Shown piece after piece: positions 1-64,000 of a stretch of DNA of 64,000 bases (position 1 is its first letter; every line of letters begins with the position of its first letter). A program made the position numbers and the translations under genes. Below the pieces are notes generated by a model, which saw only the letters and a program-made list of their open reading frames with translations, was not told the DNA's origin and did no database searches. This DNA is from Streptococcus marmotae. GTDB lineage: Bacteria > Bacillota > Bacilli > Lactobacillales > Streptococcaceae. Location: the NCBI RefSeq assembly GCF_001623565.1, contig NZ_CP015196.1, forward strand, positions 620,001 through 684,000, in the 5' to 3' direction.

Positions 1-200
1 CCGCGTGCTGACCAGAGGTCCATGACAATATTAGCCCCTCCTGGTGTTTTGAACCAAATCCCACAATTTCCTAGCCACCACATTGCGAAATTTCCTTCTG
101 GAACAATTTCTTCCTCAATTTCTTCATTGAGCCATGTTCCCCATTCTGGGAAAGTGCTTAAAATCCATGATTCCCTTGTAATTTCATTGACCTTCGCCAT
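1..200 (-). CDS. ulaG: L-ascorbate-6-phosphate lactonase, N-terminal part (cut by window edge)
   Basis: The reverse strand encodes about 66 residues opening [20 protein letters not shown] and continuing through [20 protein letters not shown]. This is the start of the metallo-beta-lactamase-fold enzyme that opens the lactone ring of L-ascorbate 6-phosphate, the first cytosolic step after PTS uptake. The metal-binding histidines lie beyond the window. The ATG at 198-200 has an AGGAGG-type site about 7 bases upstream. It is downstream of the other ula genes but has its own promoter region with an operator like that of ulaA, so it is probably a separate member of the same regulon. Confidence 0.85.
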
Positions 201-234
201 AATCATTCCTCCTATTAGGCTTCTTTATAGCTTC

Positions 235-304
235 AGTATAACGCTTTCATCTATCCAAAAAAAGACCAAATAAAACACAGAGCTGTGTTCAGTTTTGGAC
301 TGTC
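235..304 (-). promoter_or_regulatory. ulaG promoter with cre-like site and putative ula operator
   Basis: On the minus strand a TATACT -10 (235-240) overlaps a CcpA cre-like 14-mer (236-249, TGAAAGCGTTATAC, two positions off consensus). Upstream is a dyad (about 264-302) with half sites AACACA and TGTGTT flanked by CCAAA/TTTGG. The same dyad lies upstream of ulaA (7110-7145), with a cre-like site in the same relative place. This suggests shared control by a pathway regulator and carbon catabolite repression. Which protein binds the dyad is inferred, not shown. Confidence 0.6.
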
Positions 305-340
305 TTTTCAAGTCAAGTATGGTCCCAACCTGCATAATCT

Positions 341-363
341 AAAAAAGCTGGGGCATTCCCCAG
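341..363 (-). terminator. Rho-independent terminator of the ula operon
   Basis: An 8-base stem CTGGGG.../...CCCCAG with a small loop is followed on the minus strand by a run of T, just after the stop of the PRD regulator. It separates that gene from the ulaG promoter. Confidence 0.8.
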
Positions 364-370
364 TTCTCCG

Positions 371-2062
371 TCAATATAAATCTTTTAAATGACTGTCTTC
401 AATTCTAGCTAAAAGGAGATCATCTTGGATCAATTCTTGAATTTTGACCAAGGCTTCTTGCACCTCGCACTTCTTTGGTATGTAACGAGAAAGGAGCTGC
501 TCTAAATGCGGTTGAAACTGCCGACTTGTTTCCTTCATTGTATGGTAGGTTAAAAAGTGATTGATTTTCATCACATCTTCATAGGTCAAAACAGGATTGA
601 CTTGTAAGACTGGAAAAGAAGAACGTAAGTTGTCACTCGTTGAGATCAGCAAATCCATGTCCAAAATATCCTCTACACTGTGAAATTGCTCAGTTGTAAA
701 GACTGCCTTGATACTGTCTACTGGAAGGTAGGATTGACATTGTTTGTACAATAATTTTTGGACACCAACCCCTTCGTCACATACCAGATAAATTTCTTGC
801 ACTGCTGCACTCTGAATATGCTTATTTTTTAAAGCTCCTCCAATATGAATCGTAAAATAGGCAAGGTCATCATCATTTAGCTGAACACCCCACTCTTTTT
901 CTACTGTGTCAGTGGCAACCACCTTCACTGTTGCAAATAAGTCCTTATACTTTTGCTTGATTTGTCTAGTGAGTGGATTACGCGATAAAATGCCGTAGGT
1001 CTTCCGAAAGCGTAGGGCTTTTGCATGCATGATGAGGTTGCGCATGAGCAATTCACGGTTATCAATTTCAAAAACAGAGCACCGCAAAAATGCATCGACA
1101 AACCGCTCCAACGTTGCCTTGATATCCGCAAAATCTTGACTATTGGTATGAATATCCTTGTCCTTTCGATAAGACAAAAGAAGCATGGCAATCAACGAAA
1201 TTTCGATTTCATCTAACTTGACTCCAAATTGCTCTGCTAGCGAAGAAGCCAAATGATGGGCAGCTGTATACTCAATGCGCTTGCGAATAAGAATAAATTC
1301 ACGTTCAATTTCATGCTGCTCGCTAGGTTTTAAAACCATATTGCGGTATCCCAAAAGTAGATAAGGCAAGACTTTTAGCATAAACTCGATTTCATAATGA
1401 TTAATTTTCTTGCCTAAGTCAATTTCCAACTGATTGACCTGTTCTGCTAAGAAAGTGACAATCTCTGGAGCAAAGAGCAATTCACACCCTTCAAAATAGG
1501 GAACTTTCTCATGTAAAACGGTTAGGAAGCCTTCATTTGGATTGGAAAAAACTTCATAGAGAAGGGAATGGATATATTGGATTTTATTAAGCGGGTGACA
1601 TTTGAAGAAATAGCCTTCCGATTTGGTTGCATAGAGATACACCTTAAATTGTTCCGTCGTTAATTGGGCACGAATTTCACTTAAATCATTTAAGACGGTA
1701 TTGCGCGAGACATCGGTCAAGGCCATGAGTTTGTCAATCGTCACACGCTCTGAGGTGATGGCAATATAGATGGTCATTAACTGAATCCGCTCTTCCATAC
1801 TCATGACATAATGGTAGGAATCTACACTTCCAAGCAAGGTCTGACACGCCACCTTTTGCGTTTCATTTAATAAAATACCAACTCTAGGCAGACTCACAAT
1901 CGGCTCAACGTTACTAGGAAGAGAGTCATTGATTTTCTCGAGGTGATAGTACACTTTTCTTCTGGATTGACCCATGGTACGCGAAATAGTCATGACTGTT
2001 TGCGAACTGGTCAATCCCATTAAATAAGTGAGCAATTCTACACTGCTTTTATCCAGCAACAT
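371..2062 (-). CDS. PRD-containing BglG/MtlR-type regulator of the ascorbate operon
   Basis: 563 residues. The N-terminal roughly 160 residues hold two helix-turn-helix-like segments (for example SSQTVMTISRTMGQSRRKVY and MALTDVSRNTVLNDL). Two PRD domains follow at roughly 180-390. An EIIB-like domain starts near 410 with the phospho-acceptor-like stretch IYLVCDEGVGVQKLL. Such proteins activate PTS operons according to phosphorylation by HPr and EIIB. It is the last gene of the ula run, about 160 bases behind ulaF, so the natural target is the ula promoters. No complete EIIA domain is evident at the C-terminus. The family and context are clear; the exact target is inferred. Confidence 0.8.
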   Translation of the reverse strand: MLLDKSSVELLTYLMGLTSSQTVMTISRTMGQSRRKVYYHLEKINDSLPSNVEPIVSLPRVGILLNETQKVACQTLLGSVDSYHYVMSMEERIQLMTIYIAITSERVTIDKLMALTDVSRNTVLNDLSEIRAQLTTEQFKVYLYATKSEGYFFKCHPLNKIQYIHSLLYEVFSNPNEGFLTVLHEKVPYFEGCELLFAPEIVTFLAEQVNQLEIDLGKKINHYEIEFMLKVLPYLLLGYRNMVLKPSEQHEIEREFILIRKRIEYTAAHHLASSLAEQFGVKLDEIEISLIAMLLLSYRKDKDIHTNSQDFADIKATLERFVDAFLRCSVFEIDNRELLMRNLIMHAKALRFRKTYGILSRNPLTRQIKQKYKDLFATVKVVATDTVEKEWGVQLNDDDLAYFTIHIGGALKNKHIQSAAVQEIYLVCDEGVGVQKLLYKQCQSYLPVDSIKAVFTTEQFHSVEDILDMDLLISTSDNLRSSFPVLQVNPVLTYEDVMKINHFLTYHTMKETSRQFQPHLEQLLSRYIPKKCEVQEALVKIQELIQDDLLLARIEDSHLKDLY

Positions 2063-2163
2063 CTGCCTCGCCTCCTTTGAGTAGTATAACTATTTTAACA
2101 TATTTTATGTGTAAAAACAATTTTTTATAAGGTTCTCTGATACTATTTCTCATGTAAAAAGAA

Positions 2164-2200
2164 GAAGGGAAAGGCAGTCTATCTGCTTGCTCTCCCTCTT
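2164..2200 (-). terminator. Possible imperfect terminator after ulaF
   Basis: On the minus strand a purine-rich arm (AAGAGGGAGAGCA) faces a pyrimidine-rich arm (CCTTTCCCTTCTT), followed by T-rich sequence. The stem has mismatches. It may be only partial, allowing read-through into the PRD regulator. Confidence 0.35.
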
Positions 2201-2222
2201 ATTTATCCTGTTCAACTAGGTG

Positions 2223-2939
2223 TTAATGCGTTGCTCCCTTTTGACCATAATAGGCATTTGGACCATGCTTTCTGAGATAATGTTTATCCATAATATAAGC
2301 AGGAGCTGCTTCCACACGAGGATTAATCTGCTCTGTGAAACGATCCATTTTTGCCACTTCTTCTAATACGACCGAATGGTAAACAGCCTGCGCTGGATCT
2401 TTTCCCCACGTAAAAGGACCATGATTGCGCACAACAATCCCAGGTACGGCTACCGGATCAATGCCGCGTGTCGCAAAGGTTTCAATGATGACACTTCCAG
2501 TCTCTTTCTCATATGCTGTATTTACTTCATCAGCAGTCAATGAGCGAGCGCAAGGAATAGGACCATAAAAATAATCCGCATGCGTTGTCCCATAAAAAGG
2601 AATATCACGGCCAGCCTGCGCCCAACCAACTGCCTCTGTCGAATGAGTGTGGACAACCGCACCGATTTCAGGCCAAGCCTTATAGAGGGCTACATGGGTT
2701 GCAAGGTCAGAAGAAGGGTTGAGAGTACCCTCAACAACATTTCCGTCCAGATCTGTCACTACCATATTCTCAGGACTTAACTTGTCATAATCCACACCCG
2801 ATGGTTTAATGACAATCCGTTCCAATTCACGACAGACCTCTGAAACATTTCCCCACGTAAACTTAACCAAACCATGCTTAGGTAGAGCAATATTTGCTTC
2901 ATAAACTCGCTGACGCATTTCTTCTAATGATTTTGGCAT
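2223..2939 (-). CDS. ulaF: L-ribulose-5-phosphate 4-epimerase
   Basis: 238 residues of the class II aldolase/AraD family. It converts L-ribulose 5-phosphate to D-xylulose 5-phosphate, the last step of the anaerobic ascorbate route into the pentose phosphate pathway. Zinc ligands are visible as HTHST near residue 97 and in RNHGPF near 170. The substrate-binding segment GNVSE and the SSDLATH motif are also present. It starts one base after the ulaE stop region, typical of a translationally linked operon. Arabinose pathway araD is an alternative, but the neighbours fix it as the ula paralogue. Confidence 0.9.
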   Translation of the reverse strand: MPKSLEEMRQRVYEANIALPKHGLVKFTWGNVSEVCRELERIVIKPSGVDYDKLSPENMVVTDLDGNVVEGTLNPSSDLATHVALYKAWPEIGAVVHTHSTEAVGWAQAGRDIPFYGTTHADYFYGPIPCARSLTADEVNTAYEKETGSVIIETFATRGIDPVAVPGIVVRNHGPFTWGKDPAQAVYHSVVLEEVAKMDRFTEQINPRVEAAPAYIMDKHYLRKHGPNAYYGQKGATH

Positions 2940-2940
2940 A

Positions 2941-3804
2941 CTAACGTAACCCCGCTTTCTCCATCAATGGGTAAAGAAAATCTTGTGCTTCTTTAATAGC
3001 TGCACGCGTTTCTTCCACCGTTGCACAATTTTCAGACCACATTTCGATTAAAAACGGCCCTTGGTAATTGGTTTTCTTTAAAACAGCAAAGGTGTTTTCC
3101 CAATCAACACAGCCTTGACCAAATGGCACATCACGAAACTGCCCCTTAGAAGTCTCAGTCACCGCATAAGTATCCTTCAGATGAAGCGCCGCAATCGCTT
3201 TGTGACCAACGACAAATTCACTATATAGGTCATTATGCCAAGCAGAAAGATTTCCCGTATCTGGATAGACAAAAAGATAAGGGGAGTTGACTTCTTTTGC
3301 AATTGCCAAGTATTTTTCAATACTATTGATAAATGGATCATCCATGATTTCAATCGCTAGCATGACCTGAGCCTGTTCTGCCCAATCACAAGCCTGACGT
3401 AAATTTCTCAAAAACCGCTCACGGGTTTCTGGTGATTTTTCTTCATAATACACATCATAGCCTGCCAGTTGAATGACCCGTACACCCAAATCCTGTGCTA
3501 ATTCAATACATTTTTTCATGGTTTCAAGTGACTTGGCTTCAAGGACAGGATCGTTTGACCCCAGCGGATAGCGACGATGACCTGAAAAGCAGATTGTCGG
3601 AATGCGGATGCCTGTTTGATAAATTGCCTGAACAAGCTCCAAACGTTCCTCCTTGGTCCAATCAAGACGAGCCAAGCGGGCATCACTTTCATCTACTGAC
3701 ATCTCTACAAAATCAAAGCCGAGGTCTTTTGCAAACGCTAAGCGCTCTAGCCAACTAAAGTGTTTAGGCGTCGCCTTTTCATAAATTCCAATCGGTCTAG
3801 CCAT
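2941..3804 (-). CDS. ulaE: L-xylulose-5-phosphate 3-epimerase
   Basis: 287 residues, a TIM-barrel sugar epimerase of the xylose isomerase-like/AP endonuclease 2 fold. Metal-binding candidates are the Glu of LAIEIMD, the Asp of YPDTGN, the His of LHLKDT and the Glu of FLIEMWSE. It converts L-xylulose 5-phosphate to L-ribulose 5-phosphate, between UlaD and UlaF. The length is normal for the family, and it is tightly packed between those two genes. Confidence 0.9.
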   Translation of the reverse strand: MARPIGIYEKATPKHFSWLERLAFAKDLGFDFVEMSVDESDARLARLDWTKEERLELVQAIYQTGIRIPTICFSGHRRYPLGSNDPVLEAKSLETMKKCIELAQDLGVRVIQLAGYDVYYEEKSPETRERFLRNLRQACDWAEQAQVMLAIEIMDDPFINSIEKYLAIAKEVNSPYLFVYPDTGNLSAWHNDLYSEFVVGHKAIAALHLKDTYAVTETSKGQFRDVPFGQGCVDWENTFAVLKKTNYQGPFLIEMWSENCATVEETRAAIKEAQDFLYPLMEKAGLR

Positions 3805-3807
3805 AGT

Positions 3808-4473
3808 CTACCCCCAAATACGGCGGATTTCATCTTTAAAGGCACGTGCTGCAGCGGCTGGATTCTCTGCCTCTGTAATCCCTCGACCGGCGATAAAGGT
3901 AAAGACATCCACTCCCTCAAAAAGTTTCAAGGTATCAACGTCAAGTCCTCCTGTGACGGACACACGAAAGCCCATATCAATCAATTTTTTCACCTTGGTC
4001 AAATCCTTTTCACCCCATGTTTCCCCTGCAAGAAGGGCATCACGCGATTGGTGGTAAATAGCTTGAGAAATCCCAGCATCAAGCCACATTTGAGCCTGAT
4101 CATAGGTCCAATCACCATACAGTTCCACTTGGATTTCACCTTTATCACCACGAACTTCTTGAATGGCTTTCAAGGCTGCTTTCATGGTTGGAATGGTCGC
4201 TGAGCAAATACAAGTCATCCAATCTGCACCGCGTACGGCATTGTTTTTGGCAACGGTACCACCTGCATCTGCACATTTGGTATCTGCCACGATGATTTTA
4301 TCAGGAAAAAGGCTCCGAAGCACTTCAACCAGTTCACTACCGACTTGTAGTAAACAAACTGTCCCTGCCTCAATCACATCTACCTCATGGCCAACAGACA
4401 CGGCTGCCTTAATCGCCCCCTGCAAATCTGAATGATCTAGAGCAACTTGTAAATTTGGAATATGTTTTGTCAT
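3808..4473 (-). CDS. ulaD: 3-keto-L-gulonate-6-phosphate decarboxylase
   Basis: 221 residues of the OMP-decarboxylase suprafamily. The DxKxxD signature appears as VADTKCADAGG. The enzyme decarboxylates 3-keto-L-gulonate 6-phosphate to L-xylulose 5-phosphate. QVALDHSD at the N-terminus and FIAGRGITEAENP near the C-terminus match the beta-1 strand and phosphate-binding loop. A 138-base gap precedes it, after ulaC, and shows no convincing terminator. Confidence 0.9.
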   Translation of the reverse strand: MTKHIPNLQVALDHSDLQGAIKAAVSVGHEVDVIEAGTVCLLQVGSELVEVLRSLFPDKIIVADTKCADAGGTVAKNNAVRGADWMTCICSATIPTMKAALKAIQEVRGDKGEIQVELYGDWTYDQAQMWLDAGISQAIYHQSRDALLAGETWGEKDLTKVKKLIDMGFRVSVTGGLDVDTLKLFEGVDVFTFIAGRGITEAENPAAAARAFKDEIRRIWG

Positions 4474-4611
4474 ACGAATCTCTTTTCTATGTTTTTGTTT
4501 TGTTTTTTCTACAGTTATTCCTCTTCATTTTAAGGCGAATTCATAACGCTATAAAATAAAAAGTTCAGAACTTGATTCAGCTTCCATTTCAATTCGAGCT
4601 AATAACTCATA

Positions 4612-5097
4612 TCATGATTCAAGGTCAAGTCCTTCAAGATATGGGCTATTCTTGGACTCTTCCACCATTGCAAGAACTTCTGCTTCTGACTGGCAAGAAA
4701 CCAAACGCTCGATTGAATTTTCTAACTCAAAGAGAGCAATAATTTGCGGAATAGCAACAGAAGTATGAATCGCAGAGCTTGTCGCAGCAAGTGTCAACAG
4801 CACACTCACTTCTTTTCCATCTGGAAAAACGACTGGCTTTGTCAAGGTGATAAAGGCAAACGCATCACGCATCACACCTGCTTCTGGACGTGCATGGGGC
4901 ATCGCCATGCCTGGCATCAAGATATAGTAAGGACCGTATTCCTTTGTCGAATCAATGATTGCGTGGTAATATTCCTCTTTAACTGCTCCACTTTCAATCA
5001 ATGGTTCAACAGCCAAGCGCACTGCTTCTTCCCAATTTTCTGCTGTCAAGCCTAGACGGATAGAATTATTTTCTGTAAAGGCTTTTTTCAAATTCAT
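4612..5097 (-). CDS. ulaC: Ascorbate-specific PTS EIIA component
   Basis: 161 residues of the PTS EIIA type-2 (mannitol/fructose-like) fold. The phospho-accepting His lies in MAMPHARPEAG. It takes phosphate from HPr and passes it to UlaB. The start at 5097 (MNLKKAFTENN) is preferred over the longer open frame to 5163, because AGGGGA lies just upstream and the extra 22 residues lack family character. It sits between ulaB and ulaD. Confidence 0.88.
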   Translation of the reverse strand: MNLKKAFTENNSIRLGLTAENWEEAVRLAVEPLIESGAVKEEYYHAIIDSTKEYGPYYILMPGMAMPHARPEAGVMRDAFAFITLTKPVVFPDGKEVSVLLTLAATSSAIHTSVAIPQIIALFELENSIERLVSCQSEAEVLAMVEESKNSPYLEGLDLES

Positions 5098-5181
5098 TTG
5101 ATCTTCCCCTTCTTTTTCTATGAAAGAAGCTGGAATCACCCTCCCAGCCTCTTTAAAACGCAATCGTCTACTCCAATAGGA

Positions 5182-5460
5182 TTATAGAACTTCCTGTAAT
5201 TTTGTTTTAATCTCATTATCATCCATGAGATTGTCTAGTCCCACTAATTTTCCTTTAGTGCGCCCTTCCAATTCATTAATCAAATGAACTGAGGCAATCA
5301 CAATGTCATAACCAGCTGCAAGACCTTTTGCTTCGCCAACACTACATGAATTGACCGTAAAATCACTTTGACCAAGATTACGCAGAGCATTTTCTACTTT
5401 CATCTTAATTACCATAGATGAACCCATGCCATTTCCACAGGCTGTTAGTACTTTCACCAT
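5182..5460 (-). CDS. ulaB: Ascorbate-specific PTS EIIB component
   Basis: 92 residues. The P-loop cysteine signature is at the N-terminus (VLTACGNGMGSSM, Cys near residue 8). This small cytosolic protein is phosphorylated on Cys by UlaC and delivers the phosphate to ascorbate during transport by UlaA. Size and position between the EIIC and EIIA genes are typical. Confidence 0.9.
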   Translation of the reverse strand: MVKVLTACGNGMGSSMVIKMKVENALRNLGQSDFTVNSCSVGEAKGLAAGYDIVIASVHLINELEGRTKGKLVGLDNLMDDNEIKTKLQEVL

Positions 5461-5584
5461 ATTCTTTTCCTTTCATTTATACCAATGGGAAACTCCCACT
5501 CGTATAAATCCTTTCTGTCATTCTATTTTAGATTTATTTTCTACTTAGTCACCAACATCAAAAGGTGACCGTTGAGGAATATCT

Positions 5585-7036
5585 TTATTCTTGAGCTTCC
5601 CCACGATAGTAAGCCTCTTTGTCTTTTGCTTTAGCAAATTGGAGTTGTGGAATAGCAAGGAAGAACAAACATACCAAGACATAACCAATAATACCAAGAT
5701 ATTTGAAGAGATAGCCAAATCCTAGCCATGGGAATTCAAAGTCGATATTACCATGGTAACCGCCATAAGCTGCCAAATCAAGTAGGGCAACACAGGCAGC
5801 ACCGAGAGCCACTTGAAGCACACCTGAGATAAAGGATAGGATAACTGCTGCTTTCCAGCCTCCTCGCTTATCTGCATAAACCGCAATCGCCGCATTGTCA
5901 AAGAATACTGGGACGAAACCGGTGATAATCAAAACTGGATTTTTAAAGACAATTAAGAGAACAATCGTGATAAGTTGTCCAATCAAACCAAAAGCAAACC
6001 CTGACAACACCGCATTTGGAGAACCAAATCCATAAGAAGCCGCAACGTCCACTGCTGGGAATGACCCTGGAAGGAGTTTGCTTGAAATCCCTTGGAAGGC
6101 ATTGGTCAATTCTGTTACGAACATCCGCACCCCTTGCATCAAGATAAAGAGGTAAACAGAGAAGGTAAAGGCTGTTTGGATAATATACATGTAGAAATCT
6201 TGTTTAGCTGGATTAAATGGTGCACCTGAGGTAATAACTTCCTTGTTAGACATGACATCTGGACCCAAGACTAAGAGAATCGCACCAAAGAAGACGAGCA
6301 TCAAAGTTGCAGAGGCAACAACTGTATCATGGAAGATAGACAAGAATTTTGGCAATTTCAAGTTATCCAAGTTTTCTTCTTTATTACCAAGTTTTCCAGC
6401 AACTTTATCCACAAACCAAATCGCAAATTGTTGTTGGTGACCGATAGCAAATCCTCCACCACCTGTCAAGCGTTGCGTTGCTTCAACCGTCATATTTGAA
6501 CTGACTGCCCAGTAAAGACCACAGATGACACCGATTGCCGTAATGCCATACCCATTTCTCAACTGAGGAATGAGGAAAAGCACCATAAGCGAGATAGTCG
6601 CTGCCTGTTGCACCATGATATGACCAGTGATAAACAAGGTCCGAACCTTCGTGATCTTACGAAAAGCAACAAGCAAGATGTTCACTCCGAAACCAATCAA
6701 TAAAGCTGTTGTTGCTGCTTTGACAAAGTCAGGAAACATTTCTTGAATCTTAGTATTAGCTGCCGCCAAGCCAAAGTAAGGGTCAATAACGGCCGCACCA
6801 ATATTGAATTTGAAATTAAGAGCCGCAAGGATTGGCCGGAAGGTTGTCACCAAGCCCCCTGCTGCTACGTTCAAAATCATATACCCTACGGTTGCTTTCA
6901 CAAAACCTGAAAATACTTCATGCCCCGGCTTTTTCAAGAGAGCATATCCTAAAAGGACTAAGAGTCCGACAAAGAAGGCTGGATTCTGCAAAATATTTTG
7001 CGAGAACCAATTGAGAATGTTTTTCAAAATCTCCAT
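5585..7036 (-). CDS. ulaA: Ascorbate-specific PTS EIIC permease
   Basis: 483 residues from MEILKNILNWFSQNIL. An upstream in-frame extension to 7123 is rejected because it crosses the promoter and operator. It has about ten or more hydrophobic segments of the SgaT/UlaA family, with the conserved loops TQRLTGGGGFAIGHQQQ and FGSPNAVLSGFAFG. It is the membrane channel that imports L-ascorbate while UlaB phosphorylates it. It is the first gene of the operon. The 124-base gap to ulaB has no obvious terminator. Confidence 0.92.
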   Translation of the reverse strand: MEILKNILNWFSQNILQNPAFFVGLLVLLGYALLKKPGHEVFSGFVKATVGYMILNVAAGGLVTTFRPILAALNFKFNIGAAVIDPYFGLAAANTKIQEMFPDFVKAATTALLIGFGVNILLVAFRKITKVRTLFITGHIMVQQAATISLMVLFLIPQLRNGYGITAIGVICGLYWAVSSNMTVEATQRLTGGGGFAIGHQQQFAIWFVDKVAGKLGNKEENLDNLKLPKFLSIFHDTVVASATLMLVFFGAILLVLGPDVMSNKEVITSGAPFNPAKQDFYMYIIQTAFTFSVYLFILMQGVRMFVTELTNAFQGISSKLLPGSFPAVDVAASYGFGSPNAVLSGFAFGLIGQLITIVLLIVFKNPVLIITGFVPVFFDNAAIAVYADKRGGWKAAVILSFISGVLQVALGAACVALLDLAAYGGYHGNIDFEFPWLGFGYLFKYLGIIGYVLVCLFFLAIPQLQFAKAKDKEAYYRGEAQE

Positions 7037-7080
7037 TCTATTTACCCCATTTCTTTTTGTTTTTTGTTTTCCTAGTTTCA

Positions 7081-7145
7081 TTATAGAACTTGTAAACGCA
7101 TACAAAAAGACCAAATAAAACACAGGCTTGTGTTCACATTTGGAC
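7081..7145 (-). promoter_or_regulatory. ulaA promoter with cre-like site and putative ula operator
   Basis: Minus-strand TATAAT lies near 7080-7085. A cre-like 14-mer TGTATGCGTTTACA (7091-7104) is one position off consensus. The dyad AACACA-N4-TGTGTT flanked by CCAAA/TTTGG lies at about 7110-7145. The block matches the one upstream of ulaG, which strengthens both. CcpA repression is expected from the cre match. Confidence 0.65.
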
Positions 7146-7179
7146 TGTATTTTTTATTTATGAAAGAAAAATAATGAGA

Positions 7180-7560
7180 CTGAGACAACAGTGTCTAGCC
7201 TTGCTTCTTTTATAGCTTTAACCATTTGACTTCTATCAATAATCAGGGGAGTGACGATTGATACTTGAGCCTAGTAATCCGAAACCGAGGATAGTTTGGT
7301 TTGTAAAATATTGATAAATCAACATTCTAGTAGAAGAGAGGCTAGCGAGCATTTCTTCGCTAGCTCTATTTCCAACCTTTCGCAATTCTTAATTGCAAGG
7401 AGCGAGCTACGCTCGTTCTATTTCCAGCCTTTCACAATTCTCAATTGTGAAAGCTAGTCAACTTGCGGGGGTGGGAGTAGTGGATTCGTTTAGCCCGAAC
7501 CTAAAAATAAAGGAGTGAGGACAATCGATTTCTTCAGAATCACGATTGAGTCCCACTCCC
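7180..7560. repeat. Repeat-rich intergenic region between ulaA and pgi
   Basis: No gene is seen. Segments recur elsewhere in reverse orientation: the stretch related to AGCTATAAAAGAA...GCTAGACAC matches about 50180-50210, and GTAAAATATTGATAAATCAACATTC resembles 50120-50150. Around 7375-7460 are short hairpins (for example TTCGCAATTCTTAATTGCAA and TTCACAATTCTCAATTGTGA). At 7500-7560 a long imperfect stem (GGAGTG... / ...CACTCC) with a T-rich tail on the minus strand probably terminates pgi. Confidence 0.5.
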
Positions 7561-7577
7561 ACTAAAGAAAGTTTGAA

Positions 7578-8927
7578 TTATAATCGAGCGTTCAATTCTG
7601 CTCCAAGTTCTTCAAAGCCTGGTTTACCAAGAAGAGCAAACATGTTTTTCTTGTAGGCTTCTACCCCTGGTTGGTCAAATGGATTTACACCATTGAGGTA
7701 ACCTGAAAGGGCAATCGCAAGTTCAAAGAAGTAGATTGTGTAGCCAAGTGTAAACGCATCTTGTTGTGGAAGCGTCACAAACATATTTGGCACGCCACCG
7801 TCTGTATGGGCAAGAAGAACACCGTCTGTTGCTTTTTTGTTGACAAAGTCAACATCTTTTCCTTGAAGGTAGCCAAGACCATCCAAATCTTCTGCCATTT
7901 CTGGAATCAAGATATTTTTTCTTGGTTTGTCAACACGAATCACTGTTTCAAAGAGATTACGGTAGCCTTCTTGGATAAATTGACCCAGCGAGTGCAAGTC
8001 AGTTGAGAAGTTAGCTGACGTTGGATAAATCCCTTTTTGGTCTTTCCCTTCTGATTCACCAGCCAATTGTTTCCACCATTCGCTAAAGTATTGAAGAGAA
8101 GGTTCATAGTTGGCCAAGATTTCAGTCACATAGCCTTTTCTGTAAAGGATGTTACGCACAACTGCATATTGGTAAGCTTCATTTTCTGCAATCTTATCAG
8201 AAGCGTAGTCCTTACGAGCTGCATTTGCACCTTCCATAAGAGCTGTAATATCCGCTCCTGAAGCTGCAATTGGAAGCAAACCTACAGCTGTTAAGACAGA
8301 GAAACGCCCGCCAACATTATCTGGAACAACAAATGTTTCCCAACCATTTGCGTCAGCTTCTACTTTGACTGCCCCACGCTCACGGTCAGTTGTTGCATAA
8401 ATCCGTTTGTTAGCTTCTTCTTGACCGTATTTGTTCACGAGCAATTCTTTGAAGACACGGAAGGCAATCGCTGGCTCAGTCGTCGTACCTGATTTTGAGA
8501 TAACATTCACTGAGAAATCTTTATCTGCCACATAGTCTACCAAATCAGCCAAGTAGCTAGATGAAATTGAATTTCCTGCGTACAAGATTTGTGGCGCTTT
8601 GCGCTCATCTTTTGTTTGCAAGTTGACAAAAGAAGTGTTCAAGAAATCAATCGCAGCTTTTGCACCGAGGTAAGAACCACCGATTCCGATTACAACCAAA
8701 ACATCGCTATCTGACTGGATTTTTGCAGCTGCTTCTTTAATACGAGCAAATTCTTCCTTGTCATAGTTTTCTGGTAAATCAAGCCAGCCAAGCATTTCAG
8801 CTCCTGCTCCAGTACCATTACGCAAGTCTGCATCAAGTGCAGTTACTTGGCTTTGTAAAAAGTCGATTTCCGTTGGAGCAACGAATTGTCCTAGAACTTT
8901 TGAATAATCAAATTGGATATGTGCCAT
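7578..8927 (-). CDS. pgi: Glucose-6-phosphate isomerase
   Basis: 449 residues, the normal length for the short bacterial Pgi. It interconverts glucose 6-phosphate and fructose 6-phosphate in glycolysis. Visible features are the sugar-phosphate binding segment [38 protein letters not shown], the catalytic Glu region GYRNLFET and the C-terminal [12 protein letters not shown] good site (TGGAGG) precedes the ATG. It is transcribed alone; the downstream repeat region supplies the likely terminator. Confidence 0.95.
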
Positions 8928-9079
8928 TGTAAATCCTCCATTTTTTCTACATACCTAATGATAACGCTTTATCGGGAATTTTTCAAGGAAATTCTTGATT
9001 TTCATTCATTTTCATAAAATGTAACTTATATTTTCTAAAAATATGAAAAGCGAAGTCCTCCTCATTCTGTTAAAAACAG

Positions 9080-9157
9080 AAAAGAGCACACACCTGACAT
9101 CGCTTAGGGCTGCTGGATTCCTCCCCTGACCCACTTCACGCACAAGTGTTGCTCCAC
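9080..9157 (-). ncRNA. ffs: Small signal recognition particle RNA (4.5S-like)
   Basis: The minus strand carries the SRP domain IV hairpin with GTCAGGGGAGGAA...CAGCAGCCCTAAGCGA. It is closed by an outer stem in which GAGCAACACTTG pairs with CAGGTGTGTGCTC. A run of T follows. The core of an SRP loop, an asymmetric internal loop and GGAA-type tetraloop environment, is clear. Its place just downstream of tadA is usual in streptococci. Ends are estimated from the promoter and the closing stem. The RNA binds Ffh for membrane protein targeting. Confidence 0.85.
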
Positions 9158-9162
9158 TTATT

Positions 9163-9190
9163 ATTATACCATAAATTTGAAATCGTGCAA
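9163..9190 (-). promoter_or_regulatory. Promoter of the SRP RNA
   Basis: On the minus strand TTGCAC and TATAAT (9163-9168) are separated by 16 bases and lie about 6 bases before the predicted RNA 5' end. Confidence 0.7.
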
Positions 9191-9380
9191 CTATTTTCAA
9201 TCGTCCGTCAGGACAAACGCATGAAAAATTGCACCTATCCTAATTTTTGATAAGTGCCATTTTTAAAACCATTTCATAACTTTTTGAAGGAAATAGTAAA
9301 TTTTCTCTCATTAACAACTTAAGTATACTATAATTTTTCTAAATACTAACACCAACAATTGAAAATAGGATTTATGAAAA

Positions 9381-9932
9381 CTATGCTTTCTTCATGAGTT
9401 TGTCGTGATCGACCGTATATTCTTGAAACTGCTGAAGCTGCTTAAGAGCTTTCTTTTTCTCACGTCCTTGACGGAAAAACGCCTGCATCATCTTAGCGCA
9501 CTCATCTTCTAAAACACCTGTTTCGACGGCAACACGATGATTCAGACGCTCGTCTTGCAAAATATCATAGAGGCTGCCTGCGGCACCAAATTTCTGATTC
9601 GGCGCACCATAGATGACCTGCGGAATCCGTGCGAGGCCAATCGCACCACTACACATGACACAGGGCTCAATGGTCACAAAGAGTGTTGTATCGAGCAAAC
9701 GCCAATTTTTTTCTTGCCGATTGGCTTCTTGAATAGCCATAATCTCTGCATGTAAGATTGCCTGATTTCGCTCCTCACGCGCATTGTGCCCTCTACCGAT
9801 AATGGCCCCGTCTTTGACAATGACACATCCAATCGGAATCTCGTCTTTTGCTAAGGAACGCTCTGCTTCTTTCAAAGCCTCCCGCATGAAATACTCTTTT
9901 TCTTCTTGACTATAGCTGTTTTTGATGTCCAT
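9381..9932 (-). CDS. tadA: tRNA-specific adenosine deaminase
   Basis: 183 residues. It deaminates the wobble adenosine of tRNA-Arg(ACG) to inosine. The cytidine deaminase fold is shown by HAEIMAIQEA (catalytic Glu, zinc His) and PCVMCSGAI (two zinc cysteines). A Lys-rich C-terminal tail follows. It is the gene before the SRP RNA on the same strand. Confidence 0.92.
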   Translation of the reverse strand: MDIKNSYSQEEKEYFMREALKEAERSLAKDEIPIGCVIVKDGAIIGRGHNAREERNQAILHAEIMAIQEANRQEKNWRLLDTTLFVTIEPCVMCSGAIGLARIPQVIYGAPNQKFGAAGSLYDILQDERLNHRVAVETGVLEDECAKMMQAFFRQGREKKKALKQLQQFQEYTVDHDKLMKKA

Positions 9933-9956
9933 GTCTGTATTATACTAAAATTAACC

Positions 9957-10872
9957 CTAATAATCTTTCGTGAACTTCCAAAATAGTAAAACCACACCAA
10001 ATAATACTGTCAAGATGTTAAACGCAATCCCCATAACAACAATGTTTTGATACACTAAAGGAAGCGCCATAAATAGAATACCAAACAAGGCATAACTCGT
10101 CCGTATCATGCTGGAAATCCCTGCTAAACTCTCTGGTTTATAAGAATGAATAACCAATTTTTCAAAAAAGTTTCCTGAAATACCTATGATAACAAACGCA
10201 ATAAAATAAAGGCTTAATTTTATCAGCGGAGCATTTAATATAAAAACTCCCAGCAAACATAAACCGGATAGAATGTAGTCAATACAGAAAAAATTTGTCG
10301 GCAACATTTTTATATACGGAGCTATCATAGCTCCACAAAAATCCGCTCCTTTTTGAACTGCCAGAACCAAGCCAAGCCATTTAATATCTACATCAATTAA
10401 AATTAAATATAATGGTAGCAAGGTTAATAAAAGATCCGTCGCTCCACTTAGAAAAGCCTCACACAGTATAACAAAAGATGTTTTTTTAGCGGAGAAAAAC
10501 CCTCTAAATGTATCCGATAAAGAAGCGAGATAAGCACCATCTTCTTCTTCTGTCTCAACAGGTGTTTTCATCAAATTTAGTTTATAAATAAAAAATAGTC
10601 CCGAAATAAAAATTGGAACACTCAATTTTAACACAAATTGGTATGAAACAATGCCTAGTAAAACAGAGGCAACAAAATTCGAGATAATATCTAAAACATT
10701 TCCAGCTAGATACTGGATATCAATTGATTTGTCAATCAACTCATCCTGATATTCTAATGCAATCGGAACGATACTTAGCTGAAGCGCACTGACAATTGTA
10801 TTTACCGTATGAAACAAGATATTCAACAGATACACATAAATCAGTCTAAGCCTATACTGAAAAACAACAATC
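9957..10872 (-). pseudogene. MFS exporter, C-terminal part, separated by IS30 insertion
   Basis: About 300 residues with many hydrophobic segments of the major facilitator superfamily. Reading upstream across the 14-bp direct repeat at 10859-10872, the frame continues IVVFQYRLRLIYVYLLN. This joins exactly to the end of the N-terminal fragment (LIVVF) once the IS and one repeat copy are removed. An internal ATG at 10835 could allow a truncated product lacking the first helices. The intact gene would have been a roughly 12-helix exporter controlled by the neighbouring Rgg/SHP pair; substrate unknown. Confidence 0.8.
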
Positions 10873-11944
10873 CGAAAGTTCTAAAATGAAGTTAGCCACT
10901 CAATGGTATGAAAAAACATCTCAGAGAGATATAATTGTAATCACCACAACAACAATTAGAAAGATTCTGAGATGCAAAACTATTATACACCAAAAAGGAA
11001 ACAGTTGACACTAGCTGAGCGTAGAATGATTGAACGTTGGCTTCAAGAAGGGTTCTCAAATCGTGAAATCGCTAGGAGATTGGCTAAAGCTCCTCAAACT
11101 ATTCACAACGAAGTCAAACGTGGTCAGGTTAGACAACAAGTGCGTAAAGGAAAATTTGAAATAATCTACTCAGCTGACTTCGCTCAAGAAGCCTATCAAA
11201 ACAATCGTAAACATTCTGTGAAGCAGGCTTCCCTAACCAAGGAACTCAAAGAAAAGATTCTGCACTACATCAAACAGAAATACTCTCCTGAGATGATGGT
11301 AAAAGCAAAAGGGATACCTGTCTCCGTCTCCACCATTTACTACTGGATTCATCATGGACACTTAGGATTGACCAAGGATGACATGCTCTATCCTCGAAAA
11401 GAGAAAACGAAGAAAAAGCAAGCGAGTCCCAACTTTAAGCCGGCTGGAAAATCGATTGAGGAACGGCCTGAAAGCATTAATCAGCGTGAGAATGTTGGTG
11501 ATGTTGAAATTGATACGGTTATTCAAACACGGGCAAAAAACGAGTGCCTGTTGACTCTAACTGATAGAAAGAGTCGTTATCAAATCATCCGACTTATTCC
11601 CGATAAGTCCGCGTCTTCAGTCAATCAAGCTCTGAAAATGATCCTCAGAGAGTATCAAATTAACTCAATCACAGCTGATAACGGGCCTGAATTCAGTCGT
11701 TTGGCAGATGTCTTTGATCCTGAGAACATTTATTATGCCCATCCTTATTCCTCTTGGGAGAGAGGAACTAATGAGAATCATAATAGACTCATCAGGCGTT
11801 GGTTGCCTAAGGGAAGCAAAAATGCGACGCAACAACAAGTCGCATTTATTGAAAACTGGATTAACAACTATCCAAAGAAGATATTGGGTTACAAATCTCC
11901 TAGAGAATTTTTACAGACTGGCTAACTTGAACTTGAAATTTAGC
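10873..11944 (+). mobile_element. IS30-family insertion sequence inserted in an MFS gene
   Basis: About 1072 bp between the 14-bp direct repeats, with one transposase gene. The ends are imperfect inverted repeats: both, read inward, reach AAGTTAGCCA after exactly 16 bases. The element splits the exporter of the Rgg/SHP locus. A remnant of a related right end lies at about 22755-22845, so the family has moved in this chromosome before. Confidence 0.85.
10972..11925 (+). CDS. IS30-family transposase
   Basis: 317 residues. The N-terminal helix-turn-helix (LTLAERRMIERWLQEGFSNR, REIARRLAKAP) is followed by a DDE integrase core: first Asp in VGDVEIDTVI, second in ITADNGPEF, Glu in SSWERGTNENHN. 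The length is normal and the frame is open, so the element may still be active. There are no accessory genes. Confidence 0.93.
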   Translation: MQNYYTPKRKQLTLAERRMIERWLQEGFSNREIARRLAKAPQTIHNEVKRGQVRQQVRKGKFEIIYSADFAQEAYQNNRKHSVKQASLTKELKEKILHYIKQKYSPEMMVKAKGIPVSVSTIYYWIHHGHLGLTKDDMLYPRKEKTKKKQASPNFKPAGKSIEERPESINQRENVGDVEIDTVIQTRAKNECLLTLTDRKSRYQIIRLIPDKSASSVNQALKMILREYQINSITADNGPEFSRLADVFDPENIYYAHPYSSWERGTNENHNRLIRRWLPKGSKNATQQQVAFIENWINNYPKKILGYKSPREFLQTG

Positions 11945-12239
11945 GAAAAACAACAATCAACATCACAACACTAATGATATGGAGTAGTTGTATCCAAAAT
12001 AAAGCTCTTTTTTTATCACGTATCCGATCAATTAAATGGCCATAGGAAAATGATAGTACAGAAGGGAGCATTCCAAGTAAAGTGAAGAGAGAAATTGCAC
12101 CAGCATCAATTTGATACAATTGAACTAACGCTACTGTAATAGCTACAGAATAAAAACTATCTGCAATATTCAGAGTCGCTTTTTCATAAATTAAATTATA
12201 AAAGTTTTTGGTGTAACGATGCATTTTTGATAAGATCAA
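11945..12239 (-). pseudogene. MFS exporter, N-terminal part, cut by IS30 insertion
   Basis: About 98 residues from a TTG start at 12239 through three hydrophobic segments, including the MFS loop motif GHLIDRIRDKKRALF. The frame ends at the IS border after LIVVF. A TTG start is chosen because GGGAGG lies about 9 bases upstream and the codon overlaps the stop of the preceding 11-codon ORF (TTGA), indicating coupled translation. The rest of the gene lies at 9957-10872. Confidence 0.8.
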
Positions 12240-12271
12240 ATCGGTGTACCTCCCATATGATTTCCGTTCAT
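12236..12271 (-). CDS. 11-residue micro-ORF coupled to the MFS gene
   Basis: The minus strand reads MNGNHMGGTPI then stop. AAAGGAG lies 7 bases before the ATG, one of the best ribosome sites in the region. The stop overlaps the TTG start of the MFS gene. A TATAAT lies about 60 bases upstream (12331-12336). It could be a secreted peptide exported by the MFS protein, or a leader peptide that tunes exporter translation, as known for short leaders of macrolide efflux genes. I do not recognise the peptide. Translation is likely; function is open. Confidence 0.6.
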   Translation of the reverse strand: MNGNHMGGTPI

Positions 12272-12330
12272 AACAGTTCTCCTTTCCATTTATATCGAAT
12301 CTTCTGAATTGACAGAAAACTCTGTATTCA

Positions 12331-12439
12331 TTATATCAAAGAGTTAGTAGAAAACTTAAAAATCGCAAATATGAGATTTTTAGGCCTTTAAATAGCATAT
12401 TTTCCATTCATCGGTTTTCAATAATTTTTAAGGTATACT
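12331..12439. promoter_or_regulatory. Divergent promoter region of shp and the micro-ORF/MFS unit
   Basis: Toward the MFS side there is TATAAT (12331-12336, minus) without a recognisable -35. Toward shp there is TATACT (12434-12439) with a poor -35 (TCGGTT). Between them is an inverted repeat AAAATC-N10-GATTTT (12359-12380). Weak -35 elements on both sides fit promoters that need an activator, here presumably Rgg with SHP. The exact Rgg box is not identified. Confidence 0.5.
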
Positions 12440-12462
12440 TTTAACTGGAGGTGAGATTTGAC

Positions 12463-12540
12463 ATGAATAAAACAAAACTATGCACTCTCGCAATGGTACT
12501 ATTCGATATTATTATTGTGATTCCCTATATCAACATTTGA
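12463..12540 (+). CDS. shp: SHP-type short hydrophobic pheromone precursor
   Basis: 25 codons: a basic start (MNKTK), a hydrophobic middle (LCTLAMVLF), then DIIIVIPYINI at the C-terminus. An acidic residue followed by Ile/Val-rich sequence is the mark of mature SHP pheromones of Rgg systems; pneumococcal SHP144, as I recall it, also ends in an IVIPF-type stretch. GGAGG stands 9 bases before the ATG. Its 3' end overlaps that of the convergent rgg by 16 bases, a known rgg/shp arrangement. The expected route is export, membrane protease processing and re-import by Ami/Opp. Class is confident; the mature form is inferred. Confidence 0.88.
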   Translation: MNKTKLCTLAMVLFDIIIVIPYINI

Positions 12541-13385
12541 TAATAATCCAACTTGAAGCGTAACAGGGCTACTAGCGACTCTTCTCCGATATCTTCAAGA
12601 GATTGAATAAACTGTTCAATCTCTTTTTTATTCCTGCCATCAGTCTGCAAAAACGTTTCAACATACAGAAGGAACTTTAAAATCATTCTCTCAAATACAT
12701 CATACGGCTCTAACATTTTTTCTAATGCCGTTTTAAAAAGCAAAATATACTCATATTTTTTTCGTTCAATGACCTCTGCTATCAAATTTAACAACCCTTG
12801 TTTCAAGTATAGTTTATTATGTAACAACATTTGAAAAGCCTCTGCTTTTTCCAACAGTTCTATACCAAGAAATATCAAATCTTGGTCGTTCAACAACGGC
12901 ATCGTATTAAAAAAAATATATAACTCAAACCAAGTCCAAGACTCGATTGAATATAAATACTCCGTGACAAAATCCTTATCCTTTTGCGATAGTACGCATT
13001 GCTTATCAAGAGAGTATAAGGCATTCTTAACCACAATACTATTTAAACGATTGTAGCGAGAAGATTCCTCCTTCACCCGTAGCTCTCGTAATAATCTTGC
13101 TAACTCCTGTCCATCTTGCTTGATATGTGCTGTAGAGATTCTTTCTGCCAATTCTATATGTTCCGATTCATGATAATTGTTCAATCGATAGGCAAACTCC
13201 GAAAAGGTCATGTTTATCCCTTCAATCGCCAACAAGAGACGGTCAACAGACAACATGGATTGCCCTAGTTCAAACTTGGACAATTGCGAAGCCGTCAAGG
13301 AACCTCTTGCAACTTCTTTTTGCTTGACACCACGGGCAATACGTAATTCGCGGTAAAATTCTCCCAATTCCTTTTTTTCAATCAC
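12525..13385 (-). CDS. rgg: Rgg-family peptide-responsive transcriptional regulator
   Basis: 286 residues. An N-terminal XRE helix-turn-helix (residues about 5-60, with ARGVKQKEVARGSLTASQLS and KFELGQSMLSVDRLLLAIE) is followed by helical repeats of the RRNPP type that bind peptide pheromone. The start is a GTG at 13385 with AGGAG 6 bases upstream. It lies convergent with, and overlapping, the shp gene and is followed on its own strand by the micro-ORF/MFS unit. Cytosolic; expected to control the divergent promoters at 12331-12439. Confidence 0.92.
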   Translation of the reverse strand: MIEKKELGEFYRELRIARGVKQKEVARGSLTASQLSKFELGQSMLSVDRLLLAIEGINMTFSEFAYRLNNYHESEHIELAERISTAHIKQDGQELARLLRELRVKEESSRYNRLNSIVVKNALYSLDKQCVLSQKDKDFVTEYLYSIESWTWFELYIFFNTMPLLNDQDLIFLGIELLEKAEAFQMLLHNKLYLKQGLLNLIAEVIERKKYEYILLFKTALEKMLEPYDVFERMILKFLLYVETFLQTDGRNKKEIEQFIQSLEDIGEESLVALLRFKLDYYQMLI

Positions 13386-13443
13386 AACCTTGCTCCTATA
13401 TATCTGTTTTTACCATTGTATCATATTTTCAGAAAACATCCTG

Positions 13444-13470
13444 TAAAAAACCGCCCTGCATAGCAAGGCG
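13444..13470 (-). terminator. Terminator of leuS
   Basis: On the minus strand the stem CGCCTTGC-TAT-GCAGGGCG (one wobble pair) is followed by GTTTTTT, 11 bases after the leuS stop. Confidence 0.85.
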
Positions 13471-13480
13471 ATTCTGTGTT

Positions 13481-15982
13481 CTATTTGACAACGATATTGA
13501 CTAATTTATTTGGTACAGCAATGACTTTTACGATGTCCTTGCCAGCAATTTCTGCTTGGATTTTTTCATCTGCTAGAGCTGCTGCTTCTAATTCCTCACG
13601 AGAGAGGTCTTTAGCAACCACTAATTTGGCACGAACCTTGCCTTTAATTTGGACAACGATTTCAATCTCATCTTCCACTAGGAAGGCCTCGTCATAAACT
13701 GGCCATGGCACGTAGGAAATCCCCTCATTGGAGCCAGTTAAAATTTGCCACAGTTCCTCTGCCAAATGCGGTGCAAATGGAGCGATTAATTGAACAAAGC
13801 CTTTTGCATAGTCCACATAGAGTGTTTCTTCTTTGTTGGCACTATTGACAAAAATCATGAGTTGAGCAATCGCCGTATTAAACTTGAGAGTCTCAATCTG
13901 CTCTGTTACAGCTTTCACCGTTTCATGGTAAACCTTGTCCAAGTTGCCATTATTTTCTGCTACAATAGCTTTTGAAGTTAGCAGGCGGTAGACACGGTCA
14001 AGGAATTTCCGACTACCTTCTAAACCTTCTTCACTCCAAGCAATCGAAGCGTCAAGCGGTCCCATAAACATTTCATAGACACGAAGGGTATCAGCTCCAT
14101 ATTGTGCCACTACATCATCTGGATTGACAACGTTTTTGAGGGATTTCGACATCTTGGCAGGAGCTTGTTCTAACTCTTCTCCTGTTTCGATGTTGAAGAA
14201 TGAACCGTCCCGTTTTTCCACCTTATCAGTCGCCACAAGAGCTCCACGACCATCTCGGTAGCTTGTTCCTAAAATCATCCCTTGGTTAAAGAGCTTTTGG
14301 AACGGCTCCTTGGTTGGTACGACACCAAGGTCATAGAGGAATTTATGCCAAAAACGTGCGTAGAGGAGGTGAAGCACTGCATGCTCTGCACCACCAATGT
14401 AGATATCCACTGGCAACCAAGCCTTCAGCAAGTCTTCATCTGCCAGTTTTTCTGTATTGTGCGGATCAATGTAGCGGAGGTAATACCAGCTTGAACCTGC
14501 CCATTGCGGCATGGTATTGGTCTCACGACGGCCTTTAACACCATCTTCACGTACTACTTCAAGCCAATCTGTCAAGTTAGCAAGTGGACTTTCTCCTGTA
14601 CCAGACGGCTTAATGTCGCTTGTTTTTGGCAAGACAAGTGGCAAGTCACTTTCTGGAACAGCTGTTGACGTTCCATCTTCCCAATGAATAATTGGAATTG
14701 GCTCTCCCCAATACCGTTGACGGCTAAAGAGCCAGTCCCGCAAGCGATAGGTCACTTTTTCCTCACCAACACCTGCTTCTTCTAGCCAAGAGATGATTTT
14801 TTCAATCGCTTCTGCCTTGTTCAATCCATTCAGAAAATCAGAATTGATGTGTAGACCGTCTTCTGTATAGGCAGCTTCTGTGACATCACCACCTTCGATA
14901 ACCGCTACAATTGGCAAGCCAAAGGTTTTGGCAAATTCCCAGTCACGACTATCATGCGCAGGTACTGCCATCACCGCACCTGTCCCATAGCTCGCTAGCA
15001 CATAGTCCGCAATCCAGATTGGAATTTCTTGACCATTGACTGGATTGATCGCATAGGCACCTGTCCAGACACCTGTTTTTTCCTTGGCAAGATCCGTCCG
15101 AGCAAGGTCTGATTTGAGACTGGCTTGGTGCTTGTAGTCTGCAACGACTTGAGCCTGTTCAGCTGTCGTAATCAAGTCCACCAATTCATGCTCAGGTGCA
15201 AGAACTGCAAAGGTTGCACCAAAAAGGGTATCCGGACGTGTGGTAAAGACAGTAAAAGTCTGATCCGTACCTTTAATAGTAAAGGTGACATTTGCTCCTG
15301 TTGATTTTCCTATCCAGTTGCGTTGCATATCCTTGATAGACTCTGGCCAGTCCAAATCTTCCAAGTCCGTCAAAAGGCGCTCTGCATAGGCTGTAATTTT
15401 TAGCATCCATTGGCGCATGGGTTTTCGAACGACAGGATATCCTCCACGCTCAGAAGTCCCATCAGGCAAGACTTCTTCATTGGCAATAGCTGTTCCCAAC
15501 TCTTCAACCCAGTTAACAGGCACTTCAGCCTCGTAAGCCAAGCCTTTTTCGTACAATTTCGTGAAAATCCATTGTGTCCACTTGTAATAATTTGGATCTG
15601 TCGTATTGACCTCACGATCCCAATCGTAGGAAAAGCCAAGCGCATTGATTTGGCGTTTGAAATTGGCAATATTTTGTGCCGTAAATTCTGCTGGGTCATT
15701 TCCTGTATCCATAGCATATTGCTCAGCAGGTAAACCGAAAGCGTCCCACCCCATTGGGTGAAGAACATTGTAGCCTTGGGCACGCTTATAGCGGCTTAAA
15801 ATATCTGTTGCTGTATAGCCTTCTGGGTGACCAACGTGAAGACCAGCCCCACTAGGATACGGAAACATATCAAGGGCATAAAAATTTGGTTTTTCTTTAT
15901 CTGTACCTGTCTTAAAGGTATGGTGTTCTGCCCAGTATTTTTGCCATTTCGGCTCAATCGCTCCATGATTGTAAAAACTCAT
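13481..15982 (-). CDS. leuS: Leucyl-tRNA synthetase
   Basis: 833 residues, a class I aminoacyl-tRNA synthetase. The HIGH-type motif is [17 protein letters not shown] near residue 40 and the KMSKS motif is in [14 protein letters not shown]. The editing (CP1) domain carries [12 protein letters not shown]. The length is normal. A TATAAT about 30 bases upstream of the ATG suggests its own promoter. No T-box leader is seen in the 245-base upstream region. Confidence 0.96.
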
Positions 15983-16227
15983 AGCTATTTCTCTCCAATT
16001 TTGTATGATATTCCTATTATACCATTTTGTAAGATATTTGCGATAGAAGACGAGATAGAAAATTCAGGATTTTCTTGATTTCTCGTATTGAAAGCGATAT
16101 ACTAAAGAAAAAAAGTGTACTACTGTAAAGTTGCCAGACCGCGTTGACTACTATCCCCTCTCACCGACATCTCAACCTTTACTTTTCTAGCCAGTAGCTA
16201 CTTTTAAAAGCCAAGGAGACTATCACT

Positions 16228-16572
16228 ATGAGAAAAGAACTATTTTACTATTGGGAACATTTCTGCCTGCTAAACGCCTTGTTATGTGGAGCTCTTGCCC
16301 TAACCATGCTCATCTTTCCACATATACAGCCAACTTTGCATTTCTCGCATTTCGGTAATTTCTTTACTTTTCCGCTAGTTCTCAACCGCAAAATGAAATC
16401 CAAGCTCCGCTATCGTCTCTTCATCGCTATCAGCCTGATGTTCATTTTAGAGCCAATTTGGAACACAATCTCAGCAGAACCCATTCATCCAACACCGCTC
16501 TTCTACTTCCTAGCCAGTCTCGCATTGAGCTTACTTGCTCTGGGAAATTATCTCTATCTAAAACGAAGCTAG
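16228..16572 (+). CDS. Small membrane protein of unknown function
   Basis: 114 residues with three hydrophobic segments (about 15-33, 63-80, 90-107) and a basic stretch RKMKSKLRYR between the first and second. AAGGAG precedes the ATG. It stands alone, divergent from leuS and convergent with pepO, sharing a terminator with the latter. I do not recognise the family. Confidence 0.6.
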   Translation: MRKELFYYWEHFCLLNALLCGALALTMLIFPHIQPTLHFSHFGNFFTFPLVLNRKMKSKLRYRLFIAISLMFILEPIWNTISAEPIHPTPLFYFLASLALSLLALGNYLYLKRS

Positions 16573-16574
16573 GC

Positions 16575-16635
16575 AAATAGTAAAAACGCATACAATCAGT
16601 GTCTTCTAGAACTTGATTGTATGCATTTTTGCTAT
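16575..16635. terminator. Bidirectional terminator between a membrane protein gene and pepO
   Basis: Two long arms pair almost perfectly: AAAAACGCATACAATCA and TGATTGTATGCATTTTT, extended outward by AAATAG/CTATTT. The T or A runs suit termination on both strands of the convergent genes. Confidence 0.85.
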
Positions 16636-16647
16636 TTAAAGATGTTT

Positions 16648-18540
16648 TTACCAAATCACCACGCGGTCTTCTGGTTTACGCCACATGCCGTCTTCTTCTG
16701 TCACTCCAAAGGTTTCAAAGAATTCTGCGAAGTTTGGTACTTGGAGATTGACACGCAATTTAGCAGGTCCGTGAACATCAACACTTGCCAACAACTGCAT
16801 ATACTCTGTCCGTGCCTTCATACGCCAGATGCGTCCCCAGTTGGTGAAGAATTCTTCTGCTGAGAAATCCTCATCACGTTTTGCAGCCTCAAGTGCTGCG
16901 GCAAGTCCGCCCAGGTCTGCCACGTTTTCAGAGACGGTCAATTTTCCGTTAACCTTAGCCCCATAAGAATCTTGTCCCTCAAAAAGATCGATGACTTTTT
17001 GCGTTTTTTCTTTGAAGGCTGCATAGTCTTCCTCCGTCCACCAGTTTTTCAAACTACCATTTTCATCAAAGGAAGCCCCATTGGTATCAAAAGCATGCGA
17101 AATTTCGTGAGCAATCACTGCACCAATTCCCCCATAGTTTTCAGAGGACGTTTGCTCCAATGAATAGAAGGGTGCTTGTAAAATGGCTGCTGGAAAGACG
17201 ATTTTGTTTTGCTGTGGATTATAATAAGCGTTGACCATGTGGGCTGGCATGCCCCATTCACTATCGTCCACAGGCTGATTCCATTTGCTCCATGAATGCT
17301 TAATCGACAATTCTTTCAAAAACTGGGCATTTTCAAGGAGAGAAAGATTCTCATCAATGACCTTGTCATAATATCGCTCTGGCAATTTCTCAGGGTAACC
17401 GATATAGGGCTTAATGACCCCAAGTTTGACAATAGCTTGCTGTTTGGTTTCTTCTGTTAACCAATCATTGGCTGCCAAGCGCTCTTTATAAACCTCAATC
17501 ATGGTAGCAACCTTGTGCTCCACATCAGCTTTGGCTGCTGGTGAGAATTTTTCGCCCGCATACCATAAGCCCAAGGCTTGGTCAAATGGGGCTTGAGCCA
17601 AGTAAAAGGCAGCTTTTTCCTTATTTTGTGCCTCTGGTGTACCTGATAATGCCCGCCCATAAGCTCCTGACAGGACCCTGATTTCATCTGTCACGTAAGC
17701 TGTCACCGAACCAACTGCATTGACAAGCAAGCTCGCTTTTAAATATTCCCAATTCTCTTCGCAGTAAAAGTCCTTGGCAACTTCCCAGAAACGAGGATTT
17801 TCCACAATAATCTTGTCTGGGACTTGACCAATGACCTGCCTAAAGAAACTGTCTAACGGAAGCGTTGGAACAAGTGCTGCAAAATCCGCAAATGCATAAG
17901 GATGATAGAGCTTGAAATACTCCGCCTTGTCTTCATTTGACAGAACGATTTTTGCCACACGCGCATCGAACTCTTCCACTTTATCCAGTAAATCCGTAAT
18001 TTCTTCATCTGAAAAGTCAAATTTGCGAAGCACATCTGTCTCTGATTGACGCCAAAGAGCCAATAATTCTGCTTTTTGTGGGTGATCTTCTGCATAGTAG
18101 GTCGTATCTGGTAAGATTGTGCCTGGCTCACCTGCCCATAGGACATTAGTCTTAGCATCCATGAAGTCAGGTGCAATGCCAAACGGTAGAGCATTTGGTT
18201 TTCCAGCCAATTCAAATACCGCCATTTTTTCCACAAAGTCTGCAAAAGACTGGAGATTTTTGTACTCTTCAATTAAGGGAAGGGCTGGAGTAATTCCAAG
18301 TGCTTCTCTTTTTTCATGGTCTGCTGCTAAGCGGTGGTATTTGATAAAGTTTTGAAGCACGCTGTCTTCAGGCACTTCTTCACCTTTTAACCACTTGGCT
18401 GTTGTTGACAGCATCAAGTCCTCAATCTCATCATGCAAATCGATAAAACCACCTGTTACAGGCTTGTCATTCGGAATAACAGCTGTTTCTGCCCAACTAC
18501 CATTAATCGCTTCATAAAAATCATCTTGTAACCGTACCAT
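16648..18540 (-). CDS. pepO: M13-family neutral endopeptidase
   Basis: 630 residues of the neprilysin/PepO family. The zinc motif is HEISHAF, with the second-ligand region ENVADLGGLAAA. There is a typical long N-terminal helical domain beginning NDDFYEAINGSWAE-like (here LQDDFYEAINGSWAE). No signal peptide is present, as in other streptococcal PepO proteins, some of which nonetheless reach the surface. It degrades peptides of up to about 30-40 residues. Single gene with its own promoter; the upstream region also holds the divergent manganese transporter promoter. Confidence 0.94.
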   Translation of the reverse strand: MVRLQDDFYEAINGSWAETAVIPNDKPVTGGFIDLHDEIEDLMLSTTAKWLKGEEVPEDSVLQNFIKYHRLAADHEKREALGITPALPLIEEYKNLQSFADFVEKMAVFELAGKPNALPFGIAPDFMDAKTNVLWAGEPGTILPDTTYYAEDHPQKAELLALWRQSETDVLRKFDFSDEEITDLLDKVEEFDARVAKIVLSNEDKAEYFKLYHPYAFADFAALVPTLPLDSFFRQVIGQVPDKIIVENPRFWEVAKDFYCEENWEYLKASLLVNAVGSVTAYVTDEIRVLSGAYGRALSGTPEAQNKEKAAFYLAQAPFDQALGLWYAGEKFSPAAKADVEHKVATMIEVYKERLAANDWLTEETKQQAIVKLGVIKPYIGYPEKLPERYYDKVIDENLSLLENAQFLKELSIKHSWSKWNQPVDDSEWGMPAHMVNAYYNPQQNKIVFPAAILQAPFYSLEQTSSENYGGIGAVIAHEISHAFDTNGASFDENGSLKNWWTEEDYAAFKEKTQKVIDLFEGQDSYGAKVNGKLTVSENVADLGGLAAALEAAKRDEDFSAEEFFTNWGRIWRMKARTEYMQLLASVDVHGPAKLRVNLQVPNFAEFFETFGVTEEDGMWRKPEDRVVIW

Positions 18541-18691
18541 ATGTTACCTCTTTTCTTTTTTCTATCTATTATGATAGCAGAAAGCGAAAAAAATTGCAGA
18601 CATTTTACCAAATTTGCACCAAAAAGCAGAAAATGCTTACATCCCTTCCTTTCTGGCTGTTGAAATTGAAAAAAATGTTATTTTTCTTAAA

Positions 18692-18727
18692 AATTAACTT
18701 GACTTAATTTTTAAATTAAGGTATATT
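18692..18727 (+). promoter_or_regulatory. Manganese-transporter promoter with DtxR-type operator
   Basis: TTGACT (18699-18704) and TATATT (18722-18727) are spaced 17 bases apart. The -35 lies inside a palindrome AATTAA-CTTGAC-TTAATT (18692-18709). This closely resembles the ScaR/SloR binding elements of streptococcal Mn transporter operons. The matching regulator gene is at 21633. Confidence 0.75.
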
Positions 18728-18750
18728 AAAAAATATACGAGGTATGAATG

Positions 18751-19476
18751 ATGATCGAAATAGAACAACTCAGTGTCCGCTACCGTCAGGTGCTAGCGCT
18801 GGACACAATCAATTTACGGATCCAAGGTCCGACTATTACAGGAATTTTAGGGCCAAATGGAGCGGGGAAATCAACTTTATTAAAGGCCATGCTCCATATT
18901 ATTGACCATGACGGAAAAACCATTCTAAACGGCAAGGATATTCGGAAACAACGTGGCAAAATTGCCTACGTTGAGCAGAAAGCTGCGATTGACTTTACCT
19001 TTCCGATTACCGTCAAAGAATGTGTATCACTAGGTCTTTATCCTAAAATTACATTTTTTGAACGCCTGAAAGCAAGCCACTGGAAAAAGGTCGAAACAGC
19101 TCTTGATTTAGTTGGCTTAAAAGAGTACGCTGACCGTCAAATTAGCGAGCTTTCTGGGGGACAATTCCAACGCGTTCTCATCGCACGTTGCTTAGTACAG
19201 GAAGCAGATTACATCTTTCTAGATGAACCCTTCGTAGGAATTGATTCTGTCAGTGAAGAAATTATTATGAAAACGCTTCAACGACTCAAGGCAGAAGGAA
19301 AAACCATTCTGATTGTCCACCATGACTTGGACAAGGTCAAACACTATTTTGACCATGTGCTTCTTCTAAACCGTAAACTCATTGCCTTTGGAGAAACAGA
19401 GACTACCTTCACCAAAAAGAATCTCCAAGTAGCCTATGGCAATCATGTGATACTAATGGAGGACGAGGCAAAATGA
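18751..19476 (+). CDS. psaB: Manganese ABC transporter ATP-binding protein
   Basis: 241 residues from the second of two adjacent ATGs, which has the better spacing (8 bases) from CGAGG; the first ATG is at 18748. Walker A is [13 protein letters not shown], the signature is [15 protein letters not shown], Walker B is [12 protein letters not shown] and the switch His is in IVHHDLD. It energises uptake of Mn through the adjacent permease. It overlaps that gene by 4 bases (ATGA). It belongs to the cluster 9 (metal) ABC families, known as psaB or scaC in streptococci. Confidence 0.92.
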
Positions 19477-20324
19477 TTCAAGAATTTATCGATGGCTTGC
19501 ATAGCTTTCACTTTCTGCAAAATGCGATGATAACAGCCATTGTCATTGGTATTGTCGCTGGAGCTGTTGGCTGTTTTATTATCTTACGGGGCTTGTCGCT
19601 CATGGGAGATGCGATTTCTCATGCCGTTTTACCAGGCGTTGCCCTTTCTTATATCTTAGGCATTAACTTTTTCATCGGTGCGATAGCCTTTGGCCTTCTC
19701 GCATCGGTCATGATTACGTATATCAAGGGAAATAGTATTATCAAGAGCGATACCGCTATCGGGATTACCTTCTCAGCCTTTTTGGCTCTAGGAGTCATTC
19801 TCATCGGTGTCGCCAATAGCTCGACTGATTTATTCCATATTTTATTTGGAAATATCTTGGCCGTACAAGATGTGGATAAATGGATTACAATTGGCGTTGC
19901 CATTGTCGTTCTTCTAATCATTCTCATCTTCTTTAAGCCGCTCTTGATAACCTCTTTTGACCCCTTGCTTGCAAAATCCATGGGCATGCCTGTTAATGCA
20001 TACCATTATTTGCTCATGATTTTGCTGACCTTGGTTTCGGTCACAGCCATGCAAAGTGTCGGAACCATTCTCATTGTCGCCATGCTGATTACCCCAGCCG
20101 CTACTGCCTATCTCTATGCAAATAGTCTTAAAACCATGATTTTCCTATCCTCCACCTTGGGAGCTCTTGCTTCAATCGTCGGACTCTTTATCGGATATAG
20201 TTTTAATATTGCTGCAGGTTCCAGTATCGTGCTGACTTCAGCCACTTTCTTTTTGATAAGCTTTCTCTTTGCCCCAAAACAGGGAATCTTGATACGCTAC
20301 ATCAAAAAGTCGTCTCATTCATAA
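19473..20324 (+). CDS. psaC: Manganese ABC transporter permease
   Basis: 283 residues with about eight or nine membrane segments of the ABC-3 family. The conserved [14 protein letters not shown] segment contacts the ATPase and [11 protein letters not shown] lies near the C-terminus. Start overlaps the ATPase stop. Ten bases separate it from the lipoprotein gene, with AAGGAG between, so all three form one operon. Confidence 0.93.
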
Positions 20325-20334
20325 GGAGAACAGA

Positions 20335-21264
20335 ATGAAAAAACTCTCTATCTTAGCCCTTGCAGTCTTTGCAATCTTTGGGCTTGCAGCTTGCTCAAGC
20401 AGTAGCAACAAAACAGCTGAACACGGCAAATTAAAGGTTGTCACTACTAATTCTATCATTGCCGATATGACCAAAAATATCGCAGGGGATAAAATTGATT
20501 TGCACAGTATCGTACCTGTCGGGCAAGACCCACACGAATACGAACCCTTGCCTGAAGATGTGAAAAAGACATCTCAAGCAGACCTTATTTTCTATAACGG
20601 GATTAACCTTGAAACCGGTGGAAATGCTTGGTTCACAAAATTAGTCCAAAATGCTAAGAAAACAGAAAACAAAGATTATTTTGCTGTGAGCGATGGCATT
20701 GAAGTCATCTACCTTGAAGGACAAAATGAAAAAGGCAAGGAAGACCCACATGCTTGGCTGAACCTAGAAAACGGGATGATGTATGCCCAAAACATTGCCA
20801 AACAATTGATTGCCAAAGACCCTGACAACAAGGAAACCTACGAGAAAAACTTAGCTACCTATCTTGAAAAACTCAGCACCCTCGACAAGGAAGCCAAAGA
20901 AAAGTTCAACAACATTCCTGCTGAAAAGAAAATGATTGTCACTAGTGAAGGTTGTTTCAAATACTTCTCTAAAGCTTACCAAGTCCCATCTGCTTACATT
21001 TGGGAAATCAATACAGAAGAAGAAGGCACTCCTGACCAAATCAAGAGTTTAGTAGAAAAACTACGCCAAACTAAGGTTTCTTCCCTCTTTGTTGAAAGCA
21101 GTGTTGACGATCGTCCAATGAAAACTGTCTCAAAAGATACTAATATCCCGATTTATGAAAAAATCTTCACAGACTCTATCGCTGAAGAAGGGGAAGAAGG
21201 CGACAGCTACTATGCCATGATGAAATGGAATTTGGACAAAATCGCAGAAGGCTTAGCAAAATAG
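20335..21264 (+). CDS. psaA: Manganese-binding lipoprotein (PsaA/ScaA-type adhesin)
   Basis: 309 residues. It has a lipoprotein signal peptide with lipobox LAAC (Cys near residue 20). The cluster A-I metal-binding fold is recognised by DPHEYEP (His ligand), EDPHAWLN (second His), [13 protein letters not shown] (Glu) and the Asp near [13 protein letters not shown]. It captures Mn, possibly Zn, outside the membrane for the adjacent transporter. The family is immunogenic and often called a lipoprotein receptor antigen. Confidence 0.94.
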
Positions 21265-21271
21265 TTTATCC

Positions 21272-21560
21272 AGTGTGATTTTACGGGTGATTGGTCTATC
21301 AAGGTCATACCATTATTTATTCGATCTTATTTGGCACTAATTAGCCGAAACACCTCTATATCTTCTCCCCTTGATAGAACTGATTCATTCCTTGGAATCA
21401 CACCCTGATACCCTCTGAAAACCATACGGTAGAGCCCTCTTTTACAGCACGCCTGTAGAGAGACTACTCTTCATGGATAATCAGCACGGAGTATCTGCCT
21501 CATCAAACCCCTATTTTACTAGAACATACCTCCTAGTGAAATAGGAGTTTGATTTTTTAC
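21272..21560 (+). other. Structured intergenic region between psaA and the metalloregulator, ending in a terminator
   Basis: Nested pairings are visible. AGTGTGATT (21272-21280) pairs with AATCACAC (21396-21403), enclosing a perfect 10-bp pair TCTATCAAGG (21295-21304)/CCTTGATAGA (21369-21378). Next comes CTTTTACAG/CTGTAGAG (about 21438-21460). At 21502-21558 a long hairpin, ATCAAAC...GTTTGAT enclosing CCTATTT...AAATAGG, is followed by T. No open frame with a ribosome site is seen. It could be a 3' UTR, a small RNA or a decayed element; it matches no RNA family I know. Confidence 0.45.
21502..21558 (+). terminator. Terminator downstream of psaBCA
   Basis: Arms ATCAAACCCCTATTTTACTAG and CTAGTGAAATAGGAGTTTGAT pair with few mismatches and are followed by TTTTTT. 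It closes the psaBCA transcript before the regulator gene. Confidence 0.8.
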
Positions 21561-21632
21561 TCATTACGAGACAAGTCAGAGTCCTTCCTCCCTCATTTTT
21601 GTTATACTAGAGAGTATAAGAAAGGATATTGA

Positions 21633-22280
21633 ATGACCCCCAATAAAGAAGACTATTTAAAATGTATCTACGAAATTAGTATACGCACCCCCAAAATTAC
21701 CAATAAAGAAATTGCTGAAAAGATGCAGGTTTCACCGCCTGCTGTAACTGAAATGACCAAGCGAATGATTGAAGAACAGCTGATTCAAAAAGATAAACAA
21801 GCTGGCTATCTCCTTACTCCACTAGGCCATCAGACGATTGCGCGTCTTTACCGCAAACACCGTTTGATAGAGGTCTTTCTCCTTGAGCACCTTGGTTATA
21901 CCACCCATCAACTCCACGAGGAAGCTGAAGTACTAGAACATACGGTATCTGATTACTTTATTGATCAGCTAGACACTTTCCTAGGATCCCCACAGACTTG
22001 TCCACACGGTGGCACGATTCCCCAAAAAGATCAGCTCTTAACCGAGCAATACCAACAAACCCTAGAAGAAGTCACACAGCCTGGAAATTACCAATTGGTG
22101 CGTATCCATGATTCTTTCCCACTCCTTCAGTACCTAGATCAGGTTGATTTAGCTATAAATGATACCTTCACCGTACAACAAATCGACACCTTCACCCAAA
22201 GCATTCTGATTGAATGCAAGAACCAAAAGATTGCCATCCCCTTTGCCATCGCTAAAGAATTATATATCGAAGTACAGTAA
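21633..22280 (+). CDS. psaR: DtxR-family manganese-dependent repressor
   Basis: 215 residues. A winged helix-turn-helix spans about 1-70 (ITNKEIAEKMQVSPPAVTEM). The metal-binding and dimerisation domain has HRLIEVFLLEHLGY, EEAEVLEHTVSD and TCPHGGTIP. A C-terminal SH3-like FeoA domain occupies roughly 140-215. It represses Mn uptake genes when Mn is plentiful; the likely operator lies at 18692-18709. It stands just downstream of its probable target operon, with its own promoter-like region. Orthologues are named ScaR, SloR, MtsR or PsaR. Confidence 0.9.
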   Translation: MTPNKEDYLKCIYEISIRTPKITNKEIAEKMQVSPPAVTEMTKRMIEEQLIQKDKQAGYLLTPLGHQTIARLYRKHRLIEVFLLEHLGYTTHQLHEEAEVLEHTVSDYFIDQLDTFLGSPQTCPHGGTIPQKDQLLTEQYQQTLEEVTQPGNYQLVRIHDSFPLLQYLDQVDLAINDTFTVQQIDTFTQSILIECKNQKIAIPFAIAKELYIEVQ

Positions 22281-22325
22281 AAGACCTAGAACTCGTTCGT
22301 TAAAACGCTCGTCTAGGTCTTTTCT
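22280..22325 (+). terminator. Terminator of the metalloregulator gene
   Basis: AAAAGACCTAGA and TCTAGGTCTTTT form a 12-bp stem directly after the stop codon, followed by CTTTT. Confidence 0.85.
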
Positions 22326-22333
22326 TTTATTCA

Positions 22334-22750
22334 TCGGATGCATTTGACCAATAAGGAAATCTTAGACAAGCTCCTATCCTACTCAGATGAGTTACGACAA
22401 CATTATGAACTCTATCAACTTCTCTTATTCTATTTACAAGAGAAGAACTCAGTTCATTTCTTTGACCTAATTGAACAAGAAATAGCCACTGTTAACCCTA
22501 TTTTCCAGACGGTATTTAAGACGTTTCTAAAAGATAAGGACAAGGTTTTAAACGCTTTGGAATTTCCTTATTCCAACGCTAAATTGGAAGCTACCAATAA
22601 TCTTATCAAAGTCATCAAGCGTAATGCCTTTGGATTTCGGAAGATGAAAACTTCAAAAAGCGGATTTTGATTGCCTTAAACATCAAAAAAGAGAAGACCA
22701 AGCTGGTCCTCTCTAGATGTTAGCTGACATCTACCCACTACAGTTGACAA
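22334..22750 (+). mobile_element. ISL3-family (IS1167/IS1193-like) transposase remnant
   Basis: The reading frame gives the C-terminal end of an ISL3 transposase (LEFPYSNAKLEATNNLIKVI, KRNAFGFR). It then shifts frame near 22645, after which NFKKR-like sequence and ILIALNIKKEK continue in another frame to a stop at 22721-22723. The N-terminal two thirds are absent. CTACCCACTACAGTTGAC at about 22731 may be the terminal repeat. A dead element. Confidence 0.8.
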
Positions 22751-22754
22751 AGAG

Positions 22755-22845
22755 ACTCCAAAGAAAGTATTCGATTACAAAGCTCTCCAAAGAGGTTGTA
22801 TACACTGGCTAACTTGGACTTGAAATTTGCCCTAAGATATCTAAT
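22755..22845 (+). mobile_element. Right-end remnant of an IS30-family element
   Basis: The stretch TCCAAAGAAAGTATTCGATT through ACTGGCTAACTTGGACTTGA resembles the 3' end of the intact IS30 element (11875-11944), including the terminal repeat ending GAAATTTGC versus GAAATTTAGC. Only the last 90 bases or so remain, next to the 3' end of the lanthipeptide-like cluster. Confidence 0.7.
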
Positions 22846-22886
22846 TACAATTTCTCAGAGTGAAGAAAACACCATTTTTTATCAGA

Positions 22887-24110
22887 TTATTTTTTATTAA
22901 TAGATAAAAATAGGGCAAATATTGAAATAATGATAAATATAAACCACGTAATATTTATACTATAGACTGCTAAAGATGAAAAAAAGAAAGTTCCGACAGG
23001 GAGCGATAGAGTAAAAGTCATACCTAAAAAATTATTACTTTGCGCCAAAATATCTGAGGGTAATTTTTCCATCAGTAATGCATCTAATTTTGGTGTTGCT
23101 TTACCCATGATGTAGGCCGCAAAAAACAATATAACAATTCCCAATAACGGGCTTATAGGGAGTGAATTCACAAATCCCAGAATAATAAATAAAGAGCTAT
23201 TAATCATTAAAAGAGTTGGAAAAGTTTTTTTCGAAAAATAGTCATTAGGGGTCAAGCTTCCCAAAATAGCCCCTACCAATAATACAATTTCAACGATAAG
23301 TAGAGATTGTCCGTAACTCAAATTAGGTAAACTCTGCTTCATGAAATAGAAGTTATAAATACTACCGACTGCTCCACCCAAAGCATTTATAAATAGTATC
23401 GCCGATAATATTTTTATAAAGGAAGTATTATTTGAATTTTTAAAGATAACATCCATGTTCCTATACATTTCTTTAAATTGTTTTAATAAAGAATTAGAAG
23501 TATTTGAAACAACAACAGGTTCATGTGTGAGTTTCTTCTTATTGATTAAAAGGATAGCTGAAGCTAACAAAAATGACACTGCATTTATTATAGCGACAAA
23601 TGAAAAATTGTTGTCTGATATCGTAAGCAGCCATACCCCAAAAGATTGTCCCAAGATGTTACAAAAATATGAAGTGAATTGGCTAAAAGAATACGCTTCG
23701 AACAAATCTTCTTTCTCAATATTTTTCTGTAAAATAGGGAGACGTAAGCCTGAAGCATAATCGCTTAGTATGTCACTAGTTATATTTAGAAGACATAGCC
23801 AAGAAAACACAAAAAAGGTCTTATTTTTAATAACAAAAGCAACTAAGGAAAATAAAATTGCTTGGATAAAACCGATAGAAATCATCCAAATTGCTTTGTT
23901 TCGAGTTCGATCTGCTTTTATACCTATCCAAAATGTAAAAATTGTAGGGATAATCGTAACCATATTTGCTATAAATACCGCAAAAGTGGCTTTCGGTAAG
24001 CTAGCAGCATAGATAATAAAGACTAAATTATAGATATATGAACCGAAAGAGTTTAGCATCCGGGATATTGTTAATATTCTATATAAATTGTTTTTTAGTA
24101 ATAATTTCAT
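22887..24110 (-). CDS. MFS exporter of the lanthipeptide-like cluster
   Basis: 407 residues with about 12 hydrophobic segments of the major facilitator superfamily, with the loop motif GIKADRTRNKAIW between helices 2 and 3. The ATG lies 32 bases inside the synthetase gene, with GAGGT about 7 bases upstream, so translation is coupled. It has low GC and A/T-rich codons like the rest of the cluster. The likely role is export of the modified peptide or self-protection. Drug efflux is the alternative. Confidence 0.8.
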   Translation of the reverse strand: MKLLLKNNLYRILTISRMLNSFGSYIYNLVFIIYAASLPKATFAVFIANMVTIIPTIFTFWIGIKADRTRNKAIWMISIGFIQAILFSLVAFVIKNKTFFVFSWLCLLNITSDILSDYASGLRLPILQKNIEKEDLFEAYSFSQFTSYFCNILGQSFGVWLLTISDNNFSFVAIINAVSFLLASAILLINKKKLTHEPVVVSNTSNSLLKQFKEMYRNMDVIFKNSNNTSFIKILSAILFINALGGAVGSIYNFYFMKQSLPNLSYGQSLLIVEIVLLVGAILGSLTPNDYFSKKTFPTLLMINSSLFIILGFVNSLPISPLLGIVILFFAAYIMGKATPKLDALLMEKLPSDILAQSNNFLGMTFTLSLPVGTFFFSSLAVYSINITWFIFIIISIFALFLSINKK

Positions 24111-26055
24111 TATTTACCTCAAGATATAACTTTTTGTATTGACTTAAAACGCAAATATAATCAAATTGTAGCTTCTGGTCTTTCTCAGCTAATATCCCAC
24201 TAGCGATTAAGAGTTCTTTTGCATTTTCAAAATATTTATAACTTTTTGTTAAAGCAAAAAGTTTTAATAGTGTTTGAGCAATTCCCAACATCCCATCTAA
24301 AAAACGAGCAGATTGTGCATATTCAAAAGTTAAAGTTTCGGCTAGTTGGCAAATATCTTTTAAATATTGTTCAGAATCTATATAAAGCAGAGCTTGAATG
24401 ATTCCGGCAGTCCCATTGTACAAGTAAGGTGAAGCTGCATTTTGGGAAATTCGTACACCTTTAAATTTTCCATCAATAGTTATTAGGTTATCAAGAACAA
24501 ATTGAATGCCATTTTTGATGACTTCGTTGTCATATTTAATATATTTCAAATAGACTAATCCCCCCATAGCTCCGTTCAATCCTAAATACTTTTCTTTTTT
24601 GATTTCTTGCAACACCAGTTGTCTATCATTTAATTTTTTTTGATAGTTCTTAACTACTTCTTCTTGAGATAAAACAAAATCAATTATGTCAAGTTCATAG
24701 CTTGCAGGATTAATATTTGAAAGATCTAGAGTAAGAATCTTAGTAGTGTCTCCTCGAAAATAAATTTTAGATTTTAAAATTTCTAAAGCTGTATGTATAT
24801 CTGCATCCTCAGTGAATAAGTAATCAACCAAAACGTCCAAGTTAGAATCGATTTTTTTTTGTAACAGTAATTTTCTTAAATCTTTTACAAAAAAATCACC
24901 CTCTTTTACATGCAATTTCCCAATTAAATACAACAACATATTCCCGATTTTATGACAATCTGCAACTTTTCCGTCTATGTTATTCCACTGTTTTAGAGAT
25001 ATTTCTGAATATACTCCTGTTAATGGTTTTTGGTGTTGCATATAAGAATTTTCCATGTCTATAAAATAAACCTTAAAATTTTCACTGATTATAAAATTAT
25101 TTGGGTGTACATCATTTAAAACTATCCCTATCTCATGAAGTTTTTGTACAGTTTTTAGCAACTCTGTAATACAATTAAAAATATTATTAAAATGTAAATA
25201 ATTATTTTCTGGACAATACTGGCTATATGAAAACAAGTTCTCTTGGTTACAAAATTCTAATAAATTTTGTCCTTCTATATAGTCGTATATATAATATTGA
25301 TTTATCCATTCAGAAACTTTCTCAATTCTTGCAGGAATGCAATCTTGTATGATTTTAGACAGTCTCCATTCGTTTTCTCTCACGTTATTTTTAGTCACTG
25401 TCGTTGTACAAAGAATATTAGGACGACATTCTTTTATGACCACAATTTCGCCTGAATATTTATTCTTTGCTTTATAAACATTTCCGCCGTTACTTTGTTT
25501 CAGTAATGCTACAAGTTGATAAGTATTTCCTAAATAGGAAGGGATAAATTCCTGTTTTTCTTGTAAATCTTCAATCCAACTAGGAAGATCATAGTAATTT
25601 TTTTGGAAATCTTGCCAACATTCCCCATTAGGACCTCTTAATGTTGGAAGTCCATCCATTAATTCATTTTGAACTAATTTAATACACCCATAACGGTAAA
25701 AAATAACATTCGAATCTTTGTAATTTCTATCACTAAGAATATATACCCCACTATTTTCAGAAGGTATCAATAAATATAATTCTTCTAATAATTGTTTGCA
25801 ATGAACTCTATCTTTAGGATAAATTGTAATTAATTTCCCAGATTCTGCAGGAGATTCTTCTTCAGATAGATTATAAATTATGCTTTCTTTTGACTCTAAA
25901 TATTTAAAACAAATATCCTTAGACATTAAATAAGGTATCACTAAATAATATATCTGTTTATAATTCTCTAGAGTTCCAGAAATATGGATTTTAAAGCCAA
26001 ATTCAGGGATATCATACCAGGACGTCTCGTGATGTTTAAACTGTGAGGATTCCAT
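24079..26055 (-). CDS. LanKC-like (class III-type) lanthionine synthetase
   Basis: 658 residues. Residues 1-170 resemble the lyase region of class III/IV enzymes. A Ser/Thr kinase-like domain spans about 175-440: glycine-rich loop NGGNVYKAK, Lys208 in VVIKE, catalytic loop VLNDVHPNN (Asp315) and the metal Asp in FIDMEN (Asp333). The C-terminal 170 residues show LanC-type repeats (LGLNGAMGGL, YNGTAGI, LDGMLGI) but no zinc-binding Cys/CHG motif. Family members are often 800-900 residues, so the cyclase part is short. It would phosphorylate and eliminate Ser/Thr in a precursor and perhaps form thioether rings. The family call is sound; activity is not proven. Confidence 0.82.
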   Translation of the reverse strand: MESSQFKHHETSWYDIPEFGFKIHISGTLENYKQIYYLVIPYLMSKDICFKYLESKESIIYNLSEEESPAESGKLITIYPKDRVHCKQLLEELYLLIPSENSGVYILSDRNYKDSNVIFYRYGCIKLVQNELMDGLPTLRGPNGECWQDFQKNYYDLPSWIEDLQEKQEFIPSYLGNTYQLVALLKQSNGGNVYKAKNKYSGEIVVIKECRPNILCTTTVTKNNVRENEWRLSKIIQDCIPARIEKVSEWINQYYIYDYIEGQNLLEFCNQENLFSYSQYCPENNYLHFNNIFNCITELLKTVQKLHEIGIVLNDVHPNNFIISENFKVYFIDMENSYMQHQKPLTGVYSEISLKQWNNIDGKVADCHKIGNMLLYLIGKLHVKEGDFFVKDLRKLLLQKKIDSNLDVLVDYLFTEDADIHTALEILKSKIYFRGDTTKILTLDLSNINPASYELDIIDFVLSQEEVVKNYQKKLNDRQLVLQEIKKEKYLGLNGAMGGLVYLKYIKYDNEVIKNGIQFVLDNLITIDGKFKGVRISQNAASPYLYNGTAGIIQALLYIDSEQYLKDICQLAETLTFEYAQSARFLDGMLGIAQTLLKLFALTKSYKYFENAKELLIASGILAEKDQKLQFDYICVLSQYKKLYLEVNNEIITKKQFI

Positions 26056-26057
26056 AT

Positions 26058-26225
26058 CTATTCTCCATTGCTAATGATTTTTACAAATGGATATTTTTGA
26101 GGATTATTTACTATTTTTTTTACTTTATTCTCTATATACTGCTCAAATTTGTCTTCAAAGATATTACTCTTTAAAGACTGTTGATTTTCTGAATTACAGT
26201 ATCTTGTTAAAATTGTTTTTTTCAT
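26058..26225 (-). CDS. Small protein between precursor and synthetase
   Basis: 55 residues from the ATG at 26225, with GAGAG just upstream; a TTG at 26246 would add seven residues. It begins MKKTILTRYCNSENQQS and then becomes charged (FEDKFEQYIENKVKK). There is no signal peptide or membrane segment. Its LTRYC segment resembles LTYKC in the upstream 29-residue peptide. It ends two bases before the synthetase ATG. It may be a second precursor, a leader-binding partner or an immunity protein. I do not recognise it. Confidence 0.5.
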   Translation of the reverse strand: MKKTILTRYCNSENQQSLKSNIFEDKFEQYIENKVKKIVNNPQKYPFVKIISNGE

Positions 26226-26283
26226 TGTACTCTCATTTCTAATCAAATCCCCCTATCCAATACTGGAAAGGGGAACTTGATGG

Positions 26284-26373
26284 TTAGTTAGTGCTGACTT
26301 GACATTTGTATGTCAGCACAATATCTTGAACTGGTGCAGAATATTTGCTAGCTTCAAGCGCAAATTGTGTCAT
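26284..26373 (-). CDS. Candidate 29-residue lanthipeptide precursor
   Basis: The minus strand encodes MTQFALEASKY followed by SAPVQDIVLTYKCQVSTN. There is one Cys (position 24) and five Ser/Thr in the last two thirds, including TYKC, which could form a small methyllanthionine ring. GAGGAGG lies 8 bases before the ATG, and a TATAAT stands 35 bases upstream (26408-26413). It is the first gene of the run precursor, small protein, synthetase, exporter. It is too short for most gene finders. Its role as precursor is inferred from position, composition and signals. Confidence 0.68.
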   Translation of the reverse strand: MTQFALEASKYSAPVQDIVLTYKCQVSTN

Positions 26374-26407
26374 GTTGTATTCCTCCTCTATTGTTTTTTA
26401 CAAACAC

Positions 26408-26434
26408 ATTATAACCCAGCAAGTAGCATCTCAA
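26408..26434 (-). promoter_or_regulatory. Promoter of the candidate precursor
   Basis: Minus-strand TATAAT (26408-26413) is preceded by TTGAGA (26429-26434) with a short 15-base spacer. This sub-optimal spacing would suit activation by the adjacent Rgg protein. Confidence 0.55.
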
Positions 26435-26472
26435 AAAAAGTTTTCATATTTTCTTATTCCTTTTTTATAAAA

Positions 26473-26534
26473 AAAAGAATATTTATCTCCAATATCCTTG
26501 TTATAATAGGGAAATTGGAGATAAATATTCTTTT
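26473..26534. repeat. Perfect 21-bp inverted repeat between rgg and the precursor gene
   Basis: Arms at 26473-26493 and 26514-26534 are exact reverse complements (AAAAGAATATTTATCTCCAA-type) with a 20-base loop that contains TATAAT. On the minus strand the second arm runs into seven T, so it could terminate rgg. It also lies upstream of the precursor promoter, where a dimeric regulator could bind. Both roles are possible. Confidence 0.75.
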
Positions 26535-26557
26535 CGACAAATCCATTCCATTTGAAT

Positions 26558-27424
26558 TTATTCAAAATTTTCAAGCCATTGTTTTAGACTGTTCATATAA
26601 TAATTTGCACTATCTGTACAATTTAAAATTTTTAAAATTTCAATCGATTTCTCCATCTTTTGAATACCCATTTTTTTATTTCCCTTTATATAATCATGCT
26701 GCCCATCTGCAAACAGATATACGATTCGTAAATAGCTATCATTTTCATCAAAGAAATCATCTCTAATCTGTTTATCAAAATAAGCTGCTTTACTTAACTT
26801 TTTCTCATCTATAGCTTTAAATAAGCCATTTAAGAGAATTGTATGTATATAGTTTTTATTTGTTCTCAAATTTCCTAAAAAATCAATTTTTTGAAGCATT
26901 TCCCGAGTATATTGAAAATATAAATCTAAGGGTAACAAAGGAGCGACATCTGAAAATAATTTTAACTCAAACTCTCCCCATATCTCTATCAAAAATAAAT
27001 AGTCATATAAAAATTCAAACTCTTGAGCATTGATTTCAATGCTTTCGTTAAAGAAGCACATATGGCTTTTTATAATAATAGCATTTAATAAATTATTATT
27101 ATTTTCGTGAGCTTCATACTCATTTATCTCAGACTGGTACATTTTTTGTAACAAAGATAAATCATGCTTGCTTTTGGCATCCCATATTCTCTCCTTTAAT
27201 TTGTCATACTTTGTTGGTTGAAATCCTCTAACTAGATAAACAAATTCAGTCAGTTCTGTATGAATGTTCTCTAAAGCAATCAGCAACTTTGATATAGTTA
27301 TGTCTGATTCTCCATTTTCAAATTTGCTTAGCATTGAGTAAGAAAATTTATCTCCTGTAGCTTCTTTTAAAGAAATTTTTCTACTCATTCTTAAATCCTT
27401 AAATATTTCACCCATATAATTCAT
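26558..27424 (-). CDS. Rgg-family regulator of the lanthipeptide-like cluster
   Basis: 288 residues from the ATG at 27424, chosen because GAGGAG lies 7 bases upstream; the longer frame to 27445 would place that site inside the gene. An XRE helix-turn-helix occupies the first 60 residues (MGEIFKDLRMSRKISLKEAT, then YSMLSKFENGESDITISKLL). RRNPP-type helical repeats follow. It stands upstream of and co-directional with the precursor, small protein, synthetase and exporter genes. No SHP gene is visible next to it, so its ligand may be encoded elsewhere or be a cluster product. Confidence 0.88.
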   Translation of the reverse strand: MNYMGEIFKDLRMSRKISLKEATGDKFSYSMLSKFENGESDITISKLLIALENIHTELTEFVYLVRGFQPTKYDKLKERIWDAKSKHDLSLLQKMYQSEINEYEAHENNNNLLNAIIIKSHMCFFNESIEINAQEFEFLYDYLFLIEIWGEFELKLFSDVAPLLPLDLYFQYTREMLQKIDFLGNLRTNKNYIHTILLNGLFKAIDEKKLSKAAYFDKQIRDDFFDENDSYLRIVYLFADGQHDYIKGNKKMGIQKMEKSIEILKILNCTDSANYYMNSLKQWLENFE

Positions 27425-27641
27425 ATTTTTCTCCTCGTACATCAAAAATAATAAATTTTATAAATATCTGCCTGTCGATTATTCTCAATCGATAACGTGT
27501 CGTATATTTGTTTATCTATGCTTTGCGTTTCATAGCCAACAACATTCCGTCCCTCTTTCGCTGTATGCAACACTATTCATGTTTTGCAATGTACCTTTGA
27601 TTTTACAAAAACAATGTTGAAGGATTTTGAAATGTGAGAAG

Positions 27642-27815
27642 ATGGTAAAAAATGAGTCTGTAGTCTGTTTTAAAATCCTTAGGCAAAGAGGAGATGACGA
27701 TTTTCAAAAAGTTCGTCATGATCCAAATTTGAATGAAGTTTATTACCAACACGAGAGAGGCTATCTTGATGGAACCAGGTCAGGCGCTCCGTCAGGTTGG
27801 AATTATGGCCGCTAG
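27642..27815 (+). CDS. Small hypothetical ORF, possible remnant
   Basis: 57 residues from MVKNESVVCFKILRQRGDDD to a C-terminal GYLDGTRSGAPSGWNYGR. The Gly/Ser-rich aromatic end looks protein-like, but the upstream ribosome site is poor. The gene stands alone in the 515-base gap between the second rgg and dtd, where I see nothing else coding. It may be the tail of a lost gene. I do not recognise it. Confidence 0.3.
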   Translation: MVKNESVVCFKILRQRGDDDFQKVRHDPNLNEVYYQHERGYLDGTRSGAPSGWNYGR

Positions 27816-27939
27816 TAAACTTTATATAAGTTCAAAAACATCTAGAACCATTCACTAAATAAATAACTATTCTGTTTTCATTTTCAACCTCGATATCTCA
27901 TTCTTCAGCAAAAATAATATCGTGCCAACTTTTTCTAAA

Positions 27940-28383
27940 TTATCTCTCTTTAGTGTCCAGTAAAATCGTAACTGGACCATCATTGACAAGCGAAACCTGC
28001 ATATCCGCCGCAAAGATTCCTGTCTGGACAGGAACAAACTGGCTTAATGCCTGATTCAAGGCCTCATAGAGGTTATTTGCGAGATCTGGCGCAGCAGCTC
28101 CGACAAAGGCTGGACGATTTCCTTTTTTCGTATTCGCAAATAAGGTAAATTGCGAAATGGATAAGATTTGCCCCTTAATATCTTGTACAGAGCGGTTCAT
28201 TTTTCCTTCTTCATCAGAAAAAATCCGCATATTAGCAATCTTTCTAACTGCATAGTCTACATCTTCTTTGCAATCATCAGGTCCAACACCGACTAGTAAA
28301 AGGAGCCCTTGCTGAATGTGACCGTGAACTTTTCCGTCAATCGCCACAGAAGCTTCACTCACTCGCTGGATGACTATTTTCAT
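27940..28383 (-). CDS. dtd: D-aminoacyl-tRNA deacylase
   Basis: 147 residues, full length. It removes D-amino acids (and glycine from tRNA-Ala) mischarged on tRNA. The active-site segments [17 protein letters not shown] and [11 protein letters not shown] are present, as is the N-terminal [13 protein letters not shown]. It starts 8 bases after rel, an operon widely conserved in Firmicutes. Confidence 0.95.
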
Positions 28384-28391
28384 ATTCTCAC

Positions 28392-30593
28392 CTACCCATT
28401 TGTCCGTTTGACCGAATACACTTCTGGCACAGATTTAATCTTATCCACAACGCTAGTCAAGGTTGCTAGATTTGGAATACCAAAAGATACGTGAATCGTT
28501 GCAAATTTCATGTCCTTTGTCGGTTGCGCATTGACAGAAGAGATATTCTTGCTCGAATTGGTCAAGACTTTTAAGACATCGTTGAGAAGACCTGAACGAT
28601 TGAGACCATATATATCGATATTGGCCATATATTCCTTACTGGATGGCTCATCTTCCCACGATACATCAATCAGACGTACTTCGTAATTATCCTGACTTTT
28701 TAGATTCATACAATCCGTTCGGTGAACAGCCACACCACGTCCTTTTGTAATGTAGCCTGTAATCTCATCACCTGGTACTGGATTACAACACTTGGCAAGG
28801 CGAATCAAGAGCCCTGAAGCTCCTTCTATGACAACCCCACCTTCATGACGAATCTTTAGACTATCCTTATTGTCTTGTTTGACTTCTCCACCATTTACCA
28901 ATTCATCTGCTACCGCTTTTGCCTTGGCCCGTTCTGCTTCTCTGCGCTCTTTTTCTGTTAAACGGTTAAAGACAGCCATGGCAGAGATTTCGCCAAAACC
29001 AACAGCTGCAAAAAGACTCTCATCTGTCTTATAACTTGTTTTTTGTAGGACATCATCTAGGTGCTTGCGGTCGAGGTATTGATTAGCCACATAACCGTGC
29101 TCTTGCAAGAGCGTTTGGACCATTTCACGACCTTTGTTAATGGATAATTCCTTGTCTTGATTTTTGAAAAATTGACGAATCTTATTTCGTGCTTTATGGG
29201 TTTTGACCAAATTAACCCAGTCGCGACTAGGACCAAAGGAATTGCTACTAGTGATAATCTCGACCTGATCCCCTGTTTTTAGCTTGGTTGTCAGAGGCAC
29301 CATACGGCCGTTAACCTTGGCTCCTGTCGCCTTCTCTCCAATCTTGGTATGAATTTCATAGGCAAAGTCAATTGGCACCGAATCTTTTGGAAGCTCCCTC
29401 ACCGATCCGTCTGGTGTAAAGACATAGATTCGTTCGGTAAAAATATCATCTTTGACAGAATCAACAAAGGTCTGCGCATCTCCTGCGTCCGCCTGCAATT
29501 CAATTAAATTATTAATCCATTTGAGTTCTTGTTGACTAGCAGTAGCCTTTCCACCACGCTTATAGGCCCAGTGCGCTGCAACCCCGTATTCTGCCACCTG
29601 ATGCATCTCTGCCGTACGAATTTGAAATTCAATCGGCCCCTTAGGACCATAAACTGTCGTATGAATCGACTGGTAGCCATTTGCCTTAGGATTGGCAATG
29701 TAATCCTTAAATCGCCCCGGCATCGGACGCCACAACTCATGAATGTACCCCAACATCGCGTACACATCACTTGGCGTTTCCATGATACAGCGAATGGCAA
29801 TCAAATCATAAAGTTGATCAAAGCGCTTCTTCTTGTCGTGCATTTTCCGATAAATGGAATAAATATGCTTGGGACGACCGTAAATATGACCAAATAGATG
29901 ATGCTCATTAGCATAATCACGAATTTTATCGACCACCTCATTAACCAAGGCCTCGCGTTCCCTACGCTTTTCCGTCATGAGATGCGTAATTTTATAGAAT
30001 TCCGTCTCATTCAGATAGCGAAAGGCCATATCTTCTAGTTCCCACTTAATAGAAGAAATCCCCAAACGATGGGCAAGCGGTGCATAGATTTCCATTGTTT
30101 CACGTGAAATACGCTCTTGCTTTTCTTTACGCAGATGCTTCAAGGTCCGCATATTATGCAAACGGTCTGCCAATTTCACCAAGATGACCCGCATATCCTT
30201 TGACATGGCAATCAGCATTTTCCGGTGATTTTCAGCCAGTTGCTCCTCGTGCGACTTATATTCAACCTTACCGAGCTTGGTTACTCCGTCTACAATCATT
30301 CGCACATCAGAGCCGAACTCTGCTTCCATTTCATCCAGCGTAATATCGGTATCTTCGACCACATCATGCAAAAAGCCACAAGCAACCGTTACTGCATCAA
30401 GCTGTAAACCCGCCAATATTCCAGCAACTTGAATGGGGTGGATAATGTAGGGCTCACCTGATTGACGAAATTGCTGACTATGTGCCTCAACAGCATAATG
30501 CAATGCTTTTCGAACAAAAGCCACATCTTCTTCAGGCATATACTGGGCCGTCAGAGCAATGACATCTTCTCCTGTTAGATTGATTTCTTTCAT
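28392..30593 (-). CDS. rel: Bifunctional (p)ppGpp synthetase/hydrolase
   Basis: 733 residues. The HD hydrolase domain comes first ([12 protein letters not shown]). The RelA/SpoT synthetase domain follows ([20 protein letters not shown], then [15 protein letters not shown]). Next are the TGS domain ([20 protein letters not shown]), the helical/Zn-finger-like region ([19 protein letters not shown]) and a C-terminal ACT domain. It makes and degrades the starvation alarmone and can sense stalled ribosomes. Followed by dtd. Confidence 0.95.
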
Positions 30594-30646
30594 TCCTATT
30601 CCTCTTCATGCTGTTTATTGTTCCTATTTTACCATTTTAGTTGAAA

Positions 30647-30776
30647 AAGAAAAAGGCTCAAACCCTATCTTTAAGCCATAATTAAAAAATACAGCGATAA
30701 CCGCTACCTATCCTTCGTGAGGGTATTGCTATCAATCTTTTGTATCTTTGCTTATTCCAATGAGTGGCACCTTTCC
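30647..30776 (+). pseudogene. Decayed copy of the promoter and 5' end of the 34010 gene
   Basis: AAGAAAAAGGCTCAAACCCT and TTTGTATCTTTGCTTATTCC match 33946-33990 and 34040-34130 with a few changes. The section between, including the ATG region, is shortened. It leaves no open frame. The two copies bracket accessory locus 3, so the locus may have entered by a duplication or recombination at this gene. From 30777 to 30910 no feature is seen. Confidence 0.65.
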
Positions 30777-30914
30777 CAAAGAAGCGAGGAAGGGATTCTG
30801 CCTGTTACTTTGCGGTTGCCTATTGCTCTTGGGACAATGAAGACGCCAATGACTCACTAGCGGACGAGAAGTTAGAAACGTTGCACTTATTTTTGCAATT
30901 TATCATAAAAAATA

Positions 30915-30966
30915 TTGACAAAAGTTAAATTTTGTTTTAATATTTAAGTGTGGATTTAACTTTGTC
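30915..30966 (+). promoter_or_regulatory. Promoter with inverted-repeat operator for accessory locus 3
   Basis: TTGACA (30915-30920) and TAATAT (30938-30943) are spaced 17 bases apart, a strong promoter. The -10 is enclosed by inverted repeats AAAGTTAAAT (30921-30930) and ATTTAACTTT (30954-30963). With one base of offset the match extends to GACAAA/TTTGTC. This position suits repression by a dimeric winged-helix protein, probably the ArsR-type product of 32720. Confidence 0.75.
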
Positions 30967-31010
30967 GACTTTAGAATATCTTTAATCACATTATTTAAAG
31001 GAGTACTGCT

Positions 31011-31061
31011 ATGGTAACGAAACAAGACGATGTCATTATCATTATTATTGTAAAGAAATAA
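31011..31061 (+). CDS. 16-residue hydrophobic peptide gene
   Basis: The ORF reads MVTKQDDVIIIIIVKK. AAAGGAG stands 7 bases before the ATG, and a strong promoter lies 70 bases upstream. The acidic pair followed by Val/Ile repeats recalls mature SHP pheromones, but there is no leader, no rgg nearby and a basic C-terminus. It directly precedes an ABC exporter and an ArsR-type regulator. It could be a leaderless signal, a microcin-like toxin or a regulatory leader peptide. It is too short for standard gene finders. Translation is likely from the signals; function is unknown. Confidence 0.65.
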   Translation: MVTKQDDVIIIIIVKK

Positions 31062-31091
31062 ACGAATCATTTTTTGGTTAGATCTACATTC

Positions 31092-31129
31092 AGGCAGCGT
31101 TAACAGTCATTTTTAATTCTGCCTATTTT
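31092..31129 (+). terminator. Attenuator-like hairpin between the peptide and the exporter gene
   Basis: AGGCAG (31092-31097) pairs with CTGCCT (31119-31124), followed by ATTTTT. It lies 30 bases after the peptide stop and just before the exporter ribosome site. It would lower exporter expression relative to the peptide. Confidence 0.55.
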
Positions 31130-31144
31130 TAATTGGAGTACAAA

Positions 31145-32736
31145 ATGAAAATCTATAAATATAAACATGTTCCAACAGCAATTCTTTCAACAGTCGTTTT
31201 CTCCTTGCTAAGTGTTTTATTGTCTTACTCGTTATCTCTATTAGTGGTTCAAAATCAGCAAAAACTGCTGCATAACTTCCTCATTGTCTTTTTATATATG
31301 CATTGCATTCCTTCTCTTTATTTTGGAATCTTAGATCAGTCGCAAAAGCTGAAACCCATCTGCAAGACACCTTTGCCCAACAGGCTGACATTCATTTTGC
31401 AAGTATGAATTTCGAAACTTTTAAAGCAAAAGACCACGGAGAACATTTATCTCTATATATTAATGATATTCCAAAAATGATTGAATTAACGCTTGATAAG
31501 TATATTTCGCGTATTAAAATGGCAACTACTGCTTTAGGGAGCTTTTTTGCTTTAATGACTATACATTATTCACTTGCTCTAATAGCAATTGTTGCATTTC
31601 TACTAATGTCATTTGTTCCGAAACTTTTTCAATCTAAACTCAGAAACTATATTTCTGGATTGCAAAACGAAAAAGCTATTTACACGAGTAAAATGAGAGA
31701 GCTTTTACAAGGTTACACGACTTTTTTTGAAAATATCGCCTTTTCAATATTCTTTAAAAAATCAACTATTGCAACAAAGAAATATACAGATTACCAACTC
31801 AAAACTCAAACCTTTACAGCATCGATGAGTGCCTGCCTTACCTTTGTCAATGGTTTCGTATCAGCTATTGCAGTAGCTTATGTTTCTTATTTGGTTTTAA
31901 AAAATCGAGTAGAGGTGGGAGCACTACTTGCCGTTCTTTCTCTTATCCCTAGTTTCGGCAGTTCAGTTATTCAATTTTTGTCTGAGGGAGAATTTTATAA
32001 ATCAGGACTGTCATTATTTAATGAAACCTTTCATTTTGCAAAAGGAAACTATAAGCTGCAAGATTCTTCAGATATTCAGATCAACGAGCATACAATATTA
32101 GCCTCTCCTTCTCCACTTTCTATATCTGTCAAAAATGTTAGTTTACCTTTCGAATCACAACTTTCATTTCCAAATTTGACATTTCTACCTGGTAAAAAAT
32201 ATGCTATAATGGGGGAAAGTGGTTCTGGAAAGTCTAGCTTAATTAAAGCAGTGATTGGAGAAATTGAAAACTACTCTGGTCAAATTCTTATCAATAAGGC
32301 TGTAAAGAAACCTTCTCAACATATTTTTAATAGTGTCAGTTATATGAATCAAGAAACTTTTTTATTTAATGATACTATTAAAAATAATATTGACTTACTA
32401 GGTAATATGACAGATGATGAAGTGCAAAACCTACTAAACAACGTGGGTTTGAATAACTTTTCTCCCAACTCGATTTTGCAGGAAAATGGGAAAAATTTAT
32501 CCGGCGGTCAACGTCAAAGATTAGCATTTGCTCGTGCTGTTGCACGAAAAAAAGACATACTCATTCTAGATGAGCCGACCGCCAATCTTGATGCTCAGTC
32601 TGCCAGTACTCTTGAAAAGTTAGCAACTAAATCAGCTAAGACTGTTATTATGATAACCCATCGTATGAATGAAGAACTTCGTTCAACTATAGATGAGGTA
32701 ATTACTATTAGGAGTAAAAATGAATCCCCACGATAA
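31145..32736 (+). pseudogene. ABC exporter (membrane plus ATPase), frameshifted near 31295
   Basis: The first frame from ATG 31145 (TTGGAG 6 bases upstream) encodes the N-terminal membrane segments and then leaves the family near TTTTTATATATGCATTG. A second frame continues ALHSFSLFWNLRSVAKAE and runs to 32736. Removing one TA unit, or adding one base, would join them into about 530 residues. The rest is a normal ABC exporter: membrane helices, Walker A GESGSGKSSLIKA, signature LSGGQRQRLAFARA, Walker B ILILDEPTANLD. A TTG at 31303 could start a shortened protein. It probably exports the upstream peptide. Confidence 0.82.
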
Positions 32737-33709
32737 AATAGTAGACTTTTGTCTCTCTCTAATCTACGCAGGAAAAAATCTCGAGGACTATAAAGAATAT
32801 AATGACGTTGTAAAAATAGTAGATAAGACGTATTTAAGTGAAATAAAAAAATATCAATTTTTTTTACAAAATAACACTAGATACATCGAATTTTTTGTCA
32901 ATGAAGAATTTAATCTCCTATCTTATATATTAGTCGTTCAACAAATTACTAGCTTTGAAGAGCTGTCCTCGTTTCTAAGGGACGTCTCGAAAGATCAATT
33001 ATTTCAAATCATTTCTACCCATATACTTGATAAGGAAACTAAATTTTCAACAAAAGATCTGTTGGACGTTTCGTTGGAAGAAAAAAATAAATGGAAATTA
33101 ACCGAACTATATTACCATTATCCTCAAATCAAGAAAAAACTGTTGGAAATTATTGAACAATCGTGGAACCAATACTTACAAGTTGTTACAAATTTAGAAA
33201 AAGATTTTTATTCTAAAATCATTCAAGAAAAGAAACGACTTGCAGATAAATCTAGCGAGTTATATGCTGTCGTTTTTCAACATTATATTTCAGAAAACGA
33301 CTATGCTTCTGCCCAAAACAACCATCTTTTATTAGTCTCATTCCAAAAGATACTTTTTATAAAACTTGAAAAAGACACTACTTTAGGATTAGGTCTCTTT
33401 ACATATGATTATTTAAACTTTATTAAATCGATGAATTCTTACAGTCAGGAGAGTAGAGAAAAGTTTTTAAAGATTTTGGCAGACCCTACTAGATACGGAA
33501 TCTTGAAACTAATTATTGAAGGAGTCTCGACAAATAAAGTAATCGCTAACAAATTTGGAATTTCTTCTGCAGCTGTGAGTTATCAACTGAAAAATCTGCT
33601 CGATAATAAAATTATCATTGTAGAACCTGGCGGTAGAAAATACTCACTGAATAAGGATTTACTAAAACAGATTATTTCAGGTATCGAGAAAGAACTATTT
33701 CTAGACTAA
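32720..33709 (+). CDS. ArsR-type winged-helix regulator with a long helical N-terminal domain
   Basis: 329 residues. The last 90 form an ArsR-type winged helix (FLKILADPTRYGILKLIIEG, then NKFGISSAAVSYQLKNLLDN and the wing IIVEPGGRKYSL). The first roughly 240 residues are charged, predicted helical and unlike any domain I recognise; they may sense the peptide or another ligand. The usual ArsR metal-binding Cys box is absent. It overlaps the exporter gene by 17 bases, so it belongs to the same transcript. It probably binds the operator at 30921-30963. Confidence 0.8.
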   Translation: MNPHDKIVDFCLSLIYAGKNLEDYKEYNDVVKIVDKTYLSEIKKYQFFLQNNTRYIEFFVNEEFNLLSYILVVQQITSFEELSSFLRDVSKDQLFQIISTHILDKETKFSTKDLLDVSLEEKNKWKLTELYYHYPQIKKKLLEIIEQSWNQYLQVVTNLEKDFYSKIIQEKKRLADKSSELYAVVFQHYISENDYASAQNNHLLLVSFQKILFIKLEKDTTLGLGLFTYDYLNFIKSMNSYSQESREKFLKILADPTRYGILKLIIEGVSTNKVIANKFGISSAAVSYQLKNLLDNKIIIVEPGGRKYSLNKDLLKQIISGIEKELFLD

Positions 33710-33879
33710 CAAGCTAGTAATATACAATTTAGGCTAGATAGCATTCTAAAAAGGCATGAAATCAGGTACATCAAAACCTTCATTTCAGGACTTTTGTCAT
33801 TTCCAATCTTTTACTTCGTTTTTCGTAAGCGTCCAATAACAAAATAGCTCGCCATCTTCTCACATCTGTTAGTAGAAAA

Positions 33880-33940
33880 TAGAACTGGTGTTCAGCAAAG
33901 TGAGTTAACGACGTCAGATTTTGATTTTTGATGAGTATAA
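33880..33940. repeat. MITE-like repeat, right end only
   Basis: GTTAACGACGTCAGATTTTG then ATTTTTGATGAGTATAA matches the terminal sequence of the dispersed element described at 43970, 47781, 39602 and 54349. It lies between the ArsR-type regulator and the 34010 gene. Nothing coding is seen in 33710-34009. Confidence 0.6.
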
Positions 33941-34009
33941 ACCAAAAAGAAAAGGTTCAAACCCTATCTTTATGCTATAATAAATAAAAATACTCTAAAG
34001 GAGCAAGCT

Positions 34010-34546
34010 ATGAATCAGCCAATCATTGTGACAAGCGAGAAAAGCCGCTATGTTTCATTGAGTGTTCTATCTTTCGTGATGACATTGCTGTCAAACTTTT
34101 GTATCTTTGCCTATTCCAATGAGTGGCACCTTTCAGTTCTGTCCTTGGTGTTCACTGTTTTTGGGCTGATTGGAGTTGTTTTGTTCGGCTGGTTCTTTGT
34201 ATGTTATACAAAATGCGTCTTTGTTAAGCAACTCCCTCCCATTCTCGTTGTGGATGATAAGGGCATAACAGACAAGTCTTCTGCCATTTCGATTGGCTTT
34301 ATTCCATGGGAGGATATTACTTATATCCGCCTCAAACCCCACCTCAATCAGACTTATATTTCTGTTACCCTAACAGACAACGACAAGTATTTGTCCAAAA
34401 TGAACGTTTTTCAAAAATATAGTTCCAAGGCAAACCTCAAAATGGGCTTTCCTTTGGTCAATATCGTTTTGATGACTAGCAACCAAACTCCTCAACAGGT
34501 TTACTCTGCGATTCTTCATCAATACGGAGATAAGTTTATACAATAA
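34010..34546 (+). CDS. Membrane protein of the STM3941-like type
   Basis: 178 residues: two hydrophobic segments (about 20-40 and 45-65) and a soluble C-terminal part (ILVVDDKGITDKSSAISIGF, PWEDITYIRL) of the STM3941/PH-like type. AAGGAG lies upstream of the ATG and TATAAT at about 33976. A decayed copy of its 5' end lies at 30647. Its function is unknown; the family name is a recognition by pattern, not by search. Confidence 0.6.
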   Translation: MNQPIIVTSEKSRYVSLSVLSFVMTLLSNFCIFAYSNEWHLSVLSLVFTVFGLIGVVLFGWFFVCYTKCVFVKQLPPILVVDDKGITDKSSAISIGFIPWEDITYIRLKPHLNQTYISVTLTDNDKYLSKMNVFQKYSSKANLKMGFPLVNIVLMTSNQTPQQVYSAILHQYGDKFIQ

Positions 34547-34571
34547 AAAACTTGCAAGTGCAAGTTTTTTA
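34546..34571. terminator. Bidirectional terminator between convergent genes
   Basis: AAAAACTTGCA and TGCAAGTTTTT form a near-perfect stem with A and T runs on both sides. It overlaps the 3' end of rsmE. Confidence 0.9.
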
Positions 34572-35312
34572 TTGTTGCATTTCTAAAGCAAAACTCACTG
34601 CCGACAGCGCATAAAGCGGAGCGGTTTCTGCCCTCATAATCCGTGGGCCAAGACCGACCTTACGGCCACCCTTCCTTTCAAATTGTGCCACTTCATCAGG
34701 CGACAAACCACCTTCAGGCCCAAAGATAAAGAGAATTTTTTCGCCATTAGAAAGGCTCGAAAGAACTTCTACCAAGGCCGACCGCTCCCCTTCCTTAGCT
34801 GATTCTTCATAGGCAATTAAAATGCGGTCAAACGAGTCCAATGCCGCAAGAAAATCCGTTTGATGAGCAAACAAAGTGACCCTAGGCACCCGATTACGCT
34901 TGCTTTGCTCTGCTGCTCCTAGGGCAATTTTTTGTAACTTTTCGACCTTTTTAACAAGTTTCTTACTATCCCATTTGACCACGGACCAAGCCGCTGGAAA
35001 GGCCCAGAGCTGATGTGCTCCTAGCTCTGTCGTTTTTTGGGCAAGAAATTCTAATTTGTCCCCTTTTGGAAAACCACAGGCAATCGTCACATTGACTGGT
35101 AATTCCACTTGGTCAGGTAAGTCCTCAAGGAGTTCAAATCGGTATTCTGCTTCATTGACCACGCGCGCCAAGTGCTTCACTCCATCGTCAAAAACCAAGA
35201 CCACTTGATCACCTTTTGCCAAGCGCATGACCTGAAACATGTGCTTGATTGTGTCCTTATCTTCAATCGTCACAAGCGACATTGCTTCACCCTTTACAAA
35301 ATACTGCTGCAT
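34569..35312 (-). CDS. rsmE: 16S rRNA (uracil1498-N3)-methyltransferase
   Basis: 247 residues, SPOUT superfamily. The knot motifs FIFGPEGGLSPDEV and LGPRIMRAETAPLYALSA are clear. An N-terminal PUA-like domain is present (IKHMFQVMRLAKGDQVVLVF). It methylates U1498 of 16S rRNA. It abuts prmA with no gap, the usual pairing in Firmicutes. Confidence 0.93.
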   Translation of the reverse strand: MQQYFVKGEAMSLVTIEDKDTIKHMFQVMRLAKGDQVVLVFDDGVKHLARVVNEAEYRFELLEDLPDQVELPVNVTIACGFPKGDKLEFLAQKTTELGAHQLWAFPAAWSVVKWDSKKLVKKVEKLQKIALGAAEQSKRNRVPRVTLFAHQTDFLAALDSFDRILIAYEESAKEGERSALVEVLSSLSNGEKILFIFGPEGGLSPDEVAQFERKGGRKVGLGPRIMRAETAPLYALSAVSFALEMQQ

Positions 35313-36257
35313 CTAGCCTCCTATAACACCTGAGATATCCTGCGTTTTTTTCAACACAAGAGCATTCCATTCCCCTTGAATCATCTGGGTTTCCAAGAAA
35401 AAACCTGCACGATAAGCTGCTTCTAAGACCATATCCAACTTATCCGCAATAATCCCACTCATAATCAGATAGCCTTCGTCTTTCAGCAAGCGATAGGCAT
35501 CATCTGTCAAATGCACCAGGATATCCGCCAAAATATTGGCTACAATAACATCCGCCTCAAGCTCTACGCCACGAAGTAGATCCCCTGTTTGTACCGTGAT
35601 ATTCTCTGTATCAGCATTCAAATCAATATTTTCCTGTGCAACCCGTACTGCAACCTCATCAAGGTCATAGGCATGAATCTCACCTGCACCTAGAAGAGAA
35701 CTGGCAATCGATAGCACCCCACTTCCTGTCCCAACATCAAGCACACGCTCGCCACCTCGCAAGACTTGCTCTAAGGCAAATAAGCTCATCTTGGTCGTCG
35801 GATGCGTTCCCGTCCCAAAGGCCATACCAGGATCGAGCCGAATGACCTTCTCCCCAGCTGTCGCCTCATAGTCCGTCCAAGACGGCACAATCGTCAAATC
35901 GTGGGTAATCCGTGCTGGCTCATAATATTTCTTCCAGTTATCAGCCCAGTCTTCCTCTTCCAAGGACTGTTCCTCTAGACGAACCGTGTCTGGGTCTAAA
36001 AAGTCACTAACTTCTTTCAAGCGCTCAAGGAGGCTCTCCTTGACATCTTCAATTGCTAAATTTTCTGGATAGTAAGCAACAATCGTAATTCGATCTGACT
36101 GTTCCTTTTCAGGTACAATTTCTCCGAACAAGTCCTCCTTGTCCACATAATCTGCCGTATCTTCAATCGCAACTCCCTGCGCTCCCAGCTCAATCAAGAG
36201 ATTGGATACAATCTCCTCACCTTCTCGCTCAAGTTCTACTCGTAATTCCTGCCACAT
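35313..36257 (-). CDS. prmA: Ribosomal protein L11 methyltransferase
   Basis: 314 residues. The N-terminal half is the L11-recognition domain. The C-terminal half is a class I SAM methyltransferase with motif [15 protein letters not shown] and catalytic-loop-like [24 protein letters not shown] precedes them. It trimethylates ribosomal protein L11. It is the first gene of the prmA-rsmE pair. Confidence 0.94.
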
Positions 36258-36267
36258 AGTCTCTCCT

Positions 36268-37176
36268 TTACTTGCTGATTTCTTGTTCCTCTAGTTCTTT
36301 CAAGCTCATACCTGCTTGATTTTTCCATTCTGTCCGTCCGTTCGCACTCATACCAAGCACAAACATAGCTGCTGTTGAAGCACTATTGAAAAGTTGATTT
36401 TGTTGCAAAATACCATCTTGAATCACATTCCTTTTCACCAACTCTTCTCTTAGTTCCTTCACCAATTCAGAAAGATGGGGAGCGTCAATCAGATCCACCA
36501 TACTGCCTTTTAAGACGACAAACCCTTCCGCAGTCCGCTTACAGGTCGCTTGAATTTCTTGTTTGGATTTCTTTGTCTTTCGTTTCAAATGAAGTAGTTG
36601 CTCATCTTCCTGCTGTTTTTCAGAAAAGACAGACTCTTTGCGAATAATCGGTACAAATAGCTTATAGCCTAATGTTCCAATAATCATCGTCGTATATTCA
36701 ATAATTTCGTCTAACTCCGCCTGCTTCTCTTCTGTCACATGACCTGGATTAGGCTCATTACCATTTTTAACGATAAATCGCCCAGCTTCCTTGGCAAGGT
36801 TGGTAAACGAATTTTCCAAATAGCTAATTTCAGTTGGCCCGAATGAATTGTTTTGCGTTGTTAAAATAATGACATCGTTGAAATAATCAGCATGAGAGTC
36901 TCTGGTATGCTCCTGCACACGCAATAAGACACCTTCCCCATTTTTTCGAGTGGTTGCTTGACCAATATACGTAATATCTTGTTGGGTCTCATCGTCCTTG
37001 CCAAACAAAAAATAAATGCCACTTTGTTTTAATTCGTCCCGTTCTTTGAGAGTCGCAAGTTGGATGCGAGGAATTTTATACAGGACTCCTGTCCAATTGG
37101 ACAAGGTACACTTCATTCTCCCTGTAACATCTCCATCCATTAGAAAAATATTGATATTTTTACTACGATGATACAT
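36268..37176 (-). CDS. GIY-YIG domain protein with C-terminal DUF4357
   Basis: 302 residues. The GIY-YIG nuclease core is at about 50-130 (GIYFLFGK, then [10 protein letters not shown]). The C-terminal DUF4357-like motif holds [20 protein letters not shown] near residues 265-285. Proteins of this make-up are common in Firmicutes and of unknown role; DNA processing or defence has been suggested for relatives. It starts three bases after the DUF3013 gene stop region, so the two are probably co-transcribed. ATG 37176 is used; internal Met at residue 13 is possible. Confidence 0.78.
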
Positions 37177-37178
37177 CT

Positions 37179-37649
37179 CTAATACCTCGGATAAGGGTGA
37201 AAATCCTTTTCTTGCAAAGCCACTCTGCCATTTTCAAAAGCCTCTTTATCCCAGACAATCGCAAATTCTTCTGCTTCTTCATCTGCCAAAAAGTCCATTA
37301 AATCATCCAGTCCTTTTTCAGCTGCTTCTGCCAAAAATCCGACAAAATAAGCCAAAAACTCACTGGATAACCCTTTTTTCTGCTCATAAGGAATCGTCGC
37401 TAAATACTCCTCTTCCTGAACAGTTGATTTTAGAGGATTATAAAATAAGACTGCCTCTTCAAAGAAGATATCTTCTGTTGTCCGATTTCCCTCATCATCA
37501 ACTGTTTCAATACCTGCCTGATTTTCCACTTCTAACAGAAAAGCGACCTCCACCGCATGATTTTTCTTATCCCAATTGATTTCAAAATCGTATGGAAAAT
37601 CCTTCTCCATGCTCTTATCCAACACATCTAAAAATCCGTACTTACTCAT
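37179..37649 (-). CDS. DUF3013 family protein
   Basis: 156 residues, acidic (DDLMDFLADEEAEEFAIVWD) and probably cytosolic. It starts MSKYGFLDVLDKSMEKDFPY. This family is confined mainly to streptococci and lactococci and usually sits beside rarA, as here, where the two genes are divergent. Function unknown. Confidence 0.8.
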   Translation of the reverse strand: MSKYGFLDVLDKSMEKDFPYDFEINWDKKNHAVEVAFLLEVENQAGIETVDDEGNRTTEDIFFEEAVLFYNPLKSTVQEEEYLATIPYEQKKGLSSEFLAYFVGFLAEAAEKGLDDLMDFLADEEAEEFAIVWDKEAFENGRVALQEKDFHPYPRY

Positions 37650-37734
37650 CTTGCCTCACTTTGCTGTATTTATGATAGAATATATAGATAAGTGTAACAC
37701 AAAACCAGCCAAAAAGATAGGAGATGGGAAATCC

Positions 37735-39020
37735 ATGATTGAGAATTTAGCACTGAGCATGCGTCCCAAAACCATTGACCAAATTATTGGCCAAGACCAC
37801 TTAGTCGGAGAAGGAAAGATTATCCGCCGGATGGTCGAGGCAAAACGCCTGTCTTCCATGATTTTATATGGCCCACCAGGCATTGGAAAGACCAGTATCG
37901 CAAGTGCCATAGCAGGAACCTCAAAATACGCTTTTCGTACTTTCAATGCGACTGTTGACACCAAAAAGCGACTCCAAGAAATTGCAGAAGAAGCCAAGTT
38001 TTCAGGCGGTCTGATTCTACTTCTCGATGAAATTCATCGCTTGGACAAGACCAAACAAGATTTTCTCTTGCCTCTCCTTGAAAACGGCAATCTCATCATG
38101 ATTGGTGCTACCACAGAAAATCCATTCTTCTCCGTGACACCGGCTATTCGCAGTCGTGTTCAGATTTTTGAGCTAGAACCACTTTCCAACGACGACATCA
38201 AAACAGCCGTTCAAATGGCTATTACTGATACTGAGCGTGGCTTTGATTTCCCGGTCTCTCTCGATGATGAGGCTCTTGATTTCATTGCAACCAGTACCAA
38301 TGGGGACTTACGTTCTGCCTTTAACTCCCTTGAGTTAGCCGTCCTATCCACCCCGAGAATGAAGAGGGCGTCCGCCACATCACACGCGATACCATGGAAA
38401 ATAGTTTACAAAAAAGCTATATCACCATGGATAAGAATGGCGACGGACATTACGATGTCCTCTCTGCTCTTCAAAAATCCATCCGTGGGAGTGATGTCAA
38501 TGCCAGTCTCCACTATGCAGCTCGCTTGATTGAAGCTGGTGATTTACCAAGCCTTGCAAGGCGACTCATGGTGATTGCCTACGAAGACATCGGACTTGCC
38601 AATCCCGAAGCCCAAATCCACACGGTAACGGCCCTTGAAGCCGCTCAAAAAATTGGTTTTCCAGAAGCTCGCATCCCCATTGCCAACATTGTCATTGATC
38701 TCGCCCTGTCACCAAAATCAAACTCTGCTTATCTAGCCATGGATCAAGCAATTGCTGACCTCAAAAAAACAGGGCATCTTCCCATTCCACGGCATCTCCG
38801 GGATGGTCATTACAAGGGAAGCAAGGAGTTAGGCAATGCACAAGATTATCTCTATCCCCATAACTTTCCTGAAAAATGGGTTGACCAGCAGTATCTACCA
38901 GATAAATTGCGCGATAAGCAATATTTTTCAGCTAATGAGACTGGGAAATACGAGCGAGCACTCAAACTAACCCAGGAAAAAATTCAAGCATTAAAAAATC
39001 GAAAGCGTAAAAAACCTTGA
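37735..39020 (+). pseudogene. rarA: Replication-associated recombination ATPase RarA, frameshifted near 38350
   Basis: From ATG 37735 (AGGAG about 12 bases upstream) the frame shows Walker A GPPGIGKTSIASA, Walker B LLLDEIHRL and sensor ATTENPFFSV. The RarA frame is lost at TATCCACCCCGAG. From 38352 another frame continues PENEEGVRHITRDTMENS to the normal end at 39020. One missing base, for example a C in this C-rich stretch, explains it. Repair gives about 428 residues, the normal family size. The protein acts at stalled forks. It may be a real mutation or a base-call error. Confidence 0.88.
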
Positions 39021-39117
39021 GAGAGTAAGCCGAACACGTCTTTTTTTGACAACGCTTCCTTTTTTTCAAATTTTCTCTTGATTTTTTTCAAAAATATGGT
39101 AAGATAAATACATAGAT

Positions 39118-39315
39118 AAGAACTGCTGTGGTATACGAATTCATACCTATGTGTTGACCGACTATTTTTGTATTACTAGGGAAACAAGAGTTTTCTAACA
39201 GTATGCAGGCCGTCTCACACGGAAGCGACTGAAGTTAGAAACGAGTTACCCACCTGCTACTTACTGTGCGGGATCAATACAATTCATGAATCACCGGTAC
39301 CAATACAGCGTTTTT
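39118..39315 (+). ncRNA. ssrS: 6S RNA
   Basis: About 200 bases. CTGCTGTGGTA and GAATTCAT near the 5' end pair with ATGAATCACC and TACCAATACAGC near the 3' end, giving the long closing stem of a 6S RNA with a large central bubble. An extended -10 (TATGGTAAGAT) lies just upstream and T-rich sequence follows. A place next to rarA and before tRNA-Lys agrees with 6S genes in related Firmicutes. 6S RNA traps sigma-A RNA polymerase. Ends are approximate; no covariance search was run. Confidence 0.7.
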
Positions 39316-39319
39316 CTTT

Positions 39320-39393
39320 TCCTTCCTTAGCTCAGCTGGCAGAGCAGCGGACTCTTAATCCGTGGGTCGTAGGTTCGATCCCTACAGGGAGGA
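39320..39393 (+). tRNA. tRNA-Lys (anticodon CTT)
   Basis: A complete cloverleaf: acceptor TCCTTCC/GGGAGGA, D arm AGCTCAGCTGGCAGAGC, anticodon stem GCGGA/TCCGT around CTCTTAA (anticodon CTT), T arm with GGTTCGATCC. The CCA is not encoded. It starts a few bases after the 6S RNA. Confidence 0.93.
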
Positions 39394-39402
39394 TATATCT
39401 CC

Positions 39403-39430
39403 GAAAGCCTTGCACTGCAGGGCTTTTTTG
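39403..39430 (+). terminator. Terminator of tRNA-Lys
   Basis: AAAGCCTTGCA and TGCAGGGCTTTTTT form a stem-loop about 10 bases after the tRNA. Confidence 0.85.
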
Positions 39431-39601
39431 ATTGTAAATAGCAAATTTGCTCTACTTTTCCGTTTTCATTAAATTTTCAAGATTATTCTACAACCCTAGC
39501 GATTGCTTCACCTTCTCTATGTCCCTATAGCCTTTGGAATTACCCTATGACCACTGCTTTATGAAGATGAGGGATAGAGTTATATTTGTTCCTTGTCGAT
39601 A

Positions 39602-39700
39602 TTATACTCGTCAAAAATCAAAATCTGCCGTCGTTAACTCGCCTTGCTGAACTCTACTAGTTCTACCTTCGTTTTTAAGGACATGACTTGGTTTTTTCAG
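39602..39700. repeat. MITE-like repeat, left end
   Basis: ATTATACTCGTCAAAAATCA continues into AAATCTGCCGTCGTTAACTC and CTTGCTGAACTCTACTAG, matching the other copies of the dispersed element. Its right end is degenerate (TTTTTAAGGACATGACTTGG). Nothing coding is seen in 39430-39880. Confidence 0.6.
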
Positions 39701-39917
39701 CCGGTTACCATTTTGATAGGCCGTAATCAAACAATTGACACAGTTTCTGCCTAGATCTACACAGGCTCTGCTTTTCTATTTTAAGCATTTTTCTAGTTTA
39801 ACAGATAGGACTTCGACTGATAGTACAACTACTACAAGATACACGACAAGATAAGATGGAGAATGACAGATGTTGCGCTTTTTGATATAATGAAGTGATT
39901 ATATCGAGGAGAATCCA

Positions 39918-41462
39918 ATGGCAGAGACAGAAACAACATACAGTCGTTCAGAAAATTACTCACAGCATGTAAGAGGAGGGAAGCGCAGACGGCACGCACG
40001 TCAGCAGCAGGCACATTACGACCAGTCATTCAATGAGCGACTAGTGTCAACAAAAGTATGGCCCGCCTTTCTTTGGAGCCTAGTTGTAAGCGCTCTTAGT
40101 GTTGCTAATCCCTACTTAATGCAACTCGCAACAAATTTACAATCTCAGGATTTGTACGCTGGTATGGCGATGCAGGCCGGACAAAGTCCCTATGGGCAAT
40201 TCTTTGGCACGAGTGGCGTTCTTTATTATTTAGTTACTTATATCGGCTCTTTTTTCGATACAACAATTGGATTAGCTGGGTTACAGTTTATCGCCTTGCT
40301 AGTAGCTGGTATCTACTTCTATAAGATTTCTGCTTATTTTAGCAATTCGTCCCAGGCGGCTACGAGTTTACAGCATTGGTTTTATCTATTTCTTTTAGCA
40401 CTCAATTTTGGTGGTATTCAGGCTAGTCTGTTCGTCTTACCTGTTCTGTTCACCAGTTTGTGGTTGCTAATTCGCTATTTTGAAAATGCTGTGCGGGACG
40501 AAGCCTTCATTTTATACGGAATTGATGCAGCGATTGCTTTTATGATATATCCAAAAAGCAGTTTACTCTGGGTCGTCTCTGTCCTAGTGCTATTGGTTTA
40601 CAATGCGACACATCATCAGATTGCAAGAGGGATTTATCAGGCCTTAGCCACTATCTTTGGATTTTTATTGATTGTTTATTCGGTAGGGTATTATACTTTT
40701 GAGGCTCAAATATTAGGTTCTGCCATTCACCAGACGTTTTTATATGAATTAGGGTTGAATTTCAGCTATGACGGTATTTTATGGACGGTTGCCCAAGTCG
40801 GTATCTTTCTTGTTTTATCAGGTTTTTTGAAGCATTTTATACAGACCGTAGGATCGCTGGAACAACATCGACATACCTATGTAAAAGTTATTGTACTGCT
40901 AACATTCTTTGTGCAATTATTCTTTGTTGTAGCAAGCGGGCATTTTGCAATTAGTCAGCTGGTCTTGTTCCTGCCCTATGGCTTTATCATGTCCTTGATT
41001 CACTACATGCCTGAAGATGATGATGCGTTTGATGACGATGAGGCTTATTCCTATCTTCGCTCAAGTTTCTACTTACCTCTTTTACTCTGCTTGTTCCTGT
41101 TTGTACAGCCTGCTATGACGTATTTTGTCGAAGGAGATTTGACGAAGGAGCGTGAGAGTCTGGCTCGCTACATCCGTAATAATTCCAAAAGTTCCGATAC
41201 AGTATATGCCTGGGATGACAGTGCTCAGATTTATCTTCAAAGCAAGCGATTGTCCGCTGCAACTATCCTAACTCCAACGCCGTACTTGGATAGACAATCG
41301 AATCAAGATAGCCTGACATTTGATTTAAACAAAAACAAGGCCCGCTATATTGCGGTCAATCACCAAGTGGCCATGCTAGACAGCGTCCAAGAAAACTTGG
41401 AGGCAAATTATGAAAAAGTAGACTTAGGCACAAAACGACTCAGCTTATATGAGAAAAAATAG
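39918..41462 (+). CDS. Polytopic membrane protein, Ccs4-like
   Basis: 514 residues: a basic, hydrophilic N-terminus (GKRRRHARQQQAHYD), then about ten hydrophobic segments with an acidic loop (PEDDDAFDDDEAY), and a soluble C-terminal domain of about 110 residues (ARYIRNNSKSSDTVYAWDDS). The overall shape resembles PMT/DUF2079-type membrane glycosyltransferases. A pneumococcal counterpart beside nrdD has been called competence-induced Ccs4, but I see no ComX box here. Promoter TATAAT lies at about 39885 and CGAGGAG precedes the ATG. Function unknown. Confidence 0.65.
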   Translation: MAETETTYSRSENYSQHVRGGKRRRHARQQQAHYDQSFNERLVSTKVWPAFLWSLVVSALSVANPYLMQLATNLQSQDLYAGMAMQAGQSPYGQFFGTSGVLYYLVTYIGSFFDTTIGLAGLQFIALLVAGIYFYKISAYFSNSSQAATSLQHWFYLFLLALNFGGIQASLFVLPVLFTSLWLLIRYFENAVRDEAFILYGIDAAIAFMIYPKSSLLWVVSVLVLLVYNATHHQIARGIYQALATIFGFLLIVYSVGYYTFEAQILGSAIHQTFLYELGLNFSYDGILWTVAQVGIFLVLSGFLKHFIQTVGSLEQHRHTYVKVIVLLTFFVQLFFVVASGHFAISQLVLFLPYGFIMSLIHYMPEDDDAFDDDEAYSYLRSSFYLPLLLCLFLFVQPAMTYFVEGDLTKERESLARYIRNNSKSSDTVYAWDDSAQIYLQSKRLSAATILTPTPYLDRQSNQDSLTFDLNKNKARYIAVNHQVAMLDSVQENLEANYEKVDLGTKRLSLYEKK

Positions 41463-41466
41463 TGGA

Positions 41467-41496
41467 AATGATTGTGAAAGCAATCATTTTTTACTT
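41467..41496 (+). terminator. Terminator of the Ccs4-like gene
   Basis: AAATGATTG-TGAAAG-CAATCATTTTTT directly follows the stop codon. Confidence 0.88.
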
Positions 41497-41545
41497 TTTC
41501 TCTTATCCTATATATTGTGCTTTTGATAAAAAAACGATAAAACTC

Positions 41546-41595
41546 ATACTAGATATTGAATTTCTGTTTGTGAAGTGATACACTATAGAAAGACA
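41546..41595 (+). promoter_or_regulatory. Putative tandem NrdR boxes upstream of nrdD
   Basis: ATACTAGATATTGAAT (41546-41561) and ACACTATAGAAAGACA (41580-41595) resemble the NrdR consensus ACACWATATATWGTGT at 12 and 11 of 16 positions. They are spaced 34 bases start to start, near three helical turns as in known NrdR sites. The second overlaps the likely -10. Eye-matched only. Confidence 0.45.
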
Positions 41596-41612
41596 GAAAA
41601 GGAGAATACGAA

Positions 41613-43823
41613 ATGGTAGTACAAGTAGAACAAATGATTGTGCCAGAAATTCTTGTTCTAAAGCGTGATGGGCGGACAGTAGTCTTTGATGCGGGAAAGA
41701 TTTTTTCAGCTCTTAGTCGTGCTAATGCTGAGCTAGAGCAACCTTGTTCACAGGCGGTTCTTGAACACATTGTAGAAGCTGTACTCGAAGAAATTGGTCG
41801 CCGTTTTCATCAGGATATTCAAATTTATGAAATTCAGACCATTGTTGAACAAGAATTGCTAAAGGCACACTTGTATGAATTGGCAGAAGTTTATATTCAG
41901 TATCGGACCAGACGTGATTTTGAGCGTCATCAGGCGATGGACATTAATTTTTCCATTGAAAAACTCTTGAAAAAAGACCAAACGGTCGTCAATGAAAATG
42001 CCAATAAGGATAGCGAGGTCTTTAATACCCAACGTGATTTGACAGCAGGAATTGTGGGAAAATCGATTGGGCTCAAGCTCTTGCCAGCTCATGTGGCAAA
42101 TGCCCACCAAAAAGGGGATATTCATTTCCACGATTTAGATTACAGTCCCTATACACCAATGACCAACTGCTGTTTGATTGATTTTAAGGGGATGTTGGCT
42201 AAGGGATTTAAAATTGGAAATGCAGAAGTGGAAAGTCCCAAGTCTATTCAGACAGCAACAGCTCAGATTTCGCAAATTATCGCGAATGTCGCCTCAAGTC
42301 AGTATGGTGGCTGCACAGCAGATCGTGTAGATGAGTTGTTAGCACCGTATGCAGAATTGAATTATCAGAAGCATTTAAAGGATGCAAGAGAGTGGGTCTT
42401 GCCTGAAAAGCAGGAAGACTATGCACGTGAAAAGACTAAAAAAGACATCTACGATGCCATGCAGTCCTTGGAATATGAGATTAACACCCTCTTCACCTCA
42501 AATGGGCAGACACCGTTTACTTCTCTAGGATTTGGCTTGGGGACTTCTTGGTTTGAACGAGAAATTCAACGGGCTATTTTACAAATTCGAATAAAAGGCT
42601 TAGGGAGTGAAGAGCGGACGGCTATTTTTCCAAAGTTGATTTTTACCTTGAAACGTGGTTTGAACCTAGAAGAAGGAAGTCCAAACTACGACATCAAGCT
42701 CTTAGCCTTAGAATGTGCAACGAAGAGAATGTATCCTGATGTTTTGTCTTATGATAAAATCAAGGAATTGACGGGCTCTTTCAAAGCGCCGATGGGCTGT
42801 AGATCGTTCTTACAGGGCTGGTTGGATGAAAATGGGGAAGAAGTCAATTCTGGTCGCATGAATCTTGGCGTGGTCACGCTCAATCTACCGCGGATTGCGA
42901 TGGAGTCTGGTGGTGATATGGACACGTTTTGGGCTATTTTTGAGGAACGAATGGCGATTGCTAAGGATGCTTTAGTTTATCGCTTACACCGTGTCATGGA
43001 GGCACGGCCAGCCAATGCCCCTATTCTGTACCAATATGGAGCATTTGGGCAACGTTTGGGCAAAGACGATGAAGTCGGGCAGCTGTTTATCAAACGTAGA
43101 GCGACCATTTCCTTGGGCTATATCGGTCTTTATGAAGTTGCTACGATCTTCTATGGCAGTGAATGGGAAGGAAATCCAGCTGCGAAAGAGTTCACGCTTG
43201 ACATTATTCGTGTCATGAAAGAGTGTGTCGGTACTTGGTCGGATGAATACGATGTTCATTTTTCAATCTACTCAACGCCATCTGAGAGTTTGACTGATCG
43301 TTTTTGTCGCTTGGATCGGGAAAAATTTGGTTTGGTCAAGGATATTACGGATAAGGAATATTACACCAATTCTTTCCATTACGATGTTCGAAAAAATCCA
43401 ACACCGTTTGAAAAATTAGAATTTGAAAAGGCCTATCCAGAGGCAGGTGCGACAGGTGGATTTATCCACTATTGTGAATATCCTGTTTTGCAACAAAATC
43501 CTAAGGCCTTAGAAGCTGTGTGGGATTTTGCTTATGACCGTGTGGGTTATTTGGGGACCAATACCCCGATTGATCGCTGCTATGAATGCCATTTTGAGGG
43601 AGATTTCACACCGACGGAGCGAGGCTTTGAGTGCCCAAATTGTGGCAACAGGGATCCTAAAACAGTTGATGTGGTCAAGAGAACCTGTGGTTATTTAGGA
43701 AATCCGCAGGCACGGCCAATGGTAAATGGACGGCACAAGGAAATTGCCGCGCGTGTGAAGCACATGAATGGCTCAACCATCAATAGAGAAGGAGAAAAAG
43801 ATGGGGAAATACCAGCTAGATGA
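41613..43823 (+). CDS. nrdD: Anaerobic ribonucleoside-triphosphate reductase
   Basis: 736 residues, class III reductase. An ATP-cone is at about 10-95 (LVLKRDGRTVVFDAGKIFSA). The C-terminal zinc site is CYECHFEGDF with CPNCGNRD, and the glycyl radical is in RTCGYLGNPQARP. It reduces NTPs to dNTPs without oxygen after activation by NrdG (45103). AAGGAG precedes the ATG. Overlaps the following 45-codon gene. Confidence 0.95.
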   Translation: MVVQVEQMIVPEILVLKRDGRTVVFDAGKIFSALSRANAELEQPCSQAVLEHIVEAVLEEIGRRFHQDIQIYEIQTIVEQELLKAHLYELAEVYIQYRTRRDFERHQAMDINFSIEKLLKKDQTVVNENANKDSEVFNTQRDLTAGIVGKSIGLKLLPAHVANAHQKGDIHFHDLDYSPYTPMTNCCLIDFKGMLAKGFKIGNAEVESPKSIQTATAQISQIIANVASSQYGGCTADRVDELLAPYAELNYQKHLKDAREWVLPEKQEDYAREKTKKDIYDAMQSLEYEINTLFTSNGQTPFTSLGFGLGTSWFEREIQRAILQIRIKGLGSEERTAIFPKLIFTLKRGLNLEEGSPNYDIKLLALECATKRMYPDVLSYDKIKELTGSFKAPMGCRSFLQGWLDENGEEVNSGRMNLGVVTLNLPRIAMESGGDMDTFWAIFEERMAIAKDALVYRLHRVMEARPANAPILYQYGAFGQRLGKDDEVGQLFIKRRATISLGYIGLYEVATIFYGSEWEGNPAAKEFTLDIIRVMKECVGTWSDEYDVHFSIYSTPSESLTDRFCRLDREKFGLVKDITDKEYYTNSFHYDVRKNPTPFEKLEFEKAYPEAGATGGFIHYCEYPVLQQNPKALEAVWDFAYDRVGYLGTNTPIDRCYECHFEGDFTPTERGFECPNCGNRDPKTVDVVKRTCGYLGNPQARPMVNGRHKEIAARVKHMNGSTINREGEKDGEIPAR

Positions 43824-43938
43824 CAAGGGAAAGGCCCTTGTTGAACGTTACCACGAAAAACATTCGAAAGGTGGCACGACGAAAAAAGACAAGGTTGCCC
43901 AGTTACGGGAACAGTTTTTGAAAAAACAAGAGAAATAA
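43801..43938 (+). CDS. 45-residue basic protein of the nrd locus
   Basis: The ORF opens MGKYQLDDKGKALVERYHEK and ends REQFLKKQEK; it is lysine-rich and helical. It starts inside the nrdD 3' end (23-base overlap) with GAAGGAG upstream. A protein of this size in the same place is found in other streptococci between nrdD and the acetyltransferase gene, as I recall. Function unknown. Confidence 0.75.
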   Translation: MGKYQLDDKGKALVERYHEKHSKGGTTKKDKVAQLREQFLKKQEK

Positions 43939-43969
43939 TAACAGAGGAGGGGCTAAAGCCCTTCTTGTA

Positions 43970-44072
43970 TTATACTACCCTAAAAATGAAAATCTGACGT
44001 CGTTGCCTCACCTTGCTGAACGCTCGTTCTACCTATAGTTTTGTTGCCTAGTCAGATTTTGATTTTTAGAGA
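43970..44072. repeat. MITE-like repeat, full copy of about 103 bp
   Basis: Terminal inverted repeats TATACTACCCTAAAAATGAA and AATCTGACG face AGTCAGATTTTGATTTTTAG. The middle (TTGCTGAACGCTCGTTCTACC) matches the other copies. It lies just before the first acetyltransferase gene, possibly affecting its transcription. Confidence 0.75.
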
Positions 44073-44089
44073 GCCAAAGGAGGAGAGCG

Positions 44090-44593
44090 ATGGAGTTAAG
44101 ACTACCAACCTTAGCAGATAAGGAAGCGATTTTAGAGATGATTGAGGAGTTTCGTCATCGTAATAGTCCCACGGATGGATTTTTTGCTGGGGAGAATTTT
44201 GCCTATGAAGAGTGGCTAGAAACCAATACTAATGCGGAAAGGGGATTAGGAATTCCAGAAGGATTTGTGCCGTTTATTCAGTATGTCTCCTTTGATGGGC
44301 ATGGTCGAGCGTTGGGCTTTCTAAACCTTCGCTTACGGCTCAATGACAAACTTCTGCAACATGGTGGCCATATTGGTTATTGCATTCGTCCCAGCGAACG
44401 CGGAAAAGGCTATGCCAAGGAGCAGCTACGCTTGGGTTTGATAGAAGCGAAGGCTAAGGCTATTTCCCGTGTACTTCTGACTTGCCATGTGGACAATGAA
44501 GCAAGTCGCCGTACCATTCTTTCACAAGGTGGTCAGTTGGAAAATCAGGTTGGTAAAACGGAACAGTACTGGATTGACCTAGAAAGGGAGTAG
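44090..44593 (+). CDS. GNAT family N-acetyltransferase (first of tandem pair)
   Basis: 167 residues, GNAT fold with the acetyl-CoA loop RPSERGKGYAKEQL near residue 100. AGGAGG precedes the ATG. It shares a 155-bp almost identical segment with the next gene (44393-44547 versus 44906-45060). Streptococci usually carry an acetyltransferase between nrdD and nrdG. Substrate unknown. Confidence 0.85.
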   Translation: MELRLPTLADKEAILEMIEEFRHRNSPTDGFFAGENFAYEEWLETNTNAERGLGIPEGFVPFIQYVSFDGHGRALGFLNLRLRLNDKLLQHGGHIGYCIRPSERGKGYAKEQLRLGLIEAKAKAISRVLLTCHVDNEASRRTILSQGGQLENQVGKTEQYWIDLERE

Positions 44594-44596
44594 GCC

Positions 44597-45106
44597 ATGG
44601 AGTTAAGACGACCAATTTTACAAGACAAGCAAGATTTTTTAGATATGCAAGCAGAATTTGAGCGATTTGGCTCACGGGCGAGTGGTAATATTTACGCTTG
44701 GCAGAAGGCAGATGGTAATTTTGAAAGGTGGCTTGACTTGCTGCACCAACAAGAAACGAGGGATGTATTAGAAAGTGGGCTTGGTCCATTTGTCCTTTAT
44801 TTATCCTACGAGGGTAATCGTCTGCTTGGCTTGTTAGCTCTTAGGACAACGAATACCCCTGCGGTACTGGGTGAATATGGCCATATTGGCTACTGCATTC
44901 GTCCTAGCGAACGCGGAAAAGGCTATGCCAAGGAGCAGCTGTGCTTGGGCTTGATAGAAGCGAAGGCTAAGGCTATTTCCCGTGTACTTCTGACTTGCCA
45001 TGTGGACAATGAAGCAAGCCGGCGTACCATTCTTTCACAAGGTGGTCAGTTGGAAAATCAAGTAGATGGGACGGAACGGTATTGGATTGAGTTGGAGGAA
45101 GCATGA
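44597..45106 (+). CDS. GNAT family N-acetyltransferase (second of tandem pair)
   Basis: 169 residues, same fold and same acetyl-CoA loop. The N-terminal half differs strongly from the first copy (MELRRPILQDKQDFLDMQAE versus MELRLPTLADKEAILEMIEE), while the C-terminal half is nearly the same in DNA. Three bases separate the copies, and it overlaps nrdG by 4 bases. Different substrate specificity is possible. Confidence 0.85.
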   Translation: MELRRPILQDKQDFLDMQAEFERFGSRASGNIYAWQKADGNFERWLDLLHQQETRDVLESGLGPFVLYLSYEGNRLLGLLALRTTNTPAVLGEYGHIGYCIRPSERGKGYAKEQLCLGLIEAKAKAISRVLLTCHVDNEASRRTILSQGGQLENQVDGTERYWIELEEA

Positions 45107-45699
45107 ATCATCCAAAACCACAAGAGTGGAAAAGTGAAGAATTGAGTCAAGGACGAATTATCGACTACAAGGCCTTTAATTTTGTGGATGGAGAGGGGGT
45201 ACGCAATTCCCTCTATGTCGCTGGCTGCATGTTTCATTGCGAGGGTTGCTACAATGTGGCAACCTGGTCTTTTAAGGCAGGAATTCCTTATACACAGGAA
45301 TTGGAGGAGCAGATTATGCAGGACCTTGCTCAGCCTTACGTACAGGGCTTGACCTTGCTAGGTGGAGAGCCCTTTCTTAATACGGGGATTCTTCTTCCCT
45401 TAGTCAAGCGTATTCGCAAAGAATTACCTGAAAAGGATATTTGGTCTTGGACTGGCTATACTTGGGAAGAAATGATGCTAGAAACACCAGATAAGCTAGA
45501 ATTACTCAGCTATATCGACATTCTAGTCGATGGCCGGTATGATCGGACCAAGCGCAATCTCATGCTGCAATTTCGTGGTTCGTCTAATCAACGGATTATT
45601 GATGTCCAAAAATCCCTAAGAGAGCAGCAAGTGGTGATTTGGGAGAAGTTGCAAGACGGTACCAATCACTATGAGCAGGTAGTACGAGAGGAAAAATAG
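45103..45699 (+). CDS. nrdG: Anaerobic ribonucleotide reductase activating protein
   Basis: 198 residues, radical SAM. The CxxxCxxC cluster motif is in GCMFHCEGCYN, and LLGGEPFLN is the SAM-binding GGE motif. It generates the glycyl radical on NrdD. It overlaps the preceding acetyltransferase, so the whole nrdD-to-nrdG stretch appears to be one operon. Confidence 0.94.
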   Translation: MNHPKPQEWKSEELSQGRIIDYKAFNFVDGEGVRNSLYVAGCMFHCEGCYNVATWSFKAGIPYTQELEEQIMQDLAQPYVQGLTLLGGEPFLNTGILLPLVKRIRKELPEKDIWSWTGYTWEEMMLETPDKLELLSYIDILVDGRYDRTKRNLMLQFRGSSNQRIIDVQKSLREQQVVIWEKLQDGTNHYEQVVREEK

Positions 45700-45760
45700 A
45701 CCAATTTTCTTCATAATTGTGATATAATGGTAGGGTTATTTTAGGGAAGAGAGTCAGGAA

Positions 45761-46866
45761 ATGTACGATTATATTATTGTTGGAGCTGGACTATCAGGTG
45801 CTGTATTTGCTTACGAGGCGACCAAGCGTGGTAAAACCGTCAAGGTGATTGACAAACGAAACCATATCGGAGGCAATATCTATTGCGAGTCGATTGAAGG
45901 TATCAATGTTCATAAATATGGGGCGCACATTTTCCATACATCTAATAAGCGTATTTGGGATTATGTTAATCAATTTGCAACATTTAACCACTATATCAAT
46001 TCTCCTGTTGCCAATTATCAAGGGAAATTGTATAATCTGCCTTTTAACATGAATACCTTCTATGCCATGTGGGGGACCAAGACTCCGCAAGAAGTGAGGG
46101 AAAAAATTGCTGAGCAGACTCAGCATTTGCAAGGTATAGAGCCAAAAAACTTGGAAGAGCAAGCCTTGAAATTGATTGGAAAAGATGTCTATGAACTATT
46201 GATCAAAGGCTATACGGAAAAGCAGTGGGGACGATCTGCGACGGATTTACCACCCTTTATCATCAAGCGTTTGCCAGTTCGTTTTACATTTGATAATAAT
46301 TACTTTAATGACCGCTACCAAGGAATTCCAGAGGGGGGTACAATGTTATTATTGAAAAAATGTTAGAAGGCATTGAGGTTGAACTTGGTGTAGATTTCTT
46401 TGAAAAAAGACCAGAATGGGAGAGCCAGGCTAAAAAAGTAGTCTTTACAGGCATGATTGACCAGTATTTTGATTACAAGCATGGGGAATTGGACTATCGT
46501 GGACTACACTTTGAGCATGAAGTGTTGGATATAGATAATTTCCAAGGTAATGCTGTGGTCAATTATACCGAGCGCGAAGTCCCTTATACACGGATTATTG
46601 AACATAAGCACTTTGAATTCGGAAGGCAGGAAAAAACCGTTATTACCAGAGAATACCCAGCCGATTGGCAAAAAGGTGAGGAGCCTTACTATCCAATCAA
46701 TGATGCGGAAAACAATGCTATTTTTGCCAAGTATGCAAAAGAGGCAGAAGCTATTCAAGACAGGGTCATTTTCTGTGGTCGTTTAGCAGATTACAAGTAT
46801 TATGATATGCACTTGGTCATCGAACGGGCACTTGCAGTAGTTGAAGCAGAGTTTGCAAAATCGTAA
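45761..46866 (+). pseudogene. glf: UDP-galactopyranose mutase, frameshifted in a G6 tract
   Basis: The first frame (45761-46366) starts MYDYIIVGAGLSGAVFAYEA, an FAD-binding Rossmann motif, and holds GYTEKQWGRS. At CCAGAGGGGGGTACAATG (46331-46344) the frame breaks. Reading one extra G gives PEGGYNVIIEKMLEGIEVEL and continues in the second frame to 46866, for 368 residues, the normal size. The enzyme makes UDP-galactofuranose for capsule or surface glycans. The break is in a homopolymer, so slippage or base-call error are both possible. Confidence 0.9.
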
Positions 46867-46868
46867 TA

Positions 46869-46905
46869 AAATACCAGATTGGAAATGCCCAGTCTGGTGT
46901 TTTTG
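46869..46905 (+). terminator. Terminator of glf
   Basis: ACCAGATTGG and CCAGTCTGGT pair around AAATGC, followed by GTTTTTG. From 46906 to 47245 nothing coding or structured is recognised. Confidence 0.85.
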
Positions 46906-47249
46906 TTATTAAGTAATAAAATGTATCTTCACGCTACGAAACATATCAGAAATAAAGTCATAATACTCTATTTACTACTTAGGGGTTACTTCAAATGTAT
47001 CGTTTTTGATGGCTTTTGAGATTGGTATTGAATTTTTCTATTTGTAGCTCAGGAAATAGCTAAATAAGATAGCTATAGTATGTCATCAGCGAATAACAAG
47101 GTATTTCCCAAAAATACCAATCCCACTCGACCATGTTTTATCGTTGTAGCATATTCGTTTAAAAAATACAGCCAATTCTTCCTACGAACTAACAAGTACA
47201 TTTCCAGAAAAACTTTTAGAGAAAACAGCAGGAACTTAAAAAGATAGAA

Positions 47250-47283
47250 AAGCACCTCTACTCCTCTGTACAGATGCTCTTTT
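47250..47283 (-). terminator. Terminator of the DUF1033 gene
   Basis: On the minus strand AGAGCATCT...AGGTGCT (imperfect arms) is followed by TTTTCT. Confidence 0.55.
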
Positions 47284-47625
47284 TTACTTTAATTGACAAA
47301 TTCGATGTCTGCTTGCCTCTTTTCGTCGCAAGCCTGTAGGCATGTTTTCTGCCACTTCCAATAATATTAATGAGTGATAATTTTGCAAATATTCATCACA
47401 CTCATCACACCAATATTGATCTTGCGGATCCCAAAAGGCTGTCATCAAACCATTCTGGCTTTCCTTCATTGGAAAGTATTCAGAAAGACAGACCCACTGC
47501 CGTTGATAATCTTGCAAAGCTTCTTCGTAATTACTGTATTTACTAGTACTAATAATATTTTCTTCCCAGCCATCCAAGAACCACCAAGGCTCAAAATCAC
47601 CATACATCCTAATCACTTGATACAT
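47284..47625 (-). CDS. DUF1033 family protein
   Basis: 113 residues, cytosolic, rich in aromatic residues: YGDFEPWWFLDGWEE near the start, then AFWDPQDQYWCDECDEYLQ. This family is typical of streptococci and relatives. Single gene, function unknown. Confidence 0.82.
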   Translation of the reverse strand: MYQVIRMYGDFEPWWFLDGWEENIISTSKYSNYEEALQDYQRQWVCLSEYFPMKESQNGLMTAFWDPQDQYWCDECDEYLQNYHSLILLEVAENMPTGLRRKEASRHRICQLK

Positions 47626-47780
47626 CTCTTCACTCCCTTACGCTGACTATTATAGCGAATTTTCATACAGGAGAAAAAGAATTAGCTTGTGAAATTTATT
47701 CTACTTAAAAAACATCTCACTCAACCTCTCTATTTTTTGAGAGAAACTGAAGTGTGCAAGCAATGATATGAAATAATTAC

Positions 47781-47880
47781 CAGCAAAGATTAAAATCTGA
47801 CGTCGTTAACCCACCTTATCGAACTCTAGTTCTACCTGCATTTTCGTTTCCTAGTCAGATTTTGATCTTTATAGAGTATA
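47781..47880. repeat. MITE-like repeat, full copy of about 100 bp
   Basis: AGATTAAAATCTGACGTCGT at one end faces AGTCAGATTTTGATCTTTAT at the other, with the common centre CGAACTCTAGTTCTACC. The right edge continues into AGAGTATA, as in other copies. It lies downstream of groEL. Confidence 0.75.
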
Positions 47881-47926
47881 AAGCAAGCCCCATCATCTGC
47901 TCCATTTTTCTTTCTAGTATGCAAAA

Positions 47927-47956
47927 ACTCTCGCAGAATAGCTTCTACGAGAGTTG
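47927..47956 (-). terminator. Terminator of groESL
   Basis: AACTCTCG and CGAGAGTT pair around CAGAATAGCTTCTA, a few bases after the groEL stop. Confidence 0.8.
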
Positions 47957-47960
47957 ATTA

Positions 47961-49881
<1,921 letters not shown>

Positions 49882-49902
49882 ATCTTACCTCCAAGAATTC
49901 GT

Positions 49903-49929
49903 TTAGCACTCTTTCTAGGTGAGTGCTAA
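49903..49929 (-). promoter_or_regulatory. CIRCE element (HrcA operator)
   Basis: TTAGCACTC-N9-GAGTGCTAA is a perfect match to the CIRCE consensus, 22 bases upstream of groES. It predicts repression by HrcA and heat-shock induction. Confidence 0.96.
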
Positions 49930-50146
49930 TTTCTATGGTTTTATTATATCATTTGGTCAAAAATAGTCAAGAGAATTTCATTTAGTTTTTTGAAAATAGT
50001 ACTACAGACTGAAAAAGAGAGAGGAATGAACGCGAATGATGAAAGAAGAAGTCTCTCTCTAGTTTCTAAGCCCAGGCCAAAGATGATTTTACTCCCACCC
50101 CGCAAGGTTGACGCGATTTGTAGAATGTTGATTTAGCAACGTTTTA

Positions 50147-50282
50147 CAAACCCGACAACTACTGCATCAAAATGTTACAGCTATAAAAGAAACGAAGCTA
50201 GACACTTTTTATACGTAATCTTCCAGATTATATTCTTTTGTGGATGAGCGAGGCACGCTCATTATGATTTGTCTCATCCTCC
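50147..50282. repeat. Intergenic direct repeat, copy 1
   Basis: GTTTTACAAACCCGACAACT through AGCTATAAAAGAAACGAAGC and ACGTAATCTTCCAGATTA is repeated at 50450-50597 at about 90 percent. Part of it resembles the inverse of 7190-7310. The gap 49930-50603 holds nothing coding. Confidence 0.75.
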
Positions 50283-50449
50283 TTTCTCCTATAATAATAT
50301 TGCAACAAAAGTCTGATTAGAAAAGTAAAAAGCGAACAAAGGAAGAGTTAAAATCTTAAAATTCTCTCTTTGCTCACTTTTTATATATTTTAGTAAAAGA
50401 GACTATCTGAAATTATAGCATTTCTACCGTGAAAATCTTTTTGTCCCAA

Positions 50450-50597
50450 ACTCGTTTTACAAACCAGACAACTACTGCGTCAAAATGTTACAGCTATAAA
50501 AGAAACGAAGCTGAACACTTTTTATACGTAATCTTCCAGACTACATTCTTTTGTAGGCAAGCGCGACGCGCTCATCCTGATTTGTCTCAGCCTCTTA
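50450..50597. repeat. Intergenic direct repeat, copy 2
   Basis: Same element as 50147-50282 in the same orientation, ending CTCATCCTGATTTGTCTCAG. Adjacent to the 3' end of the SSB gene. Confidence 0.75.
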
Positions 50598-50603
50598 TTC
50601 TAT

Positions 50604-50999
50604 CTAAAATGGTAATTCCTCTTCCTCTAATACCAAGTCTGCCAAATCTTCACCTGTATTATTTTCACGCATGGCACGTTGAGCACGACTTTCTAGCAAT
50701 TGAAATGACTGACCGAGCACTTCTGTTACATATTGGTTTTGCCCATTCTTCTCATATTTACGTGTGCGCAGCTCCCCATCAATAGAAATTAGGCTACCTT
50801 TCCCTCCATAAGAAACAAGGGTTTCGGCCAATTTCCCCCAAAAGACAGCTGTAATAAAATCAGCTTCACGCTCACCATTTTCTGTCTTGAATCGACGATT
50901 GACAGCGATGGTGATACGGGTCACATTTTTGCCACTGGCTGTCTGGTTCAATTCCGGTTGGGCCGTCAAACGACCAATCATAATCACTTTATTGTACAT
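50604..50999 (-). CDS. ssbB: Single-stranded DNA-binding protein, competence-type
   Basis: 131 residues: one OB fold (MYNKVIMIGRLTAQPELNQT, then FITAVFWGKLAETL) and a short acidic C-terminal tip, EEEELPF, for partner binding. It is shorter than the replicative SSB because the linker is nearly absent, as in SsbB. A ComX-box-like TTCGAATA 20 bases upstream supports a role in natural transformation. Confidence 0.88.
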   Translation of the reverse strand: MYNKVIMIGRLTAQPELNQTASGKNVTRITIAVNRRFKTENGEREADFITAVFWGKLAETLVSYGGKGSLISIDGELRTRKYEKNGQNQYVTEVLGQSFQLLESRAQRAMRENNTGEDLADLVLEEEELPF

Positions 51000-51019
51000 C
51001 TTTTTCCCTCCTACTTATT

Positions 51020-51027
51020 TATTCGAA
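51020..51027 (-). promoter_or_regulatory. ComX (SigX) box-like element before ssbB
   Basis: Minus-strand TTCGAATA differs at one position from the TACGAATA consensus. It stands at the same distance from the start codon as the element before comGA. Confidence 0.6.
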
Positions 51028-51036
51028 AAAGATGTA

Positions 51037-51064
51037 AAAAAGTCGGCCTGAGCCAACTTTTTTA
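51037..51064. terminator. Terminator of the ytpR operon
   Basis: AAAAAAGTTGGCTC and GGCCGACTTTTTT form a stem directly after the ytpR stop. Confidence 0.85.
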
Positions 51065-51691
51065 TTATCCTTGCCAATGCTTTGCAGGATCAAAGGGTGT
51101 CCCTACTACTTCACTTGAATCTAGCTCAATGATACCACGTTTTTGTGGAGCATTTGGCAGCTGCAATTCACGTGGGCTACACATCATCCCAAAACTTTTT
51201 TCACCACGTAATTCTCCCGAGAAAATCAGGCTACCATTTGGCATCATCGCACCAGGCAAAGCAACAATCGTTTTCAAACCAAGGGCAGCATTCGGCGCTC
51301 CTGCGACAATTTGAACTGTTTTTTCTTCCCCTATTTTAACTTGACAGATATTCAAGTGGTCACTATCTGGATGAGCAACCAATTTCACAATTTCACCAAC
51401 GACAAATTTGGGTTCCTTATCATTGACCAACGATTCTGCGAAGCCTTCTTTTTGTAATTCTTGATTGAGAATAGCTACATCTTCATCCGTTAAAAAAACT
51501 TGACCACGTCCTGAAATTGTCAACAAGCTAGAGACTTGAAAAATATTCCACGCCACAGTTTCTTGAGTGTCTATCAGAAAGACACGCGCAACATTTCCTT
51601 TACGTTCAACAGCCACTTGGTCATTCTTACTATCTGCCACAATAACCATTAAGACATCACCAACATGTTCTTTATTATAGGTAAAAATCAT
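51065..51691 (-). CDS. ytpR: YtpR-family tRNA-binding domain protein
   Basis: 208 residues. The C-terminal half is an EMAP/tRNA-binding OB domain like that of PheT (VGEIVKLVAHPDSDHLNICQ, IVAGAPNAALGLK, GMMCSPRELQL). The N-terminal half is a DUF4479-like domain. It may bind tRNA or a stalled complex. It follows a thioredoxin-like gene by three bases. Confidence 0.88.
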   Translation of the reverse strand: MIFTYNKEHVGDVLMVIVADSKNDQVAVERKGNVARVFLIDTQETVAWNIFQVSSLLTISGRGQVFLTDEDVAILNQELQKEGFAESLVNDKEPKFVVGEIVKLVAHPDSDHLNICQVKIGEEKTVQIVAGAPNAALGLKTIVALPGAMMPNGSLIFSGELRGEKSFGMMCSPRELQLPNAPQKRGIIELDSSEVVGTPFDPAKHWQG

Positions 51692-51694
51692 TTC

Positions 51695-52015
51695 TTATCC
51701 TCTCACATTCGCTAAAAAATCATTGATTTCCTGCTTGGTTTTCCGGTCTCGATTGACAAAGCGGGCTATTTCCTTCCCATTTTCCAGAACCACTAAACTG
51801 GGAATCCCAAAGACATTCCACTGCTGGGCTACGTCCATATACTCATCTCTGTCCACCAAGACAAATTGAAAGTCTGGATTTTCAGCCTCAATCTCTGGTA
51901 AAAACGGCTTAATAAAGCGACAATCACCACACCAATCGGCAGAAAAGAACAAGACTTGTTTTCCTTCTTGCTCGACAAGACCAGCCAATTCCTCAAGACT
52001 CGTTGGCACAATCAT
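51695..52015 (-). CDS. Thioredoxin-family protein
   Basis: 106 residues with a thioredoxin fold. The active site WCGDC, in FFSADWCGDCRFIKPFL, differs from classic WCGPC. The cis-Pro is in FGIPSLVVLENG. It overlaps the preceding DUF4651 gene by 4 bases, and the same trio (DUF4651, thioredoxin, ytpR) recurs in streptococci. Probably a cytosolic thiol reductase; partner unknown. Confidence 0.88.
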   Translation of the reverse strand: MIVPTSLEELAGLVEQEGKQVLFFSADWCGDCRFIKPFLPEIEAENPDFQFVLVDRDEYMDVAQQWNVFGIPSLVVLENGKEIARFVNRDRKTKQEINDFLANVRG

Positions 52016-52296
52016 ATCAATTCCTCCTCATACCAAATCACACCTGCTTCATTTTCAAACAGATAGACTGTTTCATCTTCCATGACAACACCACCCACTA
52101 AACGGTGCTTATCTGATTCTACCTCGTTGATAAATACAGTTGCAATTTCTCCATATTCAGCAAAAAATGTACGCACTTGCTGGAGAGCTTTCGCTTTTTT
52201 TCGTTCTTCATACATGGTCATCGAAAATCGCGCGCTAGCTGCGAGAATACCCGCTCCAACTACACCTGCTAGCAAGGCTGCTTTTTTCTTGTTCAT
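52012..52296 (-). CDS. DUF4651-type membrane-anchored small protein
   Basis: 94 residues from MNKKKAALLAGVVGAGILAA, an N-terminal membrane anchor or uncleaved signal; a longer start at 52320 is possible. The soluble part (GEIATVFINEVESDKHRLVG) is DUF4651-like. The gene is divergent from pepA with a very short shared promoter region. Function unknown. Confidence 0.72.
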   Translation of the reverse strand: MNKKKAALLAGVVGAGILAASARFSMTMYEERKKAKALQQVRTFFAEYGEIATVFINEVESDKHRLVGGVVMEDETVYLFENEAGVIWYEEELI

Positions 52297-52347
52297 ATCC
52301 AACATTTTACCACAATTCATGATAAAATAATAGACAGGAGGATCATT

Positions 52348-53421
52348 ATGTCACATTCTATTTTATTTGAAAAAATCAAAGAAGTTACCGAATTACAAGG
52401 TATCGCTGGATTCGAACACGAGGTCCGCAATCACATGCGCCAAAAAATCACTCCATACGTTGATCGTATTGAAACAGATGGATTGGGAGGGATTTTCGGA
52501 ATCAAGGAGACAACCGAAGAAAACGCTCCTCGTATTCTTGTAGCTGCCCACATGGATGAAGTTGGTTTTATGATTAGTCATATTCAAGCAGACGGAACAT
52601 TCCGAGCAGTAGAAATTGGCGGTTGGAATCCACTTGTCGTATCTAGCCAGGCCTTTACACTACACCTGCAAGACGGTCGAAAAATTCCTGTTATTTCTGG
52701 CTCTATGCCTCCCCACCTTTCCCGTGGTACGAATGGTAGCGCTGGACTTCCTGCTACAAAAGATATCATCTTCGATGCAGGATTTAGTTCAAAAGAAGAA
52801 GCAGAAACATTTGGCGTACGTCCTGGTGACATTCTCGTTCCGAAAAGTGAGACCATTTTAACTGCAAATGGCCAAAACATCATTTCCAAGTCTTGGGACA
52901 ATCGTTTTGGGGTGCTAATGGTAACAGAATTGCTCGAAAGTCTATCAGATATCCCTCTTCCAAATCACTTGATTGCTGGTGCCAATGTCCAAGAAGAAGT
53001 TGGCTTACGTGGTGCATATGGATCCACAAACAAATTTAACCCTGACATCTTCCTCGCTGTCGATTGTTCCCCTGCAGGTGATATTTTTGGAGAACAGGGC
53101 AAAATCGGTGACGGTACCCTCTTGCGATTCTATGATCCAGGGCACATCATGCTCAAAAACATGAAAGACTTCCTTCTCACAACCGCAGAAGAAGCTGGTA
53201 TTAAATTCCAATATTATTGCGCAAAAGGTGGCACTGATGCAGGAGCAGCCCATAAGCAACTACACGGTATCCCTTCTACTACAATTGGCGTCTGTGCTCG
53301 GTATATCCATTCACATCAAACTCTTTACAATATGGATGATTTCTTACAAGCACAAGCCTTTCTACAAGCCATTGTGAAAAAATTAGACCGTTCAACAGTA
53401 GATTTAATGAAGCAATACTAA
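52348..53421 (+). CDS. pepA: M42-family glutamyl aminopeptidase
   Basis: 357 residues. Metal ligands lie in AAHMDEVGF, SWDNRFG, NVQEEVGLRGA (catalytic Glu-Glu) and AVDCSPAGD; the last His is in GVCARYIHSHQTL. It removes N-terminal Glu/Asp and works in peptide nutrition, as a large multimer in the cytosol. AGGAGG precedes the ATG. Confidence 0.94.
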   Translation: MSHSILFEKIKEVTELQGIAGFEHEVRNHMRQKITPYVDRIETDGLGGIFGIKETTEENAPRILVAAHMDEVGFMISHIQADGTFRAVEIGGWNPLVVSSQAFTLHLQDGRKIPVISGSMPPHLSRGTNGSAGLPATKDIIFDAGFSSKEEAETFGVRPGDILVPKSETILTANGQNIISKSWDNRFGVLMVTELLESLSDIPLPNHLIAGANVQEEVGLRGAYGSTNKFNPDIFLAVDCSPAGDIFGEQGKIGDGTLLRFYDPGHIMLKNMKDFLLTTAEEAGIKFQYYCAKGGTDAGAAHKQLHGIPSTTIGVCARYIHSHQTLYNMDDFLQAQAFLQAIVKKLDRSTVDLMKQY

Positions 53422-53425
53422 ATAG

Positions 53426-53459
53426 AAAAAGCAACAATGGGATGAATTGTTGCTTTTTT
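53426..53459. terminator. Bidirectional terminator between pepA and folT
   Basis: AAAAAGCAACAAT and ATTGTTGCTTTTTT form a long stem around GGGATGA. Confidence 0.9.
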
Positions 53460-53460
53460 A

Positions 53461-54024
53461 TTATCTTGTTATTCCCATTAACTTACGTACTTCTGGGATT
53501 CTTTGAAGCTGCGGCAATAACATCATTGTCACAACAACTCTGAATGGAATTTCTAATACTTTAAAAATACGTCCCTGAACAAAAAACTGGACTGAAATAG
53601 GGACCTGTTGGTAGATTTGATTTAAAATTGGGGTCAACAGGAAGGTTCCAATCCCCATAATCACCGTTGTCGCAAGTAGCACATAGAGCCAATCTTTGAT
53701 TTTATGAATGTCTAATTTCTTTCCATAGTAGAAATAGCCATATAAAAAACCTTGAACTGCTTCTAACAGGGTAAACCAAATAATGAATGCGTATCCCGAG
53801 TTTAAAGCAGTCAACACATCATTCACCACAAACACAACAACTGCAATCCATGGACCTGCCAACATTCCGATCAATGTATTTGCAATAAATGACAGACTAA
53901 CTTTCAATATATTCGGTATAATCCAAAATGAAAAGTAATGACCCAAGATGTAACGTACAGCGATTAACATCGCCAACGCAACTATTAGCTGCACTCCTAA
54001 TTTAGGAGATTTTTTCGAAAACAT
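53461..54024 (-). CDS. folT: Folate ECF transporter substrate-binding subunit
   Basis: 187 residues with about six hydrophobic segments of the ECF S-component type (IAVRYILGHYFSFWIIPNIL, FVVNDVLTALNSG). Assignment to folate is supported by the THF riboswitch in its leader. It works with the EcfA/A'/T energising module encoded elsewhere. Confidence 0.9.
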   Translation of the reverse strand: MFSKKSPKLGVQLIVALAMLIAVRYILGHYFSFWIIPNILKVSLSFIANTLIGMLAGPWIAVVVFVVNDVLTALNSGYAFIIWFTLLEAVQGFLYGYFYYGKKLDIHKIKDWLYVLLATTVIMGIGTFLLTPILNQIYQQVPISVQFFVQGRIFKVLEIPFRVVVTMMLLPQLQRIPEVRKLMGITR

Positions 54025-54065
54025 ATTCTGCTCCTTTTATCAAGTGGAGCTGTCGGCTGATCGAC

Positions 54066-54155
54066 AGCGGATGCAATGGTTTACCGCGCTCTCGCTTCGT
54101 TGTACAGCAACATCCCATCCATACACACTTAACGCAAACCACCTACTCTGCGCAA
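54066..54155 (-). promoter_or_regulatory. Tetrahydrofolate riboswitch
   Basis: The minus strand holds GCAGAGTAGGTGGTTTGCGT, TAAGTGTG, GGGATGTTGCTGTACAACGA, AGCGAGAGCGCGGTAAACCA and TTGCATCCGCT. These are the conserved parts of the THF riboswitch, including the pairing of GGTTTGCG with CGCGGTAAACC and the three-way junction. It lies 42 bases before folT. THF binding should turn off folate uptake, perhaps by hiding the ribosome site. Confidence 0.92.
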
Positions 54156-54348
54156 ATTACTTTGCCATTTCATTCTACCATATCTCTATTCTTTTGACTA
54201 GAGCCTTCCCTGACAAAATCTCAACTTGACGTTGTCTGTTGATGCATCTATTCAACTCCTTACTGCTATCCCTTTTGCACTTGAATAACCCCATTCTAGG
54301 AAAAACACTCCTCACTTACAAGAGCAAAAATAAAAAGTGCCCGAGGTA

Positions 54349-54563
54349 ATACTCTATAAAAATCAAAATCTGATTATTCCACAATCGAGAATTATGGAAG
54401 GCTGGAAATAGAACGAGCGCAGCTCGTCTCCACTGAACCACTAGTTTGAACTAATGTTAGCTGAGGATTATGACATAATCCTTATTTCCAACCTTCAACA
54501 GTCCCCCGGACTGTTGAAGCAAGGTGAGGTAACGACATCAGACTTTGATTTTTGACGAGTATA
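54349..54563. repeat. MITE-like repeat, enlarged copy of about 215 bp
   Basis: TACTCTATAAAAATCAAAAT and CTGATTATTC at one end face CATCAGACTTTGATTTTTGA and CGAGTATA at the other. The centre is longer than in other copies and contains hairpins (for example CAACAGTCCCCCGGACTGTTG) and the segment GGCTGGAAATAGAACGAGC, also found inverted near 7410-7430. Confidence 0.7.
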
Positions 54564-54591
54564 AGTTCTTTTTCTCCTAACAATGGTACAC

Positions 54592-54632
54592 AAAGACGGA
54601 TAACCAACTACTGGCTATCCGTCTTCCTTATT
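54592..54632 (-). terminator. Terminator of ackA
   Basis: On the minus strand AAGACGGATAGCC and GGTTATCCGTCTTTG form a stem about 10 bases after the ackA stop. Confidence 0.85.
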
Positions 54633-54640
54633 TTCAATTC

Positions 54641-55831
54641 TTATTTTTTCAAACGTTCTACATCACGCGCAATCACAAGTTCTTCATCAGTAGGAATGAC
54701 TAAAACTTTGACCTTCGAATCAGCTGTTGAAATGTCGCCTTCTGCTCCGAAAACATTCTTTTCAGGATCCAATTCCATCCCAAACCAAGACATACCTTTC
54801 ACAATTGCATTGCGTACTGTTACAGAATTTTCACCGATACCAGCTGTAAATACCAACGCATCTGCTCCATTTAACACGGCAAAGTATTGAGCAATAAATT
54901 TTTGCAAGCGATTAACAAACATATCAAAAGCAAGGGTACACTTTGCATCACCAGCTGCACGACCAGCTTCTATCTCACGCATATCACTTGATACTTCTGC
55001 AATTCCTAGGAGACCAGATTGTTTATTCAAGGCGTTGACAACATCCGCTGCATCTTTTAATTCTGCAACATTCTCAATCAGGTAAGGGATAATCGCAGGG
55101 TCAATATCTCCAGAACGTGTTCCCATCATCGGTCCAGCTAACGGAGTAAAGCCCATTGATGTATCAACGGATTTCCCGCCATCAACTGCTGTGATTGAAA
55201 TCCCGTTTCCAATATGAGCCGTAATCAGTTTTAAGTCTTCAATTGGCTTATTTAATACTTTTGCAGCCTCACGCGAAACATAATAGTGAGATGTTCCATG
55301 AGCGCCGTATTTACGAACTTGATGCTCTTCATAATATTTCGTCGCAATTGGGTAACGATAAGCAACATCTGGCATGGTTGTATGGAATGCTGTGTCAAAA
55401 ACAGCCACACTTGTAATATCTGGCAAGATATTCTTAAATGCGCGGATACCTGCAGCATTGGCTGGATTATGAAGCGGTGCTAGTGCTGATAATTCCTCAA
55501 TTTTAGCAAGTGCTTCATCATCAATTAAAGCTGAATCTTTGAAAAATTCGCCACCAGCTACCACACGGTGACCAACACCAGTGATTTCTGAAAAGTCTTC
55601 GATAATGTGATGTGCCAACAAATCGTCTAATAAAATTTTTACCGCCTGCACATGATCAGCAATATCGAGTGTTTGACTAGCAGCTTGACCATTGAATTTA
55701 ACCGTTGAAATCGAATCTTTCAACCCAATCCGTTCAATCAAACCTTTCGCTAATACTGTTTCCTCTGGCATTTGGTATAACTGCCATTTCAGACTAGAAC
55801 TACCCGCGTTAATCGCAATTGTTTTTGACAT
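54641..55831 (-). CDS. ackA: Acetate kinase
   Basis: 396 residues, ASKHA superfamily. Motifs: [13 protein letters not shown] at the N-terminus, [22 protein letters not shown] and FTAGIGENS. It makes ATP and acetate from acetyl phosphate. Single gene behind the comG locus, the usual streptococcal order. Confidence 0.97.
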
Positions 55832-55879
55832 AAGTTTCCCCTTTTAAGCGTTTTCCTAACTAGTATATCAAATTTTCAC

Positions 55880-56833
55880 TTAAATTCCATTATCTTGTTT
55901 CCATTTTTTAAAATTCTCTGTAAAAGCCTGTAATTCCTCAGCATGTTGAAGATTCGTTAATGGATAAACAAAGGTTTCTAACGTCTGGACTGTCTGCTTT
56001 TGCAGAACGAAAATAGTCTTAGCCATAGCTTGGGTGCCAAAAACAGTCGCTGGAAGAGTAATCACTGCTGCAACCTTTGCATGCTCTTTCATCCAACCTT
56101 TCAGTAACGGACTTTGTGGACTTGTCAGTAAATCATTTGGTGCCAACAAGATAGCATATCCCCCTTGTTTCAGGTATTTCAAGGATTGTTCCATCAATAA
56201 GTGATGCGCATAGGTATGCTCTTCAGAGCTAGCTACTTGATAACGCTGAGCAATTCGATCATCCGGATAATAGCCAATCGGCAAATCGCTAATAATGACT
56301 TGACTCTCCTTCAGAATCTGCGGACGAACAGCATCTCCTTGTGCAAAATGCAGATTACTTCCTATCACATCCGCAATACTAGCAGACAAATCAATCAGCA
56401 AGTCATCCACTTCAATACCAAGATAGTCAATCTCTTTTTGACTATGATTTAAAATAGTCTGCGCTAAATTACCTGTTCCTGATCCAATTTCTAGGACCGT
56501 TACTTGCTGCTCATCAACCAATTGCTCCAACAGGAAGGTAAGGATAAAACCGATACTATCCGGTGTAAATTGGTGATTGTATTGCATCGGTTCGGTCTGA
56601 TTAGCCTTGATAAAAAGAAACTGATACGCTCTCCGCCATTCCTCAGTTGTTAATTGTAACTTCTTCAAGGCACTGATATTACGAGACACCCTTTCATTTT
56701 CATGGCTACCTGTTACATAGGCAGCATTCTGCTCAATCAAGGCGTCATAAATATTTGTTCCCAAAAGATTTTGGATCGTCTGGACATTTTCTAATAGCAG
56801 GTCATAAGCCTGTTCAATCTTTTCAAAATTCAT
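55880..56833 (-). CDS. Class I SAM-dependent (N6-adenine-like) methyltransferase of the comG locus
   Basis: 317 residues, related to B. subtilis YtxK. The SAM motif VLEIGSGTGNLAQT and the N6-adenine-type catalytic motif SDLPIGYYP (DPPY-like) are visible. The N-terminal 100 residues are helical. It lies 23 bases behind comGG and before ackA; in streptococci it often rides on the comG transcript. The target is unknown. Confidence 0.88.
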   Translation of the reverse strand: MNFEKIEQAYDLLLENVQTIQNLLGTNIYDALIEQNAAYVTGSHENERVSRNISALKKLQLTTEEWRRAYQFLFIKANQTEPMQYNHQFTPDSIGFILTFLLEQLVDEQQVTVLEIGSGTGNLAQTILNHSQKEIDYLGIEVDDLLIDLSASIADVIGSNLHFAQGDAVRPQILKESQVIISDLPIGYYPDDRIAQRYQVASSEEHTYAHHLLMEQSLKYLKQGGYAILLAPNDLLTSPQSPLLKGWMKEHAKVAAVITLPATVFGTQAMAKTIFVLQKQTVQTLETFVYPLTNLQHAEELQAFTENFKKWKQDNGI

Positions 56834-56855
56834 ACTCCTATCATATCAAAAAACA

Positions 56856-57365
56856 TCATTTTTCGCTAGGTAGAGGAAAAGAATAGGAGAAGTCATGACC
56901 AGCTGTCGTCGTGACCGTCACAAGAAGCCAGCCTTTTTCAGAGTGATAGTGGGAGCTACCTTTGGAGAATTGGAGATTGCCCTGTGCATTAGTCGTTTTG
57001 GGAGTTTCTTCCTCTTTTGTCTCTTCTAGCTTTTCACGGCTGTCTGTCTTAGAGGGAGAAGCAACCTCTTCTGTACCTTGTTTTGTTTCGGTAACTTCTT
57101 CCTTCTTTTCTTCTTTCTCAGTCTGTTTCACCTCGACGTGAGAATCCGAAAACTTACTTGCATCCTCGATCTCCTTACGAACCGTATCCTTGGTCAACTC
57201 TGCCATCAAATACGCTTCTGTCCCCTCACGATTAGCAAGTACAATTCGGCTTTCTGCTAGCTGACAATGAAGGTAAAACTGCAAGAGCAAGCTAAATACC
57301 GCTACCATCAGCAAGGCATACAGCATGACACCTGCTTTACTTCTTTTCTTCAAATTGATAAACAA
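56856..57365 (-). CDS. comGG: Competence pilus minor subunit ComGG
   Basis: 169 residues from a TTG at 57365, chosen because GGGAG lies 7 bases upstream; the frame is open to 57410. A hydrophobic N-terminal helix (AGVMLYALLMVAVFSLLLQF) without a classical prepilin cleavage site is followed by a low-complexity Glu/Lys/Thr-rich linker. It overlaps comGF by 29 bases. A minor pseudopilin of the DNA-uptake pilus. Confidence 0.82.
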   Translation of the reverse strand: MFINLKKRSKAGVMLYALLMVAVFSLLLQFYLHCQLAESRIVLANREGTEAYLMAELTKDTVRKEIEDASKFSDSHVEVKQTEKEEKKEEVTETKQGTEEVASPSKTDSREKLEETKEEETPKTTNAQGNLQFSKGSSHYHSEKGWLLVTVTTTAGHDFSYSFPLPSEK

Positions 57366-57774
57366 AACTTCTCTCCCAACCATTTTCAAATACAAAATCA
57401 ATCTGAACATACTGGCTTTCTTGGTAGACAGTTGCAGCGGCTACCTGATACAGCATCGGTTGGTAACCACGACCACGATCGTTTGTCTTGCGAAAATCAT
57501 CTGCCTTTGACTTTCCGAAAGATAATTGTTGCCCTGATTTATCGACATATAGGCGATTGTTCTCCACTTTGACTAGCCGAACCCCATCCAATTCCGAGCG
57601 AAACTGGTCTACAAAAACAAGCCAGTCCTTCTCTACATTCGTCGTCTGATAGGCTATTTCATGATGAATCAGCTTCGTCAGCCCCTCAAAAACGAGTAAT
57701 CCACCAGATAAAATCAGCAGAGCAACCAAACACTCTAACAAGGTAAAACCTGCCACCTTACTCTTTCGCCACAT
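57337..57774 (-). CDS. comGF: Competence pilus minor pseudopilin ComGF
   Basis: 145 residues from the ATG at 57774 (AAGGAG 7 bases upstream; the frame is open to 57828). The prepilin signal SKVAGFTLLECLVALLIL has the G/FTLLE cleavage context for ComC. The globular part contains DQFRSELDGVRL. It overlaps comGE. Confidence 0.85.
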   Translation of the reverse strand: MWRKSKVAGFTLLECLVALLILSGGLLVFEGLTKLIHHEIAYQTTNVEKDWLVFVDQFRSELDGVRLVKVENNRLYVDKSGQQLSFGKSKADDFRKTNDRGRGYQPMLYQVAAATVYQESQYVQIDFVFENGWERSFVYQFEEKK

Positions 57775-58051
57775 GAAGTAGCTCCTTCCCATCATGGTAT
57801 ACCCTAATCTGCTGCTCATCGCGTACAACTTCTACTGTCAAATCATTGAGACTAAACCGATCTTGCCTAGTTTGAACCGCCATTTTAGCAAGCGATAACA
57901 GTTCCTGTTGCTGCATTTCTGCCACCTGCTGCCTGCGACTCTGCTGAATTCCTGATAACAACAGACTGGTAATCATTGCAAAAATAGCAAGGGTCACCAG
58001 ACTTTCCATTAAGATATACCCTTTACTCTTCTGTCTTTTTATAACGTCCAC
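57758..58051 (-). CDS. comGE: Competence pilus minor pseudopilin ComGE
   Basis: 97 residues from a GTG at 58051 (start tentative; the ribosome site lies very close). The prepilin-like segment KGYILMESLVTLAIFAMITS is at residues 10-30. It overlaps both comGD and comGF, a compact translationally coupled arrangement. Confidence 0.82.
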   Translation of the reverse strand: MDVIKRQKSKGYILMESLVTLAIFAMITSLLLSGIQQSRRQQVAEMQQQELLSLAKMAVQTRQDRFSLNDLTVEVVRDEQQIRVYHDGKELLHVAKE

Positions 58052-58460
58052 TCCCTAAATATAATTGATAACGTACTATTTTCTGGTCCGTTAAAAACTG
58101 TAATTTTGCCAAAGAAGAATTTCCTCCATCCTTGTCAAAGACAATCTTTTGCCCATTGTCTACCTGAACCGACTCTGGCAAATAAAGGCTTTGATAGCCA
58201 TTGGTTATTTGCTGAGGCGTCACATCTAGCGAAATCGTCTGTTGAGATGAGACTGCTAACTTCTGGCTACTTTTGTAGAGTTGTTCAAATTCCATAAAAA
58301 AGACTTGCTCCTCTACCTGTCGGAAAACCGAATGAACTGAACCAGACAAGGCAAGTGCTAGAAAGCTCACGATAAATAGGGTCAATAAACTTTCTAGCAA
58401 AGTGAAGGCCTTAAGGGTTGACCGTACGAGATTGGCCTGTATTTTTTGCAAAGTATTCAT
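58023..58460 (-). CDS. comGD: Competence pilus minor pseudopilin ComGD
   Basis: 145 residues with prepilin signal LKAFTLLESLLTLFIVSFLA and a globular domain. AGAGG precedes the ATG. It overlaps comGC by 50 bases. Confidence 0.88.
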   Translation of the reverse strand: MNTLQKIQANLVRSTLKAFTLLESLLTLFIVSFLALALSGSVHSVFRQVEEQVFFMEFEQLYKSSQKLAVSSQQTISLDVTPQQITNGYQSLYLPESVQVDNGQKIVFDKDGGNSSLAKLQFLTDQKIVRYQLYLGSGRYKKTEE

Positions 58461-58725
58461 TGTAAGCCTCTGCCTGTTCTTCTGAAATCATCTCTTCTTC
58501 TACTAATTTGGCAACGCTAACTTCACCACTATGCTGCAACGTGTACAACTCAGCCTGACCTTCTACTACTTTGACCACAGCAGCATTTCCTTTTTCATGC
58601 ACTGCTTCTTTTTGTTTACTTAAATTCGGTACAAATAATAACAATAGCACACTAATAACTAATAGTACCACTAACATTTCTACCAAAGTAAAGGCTTTTG
58701 CTTTCATTTTCATCAATTTTTTCAT
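58411..58725 (-). CDS. comGC: Major competence pilin ComGC
   Basis: 104 residues from MKKLMKMKAKAFTLVEMLVV (ATG 58725); the frame extends to 58782 but that part lies in comGB. The prepilin signal A/FTLVEM with Glu at +5 and a long hydrophobic helix are textbook. It forms the shaft of the transformation pilus. The start lies 2 bases before the comGB stop. Confidence 0.93.
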   Translation of the reverse strand: MKKLMKMKAKAFTLVEMLVVLLVISVLLLLFVPNLSKQKEAVHEKGNAAVVKVVEGQAELYTLQHSGEVSVAKLVEEEMISEEQAEAYNEYFAKNTGQSRTVNP

Positions 58726-58726
58726 C

Positions 58727-59743
58727 TTAAATCTCCATATTTTGATAAATCGGTAACAGCATAGCTGCGTAAATAAGGACAACGACCAAGGCTACAAAAA
58801 TAAAGACAAGGGGCTGGATCAACTGCATGCTAGCATGTAATTTACTAAAGAAATTCTCCCAGCATTCATCAGCATAGATGGCCAACTCCCGTCCTAACTT
58901 GGACTTCACCTGTCCATATTCAATAATCAAACTCAGTTCTCGTTTAAAGAAGGGGTACCGCTTAATTTGCTCTTCAAAAGAAATCCCATTAGACAATGCT
59001 ACTTCTAAATCCTGTCCTAAAGCTCGGAAAAGGGCTGATTGCTGTTCTTGCATCAAACTCAAAATTTGTGTCATTTCTAATCCTTGACCGATTAAACTCC
59101 CCCATTCACGCGCATAATATGCGGTCAAGTACAATTGAACGAACTTACCAACAAACGGTAACCTTGCTAACAAACTAAAGACGCGGATTTTATTTGTCTT
59201 TTTATACCAAACTGTCACTATCCCGATGAATACTAGGTTAGTAGCAACAGCTCCCAAAAAGATTGTCGGTAGGTAATGAATGATTGTCGTTGCTAGATTC
59301 CCTTCTTCCAATTGCGGAAGCAGATAATTTTTCAAACCGAGCATAATCAAAACTAAAAATCCCAGCAATATCAATGGATACGTCGCGACTTCAATCAATT
59401 TTTTCCGAACTTTTGCAAGATTTGTTAGGTAAGCCTGAATATTCATTAGACTCAGCTGTATATTCCCGTGTACTTCCGCTAAAGCGACTTGGGTGACAAC
59501 TGCATCTGAAAACTTCAAATCCGCTAGCAAAGCCGCAAAGGATTTTCCAGCCAGCAAACCGTCTGACATCTGATTTGTGTACTCGTCAGCCAGCAAGCGA
59601 CTCCGTTTTAAGAAATCCACAATTTCTACCAAGTGAAAACCACTTGAAAATAGATTGGCAAATAATTCAATGATTTTACGCTGGCGTAGCAAAGACAATT
59701 TTTTCAGTTTCTGCTTGCTGAGGACTGATATGTCCTGCTGCAA
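58727..59743 (-). CDS. comGB: Competence pilus membrane platform ComGB
   Basis: 338 residues from a TTG at 59743; the frame is open to 59830, inside comGA. It is a GspF/PilC-type protein with three to four membrane segments (YPLILLGFLVLIMLGL, LVFIGIVTVWY, LVFIFVALVVVLIYAAMLLP) and two helical GspF domains (LFANLFSSGFHLVEIVDFL). It anchors the pilus motor. The start is uncertain. Confidence 0.88.
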   Translation of the reverse strand: MQQDISVLSKQKLKKLSLLRQRKIIELFANLFSSGFHLVEIVDFLKRSRLLADEYTNQMSDGLLAGKSFAALLADLKFSDAVVTQVALAEVHGNIQLSLMNIQAYLTNLAKVRKKLIEVATYPLILLGFLVLIMLGLKNYLLPQLEEGNLATTIIHYLPTIFLGAVATNLVFIGIVTVWYKKTNKIRVFSLLARLPFVGKFVQLYLTAYYAREWGSLIGQGLEMTQILSLMQEQQSALFRALGQDLEVALSNGISFEEQIKRYPFFKRELSLIIEYGQVKSKLGRELAIYADECWENFFSKLHASMQLIQPLVFIFVALVVVLIYAAMLLPIYQNMEI

Positions 59744-60626
59744 GAAGGCTTTCAATTTGCTGATTCCACTGGTCTGCGGAATGATTTTGGTAGTCCTTGT
59801 TTGCAAAGTCAACAACACCTCCTCCTCCAATTAAACGTTGGTAAGCAATTCCTTGTAAGGCGTGGCGCAATTCGTCTTCGCTCACCCCTAACTCTAGCAT
59901 CCGAGCATAGACTCCAGCGATACTCTTGGCATGAACGGTTGAAAAAATTGTTGCTCCTGTTAAGCTCGCTCGAATCACTGCTCGGGCCGTTTCTGTGTCC
60001 CGAATCTCCCCAATAATTAGCAAATCCGGCCGATGGCGCAGGGACAGCTTTATCAGATTATCATAGGTGGCTCCGATTGCCTCATTCAATTGCAATTGGA
60101 GCATGTCTTCCTGCTTAATTTCCACAGGATCTTCAATCGTTAAAATTTGTTGATTGGCGAATTTCAGCCTGGCAAGATGATACATAAGCGTTGTCTTGCC
60201 AGAGCCGACTGGACCCGAAAAAAGGTAAAGCCCTCGTCCCTTGATTTCTTTTCCAATTCGCTCTGCTGCATTAAACCAAAATTTTAAATCGTGATCATTA
60301 TCGTAGAGAAAACGGATTACCAGACTTTCCTTACCTCTATAATCACCTACTGTCGAAAAGCGCAACGGAATCTGACCTTGACCATAGTCATAATCACACG
60401 ACCCTTGTTGACTACGCCGCTTCTCTCCCACATTCATGCCTGCAACGAACTTAAAATGGCTAATCAAAGCAGCATACTCCACCTCATCATAATCACCAAT
60501 AAAACGACGTTCATCCATAATCCGCTCATAGAGCTGGTAGTGAGTCTCCTTGGGGACTAAGTACAAGTCGCTGACCCGCTTTTCTACTGCTTTCTGAATC
60601 ATTTCTTTTGCTAAATCTTGAATCAT
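59676..60626 (-). CDS. comGA: Competence pilus assembly ATPase ComGA
   Basis: 316 residues, GspE/PilB family. Walker A GPVGSGKTTLMYHL, the Asp box ILTIEDPVEIKQED, Walker B DLLIIGEIRDTETA and the His box STVHAKS are present. It powers polymerisation of ComGC. First gene of comGA-GG, with a ComX-box-like sequence 20 bases upstream. Confidence 0.95.
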   Translation of the reverse strand: MIQDLAKEMIQKAVEKRVSDLYLVPKETHYQLYERIMDERRFIGDYDEVEYAALISHFKFVAGMNVGEKRRSQQGSCDYDYGQGQIPLRFSTVGDYRGKESLVIRFLYDNDHDLKFWFNAAERIGKEIKGRGLYLFSGPVGSGKTTLMYHLARLKFANQQILTIEDPVEIKQEDMLQLQLNEAIGATYDNLIKLSLRHRPDLLIIGEIRDTETARAVIRASLTGATIFSTVHAKSIAGVYARMLELGVSEDELRHALQGIAYQRLIGGGGVVDFANKDYQNHSADQWNQQIESLLAAGHISPQQAETEKIVFATPA

Positions 60627-60645
60627 ATTTCCTCCTCACTTTATC

Positions 60646-60653
60646 TATTCGCA
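60646..60653 (-). promoter_or_regulatory. ComX (SigX) box-like element before comGA
   Basis: Minus-strand TGCGAATA is one position off TACGAATA and lies 20 bases before the comGA ATG, with AGGAGG between. It indicates late-competence control of the comG operon. Confidence 0.75.
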
Positions 60654-60958
60654 ACGCTTCTTCTTTTTTCAAAAAATTTTTCTAAAAACCAACGAAATCA
60701 TTCACTACTTTGAGAAACTTCCTTTGATATGCTTGCCAAATGAGTTAGTCGTTACTACTCAATGAAAATCAAAGTTAGCATTTTTGCAACTTACTTAAAT
60801 AGTTTGCTATTTTTTATTACTATCCGTTGCATTTGCTGAAAAAGCATTCTATTTGACTCACTTAGTCTACTCCATTTTATAGCGAAAAATAAATAACTAT
60901 TTTGAAATTAAATGAGTATAAAAATGAGAGAATATACTATCACATATTTCACTCTAAA

Positions 60959-61006
60959 AGAAAAGACCTAGGAGGTATAAATCATCCCAGATCTTTTTAT
61001 TGTATA
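60959..61006. terminator. Hairpin terminator between comGA and the tandem array
   Basis: AAAAGACCTAGGAGG and CATCCCAGATCTTTTT pair imperfectly with T/A runs on both sides. It may terminate the transcript that runs through ireB, ruvX and DUF1292. No gene is seen in 60660-61041. Confidence 0.6.
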
Positions 61007-61041
61007 TTTCCTTATAGCTTAGCAATCACCCTGAAACAAGA

Positions 61042-61216
61042 CTAAAACATCCACTGGACTTCCTATCCTTTCGAATTTTTAGGGATACGGCTAAAATAGC
61101 CCACTGGGCTATTCACTCTATCTAGTTTTTAGGAGTGAAGCTAAAAACGTCCACTGGACTATTCGCTCTTTCTTGTTTTTAGGAGCAAAGCTAAAATAGC
61201 CCACTGGGCTATTTTA
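61042..61216. repeat. 50-bp tandem repeat array, about 3.5 units, each with a terminator-like hairpin
   Basis: Units begin at 61042, 61091, 61141 and 61191. Each has CTAAAA followed by a palindrome (TCCACTGGA or AGCCCACTGGGCT), then a T-rich part and AGGAGYRAAG. The stems differ between units by paired changes (GTCC/GGAC versus GCCC/GGGC). The array directly follows the DUF1292 stop. Confidence 0.85.
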
Positions 61217-61525
61217 CTCCTCCATAAAGCTGTTAAAGACTTCTTCAATCATATCCCATTCTGCTGTTGCGTCTTCTGGGATTGGCTGGAGGTCTCCCTC
61301 TGTACCGTCTTCATTTTCAACGTAGGAGTAGGCTTGAATTTCAACCTCTCCATTTTCATCTTCTTCTGCACTTGCAGGAATCAAGAGAACGTAATTTTTC
61401 CCAAATTCTTCTTGACCATCAATCGTTAAGAGGATTTCAAATAAACTTTCATTTCCATTATCATCCACCAAGGTGATAAGTTCACGTTCTTCGTGATTAT
61501 GATCGTGTTCGTGATTATGTGCCAT
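61214..61525 (-). CDS. DUF1292 family protein
   Basis: 103 residues, very acidic, with a His-rich start ([15 protein letters not shown]) that could bind metal. DUF1292 core: [20 protein letters not shown]. It follows ruvX by 10 bases in the conserved ireB-ruvX-DUF1292 operon. Function unknown. Confidence 0.9.
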
Positions 61526-61535
61526 GTGTTACTCC

Positions 61536-61955
61536 TTAAAATGTTCTATCTAAATAATTTTGCAAAATGAGCTGCGCAGCTAATTTGTCAATAACTTTTT
61601 TACGTTTGCCACGACTAATGTCTGCTTGCTCAATCAACATGCGTTCTGCAGCTACGGTCGTCAATCGTTCGTCTTGATACTTGACTGGTAAGCCAAACAA
61701 GGTTGCTAATCGGTCTCCATAGGCCTGACTCGCCTCTACACGAGGGCCGCTCGTATTGTTCATATTCTTAGGTAAGCCCACTACAAATGTATCAACCTTA
61801 TATTGATTGACTAATTCTGTCAGGCGTTCAAAGCCAAACTCGCCTTTCTCCTCGTCAATCGGAATAATTTCCAACCCTTGTGCTGTAAAACCAAGCGGGT
61901 CTGAAATGGCTACTCCGACCGTTTTAGAACCGACGTCTAATCCCATTATTCTCAT
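61536..61955 (-). CDS. ruvX: Putative Holliday junction resolvase / pre-16S rRNA nuclease
   Basis: 139 residues, YqgF family. RNase H-like fold: [20 protein letters not shown] with the catalytic Asp, [11 protein letters not shown] and [13 protein letters not shown]. It overlaps ireB by one base (ATGA type). Trimming of pre-16S rRNA 5' ends is the better supported role in E. coli. Confidence 0.93.
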
Positions 61956-62221
61956 CAGAGGTCAATCCCATTTCCCTTCAGGTAAAAACGCACCAACTCT
62001 TCAACAATTTCATCGCGTTCATACTTACGAATCCGATTACGTGCATCGTTATAACGAGGGATATAAGCTGGATCTCCACTCAGCACATAGCCCACAATTT
62101 GGTTAATAGGATTGTATCCTTTTTCATCCAAAGAACGATAAACATTTGTTAAGGTCTCGCTGATTTCCTGTTTATTGATGTCATCTAACCGAAAACGAAC
62201 AGTTTCTTCTGTGAATCCCAT
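61955..62221 (-). CDS. ireB: IreB-family regulatory phosphoprotein
   Basis: 88 residues (DUF965/YrzL). [20 protein letters not shown] is the conserved N-terminus with the Thr residues phosphorylated by the IreK/StkP-type kinase in enterococci. The middle reads [20 protein letters not shown]. First gene of the ireB-ruvX-DUF1292 operon. Confidence 0.93.
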
Positions 62222-62334
62222 ACTTACACCTTCTTTCTTTATTCTACTAGTCTGATTATAACATATTTGATACCTCTTTTCAATGTTTCAAGCCGAAATC
62301 ACGCCCGTCCTCGTTAAAATTTAGCATCTATCAG

Positions 62335-62373
62335 AAAAGAGCTTGGGCGCTTAGCTCAAACTCCTTGCTCTTT
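62335..62373 (-). terminator. Terminator of spxA
   Basis: On the minus strand AGAGCAAGGAGTTTGAGC and GCGCCCAAGCTCTTTTCT form an imperfect stem with T-rich tail directly after the spxA stop. Confidence 0.65.
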
Positions 62374-62377
62374 AACT

Positions 62378-62776
62378 CTATAAAGCAGCTCGTAAACGGG
62401 CTTGCGCATTTTCTACGTTCCGCACAGAACGCGGTAGAAAGGCACGAATGTCATCCTCTTTGTAACCAACTTGAAGACGTTTCTCATCAATCAAGATGGG
62501 ACTTTTTAAAATACGAGGATTTTCTGTAATCAGTTCAATCACTTCATTGACACTCAATTCTTCGATATCACAGTTGAGATTTTTAGCATATCGATTTTTA
62601 GACGATACAATACTTGCAATGCCATTTTCTGTCTTTGTCAAGATATTTAAAATCTCTTCTTTGCTGATTGATTCTTTCCCTAAATTGTGCTCATTGTACG
62701 ATAGTTGGTGAGCGTTAAGCCAGTTTTTAGCCTTTTTACAACTCGTACAGCTCGAAACGGTATAAATTTTTATCAT
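62378..62776 (-). CDS. spxA: Spx-family RNA polymerase-binding regulator
   Basis: 132 residues, ArsC-like fold. The redox switch CTSC is at the N-terminus (SSCTSCKKAKNWL), and LKSPILIDEKRLQVGYKEDD is the ArsC/Spx core. It binds the RNA polymerase alpha C-terminal domain during oxidative stress and in streptococci also affects competence. Length is normal for Spx. It lies between recA and ireB. Confidence 0.92.
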   Translation of the reverse strand: MIKIYTVSSCTSCKKAKNWLNAHQLSYNEHNLGKESISKEEILNILTKTENGIASIVSSKNRYAKNLNCDIEELSVNEVIELITENPRILKSPILIDEKRLQVGYKEDDIRAFLPRSVRNVENAQARLRAAL

Positions 62777-62948
62777 GTAGTCTCTCCTTTGCTACATTTT
62801 CTTAAACACATTATACCCTATTATAGCATAAAAACGCTTCGGTCTAAAGACCTATTTTTCATTTTTTATGCCTATTTTTTAGTAAAAATCAACAATTATC
62901 ATCCGTCATATGGGGAATTACCCCAGTTGGTCCTAGCAAAAAAATGAA

Positions 62949-62972
62949 AAACTAGGAATCTTCCTAGCTGTT
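62949..62972 (-). terminator. Terminator of recA
   Basis: On the minus strand CTAGGAAGATTCCTAG is followed by TTTTTCATTTTTTT, just after the recA stop. Confidence 0.9.
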
Positions 62973-62976
62973 CACC

Positions 62977-64000
62977 TTAATCTTCTAACTCAATGCCGCC
63001 ATCTAAATCAAGGACTACCTCTTGATTTTCTGCTGCGACAGCGTCTTTGCTCTCTTCAGCTTTTTCTTCTTTGTCTGCCGTTTCTACCACTTCCGTTTGT
63101 TCTGAATCTTCAATCAAACCATAGTGGACACGAATTTTTCGGTCGATTTCTGCAAAGATTTCTGGATGTTCCTCCAAATATTTCTTGGCATTTTCTGAAC
63201 CTTGACCGATTTTCTCATCGTTGTAAGAATACCAAGCACCTGCTTTTTTGATAATACCAAGATTACTTCCGATTTCAACTAATTCACCAGTCTGTGAAAT
63301 ACCGTGACCATACATGATTTCAACAACTACTTCCTTAAATGGTGGAGCTACCTTATTTTTGACGATTTTGACCTTGGTTTCTTTTCCGACATTGGTATCT
63401 TTTTGGTCACCACTACCCTTAATCTGGGTATTTCCACGAACATCCATACGGACAGACGCGTAGAATTTCAGCGCACGTCCACCAGGCGTTGTCTCAGGAT
63501 TTCCAAACGACACACCAACCTTTTCACGCAATTGGTTGATGAAAATGGCTATCGTCTTGGTTTTATTGATTGAAGCAGATAGTTTCCGCATCGCCTGACT
63601 CATCATCCGAGCTTGCAAACCAACGTGGCTATCCCCGATCTCACCATCAATCTCAGCGCGAGGAACAAGGGCAGCAACCGAATCGACTACCACTAGGTCA
63701 ACTGCGCCTGAATCAATCAACTTTCCTGCAATTTCAAGTCCCTGCTCACCAGAGTCCGGTTGTGATAAAAGCAACTCATCAATGTTAACACCTAGCGCTT
63801 GGGCATAAGCCGGATCAAGTGCATGCTCAGCATCGATAAAGGCTGCAATACCACCCTCTTTTTGCGCCTGAGCAACTGCATGAAGAGCAACCGTCGTCTT
63901 ACCTGAACTTTCAGGACCGTAGATTTCGATAATCCGTCCTTTCGGATAACCACCAGCACCTAAGGCAATATCAATAGACAAGCTTCCTGAACTCATGACT
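62977..64000 (-). CDS. recA: Recombinase RecA, lacking the N-terminus (cut by window edge)
   Basis: About 340 residues are present. Walker [13 protein letters not shown], Walker [11 protein letters not shown], the loop L2 region [14 protein letters not shown] and the long acidic C-terminal tail ([17 protein letters not shown]) are clear. The in-frame ATG at 63994-63996 is internal; roughly 40 N-terminal residues lie beyond the window. RecA forms filaments for homologous recombination and transformation. Confidence 0.96.

Follow-up and report, generated by a model that had tools for sequence, protein, structure and literature searches.

Organization of the locus and its promoter region

The window, by which we mean the whole 64-kb stretch of Streptococcus marmotae DNA that was analysed, carries a compact unit in which a promoter, an inverted repeat, a micropeptide ORF, a hairpin, an ABC exporter gene and a regulator gene follow one another on the + strand. 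The unit and its immediate surroundings comprise the following features:

28392-30593, - strand: relA (named by reading), left of the unit
30645-30775: partial 5' copy of the 178-residue gene, forming a direct repeat that flanks the unit (repeat search)
30776-30906, + strand: remnant of the 3' end of a transposase gene with terminal sequence (similarity to other streptococcal loci)
30915-30943, + strand: sigma-70-type promoter, TTGACA-17-TAATAT
30921-30963, + strand: putative operator AAAGTTAAAT-N23-ATTTAACTTT, with perfect arms, spanning the -10 element
31011-31061, + strand: micropeptide ORF MVTKQDDVIIIIIVKK, 16 codons (AAAGGAG site, core compared with shuffles, counterparts at two loci)
about 31092-31124, + strand: hairpin between the micropeptide ORF and the exporter gene, followed by ATTTTTAATT (RNA folding, weak alone)
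31145-32736, + strand: gene of a half-size ABC exporter, membrane domain plus ATPase, frame broken near 31294
32720-33709, + strand: gene of an ArsR-like regulator, 329 residues, N-domain (~1-243) plus C-terminal winged helix (Pfam, structure model)
34010-34546: 178-residue gene, right of the unit

A preliminary description of this DNA had placed a strong promoter and an inverted-repeat operator at the head of the unit, and both are borne out. The promoter matches the consensus at 10 of 12 positions, as compared to 12 of 12 at a paralogous locus of the same genome (L013, the paralogue) and 11 of 12 at a locus of another Streptococcus (L029 of genome G272). With up to three mismatches allowed, the operator pattern occurs only once in the window, against a chance mean of 0.04 (100 shuffles, four of which gave one match). 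Streptococcus merionis (L012) has an inverted repeat with the same N23 spacing and one mismatch in its arms, and half-sites that look alike, at identical spacing, were recognized by eye only in G587, a genome from another family of the order. At the G272 promoter no comparable inverted repeat was found, the best arm there being 8 with one mismatch.

The micropeptide ORF and its counterparts

The 16-residue ORF and its good ribosome site were likewise confirmed, with AAAGGAG lying ahead of MVTKQDDVIIIIIVKK. The paralogue has a 15-codon ORF, MKTLGWKIKIIIEKD, at positions 2726-2773 of its locus and also behind an AAAGGAG site, while the G272 locus has MVNPLKKVIIIVVVVE behind an AAGGAGG site. All three ORFs are 15–16 codons long and place Ile or Val at residues 8, 10, 11 and 12; their first seven residues and codons differ from locus to locus, and none of the three peptides has a hydrophobic stretch in residues 1–7, ahead of this core. 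Dinucleotide shuffling of the window, paralogue and G272 leaders produced a core-bearing ORF with a ribosome site 0, 0 and 1 times per 4000, the core having been defined after the three peptides were known; any ribosome-site ORF of 10–30 codons arose in 70, 235 and 213 of 4000. Both strands of the window together hold 13 ATG ORFs of 10–30 codons with a ribosome site, and MVTKQDDVIIIIIVKK is the only one that bears the core. The G272 leader contains a second ribosome-site ORF, MYLILLNTVS, without the core. Just past the G272 regulator gene (L029, 5294-5323) lies a 9-codon ORF, MIVVVIIVL, which by eye has no ribosome site and is possibly a chance occurrence.

The preliminary description took the unit to be self-contained and proposed looking for the ORF beside related exporters, its loss next to orthologous exporter-regulator pairs being named as a refutation. 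Across the six exporter loci that were read, the outcome was mixed: three have the peptide, one has only a similar start and two have no such ORF. The similar start belongs to S. merionis, whose ORF MATKQENVIVMNCYPTFKAGVKILLHI resembles the window peptide over residues 1–10 (6/10 identical, the others similar) and then diverges. In G587, the exporter and regulator genes stand directly behind the promoter, as judged by eye, with no ORF; in G250, the exporter has neither the ORF nor an adjacent regulator. Thus the exporter and regulator exist also without the peptide, and what stands of the self-contained unit is that it recurs and that its peptide carries no leader. Eight loci at which a distant relative of the regulator adjoins an MFS pump gene served as a control. 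None of them has a comparable micro-ORF with a ribosome site, whereas four of the six exporter loci have one, complete or as its start. For this control, ribosome-site ORFs of 5–40 codons were sought within 400 bases ahead of the pump ORF, whose start was taken as the first ATG, GTG or TTG (possibly too far upstream at L017); the pump gene falls into two ORFs at L015 and is interrupted by an inserted transposase gene at L020. Taken together, these comparisons show that the micropeptide ORF recurs beyond one locus and is probably real.

An attenuator had also been claimed between this ORF and the exporter gene. A hairpin can indeed be folded there, but it barely beats shuffled sequence (z -1.2; 23 of 200 shuffles fold equally well), and a terminator scan listed no + strand site at its position. 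The same region gives z -4.88 at the paralogue and z -2.04 at G272, and in S. merionis it shows no fold beyond chance (z +1.23). The scan found no terminator at the paralogue or G272 either, and no T run follows the strongest hairpin, that of the paralogue.

The exporter and the regulator

The exporter gene is present as described, but not as a single reading frame. It is split between two overlapping ORFs, 31133-31408 and 31303-32736, that are not in the same frame, and a tblastn search with the intact 530-residue exporter of S. merionis placed its residues 1–50 and 51–530 in two frames with a switch at ~31294, so that the first 50 residues are severed from the remainder in the DNA as sequenced. 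The frame switch falls within or close to a TTTTTATATA tract (31280-31300), at which slippage or misreading during sequencing is plausible; the break may be such an error, a variable tract or a true lesion. Intact exporters have 530 residues in S. merionis and 533 at the paralogue, and the G272 exporter has 521. The second piece of the window exporter matches PF00005 and PF00664, and no peptidase domain was found in this protein. Among NCBIfam models, CydC scored best (163.5 bits, cut-off 329) and the peptide-export models scored lower, all listed models remaining below their cut-offs. The window locus combines an intact peptide with an exporter frame that is broken as sequenced, and this copy may rely on the intact paralogue or may be decaying.

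The regulator gene overlaps the exporter gene by 17 bases. The earlier account of a 329-residue ArsR-type regulator with a large extra domain agrees with our searches: the families that pass their cut-offs (PF12840, PF01022 and PF13412) all fall on the C-terminal winged helix, while the 243-residue N-domain matched no Pfam family at E <= 0.1. A structure model of this domain is confident (pLDDT 92.3, pTM 0.90) and had no significant match in the PDB, a result compatible with a TPR-like fold. The metalloregulator model NF033788 reached 41.3 bits, below its cut-off of 55, and no GntR family is among the matches listed for this protein. Rgg_C (PF21259) did not match it, though it did match two true Rgg proteins encoded in the window. 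Regulators at other loci are similar in size, with 334 residues at the paralogue (30% identity to the window protein) and 331 in G272.

The two Rgg genes belong to other neighbourhoods of the window. One (12525-13385, - strand; Rgg_C E 1.4e-33) is convergent with, and overlapped by, an SHP-like ORF, MNKTKLCTLAMVLFDIIIVIPYINI (12463-12540, + strand), which has a GGAGG site, and the two are likely an ordinary SHP/Rgg pair. The other lies in a cluster at 22887-27445 on the - strand that looks like an Rgg-controlled lanthipeptide type:

26558-27445, - strand: Rgg gene (Rgg_C E 1.8e-45)
24079-26055, - strand: RamC/LanKC-like protein (RamC_N E 2e-33, plus a kinase domain)
22887-24110, - strand: MFS-like transporter (by eye)

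Insertion site and distribution

The unit, inserted between relA and the 178-residue gene, looks acquired. The direct repeat that flanks it is 90% identical between 30708-30775 and 34067-34134 and 84% identical between 30645-30689 and 33944-33988. The adjoining transposase remnant, which we take to be of the IS30 family, ends in 31 bases (30876-30906) that are found at 94% identity in four streptococcal genomes. Two further loci match in this region: L048 at 30799-30832 (82%) and 30870-30915 (85%), and L049, in which the match adjoins a transposase-like frame, at 30801-30859 (69%) and 30870-30939 (76%). G010 has an empty site, in which relA and the 178-residue gene (79% identity) are adjacent with nothing between them. 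This empty site and the transposase remnant point to transfer as one unit. The preliminary description mentions neither the remnant and repeat nor the broken exporter frame; the paralogue lies outside the window and was thus beyond its view. The unit has a G+C content of about 28–34%, as compared to about 40–50% in the nearest 2 kb on each side, and its S. merionis counterpart sits between homoserine-dehydrogenase-like and pseudouridine-synthase-like genes (named by reading). A complete-looking IS30-type transposase gene is present elsewhere in the window (10972-11925, + strand); PF13936 passes its cut-off there and rve falls below.

The family is scattered and rare in the genomes and proteins searched, and the exporter seems commoner than the regulator. 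Regulator relatives were found in 9 of 147 Streptococcus genomes at E <= 1e-10, and the ABC-paired type in two of them (G000, which is the genome under study, and G021); the eight other regulator loci that were read lie beside MFS genes, the gene kinds being assigned by reading. With the paralogue regulator as query, 3 of 284 genomes matched at E <= 1e-12. The regulator was further found in 2 of 395 genomes at the order level (the own genome and G587), in 1 of 105 in the family of G587, and in the own genome alone among 398 at the class level. The exporter was found in 4 of 279 Streptococcus genomes at E <= 1e-110 and, at E <= 1e-130, in 1 of 289 genomes of the class (the own genome), at most five candidates per genome being scored. 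In a large protein set, the regulator queries retrieved 6 and 5 proteins, own included, and the exporter retrieved at least 34 at E <= 1e-60 from the 7993 candidates with most shared words. Since exporter relatives outnumber regulator relatives in this way, the pairing may often be missing; our locus counts exclude metagenome contigs, and with them the DNA around the regulator clusters P0002, P0004-P0006 and P0008-P0011 and around the majority of the 34 exporter clusters. Entries named Alloscardovia venturai, Gemella, Longicatena and S. merionis are among the exporter relatives.

Three side observations concern these relatives. The A. venturai entry (P0017, 51% identity) suggests inter-phylum transfer or contamination, this species being an actinobacterium. 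Loci L014-L021 represent a larger family of ArsR-like proteins whose N-domain is related to that of the window regulator and whose genes are paired with those of MFS permeases. In G015, G071 and G125, the regulator-MFS pair follows rsmE (named by reading), and rsmE is also near the unit in the window.

A model for the unit and its alternatives

We read the unit, with moderate confidence, as a mobile cassette that regulates itself and serves to make and export a leaderless peptide; a self-repressing ArsR-like sensor would keep the operon in check, with the peptide as the probable inducer. The ArsR-like protein would repress its own operon by way of the inverted repeat; the peptide would be produced abundantly and exported either at full length or reduced to its hydrophobic C-terminal part; and the peptide, bound within the cell or after re-import, would lift the repression, whereby exporter and peptide would turn on jointly. 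Such a cassette would operate like PSM/Pmt/PmtR, or as a leaderless pheromone with an ArsR-type receptor. A product rather than a passive ORF is suggested by the arrangement of the genes, by the strength of promoter and ribosome site, by the hairpin behind the first gene and by a core that is conserved while its flanks vary; three loci share both the gene order and the position of the core. Further support comes from the shuffle counts, the contrast between the six exporter loci and the eight MFS loci, the promoter scores, the inverted repeat kept in S. merionis, the precedents of PmtR (PMC5080381) and of leaderless communication peptides (LCPs; PMC10518010), and the empty site with the transposase remnant. 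The reading is weakened by the intact peptide beside a broken exporter in the window, the missing inverted repeat at G272, an exporter that belongs to no peptide-export family and the excess of exporter over regulator relatives. Also against this stand the peptide-less loci (G587 and G250), the S. merionis locus, where the start alone of the ORF accompanies an intact exporter and regulator, and the layout of short ORF, hairpin and exporter, which is equally that of a leader-peptide attenuator.

The ORF could accordingly be a regulatory leader: a drug or starvation would stall the ribosome in the Ile/Val run, the downstream hairpin would open and the efflux pump would be expressed, at the level of transcription or translation. 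We consider this scheme, which is like that of bmrB-bmrCD and in which the ArsR-like repressor would form a second layer of control, the main rival, possible though somewhat unlikely. A core at codons 8–12 lies close to the point of action of stalling leaders such as ErmCL. Hairpins are present at three loci, two of them strong; the more distant regulators of the family adjoin MFS pumps; and ribosome-mediated attenuation of an ABC exporter has a precedent (PMC4191407). However, at the four loci folded the ribosome site of the exporter gene was never fully paired (0.29–0.63 unpaired) and showed no consistent shift when the peptide ORF was masked, and pairing of the hairpin 5' arm with the upstream leader stayed at the level of shuffles (fractions 0.13, 0.95 and 0.36), both being in silico tests for which the analyst picked the arms and start sites. 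The paralogue hairpin without a T run, the lack of terminators at the paralogue and G272, and G587, which retains the promoter (by eye), exporter and regulator without a leader ORF, also speak against it. Since these RNA tests are weak negatives, they leave the probability of a leader where we have put it.

We think it improbable that the exporter and regulator simply serve to expel a foreign compound or a peptide made by a competitor, a form of orphan immunity with the ORF an accessory or, in some copies, a decaying passenger. The two exporter loci without the ORF, the one with an altered ORF and its absence beside all eight MFS-paired regulator relatives would fit such a role, but the core, length and ribosome site have been retained at three diverged loci. 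An intracellular toxin that acts on membranes or aggregates, of a type I-like kind and with the exporter as relief, is suggested by the VIIIIIV core flanked by charged ends; this we regard as very improbable, for a core of 5–8 residues is short for a membrane span and Rfam, at gathering scores, gives nothing here. Hardly credible, finally, is a chance reading frame: short ORFs are common and this one is absent or altered at some loci, but the shuffled leaders and the 12 core-less ORFs of the window speak against it.

If the cassette reading is right, the peptide may act as a signal or a weapon of a kind new among bacteria. More specifically, and as a rather doubtful proposal, the unit could represent a non-RRNPP signalling class, in which a leaderless pheromone of 15–16 residues, its own ABC exporter and an ArsR-type repressor, sensing through a mostly helical domain without recognised relatives, make up a cassette that moves between streptococci. 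No description of such a micropeptide-exporter-ArsR unit appeared in the portions of the literature that our search returned. Were the cassette to function as proposed, export and sensing of a leaderless peptide would become testable in one cassette, and an ArsR-type protein that bears a new domain would join the known cytosolic peptide sensors. Attenuation would instead mean that drugs induce the pump by way of an unusual stalling core of Ile/Val, a less surprising result though a useful one.

Comparison with known systems

SdpR/SdpI of Bacillus subtilis provides an ArsR-type autorepressor tied to immunity against a peptide toxin, and SdpI is not an ABC exporter. The window winged helix scores 34.1 bits against the SdpR model NF033789 (cut-off 100), and the 79 positions of that model leave no place for a 240-residue N-domain, unlike the window regulator. 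PSMs are small leaderless peptides that form longer amphipathic helices, and Pmt is a four-gene exporter; by contrast, the present unit has a single exporter gene of half size, its peptide has a beta-branched core, and the peptide is encoded within the operon. The PSM/Pmt/PmtR system of Staphylococcus aureus and this unit nevertheless share small peptides without a leader, a dedicated ABC exporter and a cytoplasmic repressor, here putative, of the exporter operon. PmtR is released by the peptides that its exporter carries (PMC5080381). It is GntR-type, whereas the regulator here is ArsR-type.

The bmrB-bmrCD operon of B. subtilis, for which PMC4191407 describes ribosome-mediated attenuation of an ABC exporter, likewise has a short ribosome-site ORF and a stem-loop right before the exporter. 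Here hairpins occur at three loci, with no clear alternative-structure switch in the folding tests; a repressor gene is adjacent, and an inverted repeat lies at the promoter.

The preliminary description had likened the peptide to SHP pheromones. The likeness is limited to the core, and to the window peptide, in which Ile/Val-rich sequence follows acidic residues (compare DIIIIVGG, a term found in Rgg papers); the other two peptides lack the acidic-then-Ile pattern (GWK-IKIIIEKD and LKK-VIIIVVVVE), and the regulator is not Rgg-type. Membership in SHP/Rgg was ruled out, there being no Rgg_C in the regulator and no hydrophobic N-terminal leader in the peptides. LCPs, the group of SIP-RopB, come closer in gene form: PMC10518010 describes ultra-small ORFs that lie beside a regulator, have a ribosome site and encode a hydrophobic product lacking any secretion signal, and the unit shares with them such an ORF next to a regulator operon. 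According to the same paper, LCPs have mostly 8–10 residues and an RRNPP-type receptor, SIP transport bypasses the canonical peptide machinery, and the mechanisms of LCP export and import are reported as unknown; here the peptides have 15–16 residues, the regulator is ArsR-type with no Rgg_C match, and an ABC exporter adjoins. This unit thus has a part in common with each of the Rgg/SHP, LCP and Pmt systems but lacks a defining feature of each.
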